DNA of 64,000 bases from the NCBI GenBank assembly GCA_902728285.1, contig CACVBU010001044.1, positions 748,039 to 812,038 on the forward strand, read 5' to 3'. Source of the stretch: Clytia hemisphaerica (taxonomy: Eukaryota; Cnidaria; Hydrozoa; Leptothecata; Clytiidae). The notes beneath the pieces are model-generated. The model did no database searches, was not told the origin of the DNA, and saw only the letters and a list, made by a program, of their open reading frames with translations. Shown one piece after another: positions 1 through 64,000 of the stretch; within the stretch, counting starts at the first letter, position 1; the number at the start of each line of letters is the position of its first letter. The position numbers and the translations under genes are program-made.

Positions 1-215
1 GAGCAAAAAAATGTATTATATCAAAATCTAAACTTTTTTAGATCAGTTAGAGACGATTTTATGGTCAAAAATTGATTAGAAAACAGGGAATTTCCCCACA
101 ATCTGCATAATTAATGCAAAATTATAGCACTTTTTTACCACAAAAACGCCCATAACTTTTGATTAAGAAGAGTTGAGACTTTGAAATAATACATTTTTTT
201 GCTCAGTTTGAAGTG
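1..215. repeat. Inverted-repeat element fragment
   Basis: The first 20 bases (GAGCAAAAAAATGTATTATA) recur in inverted form at about 188-212 (AATAATACATTTTTTTGCTC). The interior is AT-rich and non-coding. It looks like a small foldback or MITE-like repeat, possibly cut by the window edge. Confidence 0.5.
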
Positions 216-1110
216 CTCTATCACGTGGTATAGGTCTTTTTTGATTTTGAAGACCCCCCCAAAATCATGAATTTTCAGGGCTTACAATTTTGCCTAAAAA
301 CGCAAAAAATCGCAAATTACGTAAAAACTGCGGGTTTTCAAGCTTGGTTACATTCAAATTCCGAATCAGCACCCTCAAATTGACCAAGAAAAATATCAAA
401 AGTTTATTCACCGACATTTTGAAAAAAAGTGAAACGTTTTGAGGTACCTGGCCATGGTCTAAATAAACAAATCCTCACTGCAAAATATTATTGCTATCTT
501 TTACATCCCAACTGAATTTTGTGACTTGAAAACAATGTAATTTAAATCGGCTGGAGATTCGAAAATTAGAAAATATGGGAATTTCAGTCTCCATCTAGTT
601 TCAGTCCCATATTTTTACCCCCCCCCCCCCACTGGCTGAAAAATCTTACCGGGTTTGTGAGAAGGGGGTGTATTTGTTAGTATTAAACCAATGAAACCAC
701 ATGCTTTTTAATGACTTATTCAAATGGGCAGCAGGCTTGTACTACATTGTGATCATTTATGGGGCATATTAGCTGTTTGGTATAAGAAATACCTTATGCA
801 ATGATATAGAGGTGTAAAACCTGCATAAGTACAATAAAATAATAAACTGTCTATGAGGTGAGGTAAATAAATTCTATAAAAAATGTACAAAATATAATAA
901 AAACAGTATAAATCTTTATAAAAAAGAAGCATTATTGCACTTTTGTTTATTTGTCCCGATTTCTGGAGCTGAGCATAAATTTTCCTAGAAACGGTTTTAG
1001 AGAACTCTAGAAGGAGCGTGAGTGACACCATCAGCCAGCTCTTCTTTACAAACATCTTCAGTGTGAAACAAGAAGTCTATCAATTTCTGTCATCCTCATT
1101 TTCACGATCT
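216..1110. other. Non-coding 3' flank with partial repeat copy
   Basis: No supported gene. At 590-690, after a C-rich run, there is one end of the repeat family found complete at about 61152-61463 (shared CACTGGCTGAAAAATC..., GGTTTGTGAGAAGGGGGTGT). The rest is AT-rich, with the 3' flank of the minus-strand gene towards 1110. Confidence 0.45.
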
Positions 1111-4100
1111 TCATCCATCATCATTTTGGCGATCCTCTTGATCAAAAACCTCCCAAATGGCATCCTGCTCGAACAATTTTTTAATATTCTCTTCCTGTTT
1201 CTTCCGATTCAACATTTTCTGTATCACCTCTTTACCGAGCGGTCGCGGGTGTGCCGCCACTAGCCGCCCGTGCGATTTCTTTCGTGGTGCAATATCAAGA
1301 CCAGCTGCCCTTTTACAGCGCGTGTTCCACGATGAGCGAAGTTTTCCTTTCTCGTTCTGTAGATAATTCTTCTCGTGCTCATCCAAGCCTTCTTCTTCTT
1401 CCATTTCGACGATTTGTTGCGAATAAGTGAAGAGTTCTTCGTCTTCCTCGTATCTCATCTTTCCTTCTGAAAAGAAAAAGTTAAAAAAAAACCTTGTTAG
1501 ACGATTATTTAAGTATACGACCCTGACTGCTCTTGCATAACCTCGACCATATTTCATCAGAGTCATTTCTTTCATTTCAATGATGGCTAGAACTAGAAAC
1601 ATTGTGTTCTTTGGATCTTTTCAAAATCCCAAACTTATGAAAGCCCCTTGGTTCCCCTATATTGAATTCTTAGCGAAGTCAGGAATAGTCACATCATCTT
1701 TTTGATGAATATTTCGGCCACTGGCCTATTCAACATCATTGTTGAATTCCAAGTAAACTTTAGTTTAAAACATAAGAAAGGTGAATAGATATTTCGGATA
1801 AACGTATGAGATATGAAAAAAGACAATACTGGTTTGTTCTTGCGATTTCTCGTGATCTGATTGATGTCTGTTTTGGTGTTGTTGTTGTTGGTGTTGTTGT
1901 TGGTGTTGTTGTTGGTCTTGTTGTTGTTGGTGGTGTTGTTGGTGGTGTTGTTGGTGTTGTTGTTGGTGGTGTTGTTGGTGGTGTTGTTGGTGTTGTTGTT
2001 GGTGGTATTGTTGTTGGTGGTGTTGTTGTTGGTGGTGTTGCAAGTATTCTTTCTTGATGAAAGACGACGAAGGTACTTCAAAGGAATGACTTGTTCTTCT
2101 CGATCTTCCTTCACCAGATCTGTAGAGAAAGCCAATGTTTGCATGTTACAAAACAACACACGATTCTCTTGAGTTTGTGATTTGAATAAAGAGAAGACGT
2201 TTGTCAAATAAAAACTAGGGAGTCATACAGAGCTTACTCGAAAAAAACTTGATGAAGATTTTGCAAAAAAAATAAAATAATACCCATTCATGCGGGAGTG
2301 TTGCTCATCATCGGTCGAAGACTTCCTCGGTTCTTCATCAGTGGAGGTTCTACGTCTTCTTGAGGGTTCATCAGAAGAGCTTGTCAAAGATTCTGTTTCG
2401 CTGGAGTTGTTCTGTGTTGAATGAGCGACAGGGTCTGACGAAATCTCAAAACAAACTTCTTGTTTAATGGGAATGTTATCAAAAGTATTCTTCGTTGGTT
2501 GTTGAAGTGCACTCGAGCTCGAGCGTGCTTCTGTTGCGTGAAGGTCATTGATTTGTGTGTGGTGTCCATTTTGAGGCTGATAATGATTTTGTGGAGGTCT
2601 TCGAATAGAATGTTGCGTGGTTGTCGTTAATTCTTCATTGTTCGAAAACTCGTCCTCGGAATTCGGTATGCAGGTGATCGAAGGATTCACTCTCCCAGGA
2701 AAACTTTTAAAAGGGTGGTTTGTTAAGGGTGTGGATTGATTGGAAGGATGCAATCTGCTGTTTTTAGCGAAAGAAGTGTTTTCCTCTGAGAAATGACGAC
2801 CTAAAGTTTCTCTCGGTTTCTTCGCAACCGGTGCATCTTGGGAAGGTTTTTGATTTGGTGTGGAAGAAGGACAGCTTTTACGTTTGGGATGGAAAGTCAT
2901 GGTGCTGAGGACTGAATCCAAATTCGACTGCGGTTTATTATGATGATGATGATGATGATGGTTCGAATTGCTTGAAGATGATTGGTCAGTTGGAAGGTCA
3001 CGTGGTGCATCGATTGTTGGTGGTCGGCGGAGAGGAGACGCGAGTACAGAGATATTATCAATTATTGGTTGAGATGTATTTGTTTGAGGATATGTTGAGG
3101 TTGGAGGAATATTTTCTCGAGGTGATGCATGCCGGATATTTGAACGGTTGATGAGAGAGGCTGTCGTTGTATTGGTAACTGTAGAAGCGTTATTAGTTGC
3201 GCCTTTTTGTAAAATATTTGCAACGGAGGATGCAGACTCATTGCTTGGTATAGAGACGGAAATCTCAGTGAGTTGATTATTTAATGTTGCGTGGAGTGAG
3301 GATGAAGCAGTCTGGTGATTGTTGGATAGTGTATGCTGATGACAATCCAATGAAGCAGAGGTGCTAGATACTTCAACTCCATCTCCATTAAAAGTGTTGG
3401 ATGATGGTGTGAGAGAATCTAGGCGAAGGATCATTTCTTTTTCAAAGTTGGATAACTGTTCTCTGAGTGAATGTGTAGATTGCATCATCTTTATACATTC
3501 CTGTTGCACTAAAATGATGGAAGAAATATTGCTATCTAAAAGTTTGCCGTACTTTTCAGTGAAGTTTGTGATGTGGCGTTTGCTTTCCTCTGTTTTTAAC
3601 TGTCCTCTTTGATCTTGTTTACCGGTTGCACGAGGAGAAGCTTGATTAATGATTTGTTGTTTTGATTGAAGACTAAGTGTGACAGGTTGTTCTGTTTGAT
3701 GTTCCTTAGTAAAAGATGCTTGTTGGATACTTTGGAAAGCAGGTTGTGCTATTTCGTGTTTTCGGGTAAAAGATAGCTGTGTTGTTTGTTTGGAGCCAGT
3801 AATGCTTGACGAAGTTATTTCTTGTTGTGAGAGAGTTGTGAGACTGTGAGATGAGGGTACTGCAAACGAATGAGTGTTAACATTAGCATAACTTTGTATG
3901 ATTTTTACAGCTTTATTAGGTTGCTGAACATGTGAAGATTGGATGGTCGTTTTGTCGAGAACAGTTTTTTGTGGAGTAGTTAGAAATGAGAGAGCTTCTC
4001 TTTTCATGAAAGGTGGGAAGCTGTTTGCTCGTTTATCCAAAGTTTTCTTCATGAAACTGGCTGAAGTAGGAGGAGGGTTGGCAGTGGATGCACTGAAAAT

Positions 4101-5475
4101 ATCTCCGGTGGAAGAAGTAGTTGAAGTGGATGAAACTGTAGAAACGAAAAACGAATTAAAATTGCTTCTAAGAAGAAAATAGGTCTGTACACCTTAAGAA
4201 GTACTTTAGGCGTACAAACTTTCGCGAGCAGAAACTTTCACGATTTTCGCGAATTTTCGCCCTTTTCGCGAAAGTAAATGTCTTTGAAAATTCTTGAGAG
4301 GGCAATTCGCCCCGAGTTTATACTCGCGAAAAAAAAAATCGGAATAGAAAATTTAATCAATTTTCTCTTTGATGAAAACAAGGATAAAATTTACTGTAGA
4401 AATTATGCAAAGGTCCATCAATTGTGGTTTGAGTGCATTTGAACGATCAAAAGACTGACTTAGGCACCGAAAACTTGAATTTTCTACTCAAAATATACCT
4501 AATTCGCGAAAGTTTCTGCTCGCGAAAGTTTGTACGCCTAAAGTAACCAGGCAAATGGAAACTTGGTAAGACATGAAGTAATATGAAAATATGAAAAACA
4601 CTTCAGAAGAAAAAGTAAAAAAACCTTTGGGAAGGTGAGAATTATCAGTCAATACTGCTTTTGATGAATGTGCTGTGTGATCGACGTTGCAGTTCACTTT
4701 CTCTGAAGGTTTGTTCTACAATTAACAAAAAAGTATAAAAAAAGTCATAATTAAGTCATAAAATCTTTCTCCCGATACATGTTTTTTTTTATAAGCATAA
4801 CGCTTATAAGCATATGAAGGCTCAGATTTGCAGATTTCCTAAGCATAACATAAGCATATTTTTGGAAAACTTGCACTATGGAAATAACTCTCTAGGAGAT
4901 GAGCCACCTGTAACAGCGCCACCAAAATAAATTGAGCACAAAAGCTTTTCTTCATAAAATAGAGAAAATAATATGGAATCTCAATTTTCTTGGGAATTCT
5001 TTTTTGAGAGGGAAAATTTCTCTAGAAGGGCTAGAAGACCAGCTTCTGTCAGAGGGAAAAATTCCCTGATTTTATGAAAAGTTTCGACTTGATATAAAAA
5101 ATGAATTAAAGTAAAGTAAACCTTTTTCTCTGAGAGTGTTATTTTGAGTTGTTGACGATAAACATGTAATTTTTCTTTCCACCCATTGTTGATTGTCGTG
5201 GCTTGCGTCACAAGGTCTTGTGGGAGGTGAGATGAAGATTCAAGTTTGGTCATTAACTTCCCAATCTTGGTCACTCTCAAGTCACCAATGGTTACATCTT
5301 CACCCATAATGAGCAGTTCAGATAAACTGGATTTGATCGCTTCCAAAGCATTTTCTTTTTCATTGTAGTTAGTTGTTTGGTTGAGTTTCTTCAAAGCTTC
5401 CTCGATCTGTCTTTTCAATGTCTTCAACCTTACAGTGCTATCATAGTTTGGTTGACTGCACGGGAAGTCGTCCAT
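1111..5475 (-). CDS. Ser/Thr/Gln/His-rich protein with a TFIIS-N-like N-terminus (five exons)
   Basis: Five exons join in one open frame: 5475-5122, 4714-4626, 4135-2284, 2119-1830 and 1466-1111 (stop TGA at 1111-1113), about 980 residues. All borders are GT-AG and the phases agree at each join (0, 1, 2, 1). Residues about 1-115 look like a TFIIS N-terminal (LW) helical bundle (SELLIMGEDVTIGDL then RVTKIGKLMTKL), the docking module of MED26, Elongin A and IWS1; this is judged by eye and is tentative. The long third exon is low-complexity Ser/Thr/Gln/Asn with a seven-His run, a SUMO-type IKQE motif, basic RRRR and acidic Ser stretches. Exon 4 is a Gln/His tract; exon 5 is charged and conserved-looking (SWNTRCKRAAGLDIAPRKK). 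Probably a nuclear transcription-related protein. I do not recognise the orthologue. The chosen ATG lies 19 bases after an AG that may be a splice acceptor, so an upstream 5' exon is possible. Confidence 0.72.
1830..2043 (-). repeat. CAA/CAC trinucleotide array coding a Gln/His tract
   Basis: This lies inside exon 4 of the TFIIS-N-like gene. On the coding strand it is an almost pure array of CAA and CAC codons giving runs such as QQQHQHHQQHHQQQ, about 60 residues long, with one GAC and one TAC interruption. The plus strand reads as TTG/GTG repeats. The frame is proved by the phase-consistent splice joins on both sides; the other two frames (Asn/Thr and Leu/Val) are shadows. Such tracts are prone to length change. 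Confidence 0.85.
4204..4543. mobile_element. MITE of the TTTCGCGAG family, copy 1 (intronic)
   Basis: A 340-bp element with long terminal inverted repeats (CTTTAGGCGTACAAACTTTC at the left, its complement at the right), rich in TTTCGCGAA words and flanked by TA on both sides, as for Tc1/mariner-like TA duplications. It sits in the intron between exons 2 and 3 of the minus-strand gene. A second copy is at 58809-59108. Confidence 0.75.
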
Positions 5476-5479
5476 CTCA

Positions 5480-5880
5480 ATGATCTGTTTACCCTCTAAT
5501 GATGAAAAATTTATATCATATCAGATGATATGTTAGATCTAATTAATTAAGACAATAGCAGATTTTCTACTTTGCCTTTGTTTGATGTAGGAAGATGACT
5601 CTAGGCATTAACTTTCTGTCACTTTTTGTCCATAAGGGAAGGCGACACAAAAAGTCAATCAACTAAACTAAGCTTAGACTTTTCTTGAACAGAATGCATG
5701 TCCTGTTTTCACAAACTGATAGATATATGGGTTGTACTCCAGTTTTGGTCTATGAAAACTAAAGTTGAAAAAGACTGGAAATAATTTTCTTTTCACAAAA
5801 TCAATAGGCCAGTAAAAATGTTTTTTTTCCAATGTGCTTTATAAATAAAGAATTTGGCCCAGTTCTTATAAAAAACATTT
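5480..5880. other. Upstream non-coding region of the 1.1-5.5 kb gene
   Basis: Upstream side of the minus-strand gene and presumably its promoter or 5' UTR exon. I see no clear promoter motif, open frame or repeat structure. Confidence 0.4.
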
Positions 5881-5883
5881 CAG

Positions 5884-6105
5884 GCGCAGAACGGGGCGAG
5901 TGACACCACAATGTCTGATATGTCACCCACACTCTTGTATTAGAGTAGTGGTACCCAATTTCCCCCACATGGCATGGGTTGACCCAGGCGAAGGTATATT
6001 CACTTGCCAAGTTAACTGCAGTACTACAGTGGGAATCCAACTCAGACCTCCCAAACGAGAGTTAAGAGCAATGACCACCACACCACTAAGGCTACTATTT
6101 TAGGT
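5884..6105 (-). mobile_element. tRNA-derived SINE-like element
   Basis: Read on the minus strand, the segment has an A-box-like TAGTGGTGTGGTGGTCA and a B-box-like GGTCTGAGTTGGATTCC about 35 bases apart, followed by an unrelated tail. This is the layout of a tRNA-headed SINE. Mismatches in the cloverleaf argue against a functional tRNA gene. Confidence 0.6.
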
Positions 6106-6441
6106 AATCATATTTATATAAAATCTAAAAAATTTAACATATACTTTAATATTTTATCAAATCACAAGTCTTTCAGGCTGTCTAAGCTTAAACTCCTATA
6201 TCAGGTTTAGGAACTAGGCTAGTCTTACTTCTTTTATCTTTCCCTTTACAACAATACAATGCTGACAAGTTGACACAACACATTGACAAGTAATCCCTTA
6301 GAGGACTTTATATATCAAAATCTGCAACAAAAACGAAAGTGGTCTTCTTCTACGTGAGAGTAGATCTTGTATTTTTCTATCCTTGATCTGGAGTTTTCTG
6401 GAGTTTCTGAACCTTTAGGATGTTTATTATGTTATGATGAA

Positions 6442-7368
6442 CCGTACTTACTAAAACGTGAAACGCACAGGAAACAAGGGGAAACGGCAAGGAAACCAGG
6501 GGAAACCGCAATGAAACGAGGGGAAACGACCAAAGAAACGACTTGTACCCCATTGACCATAGACAAGCAAAAAAACAGAATTGATCGAGACAAAGTTGTT
6601 ATAGGATTGATTTGAAACGGTGGTCGATGGTAGCAACGCCAATATACAGAAGCAGCCGGCGAAGAGATTTTTTTTAAATATGTGCTCTTATCTTTTAGGA
6701 GACCAAATTTTAGGACCATTCAATTTTTTATACAAATGATGTGTTCTGATTTCTAGGAGACTTTTATCGCACTATTTGTCTCCCTAAACTTATCATTACT
6801 TCATGGTTTGATGTGTTCTAATATCTAGGAAAAACATTTTGCCGAGATAAACTTGTAAGATATTTGTTTTGCTCCACGAAAGATGTTTTCTGGAAATTTC
6901 TAGGGTTACTAGGCAACAAGATTATATCAGTTTTCTCTTGATTATACCCCTGTCTCCTTAAAAGATGTGTTCTGAAGCTTTCTAGGGTTACCTAGACAAC
7001 AAGAACACAGTAGATGACCTTGATTTTGCCCCTGTCTCACCAGAACACATCATTTCTAGCTGATTAATTTGCGAAGATCTGACCAGAACAGCTGAAATAT
7101 GCTCTCAGAACACATCGGAAAAAAAATGAATGTAATTGTCTTAAGTAATGATTTGAAAAAGCTATCCAATATTGACAAATCCACCTATCCCTTCGATTTC
7201 CAGACGAAAAATGACTTAGTTTCCAATGTACTTTTCAGTTTCGTCTGCCCTTTTCTTCTCATTTCCCTCCGTTTCCACTCGTTTCCAAATTGTTTCCTAG
7301 ACGTTTCCATGTCGTTTCCACCTGTTTCCCCTCATTTACAGGACATTTAAACGTTTTAGTAAGTGCGG
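6442..7368. mobile_element. DNA transposon/MITE with GTTTCC subterminal repeats
   Basis: Terminal inverted repeats CCGTACTTACTAAAACGT (left) and its near-complement ACGTTTTAGTAAGTGCGG (right). Each end is followed by a cluster of GTTTCC/GGAAAC words (about eight at each end), typical subterminal binding-site arrays. The interior carries repeated GATGTGTTCTGAT-like words and no recognisable protein. Confidence 0.7.
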
Positions 7369-7441
7369 ATTCGAACCTACATATGAAAAGTACCTACGGT
7401 TCAGAAGCTCCATACACTACCACTAGACTGCAAAGCCACAG
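7355..7441 (-). mobile_element. tRNA-like sequence (SINE head or tRNA pseudogene)
   Basis: The minus strand has an A-box-like TCTAGTGGTAGTGTATGG and a B-box-like GTAGGTTCGAATCC. The intervening arm is long and irregular, so this is not a clean tRNA. It abuts the right end of the 6442-7368 element. Confidence 0.45.
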
Positions 7442-7639
7442 CACAGATTTGAATTCACAATCTACTTAAATATAGTGTGTATTTTACAGACCTATATATA
7501 TTGACATACCAGGGTTAGCCCCAACCCTAGAGAGGTGCGCCTACCAGGGCCTAGAGCCCTATATTTACCTAATGCTACTCCAATCCTGACGACCCTAACT
7601 GATCCTGAACCTAACCAATATAAACGATTTTCACCTGTA

Positions 7640-8120
7640 CGGATTGAATAACCCAGTCTTAGTTAATCGATATAATTGATAATCGGGAGTAATAGATAAA
7701 TAATCGATAAGTAATCGATGAAATCATAGCTCAGACTGGGGTTCTAGGTCCCCCCCCACCAAATTTAAGTCCCCCCTGAGGACAAGGTCCCCCCAGCCTG
7801 ATAAAATTTTAGGTCCCAGTATAATAGGGGAAAATATTTTGATGAATAATTTTTTTTTCAATCTGAATTTTTTAATTAATGAAAACGCAAGTAAATTAAC
7901 AGTAAAGTAAATAGTCCCCCCCAAGATAGAGCCCCCCCCCCCGCCTGTCAGGAAAAACAAACAGCTTCCACCTCTTATATGGCAAATTTTAGGTGTAGCC
8001 CAGATTTTTTGAAGGTTTGATTATCTATCGATTATATCGGATAATCGATTATTTATCGATTAATTTCAGTACACCTTTCTCGTAAATCCATCGATTACTT
8101 ATTGATTATTTATTGATTAA
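7640..8120. repeat. TAATCGAT-rich inverted-repeat element
   Basis: Clusters of ATCGATTA words at 7660-7725 and 8020-8115 are arranged as inverted ends around C-rich and AT-rich filler containing runs of 7-10 C. It looks like a non-autonomous DNA element with subterminal repeats. No coding content. Confidence 0.5.
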
Positions 8121-8520
8121 ATTTCAATACACCTTTCCTGTAATTCATAAAATTAATGCGCACGCATTATTTTGATGCTCTCCATCAGCAAAAAACGCAT
8201 TCGTTTACCTCCCAAACAATTTTAGTCACAACGGTGGAGCGCACATTTCCCCGGGCCATTTCTGAGAAATTTGAGTTACGGGATAGGTGTATTATCGATG
8301 ATATCAGTTTATAACTAAGCCTGGAATATCATACAAAAATCTACTTTCACCGAAAAGGAGTCAGCACCGTGCTGCCATGCCCAAAAATAACACATAAACA
8401 AAATAAATAATGCTGATAAATTAATTTACAGGAGAGAAAAAGTTTATATTAAAGCTATACTTTGTAAGGACACAAAAGCCAATCGTGGGGGGGGGGGTAA
8501 TGGAAGGAAATGGCAGCTGA

Positions 8521-9479
8521 CAGTCAAGAACAAGTGCAAATTAGGATACCTTTGACAATCTTTCCTACTGTGAATGGTCTTAAATCCGAGAGCCCTGCCT
8601 AATTCCGACCCCCCGAATAACTGTTATGAAAAAAATTCTATGTTTACAAACATTCCCTCTCCAAGTTGAACGATAAACTATTGCAAGAGCTCTCGAAACA
8701 AAACATCTAACAAGATGGCTGTAATGTCAAGATGCCAATTAATGTAATTTAAAAAGTGTGAATTGTAAAAAAATAATTACTTTTTATGATGCTGTTACTG
8801 CTGTTGTACATATTGCAATAAAAAATTATGTTTTGTATAAGAAGCAATTATTGTTATTTCTATTTCTATTGGTTCAATGTATCAAATCTCTCAGTTTAGT
8901 TGGCACTTTGGTATTGTCGTTGCGTCACAGCGAAAGGCTTGTTTTTATTTTAGTTTGTATCTTTGAAAGACCCCATCGGATTTAGGCAGGGCTGACGGAT
9001 TTAGGACAACTCAAAATATGCAAATAATAAGCAAATGAGATTGTGTACTGAATTTCATCGAGTTTGGCTGACAGAATGCAAAACTATAGCCCAAAACACC
9101 ACTCAAATGTGCTAACTAGCATATGCGAATGCTTTTTTGGCGCGAAGATTGGACCGTAGCGGGCTGTTCCGTAAAAATAAAAACAAATCTTCAGCTTGTG
9201 TTCGCAAAATTTAAGGCTCTGAATGGCAGATTATTTAGGATGTTAATTTTTGAGGAACCCGCCAGAGAAATTACTTGAAACTTTGGTCAGTGGTGCAAAT
9301 CTCGATGAAGAAAAGGTTTGCATAGTTTTCCAAACGCCGATCGAAGCAGTAACCTCAAAAATTCAGGTCAAAGTGTCTGCTCTCCTATTTAGGATACCTA
9401 AATCTCCAAATTAGGATACAACTCTCCTAGTTAGGAGAGATTGCCAACAGGTATCCTAACTTGCACTTGTTCTTGACTG
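8521..9479. mobile_element. CAGTCA-family MITE with 5-bp target duplication (host copy)
   Basis: 959 bp bounded by CAGTCAAGAACAAGTGCAAA and its inverted match at the right. It is flanked on both sides by GCTGA (8516-8520 and 9480-9484), a 5-bp target site duplication. Subterminal words TTAGGATA/TATCCTAA repeat at both ends. Related ends occur in the 9625-10188 element. It contains a nested element at 8579-9006. Confidence 0.8.
8579..9006. mobile_element. Nested MITE inside the 8521-9479 element
   Basis: Inverted ends share AGCCCTGCCTAA and TAAATCCG words (left CTTAAATCCGAGAGCCCTGC, right complement). About 430 bp, no coding content. Being nested, it is younger than its host element. Confidence 0.65.
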
Positions 9480-9624
9480 GCTGACAGAGGCTGCTGAGCT
9501 GAGCGCGCTGAGGAGCGTTTATCAATTAACCAAAGAAATCTTTCTGCCCACACACTCAGTCTGGAAATGGTGCACGATACTCCAAATATATTCGGCGTGA
9601 GGCTCTAATTCCTTTTGGCATATT

Positions 9625-10188
9625 CAGTCAGGAACAGTTGCCCTATTAGGAGACATCTCTTAATCAAGAGACCCGTCTCCTAATCAGGAGGTTCACGTCT
9701 CCTAATTAGGAGACGGGTGTAATTATCTTGTGAACGAAGAAACTGCGCATAATTTGGTTGCTCCCATTGGAAAGAGCACAAAAAATTAATTCCATATGGT
9801 GATTTTCAGAAAAATCCACCGGTGGAATCAATCACAATTCTAATAATCCATAAGAACCAATGAGAAGTAAGAATCTGTCTTCTGAACATCAAAAGCGTCT
9901 CAAAAAGAAAAATGGCGGACATGAAAAAAATCAAGAGGGGCTTCCTTGTAGTGCTTTATATTAGGATTGTGATCGATTGCACCAAGAAATTTTGATAATC
10001 TTTTTAAAACTTTACCAATTCGAGGCTGCTCTTTCCATTAAAACTAGTTTCAAAATGCGCCGAAAAGCCTAAAGCCCTTAAAATTGAGATCAAAGTTTTA
10101 TGTCTCCTTATTAGGAGACAGGTCTCCTAATCAAGCGACCCCAAGCTCATCAGGAGGTGTCTCCTAATAAGGCGATTGTTCCTGAGTG
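9625..10188. mobile_element. CAGTCA-family MITE with TAGGAGAC subterminal repeats
   Basis: 564 bp starting CAGTCAGGAACAGTTGCC and ending in the inverted GGCGATTGTTCCTGAGTG. Both sides carry ATATT, a 5-bp target duplication. At least five TAGGAGAC/GTCTCCTA words are packed near each end. The tips and duplication length match the 8521-9479 element, so both belong to one family. Confidence 0.8.
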
Positions 10189-10198
10189 ATATTGGCGT

Positions 10199-11007
10199 AA
10201 GGCGGGCATCACAAATAACTTGTGTTCGCGTCGTTTTTAGGGCTAAAAAACGAGTCGGTCGGTCGGTCAGCAAAAAAATCGTTGGAAAAATGGATTTTCA
10301 AACCATGAGTCGGGCGAAAATCAAATCTATCGGAAATTTGAAAAGCTACGCTAGAGTCACGCCGAAAAACAAATAACTTTTATAAACTTACCTTCCCAAA
10401 ACATTGAAGAAGCCTATACTAATCAAAGTAAATGAGAGAAGAGAGGAAAAAATCAACCAGAATTTACAACATTTTTTCCAAAGCAAAAAGACGTACTTTT
10501 CTTGCCGGCATCTTGAATTTAAAATAAGAATTATATTCAGCCCCAGTTCACACATTAATTTTTTCATCCAATTAGATCGTGCGATTTCACTTTCACTTTT
10601 CTCTAGTCCAATAAGACACGCGATTTGACTCACGTGACTCAAATCGCCGTGTCTTATTGGACTAGAGAAAGCGAAAGTGACATAAATTCAAGATGGCGGT
10701 GAGAAAAGTGGTATCTCTAATTGAAAAACCACGAGGGAGAATTAAAATGAATAATACAGGGTGTCACACTACTTACTGGCTACAGGAGCTGCAAGCAAAG
10801 GATTAGGCTAATGTTTTCGGCTTTTCTGAAGGACAAAAGGTATAGGAAGGTTCACTAAAAGTGGGATGAAGCTTAGCTGGGACTATATTATACTTATAAA
10901 AATCCGACGTTTTTCCGACTTTCCGACTCAAAAGAGTCGGAAAATTAGAAAAAATCATCAGTCGGTCGGACGACGCGAACACAAGTTATTTGTGATGCCC
11001 GCCTAAG
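10199..11007. mobile_element. GGCGG-CATCACAAATA family DNA element
   Basis: Inverted ends about 34 bp long: AGGCGGGCATCACAAATAAC... on the left and its complement ending at about 11006, followed inward by GTCGGTCGG/CCGACCGAC words. The same family marks 20369-20856 and 21021-24080. No protein recognised inside. Confidence 0.75.
10587..10680. repeat. Near-perfect palindrome centred on CACGTG
   Basis: About 45-bp arms (TCTCTAGTCCAATAAGACAC... and complement) meet at GACTCACGTGACTC with almost no spacer. It would extrude as a hairpin or cruciform and lies inside the 10199-11007 element. Confidence 0.8.
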
Positions 11008-11930
11008 GAGCAGCTACAAAGTAAGATATTGGCGTAAGTCTAACCTTTTCAAATTTTTATTTTCAGGACAACACACGACGACCCAGTCTGGAATTCATGC
11101 ACAGTACACGCCAAATATATTTGGCGTGAGAATGTCCTCAATTGGGTGTGACCTTTTTGCATGGATTCCACACTGGCCACACACCCGACTTGACTGTAGC
11201 TATTCAATAATAGACCATTCGTGACATCATGTTCTCCTAGCTAAAGATTCTATTACTAAACTTGTGTACAATATTTCATTTTTGGAATAACAAAAAAAAT
11301 TATACCTCTGTGCTCTGCTCTTTGACATGTTTTTATTTTTTTTTAACAACTTGAGGTTCTTCGTGCTGCACATTCGAATAAAATCGTGAGAGCGAAACTT
11401 ATTTTTGAAGGAACACGCTTCTCTAGTAATTTTATTGTTTAACCAATAGATTAATTCGAAGAAGCAATGTTTCCATAGAAACGATGAAAAGCTCTAAAGC
11501 GCGCCTGTCGACCTCAAACTTGCTATCCTTCAGGTAATCAATACTTTTTTTGGGCTGCTCCCACATGGTCCGAAATCGTTTCGTCTGACAAGTGATTCAG
11601 GTTTTTATAATATTTTAGAAATATTTCTTTTGGTGTTTTTTCTGGTTTCTTTGTCAGTTTGTGTTCTTTTCACTTTACTTCTATTCTTCCCTATAGGTTT
11701 TACGGGCTATTCTCTATTTTTGAGAGGTAGATATGTCAAACTTTTCCAAAGGGTGCAAGAAGAAGTTTTGATTTTCCAAAAAGGAATGAATAATAAAAAC
11801 TGACCACTTTTGTTTTTGCTGCAGATTTTGCAACACAATCAAATAATTGCTTTTTGTTTTGATTATCGAGCGCAATTGAATCGCAATAAAATATTACCCG
11901 GGATTTGGTGTGGGATTCCCTGTTTGATAT
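11008..11930. other. Non-coding spacer
   Basis: No supported gene. A word at 11075-11130 (CAGTCTGGAATTCATGCAC, TATTTGGCGTGAG) resembles 9558-9603, suggesting two relics of one repeat. Otherwise AT-rich. Confidence 0.4.
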
Positions 11931-12039
11931 TGTATAGATCTTTTTTTAAAGAGGCAACCCTGTTGAATAATTATGTAGTCCAGCATAAAAACTGATACAG
12001 CCATGCATAATTACGGTTTCATGCATATTATAATAATTA

Positions 12040-15000
12040 CCGTAAACGGCCATAACTTGCAACACGGACTTAACTTGCAACAGCTTTGTTTATTTACGTT
12101 TTCTCCACGTTGATTGCTTCGTTTTCTTTCATTTTTTCAGGGAATGTTCGAAATGGTAAACTACACGTTAATCAAGCAAAACAAGCCCGATTGAATAATT
12201 TGTTGCGAAGATGAAGATGAAAAAGTGAAAATAATTAGGTCACTCCAATAAATCCCCACGTTTGGGCGATTGACGTTCTTTTACGATGCGATTTCTAGAA
12301 AGTTCGAAAGAAGAAAGACGAGGCCTTGCTGGGTCGAAATCCGCAGCTCGTGCAGTTTTTCGTTCTTCCGTATTCTTCGATTGAAGTTGCTAGATTACAT
12401 TTCACACAACGAAGAGACGTTTTCGATGCATAAATTGGATAATTACCAATGCTTACATGTTAAATCAATCAACCATGTAACTGAAGGATCTCAGCTGAAG
12501 TTTTGCTTCCTAATGTCCCATACGAAAACTAATCATGTTAATAACAAGACTGGTGTCATAAAAGTGCCTCAAAAGAAATCAATAAAATCATTCGTTGTTA
12601 AACTGTAATCATCAATTTTACGATCAGGGGGTCAAGGATTGTTCAAGTGCGTTTCTTTTATAAGACAAATTTAATTGAAATAAGTTCTACCGGGTGCGCC
12701 ACAAAAAAGTTTCTCTCTTTGAAACTGATTTTCTTGAAATCTAAAAATTTTAAAAGAACCATTTCTACTTCATTGGAAAGAAGAAAAATCAACTTAAATT
12801 TTGATGGGTCATTTATTAAATTCGGTTCATTAGATCAAAAGTTATGCTCAATTGAATAAAAAAGTTACTTTTTGAAAGTGCTCAAACACGTTAAAAATCG
12901 ACCTATCAAATTAAACAGGAGTATAATTACATGATGCATCGGTATTTTCGTTTCAGTCATTAAATGATAATTAGCTGTCTAAAGGACCTTTTGTTCTATA
13001 AAGGAAGATTGAATTTCAATAAAAGGAAGAAAATTCGTCGGAAAAAGCCAAAAATTCTGGTAAAATTCATAAAAATACATCAAATATGGGTTTCGAGGTA
13101 CATCCAGTCTTACATAAACTTTATCCAGTCTAGAACCAAAACTCTGATGAAAAATTTCGGTGAAATGAAAGTAAATTAAAATAATTTTGATGAAGATTTT
13201 AAACCCTTTTGAAACCATCCGTTTCAAAATTTATGTGTTTAATTACTGAAAAATGCTCTTAATCATGTAACGTCTATTGCGATTGTCAATTTTAAAATAA
13301 AATTTGATAGGTCGATTTTTAACGTTTTCGGGCACTTTCTGAAAGTAAGTTTTTTATTCAATTGAGCATAACTCTTGATCTAATGAACCGAATTTAATAA
13401 ATGATCCATCAAAATTTAAGTTAATCTTTCTTCTTTCCAATAAAATAGGAATGGTTCTCTTAAAATTTTTAGATTTCGAGAAAATCAGTTTCAAAGAGAG
13501 AAACTTTTTTGTGGCGCACCCGGTACAATTCGTTGGATTTACGGAAAAAGAATGACCAAAAGACAGGACGGATAAAAAAAGCAACCCTTCAGGAATGAGG
13601 ATTAAATATCACATCAGAGCCAATTTTGTAAGAGTATAAGAAATGCAAGAAGGATAAGAGCTTCGGAAAAGAAAAACACACCCTGTACACGCTAATTTTG
13701 AATTTTTCTTAAGAACTTTTTTTAATCAAAAGTGATTATTTTTCCTTCAAACTTGTTCCGAACTTAGTTAAGATACAGGGATGTAAAAGAAATTATATGT
13801 AACACTGTATATGGACGTTTCGTCGATCGATATAGATTGTGAGACAGGGGTGTGTGCAAAGTCAACGTCAAATGAGCGTTATAAGTATTCTGATGAAGAT
13901 GGATGAGTATTCTGATGAATATTCCGGTATCTCGTCAATGGGAACCAGAGAAGGAGCAGCGTATTAGACAATCATTTCTCAGTCTAAGAGGTGTCACTCT
14001 TTGCGAACGCAGAACTCCGGGCAGACAGTGACGGGATACATGGTAAAAAGTAAATATTCGTTTTCTTCTCGAATTTTTACAAATCTCCATACGGTAAATC
14101 ATGTCATGCCGAAACACCTGCCTCAAAGCCCCGGTGGAATTTTTTCCCACAACGGGGCCAGTAATTTCTATCAAAATCTCTATGGGGATAGGAATTCTAT
14201 TGTTCCAAGCTTTAAAATACACAATGAAGATGGTTTTGGATTGGAGTGCAATTTTTTACATTGGATGGATTTCGAATGGGGATGAAATCAAGATCAATTT
14301 TTTCCGAGTGGGCATTTGGGTATTTCTTCCAACGGGGACAATTTTTTTTGTATCTATTCAACGATTCAATGCAAAAATTAGATTCTGTAATTTATTATAC
14401 GTAAGATGTAAGATCGAAAACACTCTCTCTCCTCTCTCACCCCGGAAGTAAAGTTCAACAGCAAAACGATGAATGAAACTATGCGAGGATCGGGGATTCC
14501 AACGGTAGAAAACGAAAGACTTAAAACAATAATATTATTAAACCGTTATTTAAACGTATAAGCTTTCCCGAGCCTATAATCTTTCCTCGAATGTCTTCAT
14601 TTTGGTGTTTATCACCACCAAAAAATGTGTCAAACTTAAAATTTGAAAGAGCAAGGTGGTTGTTTTTTTTGTGGAAACACGCAAATAGTGATACCCAATA
14701 ATATTCGCTAAAGATTCTTCCCGAGAAAGTTTTTACGTTTTTAGTGTTCTATCCCTATGAAAGTATATATTATATATGATTGAATCTCTCCGCAGTCAAA
14801 AACATCTAGTACTATATTTCGTTAAAACTTTCCATTTTGTTAAGGGAAGACTTCTTGCCTTACAAATTTGGCGAATTCTGCAACTTTTTTTCAACGAAAA
14901 ATTTTCATGGAAATCCATCTATACGCTATTTCCAAATTTCCCATAAGATGGTAAATCACAATAAGGTACGGATGATGGTCCTTGATTTGTTACCGTAACC

Positions 15001-15860
15001 TGCCGTCGTTATCCCAACTTTTAATTCAATATTTTATTTCGTTTTCATCTCAGCATACTTTAATTTGATTAATTTTCGCGAGCTGTAATTTTGCGAGGCA
15101 AAAGATTCGTTTTTTGAATTTATATTCACTAATCGGCGATTGCAAAACAAAAGTTTTGCGAGTATTGAATTTCGCAACTCAGTTTTCTCTCGCAATTTAG
15201 TAAGATTTTATTTTCGTGAATGAAAGGCAAACATTTGCAAAAAAGCGAAAATATAAATTCGCGAAAATTAATCCAATTAAAGTAGTCTTTATTTTGGTTT
15301 ATTTGAGATGGGGGTGTAGAAGAATCATTCAACTCGTCGAAGGTACGAAATTCCAGATCTTCGTTACACGGAGCTTCTCCGCTTAGTAATGCCCCCGTCT
15401 TTCTATCGCTGTTTTTGCGAATGTTCCCTTATCGTCATAAAAAAAGCCAAACCAATTATGAATTTGCATGTGTGAGAAATAATCGTAATTCACAAATTGA
15501 TCCGTCTTTTGTCTACAACAACGCACTCCATCGTTGCGCCATTTTTTAATTATGCTATTAAAATTTGTTGAAATCAAATTTTTTTCATGTGATAGAGTTG
15601 GCGCGTGTTCAGTATGTTGTTGTTATGAAATTAGCACCGTTGCAAGTTGTGGACTTTGAAGAAAATTTTTTGGTCATCTTTGGATTAACGACGTTTTCGA
15701 TTGAAGTTTCTGTTTGGATCAATGTATTGTAATCTAAAAAGAAATAAGGTAGAAGCTTATTTTGTGAAAGTTTCATTGCTATAACTTTTCTAGGTTAAAA
15801 GATATAGCATCGTTTAGTCAAAAAACGCTGTTTTTCGTTGCAAGTTATGGCCGTTTACGG
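12040..15860. mobile_element. Element A, 3.8-kb TA-flanked DNA transposon (left copy)
   Basis: Starts CCGTAAACGGCCATAACTTG, ends with the inverted tip, and is flanked by TA on both sides. It is almost identical to the reverse complement of 16286-20172 along its whole length, with only a few small indels besides the poly-C. It contains a nested inverted-repeat MITE at 12689-13524. Several open frames of 60-116 codons exist in both copies, but none is recognisable as a transposase, so it is probably non-autonomous or heavily split by introns. The TA duplication would suit a Tc1/mariner/IS630-like mechanism; that is inference. Confidence 0.8.
12689..13524. mobile_element. Nested MITE with about 220-bp inverted repeats (in A, left copy)
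   Basis: Ends read ACCGGGTGCGCCACAAAAAA and the complement. The arms are about 220 bp each. The equivalent copy in the right element is at 18697-19526. A single end with the variant ACCGGGTGTGCC occurs at about 36625, so the family is present elsewhere. Confidence 0.8.
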
Positions 15861-17171
15861 TATGCATGGCTGTATCATTGTTTTTTTGCTGGACTATATA
15901 ATTATTCAACAGGGTGGCCTCATTAAAAAAAGGTCTATTCGATTATGTCCAGACGGTGTCAATCGAACAACTTCGAACAAAAATCGCAATCGAACTAATC
16001 CAACGTAATCGAACGCGATCGAATAATTGCGATTCGATTGTCAAACGTAATCGAATCTCAATCGAACGGTCAATTCCTGGGTAATATTCGATTGCGTTCG
16101 AGTCAGGTTAGATTGGTTCGATTAATTGTTGACTATGTTCGATTGGTTCGATTGATTGTCAATTACATTGGATTAATCTTCGATATCGTTCGATTACGAT
16201 TATGTACGATGAGTTTGATTGCGATTAAATTAAATTTGTTCACTCTGTTAGAGCTTCTTAGCGTGGGCGGCCAAGCGCTTAAGTACCGTAAACGGCCATA
16301 ACTTGCAACGAAAAACAGCGTTTTTTGACTAAACGATGCTATATCTTTTAACCTAGAAAAGTTATAGCAATGAAACTTTCACAAAATAAGCTTCTACCTT
16401 ATTTCTTTTTAGATTACAATACATTGATCCAAACAGAAACTTCAATCGAAAACGTCGTTAATCCAAAGATGACCAAAAAATTTTCTTCAAAGTCCACAAC
16501 TTGCAACGGTGCTAATTTCATAACAACAACATACTGAACACGCGCCAACTCTATCACATGAAAAAAATTTGATTTCAACAAATTTTAATAGCATAATTAA
16601 AAAATGGCGCAACGATGGAGTGCGTTGTTGTAGACAAAAGACGGATCAATTTGTGAATTACGATTATTTCTCACACATGCAAATTCATAATTGGTTTGGC
16701 TTTTTTATGACGATAAGGGAACATTCGCAAACAGCGATAGAAAGACGGGGGCATTACTAAGCGGAGAAGCTCCGTGTAACGAAGATCTGGAATTTCGTAC
16801 CTTCGACGAGTTGAATGATTCTTCTACACCCCCATCTCAAATAAACCAAAATAAAGACTACTTTAATTGGATTAATTTTCGCGAATTTATATTTTCGCTT
16901 TTTTGCAAATGTTTGCCTTTCATTCACGAAAATAAAATCTTACTAAATTGCGAGAGAAAACTGAGTTGCGAAATTCAATACTCGCAAAACTTTTGTTTTG
17001 CAATCGCCGATTAGTGAATATAAATTCAAAAAAACGAATCTTTTGCCTCGCAAAATTACAGCTCGCGAAAATTAATCAAATTAAAGTATGCTGAGATGAA
17101 AACGAAATAAAATATTGAATTAAAAGTTGGGATAACGACGGCAGGTTACGGTAACAAATCAAGGACCATCA

Positions 17172-17172
<1 letters not shown>

Positions 17173-17244
<72 letters not shown>
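17173..17244. repeat. 72-base poly-C homopolymer
   Basis: An uninterrupted run of 72 C in element A'. The matching place in the left copy (about 14968-14978) reads GGTACGGATGATGG with no poly-G at all. It may be a real recent expansion or an assembly or sequencing artefact. Confidence 0.9.
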
Positions 17245-17249
<5 letters not shown>

Positions 17250-18696
17250 ACCTTATTGTGATTTTTACCCATCTTATGGGAAAATTTGGAAATAGCGTAT
17301 AGATGGATTTCCATGAAAATTTTTCGTTGAAAAAAAGTTGCAGAATTCGCCAAATTTGTAAGGCAAGAAGTCTTCCCTTAACAAAATGGAAAGTTTTAAC
17401 GAAATATAGTACTAGATGTTTTTGACTGCGGAGAGATTCAATCATATATAATATATACTTTCATAGGGATAGAACACTAAAAACGTAAAAACTTTCTCGG
17501 GAAGAATCTTTAGCGAATATTATTGGGTATCACTATTTGCGTGTTTCCACAAAAAAAACAACCACCTTGCTCTTTCAAATTTTAAGTTTGACACATTTTT
17601 TTGGTGGTGATAAAACACAAAATGAAGACATTCGAGGAAGATTATAGGCTCGGGAAAGCTTATACGTTTAAATAACGGTTTAATATATTATTTGTTTTAA
17701 GTCTTTCGTTTTCTACCGTTGGAATCCCCGATCCTCGTCATAGTTCATTCATCGTTTTGCTGTTGAACTTTACTTCCGGGGTGAGAGAGGAGAGAGAGTG
17801 TTTTCGATCTTACATCTTACGTATAATAAATTACAGAATCTAATTTTTGCATTGAATCGTTGAATAGATACAAAAAAAATTGTCCCCGTTGGAAGAAATA
17901 CCCAAATGCCCACTCGGAAAAAATTGATCTTGATTTCATCCCCATTCGAAATCCATCCAATGTAAAAAATTGCACTCCAATCCAAAACCATCTTCATTGT
18001 GTATTTTAAAGCTTGGAACAATAGAATTCCTATCCCCATAGAGATTTTGATAGAAATTACTGGCCCCGTTGTGGGAAAAAATTCCACCGGGGCTTTGAGG
18101 CAGGTGTTTCGGCATGACATGATTTACCGTATGGAGATTTGTAAAAATTCGAGAAGAAAACGAATATTTACTTTTTACCATGTATCCCGTCACTGTCTGC
18201 CCGGAGTTCTGCGTTCGCAAAGAGTGACACCTCTTAGACTGAGAAATGATTGTCTAATACGCTGCTCCTTCTCTGGTTCCCATTGACGAGATACCGGAAT
18301 ATTCATCAGAATACTCATCCATCTTCATCAGAATACTTATAACGCTCATTTGACGTTGACTTTGCACACACCCCTGTCTCACAATCTATATCGATCGACG
18401 AAACGTCCATATACAGTGTTACATATAATTTCTTTTACATCCCTGTATCTTAACTAAGTTCGGAACAAGTTTGAAGGAAAAATAATCACTTTTGATTAAA
18501 AAAAGTTCTTAAGAAAAATTCAAAATTAGCGTGTACAGGGTGTGTTTTTCTTTTCCGAAGCTCTTATCCTTCTTGCATTTCTTATACTCTTACAAAATTG
18601 GCTCTGATGTGATATTTAATCCTCATTCCTGAAGGGTTGCTTTTTTTATCCGTCCTGTCTTTTGGTCATTCTTTTTCCGTAAATCCAACGAATTGT

Positions 18697-19526
18697 ACCG
18701 GGTGCGCCACAAAAAAGTTTCTCTCTTTGAAACTGATTTTCTCGAAATCTAAAAATTTTAAGAGAACCATTCCTATTTTATTGGAAAGAAGAAAGATTAA
18801 CTTAAATTTTGATGGGTCATTTATTAAATTCGGTTCATTAGATCAAGAGTTATGCTCAATTGAATAAAAAACTTACTTTCAGAAAGTGCCCGAAAACGTT
18901 AAAAATCGACCTATCAAATTTTATTTTAAAATTGACAATCGCAATAGACGTTACATGATTAAGAGCATTTTTCAGTAATTAAACACATAAATTTTGAAAC
19001 GGATGGTTTCAAAAGGGTTTAAAATCTTCATCAAAATTATTTTAATTTACTTTCACCGAAATTTTCATCAGAGTTTTGGTTCTAGACTGGATAAAGTTTA
19101 TGTAAGACTGGATGTACCTCGAAACCCATATTTGATGTATTTTTATGAATTTTACCAGAATTTTTGGCTTTTTCCGACGAATTTTCTTCCTTTTATTGAA
19201 ATTCAATCTTCCTTTATAGAACAAAAGGTCCTTTAGACAGCTAATTATCATTTAATGACTGAAACGAAAATACCGATGCATCATGTAATTATACTCCTGT
19301 TTAATTTGATAGGTCGATTTTTAACGTGTTTGAGCACTTTCAAAAAGTAACTTTTTTATTCAATTGAGCATAACTTTTGATCTAATGAACCGAATTTAAT
19401 AAATGACCCATCAAAATTTAAGTTGATTTTTCTTCTTTCCAATGAAGTAGAAATGGTTCTTTTAAAATTTTTAGATTTCAAGAAAATCAGTTTCAAAGAG
19501 AGAAACTTTTTTGTGGCGCACCCGGT
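18697..19526. mobile_element. Nested MITE with about 220-bp inverted repeats (in A', right copy)
   Basis: Inverted counterpart of 12689-13524 with the same ACCGGGTGCGCCAC tips. Both copies of A share it, so it was inserted before A duplicated. Confidence 0.8.
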
Positions 19527-20368
19527 AGAACTTATTTCAATTAAATTTGTCTTATAAAAGAAACGCACTTGAACAATCCTTGACCCCCTGATCGTAAAAT
19601 TGATGATTACAGTTTAACAACGAATGATTTTATTGATTTCTTTTGAGGCACTTTTATGACACCAGTCTTGTTATTAACATGATTAGTTTTCGTATGGGAC
19701 ATTAGGAAGCAAAACTTCAGCTGAGATCCTTCAGTTACATGGTTGATTGATTTAACATGTAAGCATTGGTAATTATCCAATTTATGCATCGAAACGTCTC
19801 TTCGTTGTGAAATGTAATCTAGCAACTTCAATCGAAGAATACGGAAGAACGAAAAACTGCACGAGCTGCGGATTTCGACCCAGCAAGGCCTCGTCTTTCT
19901 TCTTTCGAACTTTCTAGAAATCGCATCGTAAAAGAACGTCAATCGCCCAAACGTGGGGATTTATTGGAGTGACCTAATTATTTTCACTTTTTCATCTTCA
20001 TCTTCGCAACAAATTATTCAATCGGGCTTGTTTTGCTTGATTAACGTGTAGTTTACCATTTCGAACATTCCCTGAAAAAATGAAAGAAAACGAAGCAATC
20101 AACGTGGAGAAAACGTAAATAAACAAAGCTGTTGCAAGTTAAGTCCGTGTTGCAAGTTATGGCCGTTTACGGTACCATACTAAGGCGAATAAAATCTAAT
20201 ACAATTGAATCATTCGAACGTAATCGAATACAATCGAACGTAATCGAAGCATTGTGTTCAATTGCGTTCGATTGATTTGGCGTTCGATGCGTTCGATTGA
20301 CACCGTCTGGTTATGTTAGATTTAGGCCCCGATGGAATTTAATGTTTATGTTTATTTAGTTTATTGTA

Positions 20369-20856
20369 TAAGGCGGCTATCTAAAATATGTTCCGTTCGC
20401 GTCGCCCGACCGACTCACCTTCAAAACATAAATCCCGAGTCGGATAAGTCGGAAAAATGTCAGAAAAAGCTTTTGATAGCTAAGCACTTCTTTGAATCAT
20501 CATTCGCTACGAGTTTTTATTTACTTAACCCACATTGAGTCCCGTTTGAGTTTTTTCATGTACCCTTATTGAAATTTTCAAGTCGAAATTCGGCAACACG
20601 GTAGGGCCAATATCCTCGAGAGCCGAAAATAAGGTCCGCTTTTAAGGTTCACACATGCGCGCGCACATTTAATTTGGCAAATCAAAGATGGCAGCAAGAG
20701 ATCTCGTTGATTGCCGACTTGATTCTTCAGGATTTCCTAGATTTAAAAAACCTGACAAAATTTACTACCGACCGACCGACCGACCGACCGACTGACTGAC
20801 TGGATTTGAAGATGTTTTATGATGCAAACAGAACATATTTTAGATTGTCGCCTAAG
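20369..20856. mobile_element. GGCGG family DNA element, short copy
   Basis: Left end AAGGCGGCTATCTAAAATAT and right complement (ATATTTTAGATTGTCGCCT). Internal CCGACCGAC arrays lie at both ends, including a (CCGA)n run at 20765-20790. It is related to 10199-11007 and 21021-24080. Confidence 0.7.
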
Positions 20857-21108
20857 CCGTCTGCATGCTCAAAAACCTGCTTCACAAAGTTTCATTATTT
20901 GGAATTTTTTTAAAAAGTCATCATTGATTTGGAAAAGCATGTGTCAGTTTGATCAAAGAAATAAGTTTTCACAAATGTTTAAACTTTTGGCTACTGTATG
21001 TCTAAAGAATTCGGAGAATTAGACGGCAATCACAAATATCTTCATTTTGCGTCCTCGTGGCTTCCTTTCACTTCCTTTTTGGCTTCATTTTAGATTTCAA
21101 GCAAATGT

Positions 21109-22812
21109 CTTAGGGGCGACGTACGACCCAAGGCATGGCCCGAACATGTTCGGGTCTCTTGATTAATACTTTTTAAAAATGGCCCGCACATGGCCCGCAC
21201 AGTTTCGGACCATGTTCGGGCCAGATTTTCGAAAACTTGCTACGATCGTGCGTGTAATTTCAGGACCCAATATTTATATTTTAAATTCCTTATTTTATTT
21301 TAGCAAACAAATTTAAAAATCTTCATCTTTATTCAAATATATTGTTCAAATATAAAAGTTAATCATCTATTTTCCAATTAAGTTAGGAAAATTATTAAAA
21401 AGAATGATTTGAATCTTACATAATATGATATTCTTTTTATTCTTTATCCTGTTCCCTTTTCTCGGTGGTCTTCTCCTATTCGAAGCAGAATTTTTCTGGA
21501 TTGTTTTTTGTACTGTTATACAACTTTGTGAATCAAACTGGTATTTGGAACTTTGAATTTGTCTAATGAAAATATTTAACAATGGATGATGATAAACCAG
21601 GAAAGGTAAATAAAATTAGATTCTACTATTCCTATCAATTGTAAATACATGGCCCGAACAGGCCCAAACATGTTCGGGCCATGCTGTGGGTCGTGGCAAC
21701 GTCCATATTCAAAGTTGCCACATGTAATGGGAAAAGACCAATACATTCAAAACATACCTACCCACCTCCTTATCAGTTTTCATGTAGTATAGACCTAACT
21801 CTTCATGATGAGGGCGCCCTTTTGGATCTATTGTTAGCTCATTTAAAATGGTGGACAGAGTTGGGGAATGATAAAGGCGCTCGCCGCTTCGAGGGTGGTA
21901 ACGCCAAAACACCCAATATGATCAGCCAACAGAAGGGGAGTTTGTTGCCGCGCGAGTTACGTCATGCACTCCACCGTAGCGAAAGCACAAACATTTTGCA
22001 ATTATAAGAATATCTTATTATGTGCTTAATTCTATTTGACTTTGAGAGCTTCATTGAAAATGAAAAAGTAGAAAAATAAATGCGCTGGTTAATTTTGTTT
22101 AAATAGGTGTGTTCTATCATTGTTGAAAGTTGGAGAAATTTCTACCGGCGCAAAGATTTTTTACAGCCAATTAAAGGCACAGTCTGCTTATAATTACTAT
22201 GTTTGCTATATCGTCTAGGCAAAAAACGGTAAAAAAAGAGGCAAATGTAATTTTTTATGAGTGCGGTTATGATTTTTTTTATTGTGGCCGCGTACAGGAA
22301 CTCGCCAAATGTTCCTAACTGAAATTGATGTTTGTAAGTGCACTTTATAGTTTTGATTCCCATTGAAGAATCATATTCTGGTTTTTATGTTATTAGATGC
22401 TGTATTAGAGCTTTAGGTCTACACTGTCATGATTTGACCAAAATTTTACAGAAGCTTTCATTCCTGCTAAAATCAAAACAAACGGCCTGATACAAAGGTT
22501 GCCATTTTCTGAGGTTTACAACGGCCAAATTCCATCACAATTTTTAAACGGCCTTTGTTTTTAAAACTCCCAAGAATGTTATACTCTGAAACCGCCCCTA
22601 AATTGCTCAGGGAAAGGATTTTGGATAGCGTGCTAAAGGAAAAAGCGAAGAAGTGAGCGCTACGATAAGCGGTCTTTGATTTTTTCCTTGGAATTTTTAG
22701 TGGAATTTCATTTTGGTCATCAATGCCACAACTCTCAACATTCCAATATACCTACCCACTAACAGTCTTTTCCCGTTACGCGTGGCAACTTTGAATATGG
22801 ACGTCACCCCTT
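21109..22812. mobile_element. TIR element with CCATATTCAAAGTTGCC ends
   Basis: The left end (CTTAGGGGCGACGT, then CCATATTCAAAGTTGCCAC after the nested element) matches the complement of 22755-22812 (GTGGCAACTTTGAATATGG, ACGTCACCCCTTAG). The inner words CTACCCAC and GGGAAAAGAC are also mirrored. No coding content supported. Confidence 0.7.
21123..21694. mobile_element. hAT-like MITE with 8-bp target duplication
   Basis: 572 bp with ends ACGACCCAAGGCATGGCC and the near-complement, inner CATGTTCGGGCCATG words, and flanks GGCGACGT/GGCAACGT (8 bp, one mismatch). The duplication length suggests the hAT superfamily. Confidence 0.7.
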
Positions 22813-23087
22813 AGCAACAGGGCGCGCGTGCATAGCAACGGGCCTGGGTAGAAAAATCTAAACATAGAATTTCAAAAAAATACCAAGAGCACCACTAAAA
22901 AATACCCCCTTTCTATGTTTAGTTTGTTCTACCTTGGATTTTTAACTGAAAATATTTTCAAATAACCTTTGTTCGCTATCAGCCCGCGCGGTAATTTTTG
23001 CCTGCTTCAATTCTTAGATAATGAATAAGAGAGGTGCGCTTAGCTAAGCCGTGCTCGCGGGCAATAAATTTATGTTTACTTATCTTG

Positions 23088-23300
23088 TACCGTCAACTGC
23101 TCTAACTTGGGACTTTCTGACAAAACATGGGACGGCAATTCAGCCACCATTTCACCGAACCTCCAAAGTCATTTGATTTGACTTAATGAACGGCGTATTA
23201 AAAAATACACAAAAACAAATTATAAGTGAAAATACAGACCAGATATCAACCAGTTCCATGTTTGGACAAATCGTCCCAAGTTATAGCAATTGACAGTATA
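23088..23300. mobile_element. Small MITE-like inverted repeat
   Basis: GTCAACTGCTCTAACTTGGG at the left and the complement-like CCCAAGTTATAGCAATTGAC at the right, about 210 bp apart. Non-coding. Confidence 0.6.
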
Positions 23301-24264
23301 TTTTAGTGGTATTTATCCAATGAAAAGGACGTTGACAAAATATGCACGTCGCTGACAAAATATGCACGGCATTGATTATGACATCATTCAATAGATTCAA
23401 CGCCCATTAAAAAAAATAATTAGTTAGTAAATAGTTTCGTTTTATCGTGAAATTTAGAAATACGAACAAAAAAAGAATCAAATTTAATATTTGTTTCCTA
23501 TCTAGATTATATTAGCGTTAGAATACGGTAAATATATTGGGCAGGCCCAATCGTCATGGGAAGGTTTCAATTTTTCAATTATCAGGAAATCGGGGAAACC
23601 AGTTCACCACGTGGATAAAAAACGTACGGAATGAAACCTGACAGAAGGTTTTCAACCAGATTTATTCAGATAAAGCTATAAGAGGTTCATTACTTGTGGA
23701 TTTTAAAACCTACATAATCAAAAACGAAAGTTGTTGGGAAGGAAAGAGTAAACGCATGACAGAAGGTTTGGTTGTGTTGATCAGGTATGTTTTTATTCTA
23801 TCCGAACTAATGTTATAAAAGTCCAAGGAGGCCCTGACTGCTTTGAACATTGTGACCTCCAACCCAAAATGGTGCATGTAATGATAAACAAAGTCAAAAT
23901 GCCACGAATGCGCTAGAAATCGCTCGCAAAAAATCAAAAATAATAAAAATTTTGAGCGAAGGAAGCGTCATCGACAGAAAAAGTCCGACAAATTTACCGA
24001 CTCACCGACTCAATTCTACTCAATTTTCAAGAGTCGGTCGGGCGACGCGAAACAAAGATATTTGTGATTGCCGCCTTATAGTAAACATTTTTGAGATCTG
24101 TAAAAAGCTCTATGTCCTTCCGCCATTTTATTATTTTTAAATGTGAAGTCTGAACTCCTTGTCACATGACAAATAAATTTCCAACATCCAATGGAAATGC
24201 ACGATTTGTATCATCACGCAGTAGAAAAATATACTATACTATTGCTGAATGAAGTTAATGTGTT

Positions 24265-24382
24265 TTATTTCAATACTAATAGTTTCATGTCGTGGAGACG
24301 ATCATCAGTTTAAAATCTTCAACTTCAACAAGATTTTAACTGATGATCGTCTCTATGGCGCGAAACAATTAGTATAGTGCAG
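24265..24382. repeat. Hairpin repeat upstream of Elp2
   Basis: The arms contain GACGATCATCAGTTTAAAAT and its complement around a roughly 10-base loop, with outer words ATACTAATAGTTTC / GAAACAATTAGTAT. It ends about 70 bases before the Elp2 ATG, so it may lie in the promoter or 5' UTR. Confidence 0.7.
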
Positions 24383-24451
24383 TTCTAACTCATTTGACTC
24401 TTTTATATGGTTGATTTAAGAATTATTAGTTTTCGTTTTGGTAAAATCAAA

Positions 24452-27400
24452 ATGGCGAGTTGTTCATTGGAATTCTTTTGTGCTGGTTGTAATAAAACAA
24501 CTCAGGGCCTCAGTTGGTCTAAGAGGAGAAATGTTATTGCTTATGCTTCATCACATTCTGCTGTCCTGTACAAACCAAGTGTAAGTGGCTTTCATTTTTG
24601 ATGAATTCATCCCGTCCCTCTACATACTTTACTGTGAATAGATTTTTTTAGGACAATAAGTCTGAGTGATATACAACCCAATAACTAAACCATATGAATC
24701 GCAAGTCTTTTGTACTTTTTTGCCATATGTATTTTTTCTGCTGTATCGTGAAGTCAAGTAACTTGCAGCAATGGAGGGAAACTTGCATAGCCATCAAATG
24801 ACTGACCAATCAAAGCAGCAAAATTTCAAAACAAATGAACTACGCAGCTCCGCTTGCAGCTCTAGTCTACCATTTTTGTTTTGATTTAATTTTGTATTTA
24901 AATGACCAGCCAGGTCATTCATTTGAGGGCTATGCATATTAGCCTCCACCGATGCAAGTTACCCAATCTCACGGTATATATTTTAAAAGTACAAGAAGGC
25001 TATACTGTGTTATTTTTTTTACTCACTTTTCTAAGCATTTTGGCCAAATTAGAGGCTTCAATCACATTATACATATTCAAGAATTAAAATAGATCATTTT
25101 TGACATTTGCACATTGTGACAAAAATAAAGGTTTTCTGGCAGTTGGATGGCTTTTCCAGCCAGATACACTTATTTGCGGTCCTGCTTCTACATTATCAAG
25201 AAAGCAACTTCTGGAAGACTTTCATCATCTTATCACAATTTCAGATTTTCTTTTGATTCTGTGCATCTGTTCATTTAAATTGTGTAATAAAAATATGATC
25301 TTCGTTTGACATGGTTTTACTATTCCAGGTCCACAATGAAGCATACAAGATTGAGGCGATACTAAACAAACACAGGGACCGAGTAAATTGCACTCAGTGG
25401 ATTGAAAAAGAAAATAGTGGTAAGTAATAACAAAGAGTTGATCCTGTGCTCTTCAAATAGTGAATTCTAAGTGGGGGAGATTTAGAGAATAGAAGAGACA
25501 AGTTGTAAGTTATGTTAATAGAGACTCAAATGAACTGTTGTTGAACTTTGTAGTTGTATTATTGTTGATTTAAAAAATAGCATTATGTTTATTCTTGGAT
25601 AACCTCTTGGTGATATTATTTTATCTCAGAATTAGTGACTGGATCAGTTGATAAAACAATAAACATTTGGCACAATTCTGATGATAAGGTAAAATTCTTT
25701 TCTATGGGGCATTATTTTTTTACTGTATTATAAGTGACTAGTACTTTCTTTAGCACTGTTCCTTTTCAATACTATTCATGCCTTATTGCAACACCATTGA
25801 CAATACCATTAATAACAAAAATTATCATTTATTTTAGTGGAGGTGTAAACAAACGCTGTCTGGACATACAGGAGCCATTGAATCTCTTGCCACTTACACA
25901 TCTAAAGATACAAAAGAAACTTTCATAGCTTCTGCCAGTGCCGATTCCTCTATTCGAATATGGAAAGCTTCCTCAGACACAGGTTCCCATTTTACTACAG
26001 TTTTATTCACTTATGATATAGATAGGTAATAGGTCAATCATTGTTAGCTTCTGCATTTAACAAAACATGAGCTTTACTGTGATCAATCATCTTTTCACAT
26101 AAGATGGAATAACTTTTCTTATTGCCGATCCAAAAAAATATAAGCATTTTGATTGGTCGAGAACATGGAAATATTTGAGATATTTCATATTTCTCTAGTC
26201 TGGAAATATGACCACGTTGACTTTTGGGGGACTGGGTAAGCGACGGAAGAAAATTCAAAACGAACCAGCCAAAAAGAACTGACTGGGAGTCGAAGGGAAA
26301 AATGCAACAAAAATATTTTCAGATCAACTTTTACTTTGGAGTTCTTCCATAAAAGACACTTAAAATCAAATGTGATGAACTATAAAGAGATTATTATAAA
26401 ACTACTTCGTAAATTCGTCCGTGTGATAACCAGAAAACAGTTTTTTATCAATGCATTGGAGAGACTTAAGATTCTTGAATCTTTGCCTTCTTTGCCAATA
26501 ATATATCTCATAACATAACAAGGGAAACTTAATGTCTTGTATAGTATTAAACGTGACGAGCGATCATTATAAAAGTTCTCTTCCAATTCTCGACAAAAAT
26601 ACTTCCTTGACTTTGAAGCATCAATTCTTCAACAATCATTACTTTTCCTTCTAAAATTCGAAACGTTTTACAGCTTGACAATAATCAAGAAATTATCCAA
26701 ATTGTTTTGTTGTTGCAAAAAGGTTGTTTTTTAAGCATTATTACATTTCCATCATGGAACTCCTTTCCTCTGCTATTATTTTCCATGAATCGAAACAAAA
26801 ACATAGAAAACACTGAGTGTTATCAATCTGATTAATCCATTGATGAAGGGTTTCTTTTCTATCGAAACAATACTGTACATTATCTGCATTTTGAATTATC
26901 GATCTAGAAACTTTCAAATACATCTCTGAAAAATTTGCAACACTTAAGTAAAAGTCTTCTGGATCGAGAAAAGCTCTCTGTTTTGTTTTTGTGTGAATAT
27001 TCTCGGCGGGAACATATTGAATGTTTTTGTTCAAATCTAACGTTCAAATTAGATTTTCGAATAAAAACATTCGAAACTACACAGAAGGCAGAAGTACAAT
27101 TTTTTGAGTTGACAATAAATTAGTTATCGCATGACCTCTCGTGCAATACTCGATATTTTACTCGTTCCGAAATTTTACCAATATTACGGAAAAATTTCAA
27201 AACTCATAAAATATTTCTCGTATTGCACTCAAAGTCATGCGATAACTAGTACTAATCCACCTATTTTAGACTTTGAATGTATTCAAACGATATCTTTTGG
27301 AAATGGATTTGCACTATCAATAGCACTGTCAGAGCTACCAAATGATCAAGGTAAACCCAGTTGGAGCTTCCTTGATTTTTCTTCTTTTTATTTTGCAGTA

Positions 27401-30400
27401 CAAAAGTGCCTCAAGTGCCTTGATGCGTAGAAATTACTCAAAGTGGACTTTTTTGTGTAAACTCCAAAAATTTAATACATTTTAAGGTTTCAAATTGTTT
27501 GAGTTGACTTTTTCTATTTTCAGGAGTTATATTGGCGGTTGGGCGTGATGACACTTCCATCGCTTTGTATGGATTAAATGGAATTGGACAGGTATGCCTG
27601 TGGCTTTTTGCTATTTTTGCTTACATTTTAATAATTTTCAAAGCCCTTTGTTCCTTTCATAGCTTGAAAGCAGCCCTATTTTCTGGATGCAAATAATAAA
27701 ATAAGGTCACTTTATCATTTTCTTTTTGACTCACAATTGGCTTGAGTGATTCAAAATTACCGAATCTGATTTTGAAGCGTTATGCATTTTGTTTTGTATT
27801 GTATCAACTTTTATAATTCCCTATTTTCATGTACAATTTTCTTTTTCGTCTCATATCATGGTTCAATAATCTTTACAGTGCATACAACTTCATTGTAACA
27901 TTTTTTCTCTGTTTTGTTCTCTTAGTTCGAACAAGTGATCAGTCTGCATGGTCATGAAGACTGGGTCAGATGCTTAGCTTTCCAACATAATGGTAACCAA
28001 TTTTTAACATTATTGTTCAAACTTTTAAGTTTTAAAAATTTCCCCATATATAGGCTATAGAAATCGGTGTGACCATGAATATAGTTCAACTCTTTTTAGT
28101 TATCTAGAATAAAATATACCAAGTATACAATTTTTACTTTCTTTACCTTGTATTTTAGGCAAAGAATTAATGCTTGCAAGCAGCTCACAAGACACTTTCA
28201 TTCGCTTATGGAAAATTACAAAGAAAACAAAAGAAGATGAAAATGCAGATGAGTCGGTCACCTTGGAAACGCAATCATTCAAAGCTTATTCTACAGGTGA
28301 AGCCTCTTTGTTGTTTTTCTTATTATATGTTAAATTGCAATCAGTTTGTACCATTTTGTGTTAGATTTCCATGTCATAGCTTGTACACTCTCGTTATCTA
28401 GTTCTTCATTTTCTGGAAAGCTTCATTGAATTTTTACCATTGTTTTGCTATGTTTTTTTTCTCGTTTCATTTTCTGTAACAGATTTCATGGTGGTACTGG
28501 ATTCAGTTTTGATTGGACATGAAGGATGGGTCCTTGGTCTCTCCTGGAATCCAAAAGCTGGTGGTAAGATTGCATTTGTAAAGCTTCATTCCATTTTTGG
28601 CAATGTTAGCTCTGCTTTAGATTTGCCAAGTGAGCACTCATCTAAGCTTGTCGTTTAATGAAATTAACATTAATTGTTTTCAATTTGCCACTAACTTTCA
28701 ATGTCCCTTACATGGTAAAAACTATCCTTCCTCTTGTAGCAAACTTTTATTAGTTTATAATTGATATCGGCGACTAAACTTATTGAAGTTTGTCAGTCTT
28801 ATTTATATTTTTCATTTCTTTCAGCATCTTGTTTGGTATCTGCAAGCATGGATAGAACTCTAATTCTTTGGGAATATGATCAAGAAAATGAGATTTGGAT
28901 GGATAAGGTAAGTTTTGGTATCATTGATGGTAGGTTTAAGAGCTGCCATGGCATGTCTGAGTCCTTTGAATTAGCCATTCTAACATACTTTTTTAAAGTT
29001 TCAAAACATCTTTGACAGGCCTCAGAATTGTCGTCCCATAAGAATGACTCCCCTGCTCATTTTGTTGATGGAAAGTCTCCATTTTTTCAGATCAGCATAA
29101 CTTTCTACTCTTTTTGGATGTTTCAATTGAAAATTCATGGCTTTGATCATTCGCAGTATCATTTCTCCCGTTTACATAATTTTCTTCCCCAGAATATTTT
29201 GAAAACACTTCTACACCTATTGCAGTATTTTTTCCAAAGAATTGATACAAAAGTCTTTCTCTAAACAGAACTCGCCAAGTGAGATACAAGGTTTAATTAG
29301 TGAAGCTGACACTTTGAAAGACAATGTATTTGTTGTTGTACAAATAGCTATTGTTTTTCTTTTGATTGATTCTAAGGCAAGGTTTGGAGAAGTAGGAGGT
29401 AACACCCTTGGTTATTATGGATGTGCGTTCAGTGGTTGTGGAAACTCTTTGATTGCTCACGGTTACCAAGGCTCTTTCCAACTCTGGAATCGAGATGAAC
29501 AGGTAAAAGATTTGTAAAAGTTTCTTACTTTAATGCCTTTTAAGCTTGTTCCTTTTAAACTGTTAAGCTTGGTTCTCACATATTAAAAAAAGTGGCGTTT
29601 AACTCTAGTCGCGCGTGTCTAATGTTAGTCGCAGACGCTTAATTTTTTAGATCATCTTTATGTACTCACTGGAAGCTTTTAGCAAGGATTGATAGAAAAG
29701 AAGGAAAAAACAAATGGATAGCGAAAAGGGAGAACGCAAATTACAAAGGAATTGAAAAGATTTAATCTTGTCTTTGAACCTTAAACGCACATAGCAATAT
29801 TTTTTTATATGTGCGTTTAACTTTTTTTCACTAAGAACAGGTGTTTAAGAACGCTTGCGACTAATATGTGTAATCACTAGGATGATTATATTTTCTAAGT
29901 CAAGTACGTTTAGTGTCAAACGCGTGCGTCTAGCGTTAAATGCACACGACCTAGTACTGAAACGCCACTTCTTTAAATACGTGAGCACTAACCTTTGAAG
30001 ACACTTTTAAGAAGCTAGGTTTAGAAGTTTTTCTTACTTAACCTTGTATACTTTCTATTTATTTGTCACCATGATATTTTGATTGGTTTCCAGGATAAAT
30101 GGTCATCTTCCATCACCATCAGTGGGCATTTCGGTCAAGTAGAGGTATGCTTCCTTTTCTTTCATTATCGTCACTTCTTCTTGGTCAAGTAGAGGTATGC
30201 TTCCTTTTCTTTCATTATCTTCACTTCTTCTTGGTCAAGTAGAGGTATGCTTCCTTTTCTTTCATTTTCTTCACTTCTTCTTGGTCAAGTAGAGGTATGC
30301 TTCCTTTTCTTTCATTATCTTCACTTCTTCTTGGTCAAGTAGAGGTATGCTTCCTTTTCTTTCATTATCTTCACTTCTTCTTGGTCAAGTAGAGGTATGC

Positions 30401-33400
30401 TCATTTTCTTTCATTATCTTCTTTCTTGGTCAAGTAGAGGATGCTTCCTTTTCTTGTCATTCTTCTTGGTCAGTAGAGGTATGCTTCCTTTTCTTTCATT
30501 ATCGTCACTTCTTCTTGGTCAAGTAGAGGTAATTCCTTTCTTTCATTATCTTCACTTCTTCTTGGTCAAGTAGAGGTATGCTTCCTTTTCTTTCATTATC
30601 GTCACTTCTTCTTGGTCAAGTAGAGGTATGCTTCCTTTTCTTTCATTATCTTCACTTCTTCTTGGTCAAGTAGAGGTATGTGGCCTTTTCTTTCATTATC
30701 GTCACTTCTTCTTAAAATAGTTGAAACGTTTGCGGACCCATTTTAAATGTGGTATGGTATGTGAAAGAAAAACCTAATCCAAATGAAGATGATAGAAGAA
30801 AAGTAATAGTGGAGAAACAATGAATTGCACAATTTTTTTGATAAACACACTTCCGATCGCACAAGTTCATCAAAATACATACGAAATAAGGACAATTACA
30901 TCAAATACATCAAATACATAAAAAAAGATACAAACACAAAACACAACCCGAAGTCCCAGGCTTGTGACTGGCAAAGTGACTTTCCACGTGTTTAAGGGCC
31001 CACACTCAGTTGGCTTCAGAAAACATAACAGAAAAAGGAACCGACCAGCAGCTTCCAAACAAACAACAAACACCAAACAGACACTGCAGAAAAATACAGT
31101 ACAATCCATCATACCACCATCAAGAACCCAAGGATGCATGCTTACTGATCTTTGAACATGTTCTCATTTCTCTACTAGGATTTTGATTGGTGTGCAGATG
31201 GAGATTTTGCGATAACGGCGAGCACTGATCAAACAACACGTCTCTTTGTGCCATGGCAACGAGATGACGTCAAGGTAAACATCATTTGTCCTTTGTCGTC
31301 ATTTGGAATACGCATATTACGGGCTGCATTTTCAAAGAAGGGGGTAAAGCCTTAGTGAAAGGAATGGAGCCCTAAAAGAAAAGGGAAAGTCAGAAATAAA
31401 ATACCAACTTTATACCATACTGTATCTGATCCCAAGTTTAAAAAAAGTAATCGTTGTTCCAGCTAGATGTAGAGAAATACTCAAACCTCATCTTTCCTTT
31501 ACCCCTTATTTCTATCCCTAAGTTTTTTCAAAAGTATCTCTCTCCAATGTCTTCGGTTGGTCTCTCCAAGCTAATATAAATTCGGGACTCATTTTATTTT
31601 GAATTGTGATACTTTGAATTTGACATACTTTTTTTACACCACCTGTTTTTTCTTTTTCAATAGTCTTTTTTATTAGTCCTTCAAAAACTGTTGATCTTGA
31701 AAATTTCCTAGCTTGAAATGTTTCCTGGACCATCATATAGAAATAAGTTTTAGCAAGCACACTGAAGAAAATTATGGTTGGTTTATCTATCAAAAATTGG
31801 AAACAGTCAAAAAGAGAGGTGGAGACACCATGGCAGTGGCGTTGTGGCAGGGGGGCGGGGAGCTTTTTTGAAGGGGAGCCAAAAGAGATGCGCCCATGCC
31901 AATCTTGAAAATCATATTTTATGCGCCTTAAATTGCGCCCCAGGACCAATTTTACTGAGATAACTTTAAATTACTTGCAATTTTTCGCTCGCTTCGCTCG
32001 AAATAAAGTTAGTTGGTAACTTCTTTGCAATCTAGCTAATTTGCTGACAACAATATTGAAATCATAAAACATCAATTTTTTCGCTCGCTTCGCTCGCATT
32101 ACACATTCTTTCTTTCTTTTCACTCTATAGCAATTTGTCTATTTTTAATTAGTGATTTAGGGTATCTTGGCAGTTGATTTTCAAAAATTTTAAAGTCGAC
32201 CCCAACCATGGTGGGGTCTGTTTTTCCCTTTTTTATTCGCATCAAAGATATATACTCTTATCCACTAAATATTTCCTTCCTCGTTATCCCTAGGCAAATG
32301 AATTAGTAAAAGTTTAGAAACTGGTGGGTGGGGACGCCAATTTGGGAAATTGGGGACGCCATTTAAAAAAAATTGATTTTGGCCCCTCCAGAAAAATTTT
32401 GCCACAACGCCACTGCCCGTGGGATACTTTCAAAGAATCTTCCAAATTACTTGCATTTTCAAAAATAAAAGCTTCTTCTTCATCAATATTACAGAGCACA
32501 TGGCATGAGATTGGGCGACCACAGATTCATGGTTACGACATGAAATGTATTTCTATTCTCAACAAATATAAATATGTGTCAGGAGCACAGGAGAAGGTGG
32601 CCCGTGTGTTCACTGCACCGAAATCGTTCTACAATTCTCTCACATGCATAACAAAACTTACGAAGGATGAAAGCACACTTGAAGAACTTCCGGTTGGAGC
32701 CACTGTCCCTGTTCTTGGTCTTTCCAATAAAGCTGTCTTTGAAGGTACTTAATTGGAATTGATATTTGGGCTATGGGCTAGGTTGCCCGAATTTTTTTTC
32801 ACGTTTCGTAGACTTAGATCTGTGCAAATAAGACAAATTCTACTCGGAAAGGCTTTTTAAGGCTTCCAGGGTAATTTATATTAAAATGGACTTTCACTGA
32901 TGTTAAACTCTTCTTATTTTGTTGGTCATATCCTCTAGACATTCTTATACAGTAAAAAAAGTATGATAGCTAAGGAAAATGAAACGTTTGTTTCCTAGGT
33001 GACATCCACAGTTGGAAAGAACAGAATAAAGAAGAAAGCAAGCAAATGAAAGCATCAGCTTTTGCCAACGAAGACCCTGCTCCTTTCAATCCTACCTTAC
33101 AAGCCGGTGAGGATTTTTTTTGGACCTACCCCGGTGGAGGTGAGGCCCGGAATTCCCGAGTTATTTTTTCCGAGTTAAAAAAACTGAGTTATCCCGAGTT
33201 ATGACGTCATTTTTGGAATTTAGTGACGTCATTTTTCATTTCATAACTCGGTTTATTTTGCTTCCTTTAACTTTCCGAGTTATTTTCCATTTTTTAACTC
33301 GGGAATTTTTGCTTCCTTTAACTTTCCGAGTTATTTTCCATTTTTTAACTCGGGAATTTTTGCTTCTTTTAACTTTCCAGGTTATTTTCCATTTTTTAAC

Positions 33401-36400
33401 TCGAGAGTTTTTGCTTCCTTTAGCTTTCCGAATTATTTTTGAATTTTTAACTCGGGAATTTTTGCTTCCTTTAGCTTTCCGAGTTATTTTTCTGCATAAA
33501 AAAACACCAGTTTTAATCTATTGATCCCATACCAACCTAAATCAAAGAAATAACAATCCATTACCAACTAGAAAAACCTTAACCTGCTTAATAAAATGAA
33601 TAATCAACAAACAAGTGAATAATTGAAAAGCAAGAACTGAAGTTAAAACCTGCTAGATAAACAAAGTGTAAGCCCTTCAAAAATATTACAGCATAAATAA
33701 AATCTCAAAAAATACAGCAGGTAAGTGATGAGATAAAGCTATTTCAAAATTTATATTTCCTCCCTACACTTACAGTATTCTTAAGTGACATGACAAGATT
33801 CTCAAAAAAATTCACTGAGTCCTTCCCACTTCGCTGTAAAAATTTTGAATGAATCACCAACGTTTCAACGTTTCTTGAATCAATCATTTCACAGACTATT
33901 CGTAGATTTTTATGAGAGATGTTAAAAAATAAATAAATAAAACTGTCCAGAGTGCACACACTCACCAAATCAACTTACAGAAAAACATTCGAAAGTTTCC
34001 GGCGCGCGTGTGACCTTTGCAAAACATTCGAATTATGAATTCGAATCTTTTTGTGTCATAAGGCTCTAATTAGACTTGCGGGTAAAAAACATTCCGGGGG
34101 TCAAATACGCAACTTTTTCAAAGTGGAAAGTCTTTAAATGTTGACCTGAAGGTATATTGTTATTCGAATGTTTACCCCCGTCTTTGTATAAAAATAATTC
34201 GAACATCAAACACTATTCTGCGCAATGTGAAGTGAAAGATACTGGAAAAGGAAGCAAAAATTCCCGAGTTAAAAATTCAAAAATAACTCGGAAAGCTAAA
34301 GGAAGAAAAAATTCCCGAGTTAAAAAATGAAAAATAACTCGGAAAGTTAAAGGAAGCAAAAATTCCCGAGTTAAAAAATGGAAAATAACTCGGAAAGTTA
34401 AAGGAAGCAAAATAAACCGAGTTATGAAATGAAAAATGACGTCACTAAATTCCAAAAATGACGTCATAACTCGGGATAACTCGTTTTTTTTAACTCGGTT
34501 TTTTTAACTCGGAAAAAATAACTCGGGAATTCCGGGCCTCGGTGGAGGTCCTTTAAATTAACCTTTGCCCGTTCGTCCGTTCGTTCGTTCGTTCGTTATT
34601 AGCTTTCCTCATGATTTTTGCACAAATATGCATAACTATAAACCCTCGAATGTGACGGAGCCCGATTTTCAAAAAAAAAATTTTTGGGCAAATTTGGGCC
34701 AAAAAACGGCTAAAAAACTAGGTCGTTAATTTTTTCTGATTTTTTGCATGAAAGTAGGGTACCATCGTAGGTAAAAGATGGCTTAAGCAGATTTTTGCAA
34801 AAAAAATTTGTTGGCTCAAAAAACGCATGTTTATCTATAAGAATCATATTAATAAGCATACATCAATGTTCTTAGTCAAATTACTCAATTTTTTTCTGAG
34901 ATAGATGTTTTTTTTGCTCAGGAGGTTTTACTTTAAAAAAATATGTGTGTTTAGACATGAAATTTTGGTTGCTTGGCGTATTTTTATAGGAAAACTGGCC
35001 AAATTCGATATTCTTTTATAAGCACATAATCAAATACTTAGGTATTAGCTTTTCTCGAGATTGGCTCTTTCATTCTTTATGATTTTTTGAACAAAGATGC
35101 ATAACTATAAACCCTCGAATGTGACGGAGCCCGATTTTCGGAAAAACAAATTTGGGGGCAAATTTCAGCTAAAAAACGGCTAAAAAAAGGGTTTTTTAGA
35201 CTATTTGAAATATTGGATCATTGTTTTTTTCTGACTTTTTGCATGAAAGTAGGTAAAAGATGGCTCAAGCAGATTTTTGTAAAAAAATGATTTTTCAGCT
35301 CAAAAAACGGATCTTTATCTATAAGAATCACTAATAAGCATACATCAATGTTCTTAAAATTACTGAATTTTTTGATGAGATATGTTTTTTTGCTCTCGAA
35401 GTCTTCAATATGGAAGAATATTTCAAGAGCATGAAATTTTGGTTTCTAAACGTTTTTTATAAGAAACAAACGACTAATTTTAATAGATCGTCACTATTTG
35501 TGTTCTGAATGATTGTTTAATGGTCACGCTTATGTAGATATCAATTATATACGTGTTAAATGCATAACCAGGTAGGTCCATAAAAGTGTCACTTGTTATA
35601 TATATTGTTTTACTGATGATCCCCAAATTTTTAGGTGTTTTCGGGTAAGGGCAGTTGAACTGAGGATGTGGCACACCTAGGTTACCTACCATTCCTCTCC
35701 GATTAGGGAATTGGATTTTAAGCTTCTAATCCAACTTCAGAATATCAGATAACATTAGATGCGACTTTAATTTTTGGACCTCCCTCGCAAGTCCTTTAAA
35801 TTAAATTATCAGCTTTTCTCGGGATTGGCTCATTAGTTTTTTCTGATTTTTTACACATTTTACCGATTCGTATTAGCCCAAAACATGGCCGAGTCCGATT
35901 TTTGAGAAAAAAAAATTTTCCAGCTGGAAATCGCCGTTTTTGCAGATTTTCATTGGACTTTTTCCTAATTTTCTTTGTTTTTTTTTCTTCACACAAAAAC
36001 ATTATTGATAACAATGCCCACGATCAAGCATGATTCAATTGTCAATAAAACTGATTTTTTGCAACCGGAACTTTCTATTTCTTTTTTCCCTACTCCCCTT
36101 CCCTCTCCCCCATCAACAATCAACGATGAAATTATAATGCGTTATACATTTTCGCTAAACGCTATATTTTCTGACTGATTGTTTTCATTTTTCTCCTTAT
36201 GGATATCTAACTTTCATAATCAGGTAGGTCTATTCAGCATTTAGCTTGTTCTTCAACAATCTTGGAGTCCTCTTCCAATTTGTCACGATCAACCTAATTA
36301 TGACCAAATGTTCGACCTTGATCGTTTTGTTACATTTTTAGTCCCTCCAGTAGAAGATATTTTACTCCAACACACTCTATGGCCAGAACTACAAAAATTG

Positions 36401-39400
36401 TAAGTACACATTCTTGTCATCCAATGACGAACTTTCTATCATTTTTCTTAGCAGAGCCCTACCCTTGTCAAAAGTTTACTAGAAAAAGAGAATAATAAAC
36501 AGTCAGTCACATGCTTTCAATCCTTGCTCTCTTTTCCCACGGTCTTTTGCAAATTTAATTCTTTCAGCTCCTTTTCCCAGAATGTAAGATATCTGGGAAA
36601 AGGTCTTGGACTAACGTTTACTCTACCGGGTGTGCCAGAAATAAATTACCCTCTTTAATTTGATATTAGCGAGCTTATGTATCTGTGGTTTTCAGTGACG
36701 GAGACGGTAAGGTTCTAATTTGAGTAGATCCTGACCAGCTAAGGACGACGGTAAATCAGCACTTTTACCGTCCTCGATTTTGCGGGGCGGAATTGCAGGT
36801 TTTTCCAAATCGCTTCAGTCACTCTACCGTCCTCAAAAGTGCAAATACATAAACTCGGTATTATAGGCAGTAGGAACAGTATTTTCAATTTTGTTTTTTC
36901 CGCATTACAGATACGGTCATGGCTTTGAGTTGTTTTGTTTGACGTCAGATGCTCAAGGTTCCACGGTTGCAACTGCTTGTAAGGTAAGAAGTTCTAGAAT
37001 TGACCCTCCTCGTAATAATTTCAGGTGGCACTGCGGTGATCGTCGATTATGTTAATTCCTTTAATTTTCGAGCGCATTTTATTTTTTTGAACATCTCGTA
37101 ATTTCTGAGATATTTTTGAATGTGTCTTGATGAAAATTATAGGTAAAAATATGATATCAGAAGCTTTTCTTGCGTCGGAATTTTAACTAGATCTTGCCAT
37201 GATACAGCCATTATACAGCCATGAAATTTTACAAGTTTAGCCAGCTTCACTTTCCAGAAAATGTTTTTTCCTGCCTCTCGAAATTAGATGACATCAGCAT
37301 TATTTAAAATCCACCAAAATTTCTAAACACCAAAAAAAAGAAGCTGTGTAGCGGTTGAGCATCCAGCTACCGCGCGTAAGGTCGCGGGTTCCACCCTCGG
37401 CCGGGTCATACCAAAGACTTCGTATTTAGTACAAAATGGTACTCGATGTCTCTGCCTGATACTCAGCAACTAAGAAAATTCATTGTGACACTTTCAAAGA
37501 AAATGGACACTACGTGTTGACATTATTTATTTTCATTTTTCATTTCTGATGTTAGAAATTCACACAAATCTTTATCTTTTCCAGTCGTTCTTCCAGTCGC
37601 TTTTCTCAGTCATTTTAGCTGTAAAGTGCAAAAAATCGTTACTTGACCCAGGGCAATATTTCTCAGTACAGCCCTTACTAACTTTTTATTATTGTATTGG
37701 TAGAGACTGCCGACTTTGCTTTTGGAAAACTTCTTGATAGCGATTGTATCATTGCATTGGGTAGACTGGAGTCGTTTATAATGCGTGCGATACTAATAAT
37801 ACCAATACTAATAATAATACGGGATTTAGTTTGTATAAACTAAAATTGTTCCATTCATTACTTTTTGCTTTATTTCTACTATGTATAAATTAGTCGTCTA
37901 GCTTGCTAGACTAAGCATTGGGCTTTTCCAGAAATAGTCCGTGCCCCCCCCCCTGTTGAGGATATCGGATATCCAGGGGGTCCAGCACAGAATGCATGGA
38001 TATCTAGGGGGTCCAGCACAGAATGCATGGATATCCAGGGGGTCCAGCACAAATACATGGATATCCAGGGGGTCTAGCACAAAATACATTGATATCCAGG
38101 GGGTCCAGCATAAAATACATGGATATCCAGGGGGTCAGAAACGATTTAGACGGACATCCTCAACCCTAATATGCCCTTGGACATCCAGGGGTCTGTATCA
38201 TCCTTAGACAGGATATCCAGGGGGTCTTTACGGACAATTTCTGGAAAAGCCCATTGCATCGGCTCTCAAAGGTGTCAATAAGTCTGAGAGCTTGATGAAA
38301 ACAACCTGAAGTCAACTGTGATGGAGGGAAATGTCACATTTCAAAGTTGGTAAATTTCTATTTTTGGAGCCCTAGACTGCATTTCTTGGCTCTATATTTA
38401 GGAAGATTGTTTTTTAAAAAACATGACTAAAAAAAAGACTCGCACGAAATATAGATATTCATAACATCAAACTTTTTTTGTCAATTTTCGATTATGATTA
38501 TGAGATTTTTCGAATTTTCATTCGTACTATTATATTATTAACGTTTGCTGCATGTATAACAAAAATAATCTTAACACTCTTCCCTCTTTCAGGCATCAAC
38601 CGCAGAGCACGCAAATATCTTGATATGGGACACCTCTACATGGCTTCAAACAGACAGCCTGACAAATGCTCACACGCTAACCGTCACCCAAATGGCTTTC
38701 TCAAAGTCCGGCAAGTATCTCCTCTCTGTGTCACGTGATCGAACATGGGCCTTGCATCGGAGGTCTGGGGACGGCAATCACAAATTCTCATTGGTGCAGA
38801 AGACGGACAAGAAAACGAGCGTTCATACGCGAATCATTTGGGCGTGCGATTGGGCGTTCGATGATCAATATTTTGTCACTGTATCGAGAGATAAGAAAGC
38901 TCTGGTATGGGGAAATGATGCACAAACACAGACTTGGTGTGCTCAAGGTAGTCCGCTAGACCAAAGTGAAGCGATCACTGCAGTTAGCGTGTATGGGAAA
39001 ATGACGTCCAGTGGCAGGTTAGTTAGCGGTTTTACAAGGAACAATTGGTTTTCTTCCAAAATCTCTATCGATTTACATTCCAGTTAATGCGTCGTTACAA
39101 TCAAGACTATCTTAAGAGAAAACATTTTGGCGAATGAGCCCATTCGCCAATTTTGGTGCAATTTGGCGAGAATTCATTTTGGCGAACGACCCATTTTTGT
39201 TCAATATTTTAGCTGAAAAAAGAGGGAAAAAGGGGAAAAAAAGGGTTTATAGGAGAAATTGAGACTAAATTGAAAGAAAAATAAGATTGGCGAGAATTTA
39301 TTTTGGCGAATGGCCTATAGATTTAAATTTGGCGGAAAGAAATTTTGGTGAATTTGGCGAAATTTTTAGGTAATTCGCCAAATTCGTCAAAAAAAATTTT

Positions 39401-39600
39401 CCCAAAAATTTCTTCTCTTAAGGTAAGTTCGTTCATAAACCTCGTTAAATAAGAAGAATTAGTTCTACATCAGCAGAGAGACTGTAGGAATCTCTTCCCC
39501 TTATTTCTAGGTACTTGATAGCGTTGGGCACGGAATCAGGGAAAGTCAGCATTTACGAATGGTTGAACGAATGGCACCACGTGACCAGTGTCCCTCAAAC
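24452..39600 (+). CDS. ELP2: Elongator complex protein 2 (WD40 scaffold), 19 exons
   Basis: Elp2 is the twin WD40 propeller subunit of Elongator, which makes cm5U-type wobble modifications on tRNA. Exons: 24452-24580, 25329-25419, 25630-25688, 25838-25982, 27270-27350, 27524-27591, 27926-27992, 28159-28296, 28483-28563, 28825-28907, 29377-29502, 30094-30144, 31179-31274, 32495-32744, 32999-33106, 36342-36399, 36911-36983, 38593-39017, 39511-39600. Every join keeps phase and the sum is 739 residues. Diagnostic blocks include [117 protein letters not shown] and SRDRTWAL, all typical of Elp2. Human Elp2 has 826 residues, so the C-terminal part is not accounted for: reading through exon 19 gives a stop nine codons beyond it, and a weak candidate last exon is at 40803-40842. 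The introns are loaded with MITEs. Confidence 0.95.
24757..24967. mobile_element. MITE in Elp2 intron 1
   Basis: Inverted ends: GTAACTTGCA with CTTGCATAGCCATCAAATGA on the left; the complement-like TCATTTGAGGGCTATGCAT and TGCAAGTTAC on the right. About 210 bp. Confidence 0.65.
26230..27110 (-). mobile_element. Repeat R, uninterrupted copy (Elp2 intron 4)
   Basis: The sequence at 26285-26710 matches 47090-47500, and 26750-27085 matches 55848-56180, the two flanks of the P-like element. A minus-strand open stretch (26741-27034) holds words also encoded on the minus strand at 55842-56042 ([36 protein letters not shown]), so the repeat carries a fragment of some coding sequence I do not recognise. 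Confidence 0.7.
27119..27250. mobile_element. Short palindromic MITE in Elp2 intron 4
   Basis: TTAGTTATCGCATGACCTCT and the complement-like AAAGTCATGCGATAACTAG flank a 130-bp hairpin-forming unit. It ends 20 bases before Elp2 exon 5, next to its acceptor. Confidence 0.7.
29571..29995. mobile_element. MITE in Elp2 intron 11
   Basis: Inverted ends share AAAAAAGTGGCGTTTAA-like and TTAGTGCTCACGTATTTAAA-like words (left TTGGTTCTCACATATTAAAA, right complement). About 425 bp with GTCTAGCG-type subrepeats. Confidence 0.65.
30133..30712 (+). repeat. 50-bp minisatellite repeating the Elp2 exon-12 splice donor
   Basis: Twelve tandem copies of a unit starting GGTCAAGTAGAGGTATGCTT. The first twelve bases of copy 1 are the end of Elp2 exon 12 (GHFGQVE) and its donor is AG|GTATGC. 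Eleven of the twelve copies keep GT at the donor place; copy 7 reads GAGGATGC, and copy 8 has lost one A. Most units are exactly 50 bp, not a multiple of three, so use of a downstream copy would usually shift the frame. Confidence 0.9.
30713..31178. other. Elp2 intron 12, distal part
   Basis: Contains tandem ACATCAAATACATCAAAT-like words near 30890-30930 and otherwise unremarkable AT-rich sequence before the exon 13 acceptor. Confidence 0.4.
31833..32418. mobile_element. hAT-like MITE in Elp2 intron 13
   Basis: Ends CAGTGGCGTTGTGGCA and the exact complement TGCCACAACGCCACTG. CAGTGGCG is a common hAT tip. The interior has two copies of TTTTTCGCTCGCTTCGCTCG (31980-32000 and 32078-32098). A clean 8-bp duplication is not visible (CACCATGG against CCCGTGGG). 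Confidence 0.7.
33142..34540. mobile_element. Mutator-like MITE with long inverted repeats and 9-bp duplication
   Basis: 1399 bp with terminal inverted repeats of about 300 bp starting GAGGCCCGGAATTCCCGAG, packed with AACTCGG/CCGAGTT words and a TGACGTCA site. It is flanked by GGTGGAGGT on both sides (33133-33141 and 34541-34549). Long arms plus a 9-bp duplication suit Mutator-like elements; no transposase is present. It lies in Elp2 intron 15. Confidence 0.78.
34555..35830. repeat. Direct-repeat region in Elp2 intron 15
   Basis: A (CGTT)n run at 34570-34600 is followed by two diverged copies of a roughly 460-bp unit (34600-35030 and 35065-35460) sharing GCATAACTATAAACCCTCGA and TGTGACGGAGCCCGATTTTC. 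A related GTCCTTTAAATTAA word recurs at 34550 and 35790. Non-coding. Confidence 0.65.
35831..36341. other. Elp2 intron 15, distal part
   Basis: AT-rich, with no convincing gene or repeat structure; it ends at the acceptor of exon 16. Confidence 0.4.
37340..37500 (+). mobile_element. tRNA-derived SINE-like element (Elp2 intron 17)
   Basis: An A-box-like TGTAGCGGTTGAGCATC and a B-box-like GGTCGCGGGTTCCACCC are followed by a non-tRNA tail with GGTCATACCAAAGACTTCG and CTGCCTGATACTCAGCA. This kind of tail is common in invertebrate SINEs. Confidence 0.65.
37921..38251. mobile_element. MITE carrying an internal 31-bp minisatellite
   Basis: Tips GGCTTTTCCAGAAATAGTCC and the complement-like GGACAATTTCTGGAAAAGCC, flanked by CATTG on both sides (37916-37920 and 38252-38256), a 5-bp duplication. 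The interior is seven or more copies of a unit such as GATATCCAGGGGGTCCAGCA. It lies in Elp2 intron 17. Confidence 0.85.
39108..39423. mobile_element. MITE-like element with ATTTGGCGAA words (Elp2 intron 18)
   Basis: Ends TCTTAAGAGAAAA and the complement-like TTTCTTCTCTTAAG enclose many TTGGCGAA/TTCGCCAA words. About 315 bp. Confidence 0.6.
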
Positions 39601-41386
39601 GTATCCTTTTCTTCAATTCTAAAGCCTTATTGGAGAAATTTGAGATTAGGAAAAGCCATAGTCTGGAGATAAGCAATGAATGCCCGGGACAAGGCATGCA
39701 GGTTTACTGTAAGTGTTAGGGGTATGTCGCAGACGCTCAAAAAGCAACGAGGAGGCTTTCTCTATCTCGTAAACATACAAAAACTCCCGAATTGAAGTGA
39801 AGAGAAAGGATGAAAAATAAACCAGCTGCGCTGGAAGGTCAGCCTAATAAGCTTAAAACGATTAGAAGGAAGTACAATCAAGAAACCTAATTTTTTGTTA
39901 AAGTCAAAGAGGTTGAAAAGCTCATTTTGGCTGAAACTTCAGACGAAAAAAATGTTTAACACAAAGTTGGATTTGTTCAAAGTGGACATGTGATACACGT
40001 TTTTTTTTATTAGAACCCAGTTTATAAGAACATTGAGGCTGAAATTCGTCGAAAAATTAAGAACATGGTAAGAACATGCCCAGCCTCAGTTTGGAAAAAT
40101 GACAAGAAACTACAATCTTTTTTCAATCAGTCAGTTTTAACCGAACTTAGGGATGGATTTTCTAACATCGAGAGTCAAATATTGTCCAAATTTTACTAAT
40201 TTTAGGTGCTCTTTATTTTGCATAATATTATCGATTTAGAGTAAAATTAAGAACGCATTTAAGAACATTTTAGGCTGAAAATTGCTAAAAAAATAAGCAC
40301 ATCCAGACTCAGCCAAATTTTAGGTGTTCTAATAAAAAAAAACGTGTAGATGTTGGAATTTCACCTGGGGGGTTAGGGGGTACTAGGTTTACGAGTTGAC
40401 GGGTGTCCGAGCCGAAAATCGACCCTTTGAGAGACAAAATTTTGATGATTTTGGGACCCTTTGAGAGACTTTCCTAAAATTTTGGTAGATTTTTTCCAAA
40501 TTTCAGTTTGATTTTCACCAAATTTTGGTCAAAATTTCTGGAAATCGTGACCTTTTTAGAAAATTTTTTTTCGACTTTCGTGATTTTGGGACCCTTTTAG
40601 AGACTAACTTATGAATTTGTACCCCTCTGAGAGACTTTTGAGGCCTGGAAAAGGTACCCTTATGGTTCGCATCCATTTTACCTAAGTAACCCCCGAGGAA
40701 ATTTCACCTAAATTTGTTCGTTAGAATGTCTTAAACCTGTTCGTTGATCTCTGAGAAAGTATATCCGAGGCAGTCGCTTTAGATGTTCACTGTTCACTGC
40801 AGCTTTCGTCACGTTTGTCGGGGCTTTGTCAGATTGATTTAAATGACGTGTTGAACCAAGTAAGGGTATGAGTAGGGGCATTTTATATTGGGGGGGGCCT
40901 ATATTGAGGAAGCTGCGTCGAAAATTCCGTCCAGTTTCGATAACTCAATCAAAAGTTATGATGATTCCAAGTTTCTGTTAATGTTACGCCACACTTTGAC
41001 GTTCATTTCTCTGCTTTCTTACACAAAAACTCTCTCCAGACAAGAAAGCCTCAATAATCATAAAAAACTTTCTTTTATACTCTCTATTTATTTACAATGC
41101 ATTAGCTTCTTTCAATTTATTGAATAAACAAAAATCTTAATAAATGAAGTGACGTGTTTCTTTTCTCTTCCAATAGAAAATATTTTTCGCGCCAAAGTTT
41201 TACCGATAACTTGTTTTCCGAAAATAATCCGAAATCGGATTTAAAAAACAAATCCAAATGCGCTGCGGATGGAAAAAAAATCGCGGAACCGATTTGAAGG
41301 GTCACCGGGGCTGACCAATAATCTAAAATTGATTTCTAATGCGCAATGTATTTCTTTTCAAACAATCTGGATATAAAAGATGATAT
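39601..41386. other. Region between Elp2 exon 19 and the acidic-protein gene
   Basis: Contains the 39996-40346 MITE and a run of GGGACCCTTTGAGAGAC-like repeats at 40420-40660. A possible tiny last Elp2 exon at 40803-40842 follows a good acceptor (CACTGCAG) and gives 13 residues then TAA, but it resembles the known Elp2 C-terminus only loosely. Confidence 0.35.
39996..40346. mobile_element. MITE flanked by TA
   Basis: Ends CACGTTTTTTTTTATTAGAA and the complement (TTCTAATAAAAAAAAACGTG), TA on both sides, about 350 bp. The interior has AAGAACATT-type repeats. Tc1/mariner-like by its duplication. Confidence 0.75.
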
Positions 41387-43260
41387 TTAGAGTTCGTGAG
41401 CGAACGGGTTGAAAACATCTCCATCTTCTTCGTCTTCACTCTCATCATCAAGTTCGTATTCACTCACCTCGTCCTCGCTTTCCTCCTCCGATTCTTCGCT
41501 TTCCGATTCTTCGCTGTCACTGGCATAAGCTCCTGCGGCGATGTGGCCGTACCGCTCTACCCATTCAGGGTCGGGTTGAGAGGGTGGAAAGAGGCGCAAC
41601 AAAACTGCATGCGGATCGCGACGTCCTTCATCTTCACTTTCGCTATCCTCTTCAACATTGTTCTCTTCGACGCCACTTTCACTTTCAGTTTCGATCTCGG
41701 CGTTTGTTTCATATTCCGATTCACTATCAGTGTAATACGAATATTCACTTTCGTAATTCTCATCACAAAAATCATCGTGGTTTACTTCGTCCTCGAACTC
41801 CTTCTCCTGGATGGGAAACAATGTTTCGATTCCCATTGACTCAACCGTATCGTAGTCCCATCCAATTTCTTCCAAACATTCCCATGGAAGTTTACCCGTC
41901 AACATAAAGAATTCCCAAAGGTCCTGCTTTTCCACTTTCTTAACTTGCCACATATTGAAGGGATCTGAGAAATATGCTAAAAAAGCGAGAAAGATCAGAA
42001 TTGGTAAGATCAGGAAAATTCATTTTTCGTGAGCTCTTAAATGTAATGCTTAGCACACGTCTAAATTTTTTCATGAGTCTAGATATGCTTATAAGTGCAA
42101 TGCTTATAAAAGAAAAAACGTGTATCGAGTTTCACTTTTTCCTCACCTTTTCTTCGTTTTAGGCCTTCGGCACGGCCGAAAAACCGTTTCATCTCGTAGT
42201 CATCCAGCTCGAGAAGCCTTCTTCGTTTTGGGCCTTCGGCACGGCCGAAAAACCGTTTAATCTCATAATCATCCAGCTCAAGGTTTTGGCGACTTTGATC
42301 GACATTATTCAGAAACTTTTGCTTCATAAGCATCTTTTGAAGGGTGTCTCTCATCTCAGTTAGTTTCTCATATCCGTAATGTCTAAAAATATCTAAAAAA
42401 CAAAAAAATAGTGTGAAAAAGCGTCAGCGTGAAATTTATAGGCCAACTTAAAACATTTTATTGAAATAGTTTGGATTTCGACAAGAAGTGAAGCACTAAC
42501 ATGGTTGCACTCAAAATAAGTTTAACCAAAAAGCAAAGTTGAAGCAAACAAACCTTTGAAATTTTCCTTATAATTTCGTTGCTGCACTGTAGCATTTGTA
42601 TTTTCTTTTTTTAATGTGTCCTCTGCTTCAATCACAGAGGAAACCTTTTTTGCTCCTTTTCCATCGCCAAAATCTAAAGAAAATATAACAAATTATGGTT
42701 AAGTAGTAAGTAGATTCATCTGGTGGATGTCGGTGGAGCCGGGAACGAGGGCGTCTATCCCCTTTTCTATTTGCGCTACTAGACCTGGGAGGTCAAGTGT
42801 TTAAGTGGAGCGCCACACCTACTCTCGGCTCCCAGTAACTTACCGCCTAGATCAGATTACCGAATCTTCGCCACTCATTTGATTAGTTGGGGATGACCGG
42901 GGATCGAACCCACAACCCTTAGATTGTAAGGCAAATACTCCACCGACTGAGCCACCCAGCAACGGTAGAAGTTAAAAAGTGGTTAATGTTTGCGTTGCGG
43001 CCTAATGGCGCCACTCTTTATGGCGCGGTGCTATCTGAAGGAAATTAGAGGAACAAGGTAGTTAGATAAAAAAACTTTATTTAAATTTAAAGTTTTTTGC
43101 GATTAAGTTTTGTTTCATCCGTCGAGAATAATGAAAAAACAATGAAAAGATAAATATTTAAAGGCTTACCAGTTTCTGGAATGTCTTCGTCACTCTTTTT
43201 CAAAAAGCAGCAAAAAATGACACTGAAAAATTTACTAAAATGGCTCTTTAGTTTCTTCAT
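41387..43260 (-). CDS. Unknown acidic protein with a duplicated DDYEMKRFFGRAEG motif (four exons)
   Basis: Exons 43260-43170, 42673-42554, 42392-42147 and 41964-41387 join in frame, every intron being phase 1, for 344 residues. The N-terminus is basic and then hydrophobic (FFSVIFCCFL, residues about 11-20), a possible short membrane or palmitoylated anchor. Exon 3 encodes a near-perfect tandem duplication with a 69-bp (23-residue) period: LELDDYEIKRFFGRAEG and LELDDYEMKRFFGRAEG, each followed by a Lys/Arg cluster. Exon 4 holds a Trp-rich block (DLWEFFMLTGKLPWECLEEI) and then a long Asp/Glu/Ser tract ending FNPFAHEL. I do not recognise the family. Repeated motifs with basic clusters could be precursor-like, but a nuclear acidic protein is equally possible. 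The 5' end faces the DCAF17-like gene. Confidence 0.75.
42715..42965 (-). mobile_element. tRNA-derived SINE-like element (intron 1 of the acidic-protein gene)
   Basis: The minus strand has GGCTCAGTCGGTGGAG (A box) and GGGTTCGATCCCCGG (B box) at good spacing, followed by a tail with GGGAGCCGAGAGTAGG and CACTTAAACACTTG. The head resembles a tRNA, but the body is about 250 bp. Confidence 0.75.
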
Positions 43261-44373
43261 ATTTGCTGAACTAAAGAACCATGACTTCTCTCTTCCACTC
43301 TAAACTCTTAAATGGTTCAATCAAGTCTTGGTGAAAATATTATTTGACGTCAATTCTCAGAAATTGAAATCTTTTCCACGTCTAATTCACAGAACAGAAA
43401 AGACTCTTACAACTGTAGAAAAAAGTGTGAATTAAGAGATGTTCGGGAAATTACTCCAATGCTGATGAAGTAAATGTGGATTGGATTTCCTATATCCCAT
43501 TCATTGGAGCCCAATAGTAACTTGGAGAGGGTGGGAAAACCAGCTCCCTATCGTTATTCTTTCTAAATAGCCCTCATAACGGCAGACCACACAACACTTT
43601 GTTTCCAGAAGAAAAACGTGCAGCCCCTATCGAGGAACCCCATTTCCGTTCCAAGAGGACAAGGTTCAAAATAAGTTTGGACTCAGCAGGGGTATAGAAT
43701 CATCTGTTAAAGATATCCGGAACTCTGTAGGGCTAGAGGTTTTTTCTATAATAACCGGTTGCCCTTCACGATGCGCCGTTGAGACCTTTTTCTGATCAAA
43801 GTTGTTAAATCTAGCTTCCTGTATTCCAAAGATTTCGCGTATTTGCAGCTGAGTTTTTTTTTCAAAAAGTTTTCTCAATATTTTGTGTTTACCTTAACCA
43901 AGCATTTTCTTCAACAGTCTAACGCCCTGTTTAACCATCAAACGTCTACGATGGAGGCCGTTAAATGAATACGAACAGCACCAACGGAGGAGTGCTTACC
44001 AACTGGGCGTTGCAAGCAGTGACCACTCCTTTAGGATACTCAACTTTTATTTATAGTATTCGATCTATTTTATATGGAAAATAGAGTTTTTGTATTTATT
44101 TTTAAGACAATTATAGAATGATCCTCTTCTTGTGCCTTTCTTTTTCACGACTTTTAGTGGGGCTTGAAACTTCCTTCAAATTTTTGTCGATGAAATTACG
44201 TTTTAAAAGATCTAATCTTCCTTTGATAATACAATTTTCAATTCGAAATAGTAAATGGTCCCTTTGTACTTTTGCATTGAAATTGCATTATTTTATCTCG
44301 GCTACTTAGATTTGTTTGTTTGTTTATTTTTTTCTTCCAGTGTAAAAATCGATAAATCAGAAAAACTTTGAAG
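43261..44373. promoter_or_regulatory. Divergent intergenic region
   Basis: 1.1 kb between the start codons of two oppositely oriented genes, so it should hold both promoters. I see no clear core motif. A 71-codon minus-strand open frame at 43666-43878 has no splice or family support. Confidence 0.4.
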
Positions 44374-46260
44374 ATGGCTGGTGGAGGTGATGACGTCACA
44401 AGACTCCTATTTCAACGCCAAACGTTCGGAAAGAAAGTCGAACGCAAGATTTGTAAATGTCTTTTACAATCGAACAACAGAGAATACAAATGTTCTTGGA
44501 GAAAGAAACTAAACAGTAGTTTCAGATATAATGGTCAAATGTATTTGGATCATTTTTCGCGATTCTTTCAAGGGTGTTTCAACGAGAAAGGCGAGCCTCA
44601 TTTTCTCGATACGAAAATCGAAGAGACAAATCGAATGAATGGAATCGATCGATCGCATATCGACAGATGGCGGATTGAACATACTCTACTTTTCGAGACT
44701 AATTGCGCGGAGTTGAATGACGGTCAAGGTTTAAAGAAGGGTGCTTATGAGAGACGTTTATTTGCTTTATGTAGTGATTCATTCGTGAATGAGTACGCCC
44801 TGAAACCCACTGGATGGACATTGCTGAAACGTTTTTATTTAGGGTCATCGACGTTCAAACACATGAATTACGAAACACCCTTGGCGCGATTTGTGGTCCG
44901 AACGAAAAAGAAGCCTCGTCAAAATGATCGTGATCTCGTCATGTTTTTCGTGATTTTTACTATGACACCGTTCCGATTTCACTCGGTTCTCCCTATCAAT
45001 GAATCTGTTTTTGGGAAAGTCCAAGACGCTTTCGTCATTAATAACATGGTGATCGTGTACTCTGGCAAGACTTATTCTATTTATGATTTAAACGAAATCC
45101 TCTCCAGTTCGTTGACCGATGAACCCGATCAATCTCAGCACAGGAGAATCGGAGAATACCCTTCTGAATTACCGTTTAATGTGGATCTCAAGAAGCGGCC
45201 GGTCATGCTCTTTCAATTAGAATCATGTAAAGATATCAGAGGTTTCACTTTCGGTGGTTATCCTTGGTATTGTCTGGCTAGTTTTCGCGGACACAGCCAG
45301 CTGTTGGATTTGCGGACAGGCGTGAAAGTGGCGACGTTACGTCATGATAGGAATGCTAACGTCACATTAGATGACGAAAAGAAAGCTTATTTTCATTTGG
45401 ATTGTTCTGGGAGGGTGCTTTCCGTGGAATATGATCAAATTAAGTAAGTTGGCTTTTCTATTCGCAAAATAATTTGTTGCGTGTGTTTTCACTTAAAAAC
45501 CTCTCCTCGAAGTTTTCGACCGTAACATAAAGACTGTTTAATGCTGAGCAACTGAAAAGAAGGGCTCTTTCTCTTAAGTAAGTGTAGAGTTCCGGGGAAA
45601 GAACACAAGAAGATGAAAACTTTGGCTCCCCGTCGAACTACGGTCGTAAACTTACATATTACGAGTTTGCTATGTCAATTAATCCTCTGGAATCAAACGT
45701 TGGTCATATCTGAGTCTTTTGTCTATATAAATTCAACCTTACAGATCACAAATTCAACCTTATAGATCAACCTTCCTTCTTCCTTTACTAGGTGTTTAAA
45801 GATTGTTGATAACTCCAAGAGACAAAGTATAGAGTTCAAAACGTGTTTCACCATCAACTACTCTACACCTCAAATGACACAAAACGAAAACGCTCCACCG
45901 AGATATTCACGATCCGGGCGTGCTTATAAAAAGGTGATCATACCTCAGGAGCAAGCTCTACCTTCGGAGATCGTCCATAGTTTGGACTACGATAGGGAGT
46001 TAGACATTCTGGCCGTCTTATACACCCGTTACGTGGCATCGGACGTTGAGTCGAACAAGTATGTAATCTCGTTATATGAAAATCAGACAGGTCGAGAAAT
46101 TCGAAATATTGTTTTACCCCCGTCTGTATCTGATTCGGACGCGTACGATTGGAGTGTTTTCTTTGAGGATATGTTATTGGTTTGCTGCATGGGAGAGATC
46201 GGTGGAAACCGTCAAACTAATACTGTCTTCGTGTACTCACTACAAGAAGAAGTGCAATGA
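44374..46260 (+). CDS. DCAF17: DDB1- and CUL4-associated factor 17-like protein (two exons)
   Basis: Exon 1 is 44374-45443 and exon 2 is 45792-46260, with a phase-2 join giving 512 residues, close to the human protein (about 520). Recognisable blocks in the DCAF17 order are MTPFRFHSVLPINESVFG, FGGYPWYCLASF, AYFHLDCSGRVLSVEYDQIK, then SLDYDRELDILAVLY. DCAF17 is taken to be a nucleolar substrate adaptor of CUL4-DDB1 ubiquitin ligases, and its loss in humans causes Woodhouse-Sakati syndrome. The start is the ATG after AAACTTTGAAG; an upstream TTG in the same frame is not used. The assignment rests on pattern similarity by eye, with good length and order. Confidence 0.85.
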
Positions 46261-47040
46261 GAAATACTGATCGGAATGAGGCTTACATACTTTGCGCGGA
46301 GAAATTTTGTTTTGTATTTAGTGACTCTTTTTAGTGAAACTTTTTTTTAAAAACTTGATTTGTTGTTAGGTTTTCAGCCGTGCTTCAAAAACAACAGTTG
46401 CAAGGAAAAGCTATGAAACACTTTAAATACGATTGAATATACTCTTGTGTCTATTGTTTTCATTTTTACGCGCGCAGCGCGTCTCCTTTGGTATAATGTG
46501 CGCGCGGTCGACTAAGTTCCTATATATCGCTCAACCACTTTCAAAATTCAAACTTCGTGTATGACTACATGACATCAATTTTCGTATCAATTTTTAAATC
46601 CTCAGATCACTCCGATCGCAAGTGAAGGATCCTCAACGTGCTTTATATTTTAAATGATGAGATTGCTCCAAAACAAAAAAATCTTCCAACCCCGGACCTT
46701 ATTAGGACCCCCCATCGTTTATTAATTTGTAAAAATATTTTCAGCTGACAGAGGGAAGGAAGGCTTCTTATTTTGCTCTATAAAGCCTGATTTTAGCTTA
46801 TTTTTGGGTTTTTAGAATTAAAATTTCCAACCCCTCTAACAATAAGCCCTCCCCCTACTAAGAACCTAATAAGAGTAAGATACAGTTTGTTTGTTGGTTC
46901 TTGGTTTTAACCATAGACATTACTGTGGTTTAATTGTGAAGACAAAATTTCAAGGTAAAGAGTTTCATATTTAAGTTAAAATCTTCATACAGTACTCAAC
47001 AACAACAGACAGGCCTGTCTGAGAAAAATCAAATCAAAAA
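46261..47040. other. 3' flank of DCAF17
   Basis: Contains a CG-rich patch (CGCGCGCAGCGCG, 46466-46510) and a weak inverted pair around GGACCTTATTAGGACC (46695) and CCTAATAAG (46864). No gene. Confidence 0.4.
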
Positions 47041-47553
47041 CAGTCGAAAAGATGACTTTCGGAGTAGGGAAGTGTCAAAGACAAAGGGAAAGGGGGGAAA
47101 CGCAACAAAAATATTTTCAGATGAACTTTTAATTTGGAGTTCTTCCAAAAAATACACTAAAATCAAATCTGATGAACTAAGAAATTTATAAAACTACTTG
47201 TCATGATCCAAATATTTTCAGCTTTTGGTATTGTCCGTGTGAAGCCAAACAGTTTTTCATCACTGCATACAAAAAATTTGAGATTCTTGAATGTTTGCCA
47301 ATATGCGAGATTTCTGATATCATAATAAGGGAAATGTAACTGAATGTAATGTCTTGTAATTAAAAACCATATGACGAGCGATATTTAAGTTCTCTCCCAA
47401 TTCTCTCGTTTGCGACAAAGGTACGTGCTTGACTTTTTAAGAATCTCAACAATCATTACGGCTTGACGATAATCAAGAAATTATTCACATTGTTTTACTG
47501 TTTCATAAATGTTGTCTTTTTTAACCATTATTACAACCAACGCATACGTTTCT
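47041..47553. mobile_element. Repeat R, left part split by the P-like transposon
   Basis: Matches 26230-26740 (shared GCAACAAAAATATTTTCAGA and TTGGAGTTCTTCCA). The match stops at about 47533, next to the transposon tip, and resumes beyond its other end at about 55848. Confidence 0.7.
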
Positions 47554-47654
47554 AGGAAGCGAACAATAGCGCTATTGTTCTCCGGCTTTCGATGTTGAGA
47601 TATTCGGTCCCAGACTTCCGAACAGTCATAAACAAACAAGATGGCGGAAATTTT
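47554..47654. repeat. Left terminal inverted repeat of the P-like transposon
   Basis: Composed of the tip block (47554-47586), a variable spacer, and the subterminal block 47617-47654. Palindrome at 47561-47580. Confidence 0.85.
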
Positions 47655-48131
47655 CAGAGGGAAAGTCATACAGTTTTTGAGTATCTGGCTTTCTTTTTTA
47701 TTGTAACTTGATATATGTTCGAAGTTCTGGTTAAATTCTTTAAATATTTTGTAGATTTATGTTCTGGGGCTACTCTGAGCTATTATTTATATTCTCTTTG
47801 GAGGAATACAAAAGGATACAGAAACTTTATTAACACTCTGCAATTTCCAGGAGCTGCTATTTTGGTTTTTCCTATCCAAGTGTTGTGCAATTCGCTCTCC
47901 GTTTTCTCTTTCCCAGTTTCAATATATCATGGTTGATCTATAATTCAAATCTGAAAAAGTTTTATACCCTCTGCCGAGATGCATGCATGAGGGGAGACAG
48001 TCTGACAGCAGTCTTTCAGCACCTAGATTTGTTATACTGAACACTGTCCATTTCTTTCTTTTCTTTTAGCTGTAAAATCAAAAGTATATGTTGGTGATTA
48101 AATTAAACGTTATATTGATAAAATTATAAAA

Positions 48132-50802
48132 ATGGCATGCGCAAATCCTTCTTCTTCCAGTGACATTGTTGATTTTGAAACCGTTTTGGATCTACTTGAC
48201 TCAGGCTTTTTTGACCAAAACGAAGATATAATAAAAGAAATTAATTCAATGGAATCTGAGGTATGAAATAAAAGGGATAAATTGTCAAAATAGTATTTTA
48301 AATTTTGATTTTCATTACTTATACTTGGATATTTTATCATATTAGTCCAGGAAAAAATGGCCAAAAACCCACCTTGAACGGAACTTTGTGAACCATGGTT
48401 TTTTAGCTTCCTATGTACCTATAGATCACGGTTTGGGATGGTTTTCAGGCTGAATAGGTGATAAAACCCTAAAATTTGACCTAAAACGGGGTCTTTTGCT
48501 CAATCAAGGGTCCCCCCTTTACTAGTCGATTTTTCAAAGTGCTCAAATGAACAAACTTTTGTGCTAATCTGATAGAGCTCGAAGTGCTGAGCAAGAAAAT
48601 GGGGTCAAATGCTTGGTTTTGAACATCCGTTGCGGAGCTAGGGCCCGCCAAAGTCGTCAAAATGGCCGTTTTAGCCCTTTTTCTGCTGACGTCAGCATTT
48701 TTCCTTCAAATTTTTAGGCATTTCTGACACTTTCACTGGATAGCCCTGAAAGAGTACTTCAAGAAAATGGTATCGTTTGTTGGGTTACAAATTGTAGATC
48801 TCGAGATAATTCCATTTATAGATCTTACAAATCCCATAAAAAGTGCTGAGTCAGCAAAAGAATGCACTTTTCAAAGAACTTCCAACTGAATTATCTCGAG
48901 ATCTACAATTTGTAACCCAACAAACCATACCATTTTCTTGAAGTACTCTTTCAGGGCTATCCAGCGAAAGTGTCAGAAATGCCTAAAAATTTGAAGGAAA
49001 AATGCTGACGTCAGCAGAAAAAGGGCTAAAACGGCCATTTTGACGACTTTGGCGGGCCCTAGCTCCGCAACGGATGTTCAAAACCAAGCATTTGACCCCA
49101 TTTTCTTGCTCAGCACTTCGAGCTCTATCAGATTAGCACAAAAGTTTGTTCATTTGAGCACTTTGAAAAATCGACTAGACCCTTGATTGAGCAAAAGACC
49201 CCGTTTTAGGTCAAATTTTAGGGTTTTATCACCTATTCAGCCTGAAAACCATCCCAAACCGTGATCTATAGGTACATAGGAAGCTAAAAAACCATGGTTC
49301 ACAAAGTTCCGTTCAAGGTGGGTTTTTGGCCATTTTTTCCTGGACTATATTCATTGTTTTTTACTCTTTTTCTTCCTAATATTATATATATCAAATTCTG
49401 AACCTGAATACTTATTTTGAATTGACACTTTTTGTTCTTTTGTCATTCCTAAAATCTTAATGATTTTTGGGGTGGTTTGGGAATCACAAAGTTGTCATAA
49501 CAAATAAATATTGGTTCAAGAAATCTTTCAGAAGACTTTGCTAATAAGCAATGGTGATTCTTTAAGTTTGCCCATAGTTATAAGAGAATTAGGGTATAGA
49601 TGCCAAGTGACCCTTTCTAGATAAAAAGTTACAACAAATTTTTGGATACTTTATCGTATTCATTGTTTTTTACTCTTTTTCATCCTAATATTATATCAAA
49701 TTCTGAACCTTGGATTTCTTGATTTTTTCAGCTAACTGAAAATGTAAAACAACAGTCGTTCAAATGTGATGTTTGTGGAAAAATTTGCAAGACCAAAGGA
49801 GGCATAAGAAGACACCGTCAAGCAAAACACGTAGATATTGTTGCTATCGAAAAGGTGGAAGCTGAGAAGCAAGATAGAGCAGATGCAGCCAAAAAGCTTC
49901 ATCCTCTGGACATCAGAAAATGCATGAAGGAAGCCAAAGATGCATTGTTGAATGACGAGTGTTATCCCAAAGAATTTAGAAATGGGTTAAATAGCTTTCA
50001 TATTGGACCAAAAGATGGAGACTTTGGTGTTTTTGACATCATGTTGAATGATATATTAAAATTCAAAGGAGACAGAGAACAGTTTCTAGAACATTTTAAA
50101 ACAAAAGTAATCAAGTCTGAGGCTGACATCTTGCCAAAACTTAAGATCCAGTTTACAGATAAAAGGCTTTGCACTTTATTCCTTTTTGATTTGGGGTCTC
50201 GGTGTTTGGCATGCCTTGTCAAACCTCTGTCCCAAAATGTAGAAGTTGTCAAACCTCTCACCGAAAGAGAAATCATGGCCCTTCAGTGCTTATCTGGACA
50301 TGTGTTTCACAAAATTTACACTAAATTAAGACGTAGCAAACATTGGGAGGAGAAAGCATTTCAAATGATGCTCTCCATACTACGAGCATTCAAAATAGAC
50401 CCAACAGATGAGTACCGATATGTCAAGGCTCGTGATCGTGGAGGAATGTGGTATGTGAGAAAGGAAGCAGTTGAGCTTTTTAAGGAAGTAGAGATTGCTT
50501 TTCGTCAAGCTACAAACTCCCATGTTGCCAACATCAACTACCCTGTACTATTGAGCTCATGTTTTAAAAGTATGAGAATTCGAAGCTGGTATGACATTGT
50601 TCTTAGATGCCAAGAGTTCAAACCGGACAAAGTCATTGAAATGGACCTGCTGGAAAAATTAATTGGCTTATATTTGCGGATCAGAGCACACTCTTATGCT
50701 AAAAACATTAAAGAGAAACACAAGTTTGCCAATAAGGCATCTAGCAAGCACTCCTTGAGAAATGAGCTTGAAAAGATTGAGAAGACAAACATTGAACACT
50801 AA
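48132..50802 (+). CDS. C2H2 zinc-finger passenger protein of the P-like transposon (two exons)
   Basis: Exon 1 is 48132-48260 and exon 2 is 49732-50802; the join is phase 0 and encodes 399 residues. Residues 1-43 are acidic. Residues about 55-76 form one classical C2H2 finger (CDVCGK, then HRQAKH: C-x2-C-x12-H-x4-H). The rest is a basic, helical domain of unknown fold containing LFLFDLGSRCLACLVKPL, LTEREIMALQCLSGHVFHKI and KLRRSKHWEEKA. Similar 'Y/F-x-K-L-R-x-S-K-x-W' proteins are, from memory, common in invertebrate repeats. It lies wholly inside the terminal repeats and converges on the transposase gene. It could bind the element's ends or regulate transposition; that is inference. The intron holds a 1-kb palindromic insertion. 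Confidence 0.82.
48345..49345. mobile_element. 1-kb palindromic foldback element in the passenger intron
   Basis: Two arms of roughly 450 bp, nearly perfect complements, starting GTCCAGGAAAAAATGGCC and ending with its complement, flanked by TA on both sides. A short asymmetric loop lies near 48810-48870. One small indel (about 10 bases, near 48516) separates the arms. Confidence 0.85.
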
Positions 50803-51055
50803 TTAGTATAAGTTTGCCTCGGTTGTTGTTCCTATTTTCTATTTCTTATTTTCGATCTTGATTAATTAAGATATTGTCTGATTAATGACAAAGTGTTGTG
50901 TTATTTACTGATTTCAATTACAAAGAGTACAATGAAATTTATTTGCAGCAATTAAATTTTTCGTTGTTATTTTTTTTCAAATATATTGAAAACCATTTAC
51001 AATACCACACTGATTAATATACTGAATAGATTTAAAACTGCATCTTATATATGGG

Positions 51056-51216
51056 TCAAGCTGGAGTTTTTACAAGTTCTTTGATGACTCTGTTGGTCGT
51101 TAAATGTTGAGACAAACGATTTTATTACTTTTTCTAAAGAACGCGTCATCTCTATTGTTTAAAAATAACCAATTAGTTAAGCATCTTGTAAAAACTCCAG
51201 CTCATCCCTTATATAT
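51056..51216. mobile_element. Short MITE downstream of the passenger gene
   Basis: GTCAAGCTGGAGTTTTTACA and the complement (TTGTAAAAACTCCAGCT) about 160 bp apart, inside the transposon. Confidence 0.65.
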
Positions 51217-51502
51217 TGGTAAATGTTACAAATCTGATAAAAGAGCCTAGTGGTGATGATTATTTGACCGGCACGCAGGAAAATCAAAATTGTTGTTAAT
51301 TATTAAAAGACTATCTACAGTTTTTTACATGAATTCAAAAAATATAATTACATGCTCTGGCCTTAATAGAAAATTTAAGAAAAACTAATTACTGTAGCTT
51401 GAGAAAATGCACCAAAGTCATATATTGTCGAATTAATTGTCACTGCTTGGCCTTTTCTTCAAAATTAAAATAATAGTAGTAGTTCAATATTTTGAAATAT
51501 AT

Positions 51503-51725
51503 ACATGGTTTCAGCCCACTTTTCAGGTGCCCCCGAGTTTTTTTGAGAAATTTTTGAGAAATTGCTTTGAGTTAGGTACCCCTATTCAGCCGATAATTTT
51601 TTTGAATTGACACTTTTTGTTCCTTTGTCATTCCTAAAATCTTAATGATTGCAAAACATTAGCCCCCACTACTAACCTGGCCTAGGTGCCCTCCAGATTT
51701 CTGGGGCGGGGGGCTGAAACCATGA
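51503..51725. mobile_element. Short MITE near the transposase 3' end
   Basis: ATACATGGTTTCAGCCC and the complement GGGGGCTGAAACCATGAT bound about 220 bp. Within it, 51600-51655 repeats the word run found at 49415-49470 (TTGAATTGACACTTTTTGTT). Confidence 0.6.
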
Positions 51726-51865
51726 TCTAGTACATATATTATATGAAATGGTAATATACTACAAAATGAAAGGCTATTGTACATTAAGATGTAAATTTTC
51801 GCATCAGTTACATTTTATCAACAACAAATACTGTATTTCAAAAATCGTAAATAAAAATGAATATT

Positions 51866-54800
51866 TCATTTTTCACAATTGCTACCACGGATAGGTCCAT
51901 TCTCGAAACCATTCTTTATATAAGAATCATTAGACAAGACCTGTTTAACATTAGGAGCATCATTTCTTGCACCAATTGCCCTTTGTCGGCCGAAGTAGTT
52001 CTCTAAATCGTCCTGACAAAATTTTTCGGTGAGCACATACTCAAATCCCTGTCCTAGAACATAAGGTACAATCTCTTTAAGTGAATTGATGGACATTTGT
52101 ATACCCTCATAAGTAGGCTGGGACAGAAACATATTGTTTCGTTGTGTTGGTGTGAAATCGCCAGGCCTTTCATCGATACTTTTCCTCCAATCCTTCAAGT
52201 ATTGAAGGAAATCATTGAGAAATTTCCAGCGCTCTATTTCCTTTTCATCTTCAGAATCTGCCGTATAAGGTTTCAAGAAAGGTTTACGTGAAGTGATGTG
52301 TTTCCTTTTGAATTGGACGTTGAAGCAATCGAAAAATTTATCAAACTGCAAACAAAAATTGGCAGTTCCTTTCGCTTCCTTTGGTCCAGATACTGATAAG
52401 GCGGCGCTTGTTGTTTCACTCAGGATTTGGGTTGCCAATTTGACACGCATCAAGGAATACGAGTTTAAGTAGATATGGTCAGATTTCAAGTGGGGTAAGA
52501 GTTGAAGGCCAAATTCGATGTCTTCCTTGTAAAGGTCTTTGATGTGACGCCAAATCATGTAGAAGCCTTAAAAACAAAACACAGTATTCACTATATGGAT
52601 AGAGAAGCAGCTGACAAAAACCCTTTAACATCACAGAAATCTAGCTTGTGCTTCTAAATAAAACCGTGTAGACATATAAGTAGGGTAATAATGAGCTGTA
52701 GAGTAGATGTATGACAATTTACCTAATTTCTTTCTTAAGCTGGAATCTTCTCGACAAAGGTCAACTTATCATAAAATATCCTGATTAGTATTATCAGTAC
52801 TTACCATTGTTCCACATAAATCTTGCTGACCCATCTTGACCTGATTTCCACAAACAATTGCGTGATGTCTTTATTAAGTGAGGAGCATCTGCAAAGAAGT
52901 AAATGTATCGTTCGGGTGCATATACATTGATGGTACGATAAACGACTTCACTACACTTGACATCATCTTGATCCTAAAATAATAAAAGTTTGGGTTTAAA
53001 AAAGTTTTGCTAGTGCATAAAATGTGTGGTAAATTTCAATTTGTGATTTTTCAGAATAATCTACATGTCTAATAGTACCAAGTAAACTAAAATAGAGGAC
53101 TAGTTTTCAAAATGAGTTTTTAAAGCTGTTTCTCTGCAACTTACCCTGTTCATTTTAGCAAATCGACGATTGGTTGAAGCTCCATCAGCAACTGTTGCAA
53201 TTACTTTAAGCTGACATGATATTTCGAGTATGCTTACACACTTCCAAAACAAAGAATAGATTTGGGCAGATGAAGCAGTATCGGTTGCAAAGGTTGCAAA
53301 GCTAAACGAGAGTGGATTCATGACACTCTTCACAAGGAACACCATGACATGGGTTGCAAGTTTTGTTTCATTGGATATAGTGCTTTCGTTGATAGCAGTG
53401 TCTCCAAGGTCGAGAAAACCAATAAGCTTTCCAGTGCTGCGATCCCAAACCAGATCTTCTTGAACCTTCATCTCATCAATAACCACAGATACAAATTTTT
53501 CGCGTTCTGAAAATTTTTTGGTTCTCTCAGTTAAGTCAGCAACAATTTTAGGATCAAATCCTTGTTGAGGTTTGATATGATTCCGGTAGTTACGAAGTGT
53601 TCTTTGGGAAGGGAGAACCAAGATCCCTGAGCCATCTTTACTATTTAACCTTAGTTGGTCATATGCAGCAGATGATTTGGCTGAGATTGATAGGCAAAAT
53701 TTGATGATATCTGGGTGGTATCTCAACTGATGATTCTTGTCGGTACGTAGATACTTTTGCTGTTCAGTCCAAAAGAGGCGCATGAAGGGGGGCACCTTGT
53801 CCTCAGGAATTCCTACATATAAGTAAACAATAATTCAAAATTATTGATCAAATACTTTTTAGTTTCACCATCAAAAGTTATATCTTGACTCAAGCCTTAA
53901 CAAAATATATAACTCATTATTAAGTTCTTTTGTTAAAAAGAAAAAAGTCAAAAAATAAGAAAATAGCTTTTAACAAACCACTCGATGAAGTTGATACAAT
54001 TATTAGGATTATTGCATGAGACTAACCTTCAAAGATATCAACCAGGTCGTCACTCAAATCTTTCTGGACTGGAACAGATCTAGAACATATCGAAGCTTTT
54101 AGTTGAGCAGTCAGCTTTTCATTTTGCGAAATCAATGATTGGATAACCTCCCTATTTTGTTTCACTGTTAAAGCTAGTCTCTCAGCTGAGGTGACTGAAA
54201 GGGGAGCTCTTGGTGCTGCAGGAGTGGATGCAATTTTTCGTTTCTTAGCTTCCTGCGATCTTGTGACTACACTAAGACTTTGACAATGTTGACATGGACC
54301 ATCGGTATGAGTCAAAATAGAGCATTTGCTTGCACGAATGAACTTCATCTCACTGACAGGCTGACAGGCTTGTGAAGATGATAAATGATCAAAGATAAAA
54401 TTACGTGGAATGATATGATGTTGCAGATGATATGCTTTCTCAGGTTCCACCAAATTAACACCTGAAAATTTAAAAAAAATAATTTTTTTCAATATTTTTG
54501 ACAAAAATTTTGATTTTATATTCGTAAGACAAGATCTAGGTGTTAAAGAAACCTATACCATTCTGATTGACAATTACTTTGAGTCACTGTATAAGATATC
54601 ACATACTGGATAGGGTCAAGATTAATAATATGTCATTAGATAGATCCTAGAAATAATCTGATAATAGCATATAAAGGCATGACTTATACCTTGACAAACT
54701 TTATATCCTTCAAGCTGTCCCAAAAAGTTGGTGAGAGTCATCTTGCGGAATGAATTCTCTGGTAGAGAAGACAAAGGAAGCATCCATCCAAAATATCGCA

Positions 54801-55642
54801 CAACAATGTTCAAGCTGGAGTTAGTAAAAATTTCGAATTCTGGCAGAACAAACTCTTGATTTTTCTTCACAACAGCTACATAGTTGACATAAATGATGAG
54901 TGACCATGAAGGAGGGAGGCTCAACTTTTCTACCCGTTTTACAAAGTTATCGTAATCTTTGTATGCTGGTGGTGTCGGTATTGACAATGCTGCTTTCTGC
55001 TGTTGGGCTTGTACCGTGATTCGTTTATTGATTGATGATGTTGATCGTTCAGGTTTTGGAGCCGTTTGTATTGACTTCTGAGGGGCATGCAATGTAGGGA
55101 TTGCACCCTCTTTCAGTGCTTTCCGAGATACATCTAAAGGAAATAATAACATTTATAATCATATTTTACCTAATTTTTATTAGCCACAGCATCTACTTAC
55201 TGTAAGATTAATATGGACTTTTGTTTACTAAATATCAGTCTGTCAGCCTTTAATAATTTAGTAATACCTTTAAAGAAAAAGGAGATAAAAATAGATAAAA
55301 AGTGCACAAAATTATCAGAGGGATGTGATTCTTTTTCCTTCATTAGACTAAATCTGTATAAAAATTTTAGAGCCTTTAGGAGTATGAGTAAGAGTATGTG
55401 AAATACTTACAATGCCACATTGAATCCTCTGTGAAATGCCTTGCACAAATACGAACTCTGTCGTTGTCAATTTGAGCTTGGAACTTTTTGTCTACCACTC
55501 TATCCTTTGTGATAAAATTCAAAACTGCTGCCCTCCATTGCTTTGTTTTAAGATCACCTTGGTCTTGAGGCAACTTAAAAATAGATATTCCAGTACTTCT
55601 GGAGGTTCTGCACCCAACTACAGAACAGTAGTCTCCAGGCAT
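51866..55642 (-). CDS. THAP-domain P-element-type transposase (six exons, apparently intact)
   Basis: Exons 55642-55411, 55133-54690, 54461-54027, 53812-53145, 52973-52805 and 52566-51866 keep frame throughout and give 882 residues. Residues 1-95 are a THAP domain (CSVVGCRT, a Trp, CARHF, then GAIPTL), the C2CH site-specific DNA-binding module. A coiled-coil-like stretch with spaced Leu follows (LTVKQNREVIQSLISQNEKL, in exon 3). The RNase-H-like core has VIDEMK (Asp about 483), TVADGAST (Asp about 580) and DDLENYFG (Glu about 838), fitting the D-D-E triad of P/THAP9 transposases. DAPHLIKTSRN and RNDAPNVKQ are further family blocks. Acts in the nucleus to cut and join the element ends. It starts close to the right terminal repeat and converges on the zinc-finger gene. 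Confidence 0.9.
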
Positions 55643-55712
55643 TACCAAAATTTAGAAAAAAACAACAAAATAATTCAGCACATAATCAGAATAAGGCACA
55701 GAATCATTGCAA

Positions 55713-55820
55713 AATTTCCGCCATCTTGTTTGTTTATGACTGTTCGGGAGATTGGACCCGAGCAACATCAAATTCAATAACATCGGGGCCGGAGAACAAT
55801 AGCGCTATTGTTCGCTTCCT
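55713..55820. repeat. Right terminal inverted repeat of the P-like transposon
   Basis: Inverted match to the left end: tip block 55788-55820 with the palindrome at 55794-55813, and the subterminal block at 55713-55748. The spacer is somewhat longer than at the left. Confidence 0.85.
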
Positions 55821-56180
55821 AACTATGGAATTCTCTTATAACTATGATGGAACTCCTTTCCTCTGCTTTTCTTTTCCATGCATATCGAAACAAAAACATA
55901 GAAAAAGACTCAGTGCTTTCAATCTGATTAATCCAAGGGTGGTTTCTTCTCTATCGAAATAATACTGTACACCATCTGCATTTTCAATTATCAATCTAGA
56001 AACTTTCAAATACATCTCTGAAAAATCTGCAACACCCCTCACTGCGAACTGCGAAACAAAGCTTCTGGGATCGAAAAATGCTTCTCTATTTTGTCAAAAG
56101 ATGCAAACACTAAAATCGAATATTTTCGTTCGAATCTATAACGTTCGAATTAGATTTTCGAATAAAAACATTCGAAACTA
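55821..56180 (-). mobile_element. Repeat R, right part
   Basis: From about 55848 it matches 26750-27085 (shared TGGAACTCCTTTCCTCTGC, TCGAAACAAAAACATAG). Together with 47041-47553 it makes one interrupted copy of R. The first 27 bases after the transposon tip do not match R. Confidence 0.65.
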
Positions 56181-56552
56181 CAAGGCGGAAGTAAAAGGGC
56201 GCTATCAGTAAAGCATAAAAAGCTGATAATACGCAGGGAACGACGTTGGTTAAAGGGGCTGCTCCGCTCTCTCAGCGAGAGGTTCGAAAAATTGACTCTT
56301 CGTGTCGTCCGTGGGACTCTCTTTTGAAAAAAAGCGACCTGAATGGGACTGAAATGTGTTTTTGCGGCATTTACCTGGGACTCGTGAAGGTGAAAAAAGG
56401 TACCCCCGCTCCCCCTGGGCCGGTGCAATATACTCGATTTTCGGGACTTTTTTAGATTTTTAGAATTTTCGTATTTTGGAATTTCTTTTTACATTCCCTT
56501 TGGCCAATGTGTTTTTCAGATATTTTGGACTTTATAGATCCTGAGGCTGTTG

Positions 56553-57378
56553 TAAAATTTTCGGCTGGGGATAAAAAAACAGGTAAATAAAAGTTTTTTC
56601 AACTAGGAAAAATGTCGTCGCCTTAATTCTTATAATTTTCGTCACTTTCCCCCGACATATTTACCCAGAAAAGGCACTCTAGTTTTGTCTAACAGATTTC
56701 CCGGAAAAAGAATATCCAATTAAAAAGCTGTTGTTTTCACCTTTCACTAGTGCTTCTCAAGACTCTACACTCTAAATATTTGTGAGGTTAACTAGCATAG
56801 CAAATCGGCATCATCACGAAAACGGCCGAAAAATGTAACAGGCTAGTGAGTTTCAACCAATAAAATAGCGTATTTTCACTAGCCTTAGATATTTCGCCGA
56901 TCGTCGTGATTATCCTGGATTACCTCAATATTATTTGCAACGCAAACAGAGTGGAGGAACGTACTTAAGCGTTCTGGAGCGCGCGTAACCCCTTTTTCTA
57001 AACATTGTTGTAAAATGTTCGGCCGGGGATAAAAAACCAGGTAAATAAAGTTTTTTTCAACTGGGAAAAATGTCGTCGCCCTAATTCTTATAATTTTCGT
57101 CACTTTTCCCCCGACATATTTACCCAGAAAAGGCACTCTAGTTTTGCCTAACAGATTTCCCGCAAAAAAGAATATCCAATTAAAAAGCTGTTGTTTACCT
57201 TTCACTAGTGCTTCTCAAGACTCTACACTCGATAAAATAACGTATTTTCACTAGCCTTAAATTTTTCGCCGATCGTCGTGATTATCCTGGCCTACCTCAG
57301 TATTATTTGCAACGCAAACAGAGTGGAGGAACGTACTTAAGCGTTCTGGAGCGCGCGTAACCCCTTTTTCTAAACATT
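56553..57378. repeat. Tandem duplication upstream of the JmjC gene
   Basis: 56553-57007 and 57008-57378 are two diverged copies of one unit (shared AAATGTCGTCGCC, AAAAGGCACTCTAGTTTTG, GCCGATCGTCGTGATTATCC, GCGTTCTGGAGCGCGCGTAA). The second lacks about 100 bp present in the first (56775-56870) and ends 25 bases before the ATG, so the unit probably contains promoter and 5' UTR. Confidence 0.75.
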
Positions 57379-57402
57379 GATTTTCAGCACAAAGTAATAA
57401 AA

Positions 57403-58700
57403 ATGAGTAAAGTAGACATAGTGGAAAATATTTCAGTCGAAGATTTCGAAACAAAATACTTGAATGCGGAGAAACCTGTACTTATCAAGAACTACACGAA
57501 AGAATGGAAAGCTTTGAATTGGACTTTAGAATCGATGAAAGAGAAAGCTGGCCATAATGAAGTTTTCGTGCGCCGTAACACCGCTCAAGAATCGTATAAA
57601 ATCGGACAAAAATACAACATCCAATCGATGAAATTTGCCAATTATATCGATAATTTAATGAAAGGGAACGAGGCATCGAGGACTTCATATTTAGCCGTTC
57701 AAAACATTGGGAGAGCGCTACCAGAACTCAGTAAGGACATCGAAGTCCCAACGTACGTTAAGAAGCTTCACGGAGGTCCTTTCCTTTGGTTAGTGCGTAA
57801 GGGACATTACGAATTTTGCCATTTCGATCCGGATGATAATTTTCTGATCGTTTTATCAGGCGAAAAACGAGTGAGGTTATACCCTGCAAAAGAGTTGATA
57901 AACATGTATCCCAATGAGCTTGGATCTAAAGGAAGAACGATTCAGTCCCGAGTCGATTGTGATTCACCAGATTTTAAAACACATCCGAAGTTCAATGGTG
58001 TCGAATGTTACGAAGTGAGTATTTTGTTTGAATTATTCGTCGTCACTTTTTCGAATTGTTTATGAATACTCGCTGCTTGCACCCAGACACCGCCTCTTAC
58101 ATCTGTTTGACATTTTTGAACTCTTTGAACTCACCGATTGAATATTTGCTTATGAATAAATGTAATACTTCTAACTATAAATATCTAATATCCAAAAATA
58201 ATCCTGTCGTTGTAAGTCATTGGTGATTGCTTATAGCTCGAGATATAGCGCTTGGGCCCCTTGGTAATGATCAATTCTTTCAATTTCAGTGTACGGTGCG
58301 AAGCGGAGAGATGTTGTTCTTCCCTGCTTTTTGGTGGCATCAAGTGACGTCAGTAGAGCAAACCATCTCCGTCAACATGTTCTTCGGCAATGATGGTGAA
58401 AATGCTTACGTCAGCAAAATTATGTCCACCAAACAAATGGGGTGTTTTGAATACTGGTTGCTTAACATTGTTCAACAGAATCTTGATAAACAACAGTTTC
58501 AGAAAGTGTTGCAATACTTGGATGGAAGTCTTAAGTATTTCTTGCTCAAACAATGGCACGAGGTTCCAACGGATGAACAAATCGAAAAACTTGTCGCTCT
58601 CATTTTGAATTATTGTGGACTTGATAAAATGCCTGAAAAAGATGTTCGACTGAATCATCCTCCTCCTTTGAAAATTCGAGGTCTCTTGTGGAGGTCTTAA
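57403..58700 (+). CDS. JmjC/cupin-8 Fe(II)/2-oxoglutarate oxygenase, TYW5/FIH-like (two exons)
   Basis: Exon 1 is 57403-58014 and exon 2 is 58290-58700, phase 0, 340 residues. Residues about 1-60 form the cupin-8 N-terminal part (EKPVLIKNYTKEW). The iron site is H140-x-D142 in CHFDPDDN and H221 in FFPAFWWHQV; K155 in SGEKRVRLYP sits where 2-oxoglutarate is usually held. The block DSPDFKTHPKFNGVECYE then a GEMLFFPAFWWH end is the layout shared by TYW5 (a tRNA wybutosine hydroxylase) and FIH. I cannot say which substrate, if either, applies. The C-terminal 100 residues are helical and end with LLWRS before TAA. An in-frame exon further downstream (60231-60410) may belong to an alternative end. 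Confidence 0.85.
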
Positions 58701-59490
58701 TGCAACACCAATCTCCTTCCCTTTCTTTTTTAGTTTACACTATTCGCCTGAAAAATAAACTCGTGCAAATTGTGAAAATAGCATTTACCTGCTTTCCAAG
58801 ATGTCTTACTCTATGCGTACAAACTTTCGCGAGCAGAAACTTTAGCGATTTTTGCGAATTTTGGCCTTTTTCGCGAAAGTTTATGCTCGCGAAAAATTGT
58901 CAAAATAAATCTCAATAAAAATTGGAAATCTATAAAGCATCGAAATCGTAATAAATATCAAATTTTCGGCGTTTTTTAAAATTCTCATTTTAAGCCTACG
59001 ATTTTCGAAGGTTCATGCTCGCGAAAAACATTTCTTCCTCAAATTCGCGAAAGTAAATGTCGTAAATTTCACAATTTTTCGACCTCGCGAAAGTCTGTAC
59101 GCCTGAAGTATCTTGTTTGACGTTCCCTTACCGCATCATTTTGATATCAAGTTTTGTTATTCATTACATGATTATTTTTGTAAAATCTTTTAAAGTGAAA
59201 GAATTCACCCCCAATTTATTGGATGTAATGTACTTCAACCGCATTCAATTAGCAAGAAGTGTGCACCCTATATAACCTTCGATTCGAAATAAGCTTCTCT
59301 CCATGGTGATTTACGGCGTGATTAGAGAGGTTTCTTCGCGTAGTTTTCTTTGAATTTATTTAATTTTAAGCGAGTGAAATTCATCCCATCTTTGAGGATT
59401 TTCTTTCGTCTTAATTCTGCGGTTTCATTTTTCCCGTTTATCGTATAGTGGGAAATAGCGGGTCGTGTTACAAAAATACAGGCTGTTTGT
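58701..59490. other. 3' flank with TTTCGCGAG MITE
   Basis: Holds the MITE at 58809-59108; the remainder shows no gene. Confidence 0.4.
58809..59108. mobile_element. MITE of the TTTCGCGAG family, copy 2
   Basis: Ends CTCTATGCGTACAAACTTTC and the complement-like GAAAGTCTGTACGCCTGAAG, flanked by TA, with internal TTCGCGAAAG words. Related to 4204-4543. Confidence 0.75.
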
Positions 59491-59491
59491 A

Positions 59492-60112
59492 GGAAAAAAA
59501 TAAGATCTAGCTGAAACTTTCTCCAGACCTTCTCTATAGGATGCTTTTACCTCAGGAAAAAATCCCCTAAAATCCCACTGGTGGAACATCCTTTTTTTGG
59601 GACATTTCTTTTTTTCCCAGGCAAAATCCTAAGGGCGAAATTTTTTGAAAATTTCAAACTCATTTTTAGACATTATCAAGTATACCATTCGAAAGCTCTC
59701 GAAAAACTATATAGAAGACTTTTAAACGGGTATAGCCGATTTCATTACCTAACTCAAGATAATTCACGCATAAGATGCTATATATGGTCAATTTTAGACC
59801 AAAATGTGGCGAAAAGTGGAACTTGCGCATGAAATATCTCGAGTTAGGTAAGGAAATCGGCTATGACCGTTTAAAAGTCTTCTATATAGTTTTTCGAGAG
59901 CTTTCGAATGGTATACTTGATAATGTCTGAAAATGAGTTTGACATTTTCAAAAAAATTTGCCCTTAGGATTTTGCCTGGGGAAAAAAGAAATGTCCCGAA
60001 AAAAGGATGTTCCGCCAGTGGGATTTTAGGGGATTTTTTCCTGAGGCATAACCATCCTATAGAGAAGGTCTGGAGAAAGTTTCAGCTGAATCTTATTTTT
60101 TTCCCTTAAATT
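59492..60112. mobile_element. Foldback element with about 300-bp arms
   Basis: The arms are near-perfect complements (for example GAAACTTTCTCCAGACCTTC and its mirror near 60068-60087; ACTATATAGAAGACTTTTAA and its mirror near 59867-59891). The loop is about 50 bases near 59780-59830. No coding content. Confidence 0.75.
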
Positions 60113-60230
60113 ATGCTAGACAACCCCACTAAAAGGATTCGCCAAGTTCACTTTTAAAGAAGCAATCGGCTACAAAGTGGGCTGTTAAAAATGCTCGCTT
60201 TGTCACTTATGATTATGTTTTCGATTTCAG

Positions 60231-60410
60231 CTAAAAAGAATAAAAACAGCGATTGATGGATTAAAGGAATGCAATCATACAGTGAGCACTGGCGGATTTA
60301 AGACAATAGATCAAGTACGTCGGAAACATGCGAAGGAGTGCGACGCTCGTTTATTGACAATGAAATTACAATCACAAATCTCTTCCTCTGATAAGTTTGA
60401 CATGGTCTAA
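60231..60410 (+). CDS. Candidate orphan terminal exon
   Basis: After a strong acceptor (TTTTCGATTTCAG) there is a 59-codon open stretch in phase 0 (LKRIKTAIDGLKECNHTV, ..., SSDKFDMV) ending in TAA. It reads like real protein: helical, charged and not repetitive. I cannot connect it to the JmjC exons with a good phase-0 donor. It could be an alternative last exon, part of an unseen gene, or chance. Confidence 0.35.
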   Translation, partial: LKRIKTAIDGLKECNHTVSTGGFKTIDQVRRKHAKECDARLLTMKLQSQISSSDKFDMV

Positions 60411-60534
60411 AGCCGCCTATGGTGGGGAGTGATTTCAATGACGCCATTTTGAAAAGTAAGTTTTCTATTTTCTTTTTTACGCTTTGGAATTCCAATTAAG
60501 TTTTGAACACTGAACTAAGTCGATAGGTGTACAA

Positions 60535-60690
60535 GGAGCCACAGGAGCATCTGAAAACCAAACTGGCGAAATCCCAAGGGGTCAAATTTTCCATTTCGGA
60601 ATAGGGCTCGTTAGTGAACGTGCTAACAGGGTTCCAGTCTAACTCTTTCATATGTCTATGTTTTCAGAAGCTCCTGTGGCCCCAGTTTTG
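60535..60690. mobile_element. Short MITE-like inverted repeat
   Basis: GGAGCCACAGGAGCATCTGA and the complement-like TCAGAAGCTCCTGTGGCCCC about 150 bp apart. Confidence 0.55.
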
Positions 60691-61151
60691 CTTATGCCTT
60701 CAATTATATCTCTTGGTATTCTTAAATTTTCATCATAGGCTATTTTCCCATTTCTGAAAAGGGCTTGGCTCCTTAAACATTGTGTCCAATGTTCAAAAGC
60801 CTCATACTGTGTACTATCTTTAAGATATCCATTTCAAGCAATTCCCTTTGATTCCATATATGCTTGGGCTTGAGACCTATAGTTTATAGTGGTTGACCTT
60901 ATCAAAAGTTTTTGAAAAGTCTAACAAAATTGAGTCAATTAATTTACTACAATACAATCTTACATATGGATACTTCAATTCGGCATACAGGCTTAATTTT
61001 CTAAACTTTTTGTCGATAATGTTATAATTGAATTTTTTCTTTGCGTTTTTTTATCCTCAAATAAATGCAATATACCTCAAATAAGTTCCGTCTTTAAATT
61101 TTCAAGATTTTAGTTCCGAAGCTCTTTATAGGGATCACTCAATTCAAAAGT

Positions 61152-61463
61152 TGAAATATATACACCCCCTTCTCACAGACCCGGTAGGATTTTTCTAGCC
61201 AGTGCGGAAAAAAAATAACATACTGAATCTCAATTCTTATATTTTTCATGGCTGGGGATTTCAATTCTTTTGTTTTCAAGTCAGAAAATTCAGTGGGGAT
61301 GGAAAAAATTGTAAATATTTTGCAGTGGGGATTGGTTTATTTGATTATTTTAATTGGAGACAAAAATCGGAGGAAAATTTTCTACCAGGGACGATATTTT
61401 GGCCAATTTTTCCAGTGGAAAGGGGTCCCAGTGGGTGAGAAGGGGGTGTATATATGGGCTCAA
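61152..61463. mobile_element. MITE with ACACCCCCTTCTCAC ends
   Basis: TATATACACCCCCTTCTCAC and the complement GTGAGAAGGGGGTGTATATA bound about 310 bp with TA-type flanks. A partial copy is at 590-690. Confidence 0.7.
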
Positions 61464-63315
61464 GCAAGGGCTCAGGCAAAGGCTGACGTCTATCTATGGA
61501 AAGCATGTCAAACTATGGAAAGCAAGTCTTTGCAACTCTAATAGGTTCTCTCGTTTTAAGTTTTTAGTTCAGGTACGGAGCTCTTCAGAGGATAGCGCTT
61601 AGAATGGGTGGTCAAAAACACGGTTTGAAAAAAGTAACTTCGATTCGTCAAAAGATGATTAAAATTGGAGAAAAAAAAACACTTTGTCACTTTAACAAAG
61701 ATATGTGAATAATTGGGCTATTAAGATAATTTCTTCGAGTTTTAAAAATGCCTACGGTGGCTATCTTCTAGCTCATTCTAAATTAATATCTTCTTAGAGT
61801 TTTTAATTGTTTTTAAAAGAACCTCTAATAGGCAGATTTGAAGAAAAAAAATGTGTGTAAGCAAAAGTAATAGGGTTTTTCCAGATATTTTTCGGCTTCA
61901 TGATGACATAAGCAAAAATCGCTAAAAATTTAATTTTTGTAATTAGGCGAGCCAAATTTTCAAAATTTTGGTAGTTTTTCCAAGGTTTTGAGAATTTTAT
62001 GTCCATTGTCATTTTATCCATGAATTCGAGCTTATTGTGTCTTTTTATTTTTCTATTTCGCATTTTTGTCAAGATGCAGTAGTTTTTGCTGCCTTTTTAG
62101 GAGATTCTATACTTAAAATTCTACTTTTATTTTTATTTTTTCGCCGACCGACCGACCCTCTTTTTGGGTTAACTTGGCTCGTAAAACAACAAATTAAATG
62201 GGCCTCGCCTTATCTTATCTTAAAGAGAAAAAGGCTAACGTCAACTGGCTACGGGGCCATATGTATTTTTCCAGGCAAAAATCTAGCTTTATGGTATAAA
62301 ACAAAAGTAAAAAGAGTTCCATTCCCTGCGTCGGGCTTACCCCGATGTAGAGTTCTCAAATTACGTTAAAAATAAACCATAAGTTATTTATTAACTTGAG
62401 CTAACCAACTTTATGCTAACCCGCTTTTAGTTGCTTTGTCACTATTGAAATTCCTCTCCGTAGGACTTGTTAGAACGCTTCCATCTATCTTACAATTTGT
62501 TCATTACAATTGCCGAAACAATGCGATGTACCTTTGCTTTAGAAATAACTTATGAAACATTGCATCACATTTTTTGCATTCCTCTCATACACGCTATATC
62601 GAAAACAATAGAGGTCTTAATACTAATCGTGTAATAAGAGAAAAAAAGTACTTTTGTTCCTTGACAACCGTTCAATGTTGACTAAGAAACAACATGACGT
62701 AATGGATTGCTCTTAGCAGTATGACGTCATGTTATGATAACACCAGAATAATACGGACAAATTTGAGTTTTAAGTTACAAAATGATGGTTTTTTTAAATA
62801 TTCAATATATGATGTTGATAATACTTTACAATAATTAAATACATTATTTTTCATTTTTGAATATAAAATTTGATAATTACAAAGAGACTAATATAAGTGG
62901 ACTATTCAGTTGACGTCTGCAAATAATTTGGACAGAGGGAAATTCCGAAATCACTGTAAAAGTTGATGACTAATGAATGAATTATGCTTTGCAATGATTG
63001 TACTAAAAATATATGACGTTTTCCACTGAGTAGCGGTTGAAAGGACCGGCCTTGAAACACTTACAAGTAATTCTACTGAAAATAAATATGTTTAAGGATA
63101 AGATAATACTTTTCTAATAAAATCAAATTAAAAACGAACTGAATCTCATCAAAACTCGACTCAATTCGATAAAATGTCGGTTCAAAATGATCATGCTCCG
63201 CAAATTTTGGAGACTGAAAACGGACGAGGCTGCTCCATTATTTTATGATTGAGATAGTCAAGCTCGTGAAATTGATAAAAAAAATTAAGATAAAATTGGC
63301 TTTCTAATTAGATTT
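61464..63315. other. Non-coding region downstream of Argonaute
   Basis: No supported gene or clear repeat. A short inverted pair (AACATGACGTAATGG, ATGACGTCATGTT) occurs at 62690-62735. Confidence 0.4.
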
Positions 63316-64000
63316 TTACATAAAATAATTTAATAAAGTACATTTTTCGATTTTTCTCAAGTCCTCCTTTGGAATAAAATCAATACGATTTCGGTTACGA
63401 AGCAACAGAGCATTGTGATGTTCACGAGCACGGGCGGCTGCCAAATGCGCATAGTACGTTGGTGCTGGGTAACTAACGCTTCGTTCACAGCGAGAGCAAA
63501 GATGACATAGATTGTAGGTCAGACTTTGAAGTTCGTCATTGGAGAAGTTGCTATCGTCCCAAAGCAAATGGTAGTGCGTTGGTTTGGTGGTACCCTGAAA
63601 AAGATAACATTGAACATCCATACAACAAACCATTCATTCATAAAAAAAGAAAAAGAAAATGTCTATCTGTGAAAAGCTTCCTCAGCTTTTGGCAACTGAA
63701 AGACTTTTGAGTGACAAGAAAACCTTGGGCAAGTCAATAGATGAATAGAGTACACAGTGCTCACTAACTATAAAATTAACAAAGAATGACTTACCTGGAT
63801 TCCCTCATGGGATGCCAAGAAAAAGTCAGTTTCGGTGGGATGAGTGATCATAGTATCGATGACTGTTCCAGGAGGTACGTTCCTCGCTTTGCCGAAACCA
63901 TCTTTTGGATCTGAAGGGAACAATCGTGTGTTGTGACGTTTCTGTGCGACAAAGAAAGTGACTTCAGGTTTGTAGTCAGGATGAAGACTGAGGCATGCTT
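63316..64000 (-). CDS. AGO: Argonaute, C-terminal two exons (partial)
   Basis: Exon 64000-63795 (cut by the window edge) and last exon 63594-63316, phase 0, about 160 residues. They cover the end of the PIWI domain: [72 protein letters not shown] and [19 protein letters not shown]. The His in THYHLLWDD is the last residue of the DEDH slicer tetrad. The sequence is of the Ago type, not the Piwi type. The C-terminus is unusual, with a basic [16 protein letters not shown] linker and NYFM end in place of the usual YFA-like tail. Works in cytoplasmic small-RNA silencing. The 5' part lies beyond 64000. Confidence 0.92.

Follow-up and report, generated by a model that had tools for sequence, protein, structure and literature searches.

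A P-superfamily transposon of Clytia hemisphaerica with a convergent zinc-finger gene and a probable two-subunit transposase

Two convergent genes between inverted repeats

The window, by which we mean the whole 64,000-nt stretch of Clytia hemisphaerica DNA that was analysed, contains a transposon with two predicted genes. Gene A, on the minus strand, encodes a THAP transposase of 882 amino acids in six exons, with GT...AG introns and no internal stops. Gene B, on the plus strand, encodes a zinc-finger protein of 399 amino acids in two exons, also free of internal stops. Both gene models were made by eye and by script, from genomic DNA alone. The preliminary description had proposed an intact THAP transposase and an intact zinc-finger gene, convergent and enclosed by inverted repeats, and the coordinates and reading frames confirm this layout:

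47553-47586, plus strand: left terminal inverted repeat, inner part (the outer ~30 nt are absent relative to other copies), with the palindrome GAACAATAGCGCTATTGTTC inside
47604-47654, plus strand: left subterminal inverted repeat, with CAAGATGGCGG at 47637-47647
48132-48260, plus strand: gene B exon 1 (gene model)
48343-49347, no strand assigned: fold-back insertion of 1.0 kb in gene B intron 1
49732-50802, plus strand: gene B exon 2, ending in the stop (gene model)
about 49759-49830, plus strand: C2H2 finger in gene B exon 2
between the finger and the C-terminal domain, plus strand: helical middle in gene B exon 2
about 50245-50799, plus strand: P-transposase-like C-terminal domain in gene B exon 2 (profiles, Foldseek)
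51866-52566, minus strand: transposase exon 6, with the catalytic Glu838 (CQDDLENYFGRQR) and the stop 44 residues further on
52805-52973, minus strand: transposase exon 5 (gene model)
53145-53812, minus strand: transposase exon 4, RNase H core with Asp483 and Asp580 (gene model, Pfam, alignment)
54027-54461, minus strand: transposase exon 3 (gene model)
54690-55133, minus strand: transposase exon 2 (gene model)
55411-55642, minus strand: transposase exon 1, THAP domain (gene model, Pfam)
55711-55761, minus strand: right subterminal inverted repeat, with CAAGATGGCGG at 55718-55728
55788-55846, minus strand: full right terminal inverted repeat, sequence CATAGTTATAAGAGAATTCCATAGTTAGGAAGCGAACAATAGCGC..., ending the element at 55846

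The 34 nt of the left terminal repeat are 100% complementary to 55788-55821, and the two 51-nt subterminal repeats are 90% complementary. The right terminus lies at 55846, further out than the preliminary description had placed it; it reads CATAGTTATAAGAGAATTC... and is common to other copies. It has CATAGT or CATTGT, as do both termini at five other loci (C585, C926, C281, C514 and C458), so that the element has terminal inverted repeats beginning with CA, as in the P superfamily. Gene A adds the corresponding protein features, with Pfam matches to a THAP domain (PF05485, E 1.4e-10, residues 6-93), a TNP-like RNase H domain (PF21787, E 1.2e-25) and a GTP-binding insertion (PF21788, E 4.3e-14), and a match to chain 6p5a_A (E 2e-9). 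The Asp-Asp-Glu triad (Asp483, Asp580, Glu838) consists of the same acidic residues at all 11 aligned loci, the window included. By its THAP domain, its RNase H core with GTP-binding insertion, its triad and its CA ends, the element is a P-superfamily DNA transposon.

Two properties of a P element in the strict sense are absent. The first is an 8-bp target duplication, found with matching ends at 0 of 10 loci scanned. A 7-bp duplication with matching ends is present at four of these (C585, C926, C281 and C514) and is probable, as judged by eye, at C431, where the left end is shortened. The remaining five gave none (C458, C680, C662, C18 and C49; ends not located in the last four), and none was found at the window copy, whose left end is truncated. 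A TA duplication was considered and abandoned after the outer ends became visible. A sigma-70 scan of the left end, which is not meant for eukaryotes, returned nothing.

The second is a single gene for the whole transposase, including its C-terminal domain (CTD). The predicted gene A has no CTD, although a distally spliced CTD exon is possible. In two distant elements, C699 (2.15 kb read) and C105 (2.0 kb read), the frame likewise closes soon after the catalytic motif, and these stretches contain no CTD-like open reading frame on the gene A strand; at C105, a fused CTD and a partner gene are both missing from the stretch read. The single-gene arrangement is lacking in the window, C699 and C105 alike.

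Pairing and selection across the genome

Is the second gene a regular companion of the transposase? Of the 128 transposase loci, 86 are accompanied by a convergent partner within 15 kb, one has a partner on the same strand and 41 have none; 1.7 partners would be expected by chance, and 86 of the 87 neighbours are convergent. An initial count suggested that the two-gene layout was limited to near relatives (43 of 70 close loci against 1 of 58 distant ones), but this was later overturned. Locus C699 carries a divergent gene B in convergent orientation, and with it as query, partners appeared at 41 of 58 distant and 45 of 70 close loci, so the initial contrast mostly reflected limited sensitivity. 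Two extra gene B protein queries added no partners to the 41 partnerless loci.

The element has two near-identical copies. C458 keeps both reading frames open, at 882 and 399 amino acids; in C585 neither zinc-finger exon has alignment gaps, while the transposase has gaps in exons 1, 2, 4 and 6 and an interrupted exon 1. Gene B intron 1 measures 1471 nt in the window, 462 nt in C458 and 463 nt in C585, and the fold-back insertion is therefore absent from both sister copies. The preliminary description had asked whether the zinc-finger gene always accompanies this family's ends. It is kept at six of seven loci, open in C722, C585 and C458 and broken in C612 (where it lies 10 kb from its end), C119 and C25; none was detected at C672, where the transposase is itself just a damaged piece. 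A host zinc-finger gene might have been caught by chance between transposon ends in a single copy, and the two-gene layout of one copy is all that speaks for this. With gene B open in two more copies and the same convergent layout at 86 of 128 loci, the pairing counts refute it, and we give it practically no weight.

Gene B is under purifying selection between subfamilies: dN/dS is 0.11-0.12 at dS 1.1-1.6 in the four between-subfamily pairs close enough for listing (C680 and C662 against C628 and C266). Young pairs within subfamilies look mostly neutral, with 10 of the 14 pairs listed at dN/dS 0.47-1.34. The distances of the two genes are correlated across eight elements (Mantel r 0.88, a value reached in 71 of 10,000 permutations). 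Measured from the window element, gene B has p-distances of 0.54-0.71, against 0.35-0.54 for gene A.

The pairing has exceptions close to the window element. Among the 27 closest transposase loci (at least 66% identity), which take in related subfamilies, 10 have no detectable gene B, an argument against the two genes being strictly required in cis. Four of the ten (C672, C355, C185 and C441) also lack a match to transposase exon 6, and six (C542, C332, C192 and three tandem C366 loci) retain it.

A C-terminal domain on the second gene

The Pfam search with the gene B protein gave a single match, a weak C2H2 finger under the cut-off, and neither single-sequence searches nor a full-length gene B profile found any P transposase. 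Profiles of its C-terminal half are more informative. In an hmmsearch of 177,635 PDB sequences, a 20-sequence profile ranked 6p5a_B, the CTD chain of the Drosophila P transposase, first (E 0.0064; next 0.84), as did a 14-sequence profile in which near-duplicates were reduced and the divergent C699 member was added (E 0.00071; next 1.6). Less favourably, the latter profile, aligned by hhalign to an 82-residue piece of the Drosophila CTD, gave a probability of 9.9 (E 0.0032). With the AlphaFold model of the window protein (pLDDT 80.6, pTM 0.47), Foldseek placed 6p5a_B first of 350,542 chains (probability 1.00, TMt 0.72, E 0.15). The Pfam model Tnp_P_element_C matches 5 of 22 aligned gene B members (best E 0.008) and, genome-wide at E up to 1, two places (0.05 and 0.92), both of them gene B open reading frames. 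The former locus is above the cut-off with its in-frame neighbours and just below it as a scanned protein (22.1 against 22.6 bits). The case for a CTD on gene B rests on the C-terminal-half profiles, one first-ranked predicted fold and the genomic context.

Could gene B instead be a true passenger or a host-directed gene, for example one acting against host defence, captured ancestrally and resembling the P CTD by convergence or coincidence? The CTD E-values are modest (0.0007 to 0.15), and a second fold search, with the divergent gene B protein of C699 (model pLDDT 72.3), had no P CTD among the 50 matches listed. However, two methods select the same PDB chain, from the very entry whose other chain matches gene A, and the Pfam P-transposase C-terminus model matches gene B reading frames only. 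We regard such an origin as improbable. The idea of a retained passenger, as first put forward, survives in its first half: retention is supported by the 86 of 128 loci, the deep divergence and the dN/dS of 0.11. The word passenger does not survive, since gene B carries the CTD-like domain that gene A lacks. Gene B appears to be the missing enzyme tail joined to a zinc finger, and it is therefore probably a working part of the transposition machinery rather than cargo.

We propose, with a probability of roughly 70%, that this is a P-superfamily transposon with a two-subunit transposase, in which the zinc-finger protein supplies the CTD in trans. The proposal draws on the observed gene structures, the CTD-less gene A, the CTD-like sequence in gene B, their co-inheritance and the purifying selection. 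Gene A would contribute the THAP DNA-binding domain, the split RNase H core with its Asp-Asp-Glu triad and the GTP-binding insertion, ending right after the catalytic Glu. Gene B would contribute the C2H2 finger, the helical middle and a helical domain putatively homologous to the P-transposase CTD. If that domain docks in trans, active transposase would need both proteins, acting within one complex, with the finger adding an extra DNA contact; it is possible that the finger binds the element ends. By analogy, gene A by itself would be inactive, or a repressor like the Drosophila 66-kDa protein. Each terminal repeat may act as promoter for the adjoining gene start.

The precedent in Drosophila is informative for this reading and for its main competitor. 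The CTD of the P transposase sits on a disordered linker, and retention of the third intron yields a 66-kDa product that lacks the C-terminal third and acts as a repressor, while activity is confined to the full-length product (PMC7776569). Gene B might be a regulator instead of a subunit. An old transposase CTD would then form the basis of a zinc-finger protein whose binding to the ends represses or modulates transposition, and gene A would be competent alone. Repression by truncated Drosophila products fits this, as do the faster divergence of gene B and the 10 of 27 closest loci without detectable gene B, six of which retain the final transposase exon. Yet a CTD is not seen in gene A, and the Drosophila product lacking that third is inactive (PMC7776569); the pair persists across deep divergence, at 86 of 128 loci, and loci without gene B could receive the protein in trans. 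We consider a regulator unlikely. More broadly, an entire branch of the P superfamily may have an obligate two-protein transposase. The CTD, which Drosophila P elements turn on through germline splicing, would there lie on its own zinc-finger gene, transcribed from the other end, so both ends' promoters would be needed for activity, and the split may even predate the fused form; we hold this tentatively, at somewhat less than even odds. In searches of an open-access library, no paper listed names a split P transposase in its title or abstract opening; an earlier description elsewhere, for instance in subscription papers or Repbase Reports, is possible.

Comparison with known transposons

The P element is a textbook animal transposon in which splicing of the C-terminal part decides between active enzyme and repressor. 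If the two-subunit reading is right, the Clytia element is a natural split at that joint, with a CTD able to work in trans. Unannotated C2H2 zinc-finger genes of animal genomes could then be transposase subunits, and a two-key transposase system would be usable in experiments. The Drosophila P element (87-kDa transposase, 66-kDa repressor) shares the THAP domain, the RNase H core with GTP-binding insertion and the Asp-Asp-Glu triad, and its ends start with CA, as here. Its CTD is also a separable unit, core and CTD being separate chains in 6p5a. In contrast, its CTD is encoded in the same gene and spliced on, whereas here it would lie on gene B, and it is not known to have a C2H2 finger. Its target duplications are 8 bp, against 7 bp here (PMC10983969).

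Galileo target duplications are 7 or 8 bp, comparable to the 7 bp here, and the available part of the source names no second gene for Galileo or 1360 (PMC4168063). Both are Drosophila members of the P superfamily and have a P-type transposase with THAP, as here; Galileo differs in its long terminal repeats. The zebrafish element THAP9/Pdre2 has a single transposase gene. Its terminal inverted repeat, CATACCTGTCAAC, opens like the ends described here, but its target duplication is 8 bp (PMC10983969).

Two-gene DNA transposons exist elsewhere. RAG-like transposons (RAG1L/RAG2L) also place a catalytic gene and a second gene in convergent orientation (PMC7204232), and among the PIF/Harbinger transposons, PIF and Pong have two open reading frames (PMC5543537). 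Maize MuDR is another two-gene element. Its genes are convergent, with promoters inside the terminal repeats. MuDR and PIF/Harbinger belong to other superfamilies, and their second proteins are not known to be related to gene B; RAG-like transposons differ in their Transib-type catalytic core, and RAG2 is not known to be related to the P CTD. If gene B is indeed a transposase subunit, the Clytia element would stand beside RAG1/RAG2 as another cut-and-paste transposon whose catalytic gene is paired with a convergent accessory gene.

Layout and ends of the element

Within the window (G000:C722:748039-812038 in the 417-Mb, 951-contig genome searched), inverted repeats enclose two convergent genes from 47553 to 55846.

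Gene A, minus strand: THAP transposase, 882 amino acids, six exons, introns GT...AG, no internal stops
Gene B, plus strand: zinc-finger protein, 399 amino acids, two exons, introns GT...AG, no internal stops

The introns mark the genome as eukaryotic. The preliminary description of two intact convergent genes between matching repeats was borne out, with its ends corrected. Comparison with other copies gives the terminus as CATAGTTATAAGAGAATTC..., which puts the right end at 55846 and shows that the window copy has a truncated left end. Domain searches of the gene A protein found THAP, TNP-like RNase H and a GTP-binding insertion, and it matches the core of the Drosophila P transposase at E 2e-9 (6p5a_A). 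The catalytic residues Asp483, Asp580 and Glu838 are kept in all 11 aligned loci. Host-like ORFs at 57361-58700 and 38575-39087 were labelled by eye as a JmjC-type protein and a WD40 protein.

A scan of 10 loci for target duplications found 7-bp duplications with matching ends at four:

C585: GTGGAAC
C926: GTGAAAA
C281: CTGACAG
C514: ATGACAT (transposase core only 52% identical)

C431, judged by eye, likely adds a fifth (GCCTGAT). In the same scan none was seen at C458, and element ends were not located at C680, C662, C18 and C49. Left ends are shortened in C585 and C431. The terminus of the window element is doubled at 55823-55846 (CATAGTTATAAG...CATAGTTAGG), and the right end of C431 is doubled in a similar way. 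Both terminal repeats contain a perfect 20-nt palindrome, GAACAATAGCGCTATTGTTC (47561-47580 and 55794-55813), retained in C926 and in part in C281; it is a candidate site for binding by the THAP domain or the finger. The gene B intron repeats 18 nt of the terminal sequence internally (49573-49590), and C458 and C585 share this internal copy.

Each gene's start adjoins one element end. Both subterminal repeats carry an inward-reading CAAGATGGCGG (47637-47647 and 55718-55728), which occurs three times in the window against 0.02 expected, the third site being 10689-10699. We take it to resemble the YY1 initiator motif. In C514 a motif of this kind, AAGATGGCGG, contains the gene B start codon. The element ends may act as promoters for the adjoining genes.

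Pairing of gene A and gene B across the genome

The transposase core gave 151 matches in its own genome, the 150 listed merging to 128 loci; for the window gene B protein the figures are 117 matches and 84 merged loci. Any gene B within 15 kb was counted as a partner; with the window query alone, among the matches listed, 43 of the 70 close transposase loci had one, as did 1 of the 58 distant loci. At the distant locus C699 the transposase frame likewise closes shortly past the catalytic Glu, and beyond it lies a convergent ORF whose first exon carries a finger, YICSACGKMYVRKWYFDKHKC; this ORF matches the profile of the C-terminal half of gene B from the close family (hhalign probability 96, E 3e-9). 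As a query, C699 gene B gave 117 matches (105 merged loci). With both queries combined, among the matches listed, a convergent partner accompanies 86 of the 128 transposase loci, against 1.7 partners expected by chance; one (C824) has a same-strand partner and 41 have none. The two genes travel together, since their distance matrices correlate across eight elements (r 0.88; 71 of 10,000 permutations as high). At G000:C753:1344641-1357699, two distant two-gene elements separated by ~3.5 kb mirror each other, in the order transposase +, gene B -, gene B +, transposase -.

Searches with the end probe and the outer end gave 13 and 14 matches. The window family comprises seven loci, which bear on the question raised earlier, whether copies sharing these ends keep gene B. 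It is present in six, open in C722, C585 and C458 and broken in C612, C119 and C25, and none was detected in C672 in the genome search. Both frames are open in C458 (882 and 399 amino acids), and the transposase exons of C585 have gaps and an interruption. Weaker end matches occur at C768, C617, C788, C926 and C355: gene B matches lie near those of C768, C617 and C926, C355 has the transposase core and no gene B, and neither was matched near the ends of C788. Intron 1 of gene B holds a near-perfect 1.0-kb fold-back (48343-49347; arms 170 nt at 100% and 310 nt at 97%), which looks like a later insertion because this intron is only 462 and 463 nt in C458 and C585.

How should the loci without a partner be read? 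Gene B of C680 and C431 as queries (119 and 118 matches in the same genome) filled none of the 41 gaps. Ten of the 27 transposase loci with at least 66% identity have no partner. In four (C672, C355, C185, C441) the last transposase exon is unmatched as well, and these are probably truncated; six (C542, C332, C192 and three in C366) keep that exon and lack gene B. The C366 loci form a tandem row at ~4.4-kb spacing (G000:C366:293619-304167), and no gene B match lies close to them. The more distant, partnerless C105 showed neither a fused C-terminal domain (CTD) nor a partner in the 2 kb read. Partnerless copies may be dead, they may be supplied in trans by other copies, or gene A may sometimes be independent of gene B.

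Identity of gene B and selection upon it

The C-terminal half of gene B has conserved motifs (ALQYLSGHV..K.Y.KLR, RGGLW, LYxRVR.FS.AKD). A 20-sequence profile of this half placed 6p5a_B, the Drosophila P CTD, top of 177,635 PDB sequences (E 0.0064, next 0.84), and a smaller profile of 14 sequences, with near-duplicates thinned out and the divergent C699 member included, gave E 0.00071 (next 1.6). Foldseek ranked 6p5a_B first of 350,542 chains (probability 1.00, TM by target 0.72, E 0.15) for an AlphaFold model from 22 sequences (pLDDT 80.6, pTM 0.47). Pfam Tnp_P_element_C matched 5 of 22 aligned members (best E 0.008), and its two places genome-wide at E ≤1 (0.05, 0.92) are both gene B ORFs. 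Against an 82-amino-acid piece of the Drosophila CTD, hhalign gave probability 9.9 and E 0.0032. Single-sequence and full-length profile searches matched zinc-finger proteins and did not find P transposase, and 6p5a_B was absent among the 50 matches listed for the C699 model (pLDDT 72.3).

Between subfamilies (C680 or C662 against C628 or C266), gene B dN/dS is 0.11-0.12 at a near-saturated dS of 1.1-1.6. Within subfamilies it is 0.47-1.34 in 10 of 14 listed pairs, one of the 14 having no silent change; the three window-family pairs give 0.05-0.25, each from at most three replacement and five silent changes. Such a pattern is usual where active lineages are under selection and dead copies decay. 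We reject gene B as cargo, given its partnership at 86 of 128 loci and its CTD-like half. The preliminary description had proposed a retained passenger: retention agrees with the pairing and the between-subfamily dN/dS, and "passenger" does not fit the CTD-like half.

A probable split transposase and known P elements

A domain on a disordered linker can come from a separate protein, which makes a two-subunit transposase the simplest reading; in it, gene B would supply the CTD as a separate protein and its finger may be an added DNA contact. According to PMC7776569, the Drosophila 66-kDa product, which lacks the C-terminal third, has no activity and acts as a repressor; by analogy, the gene A protein alone would resemble it. 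Among the open-access titles and abstract openings searched, none mentioned a split P transposase.

The window element belongs to the P superfamily. It is not a P element in the strict sense, because of its probably split transposase and the 7-bp duplications. Drosophila P and zebrafish Pdre2, in contrast, make 8-bp duplications (PMC10983969), and those of Galileo are 7 or 8 bp (PMC4168063), compared with 7 bp in the Clytia elements.
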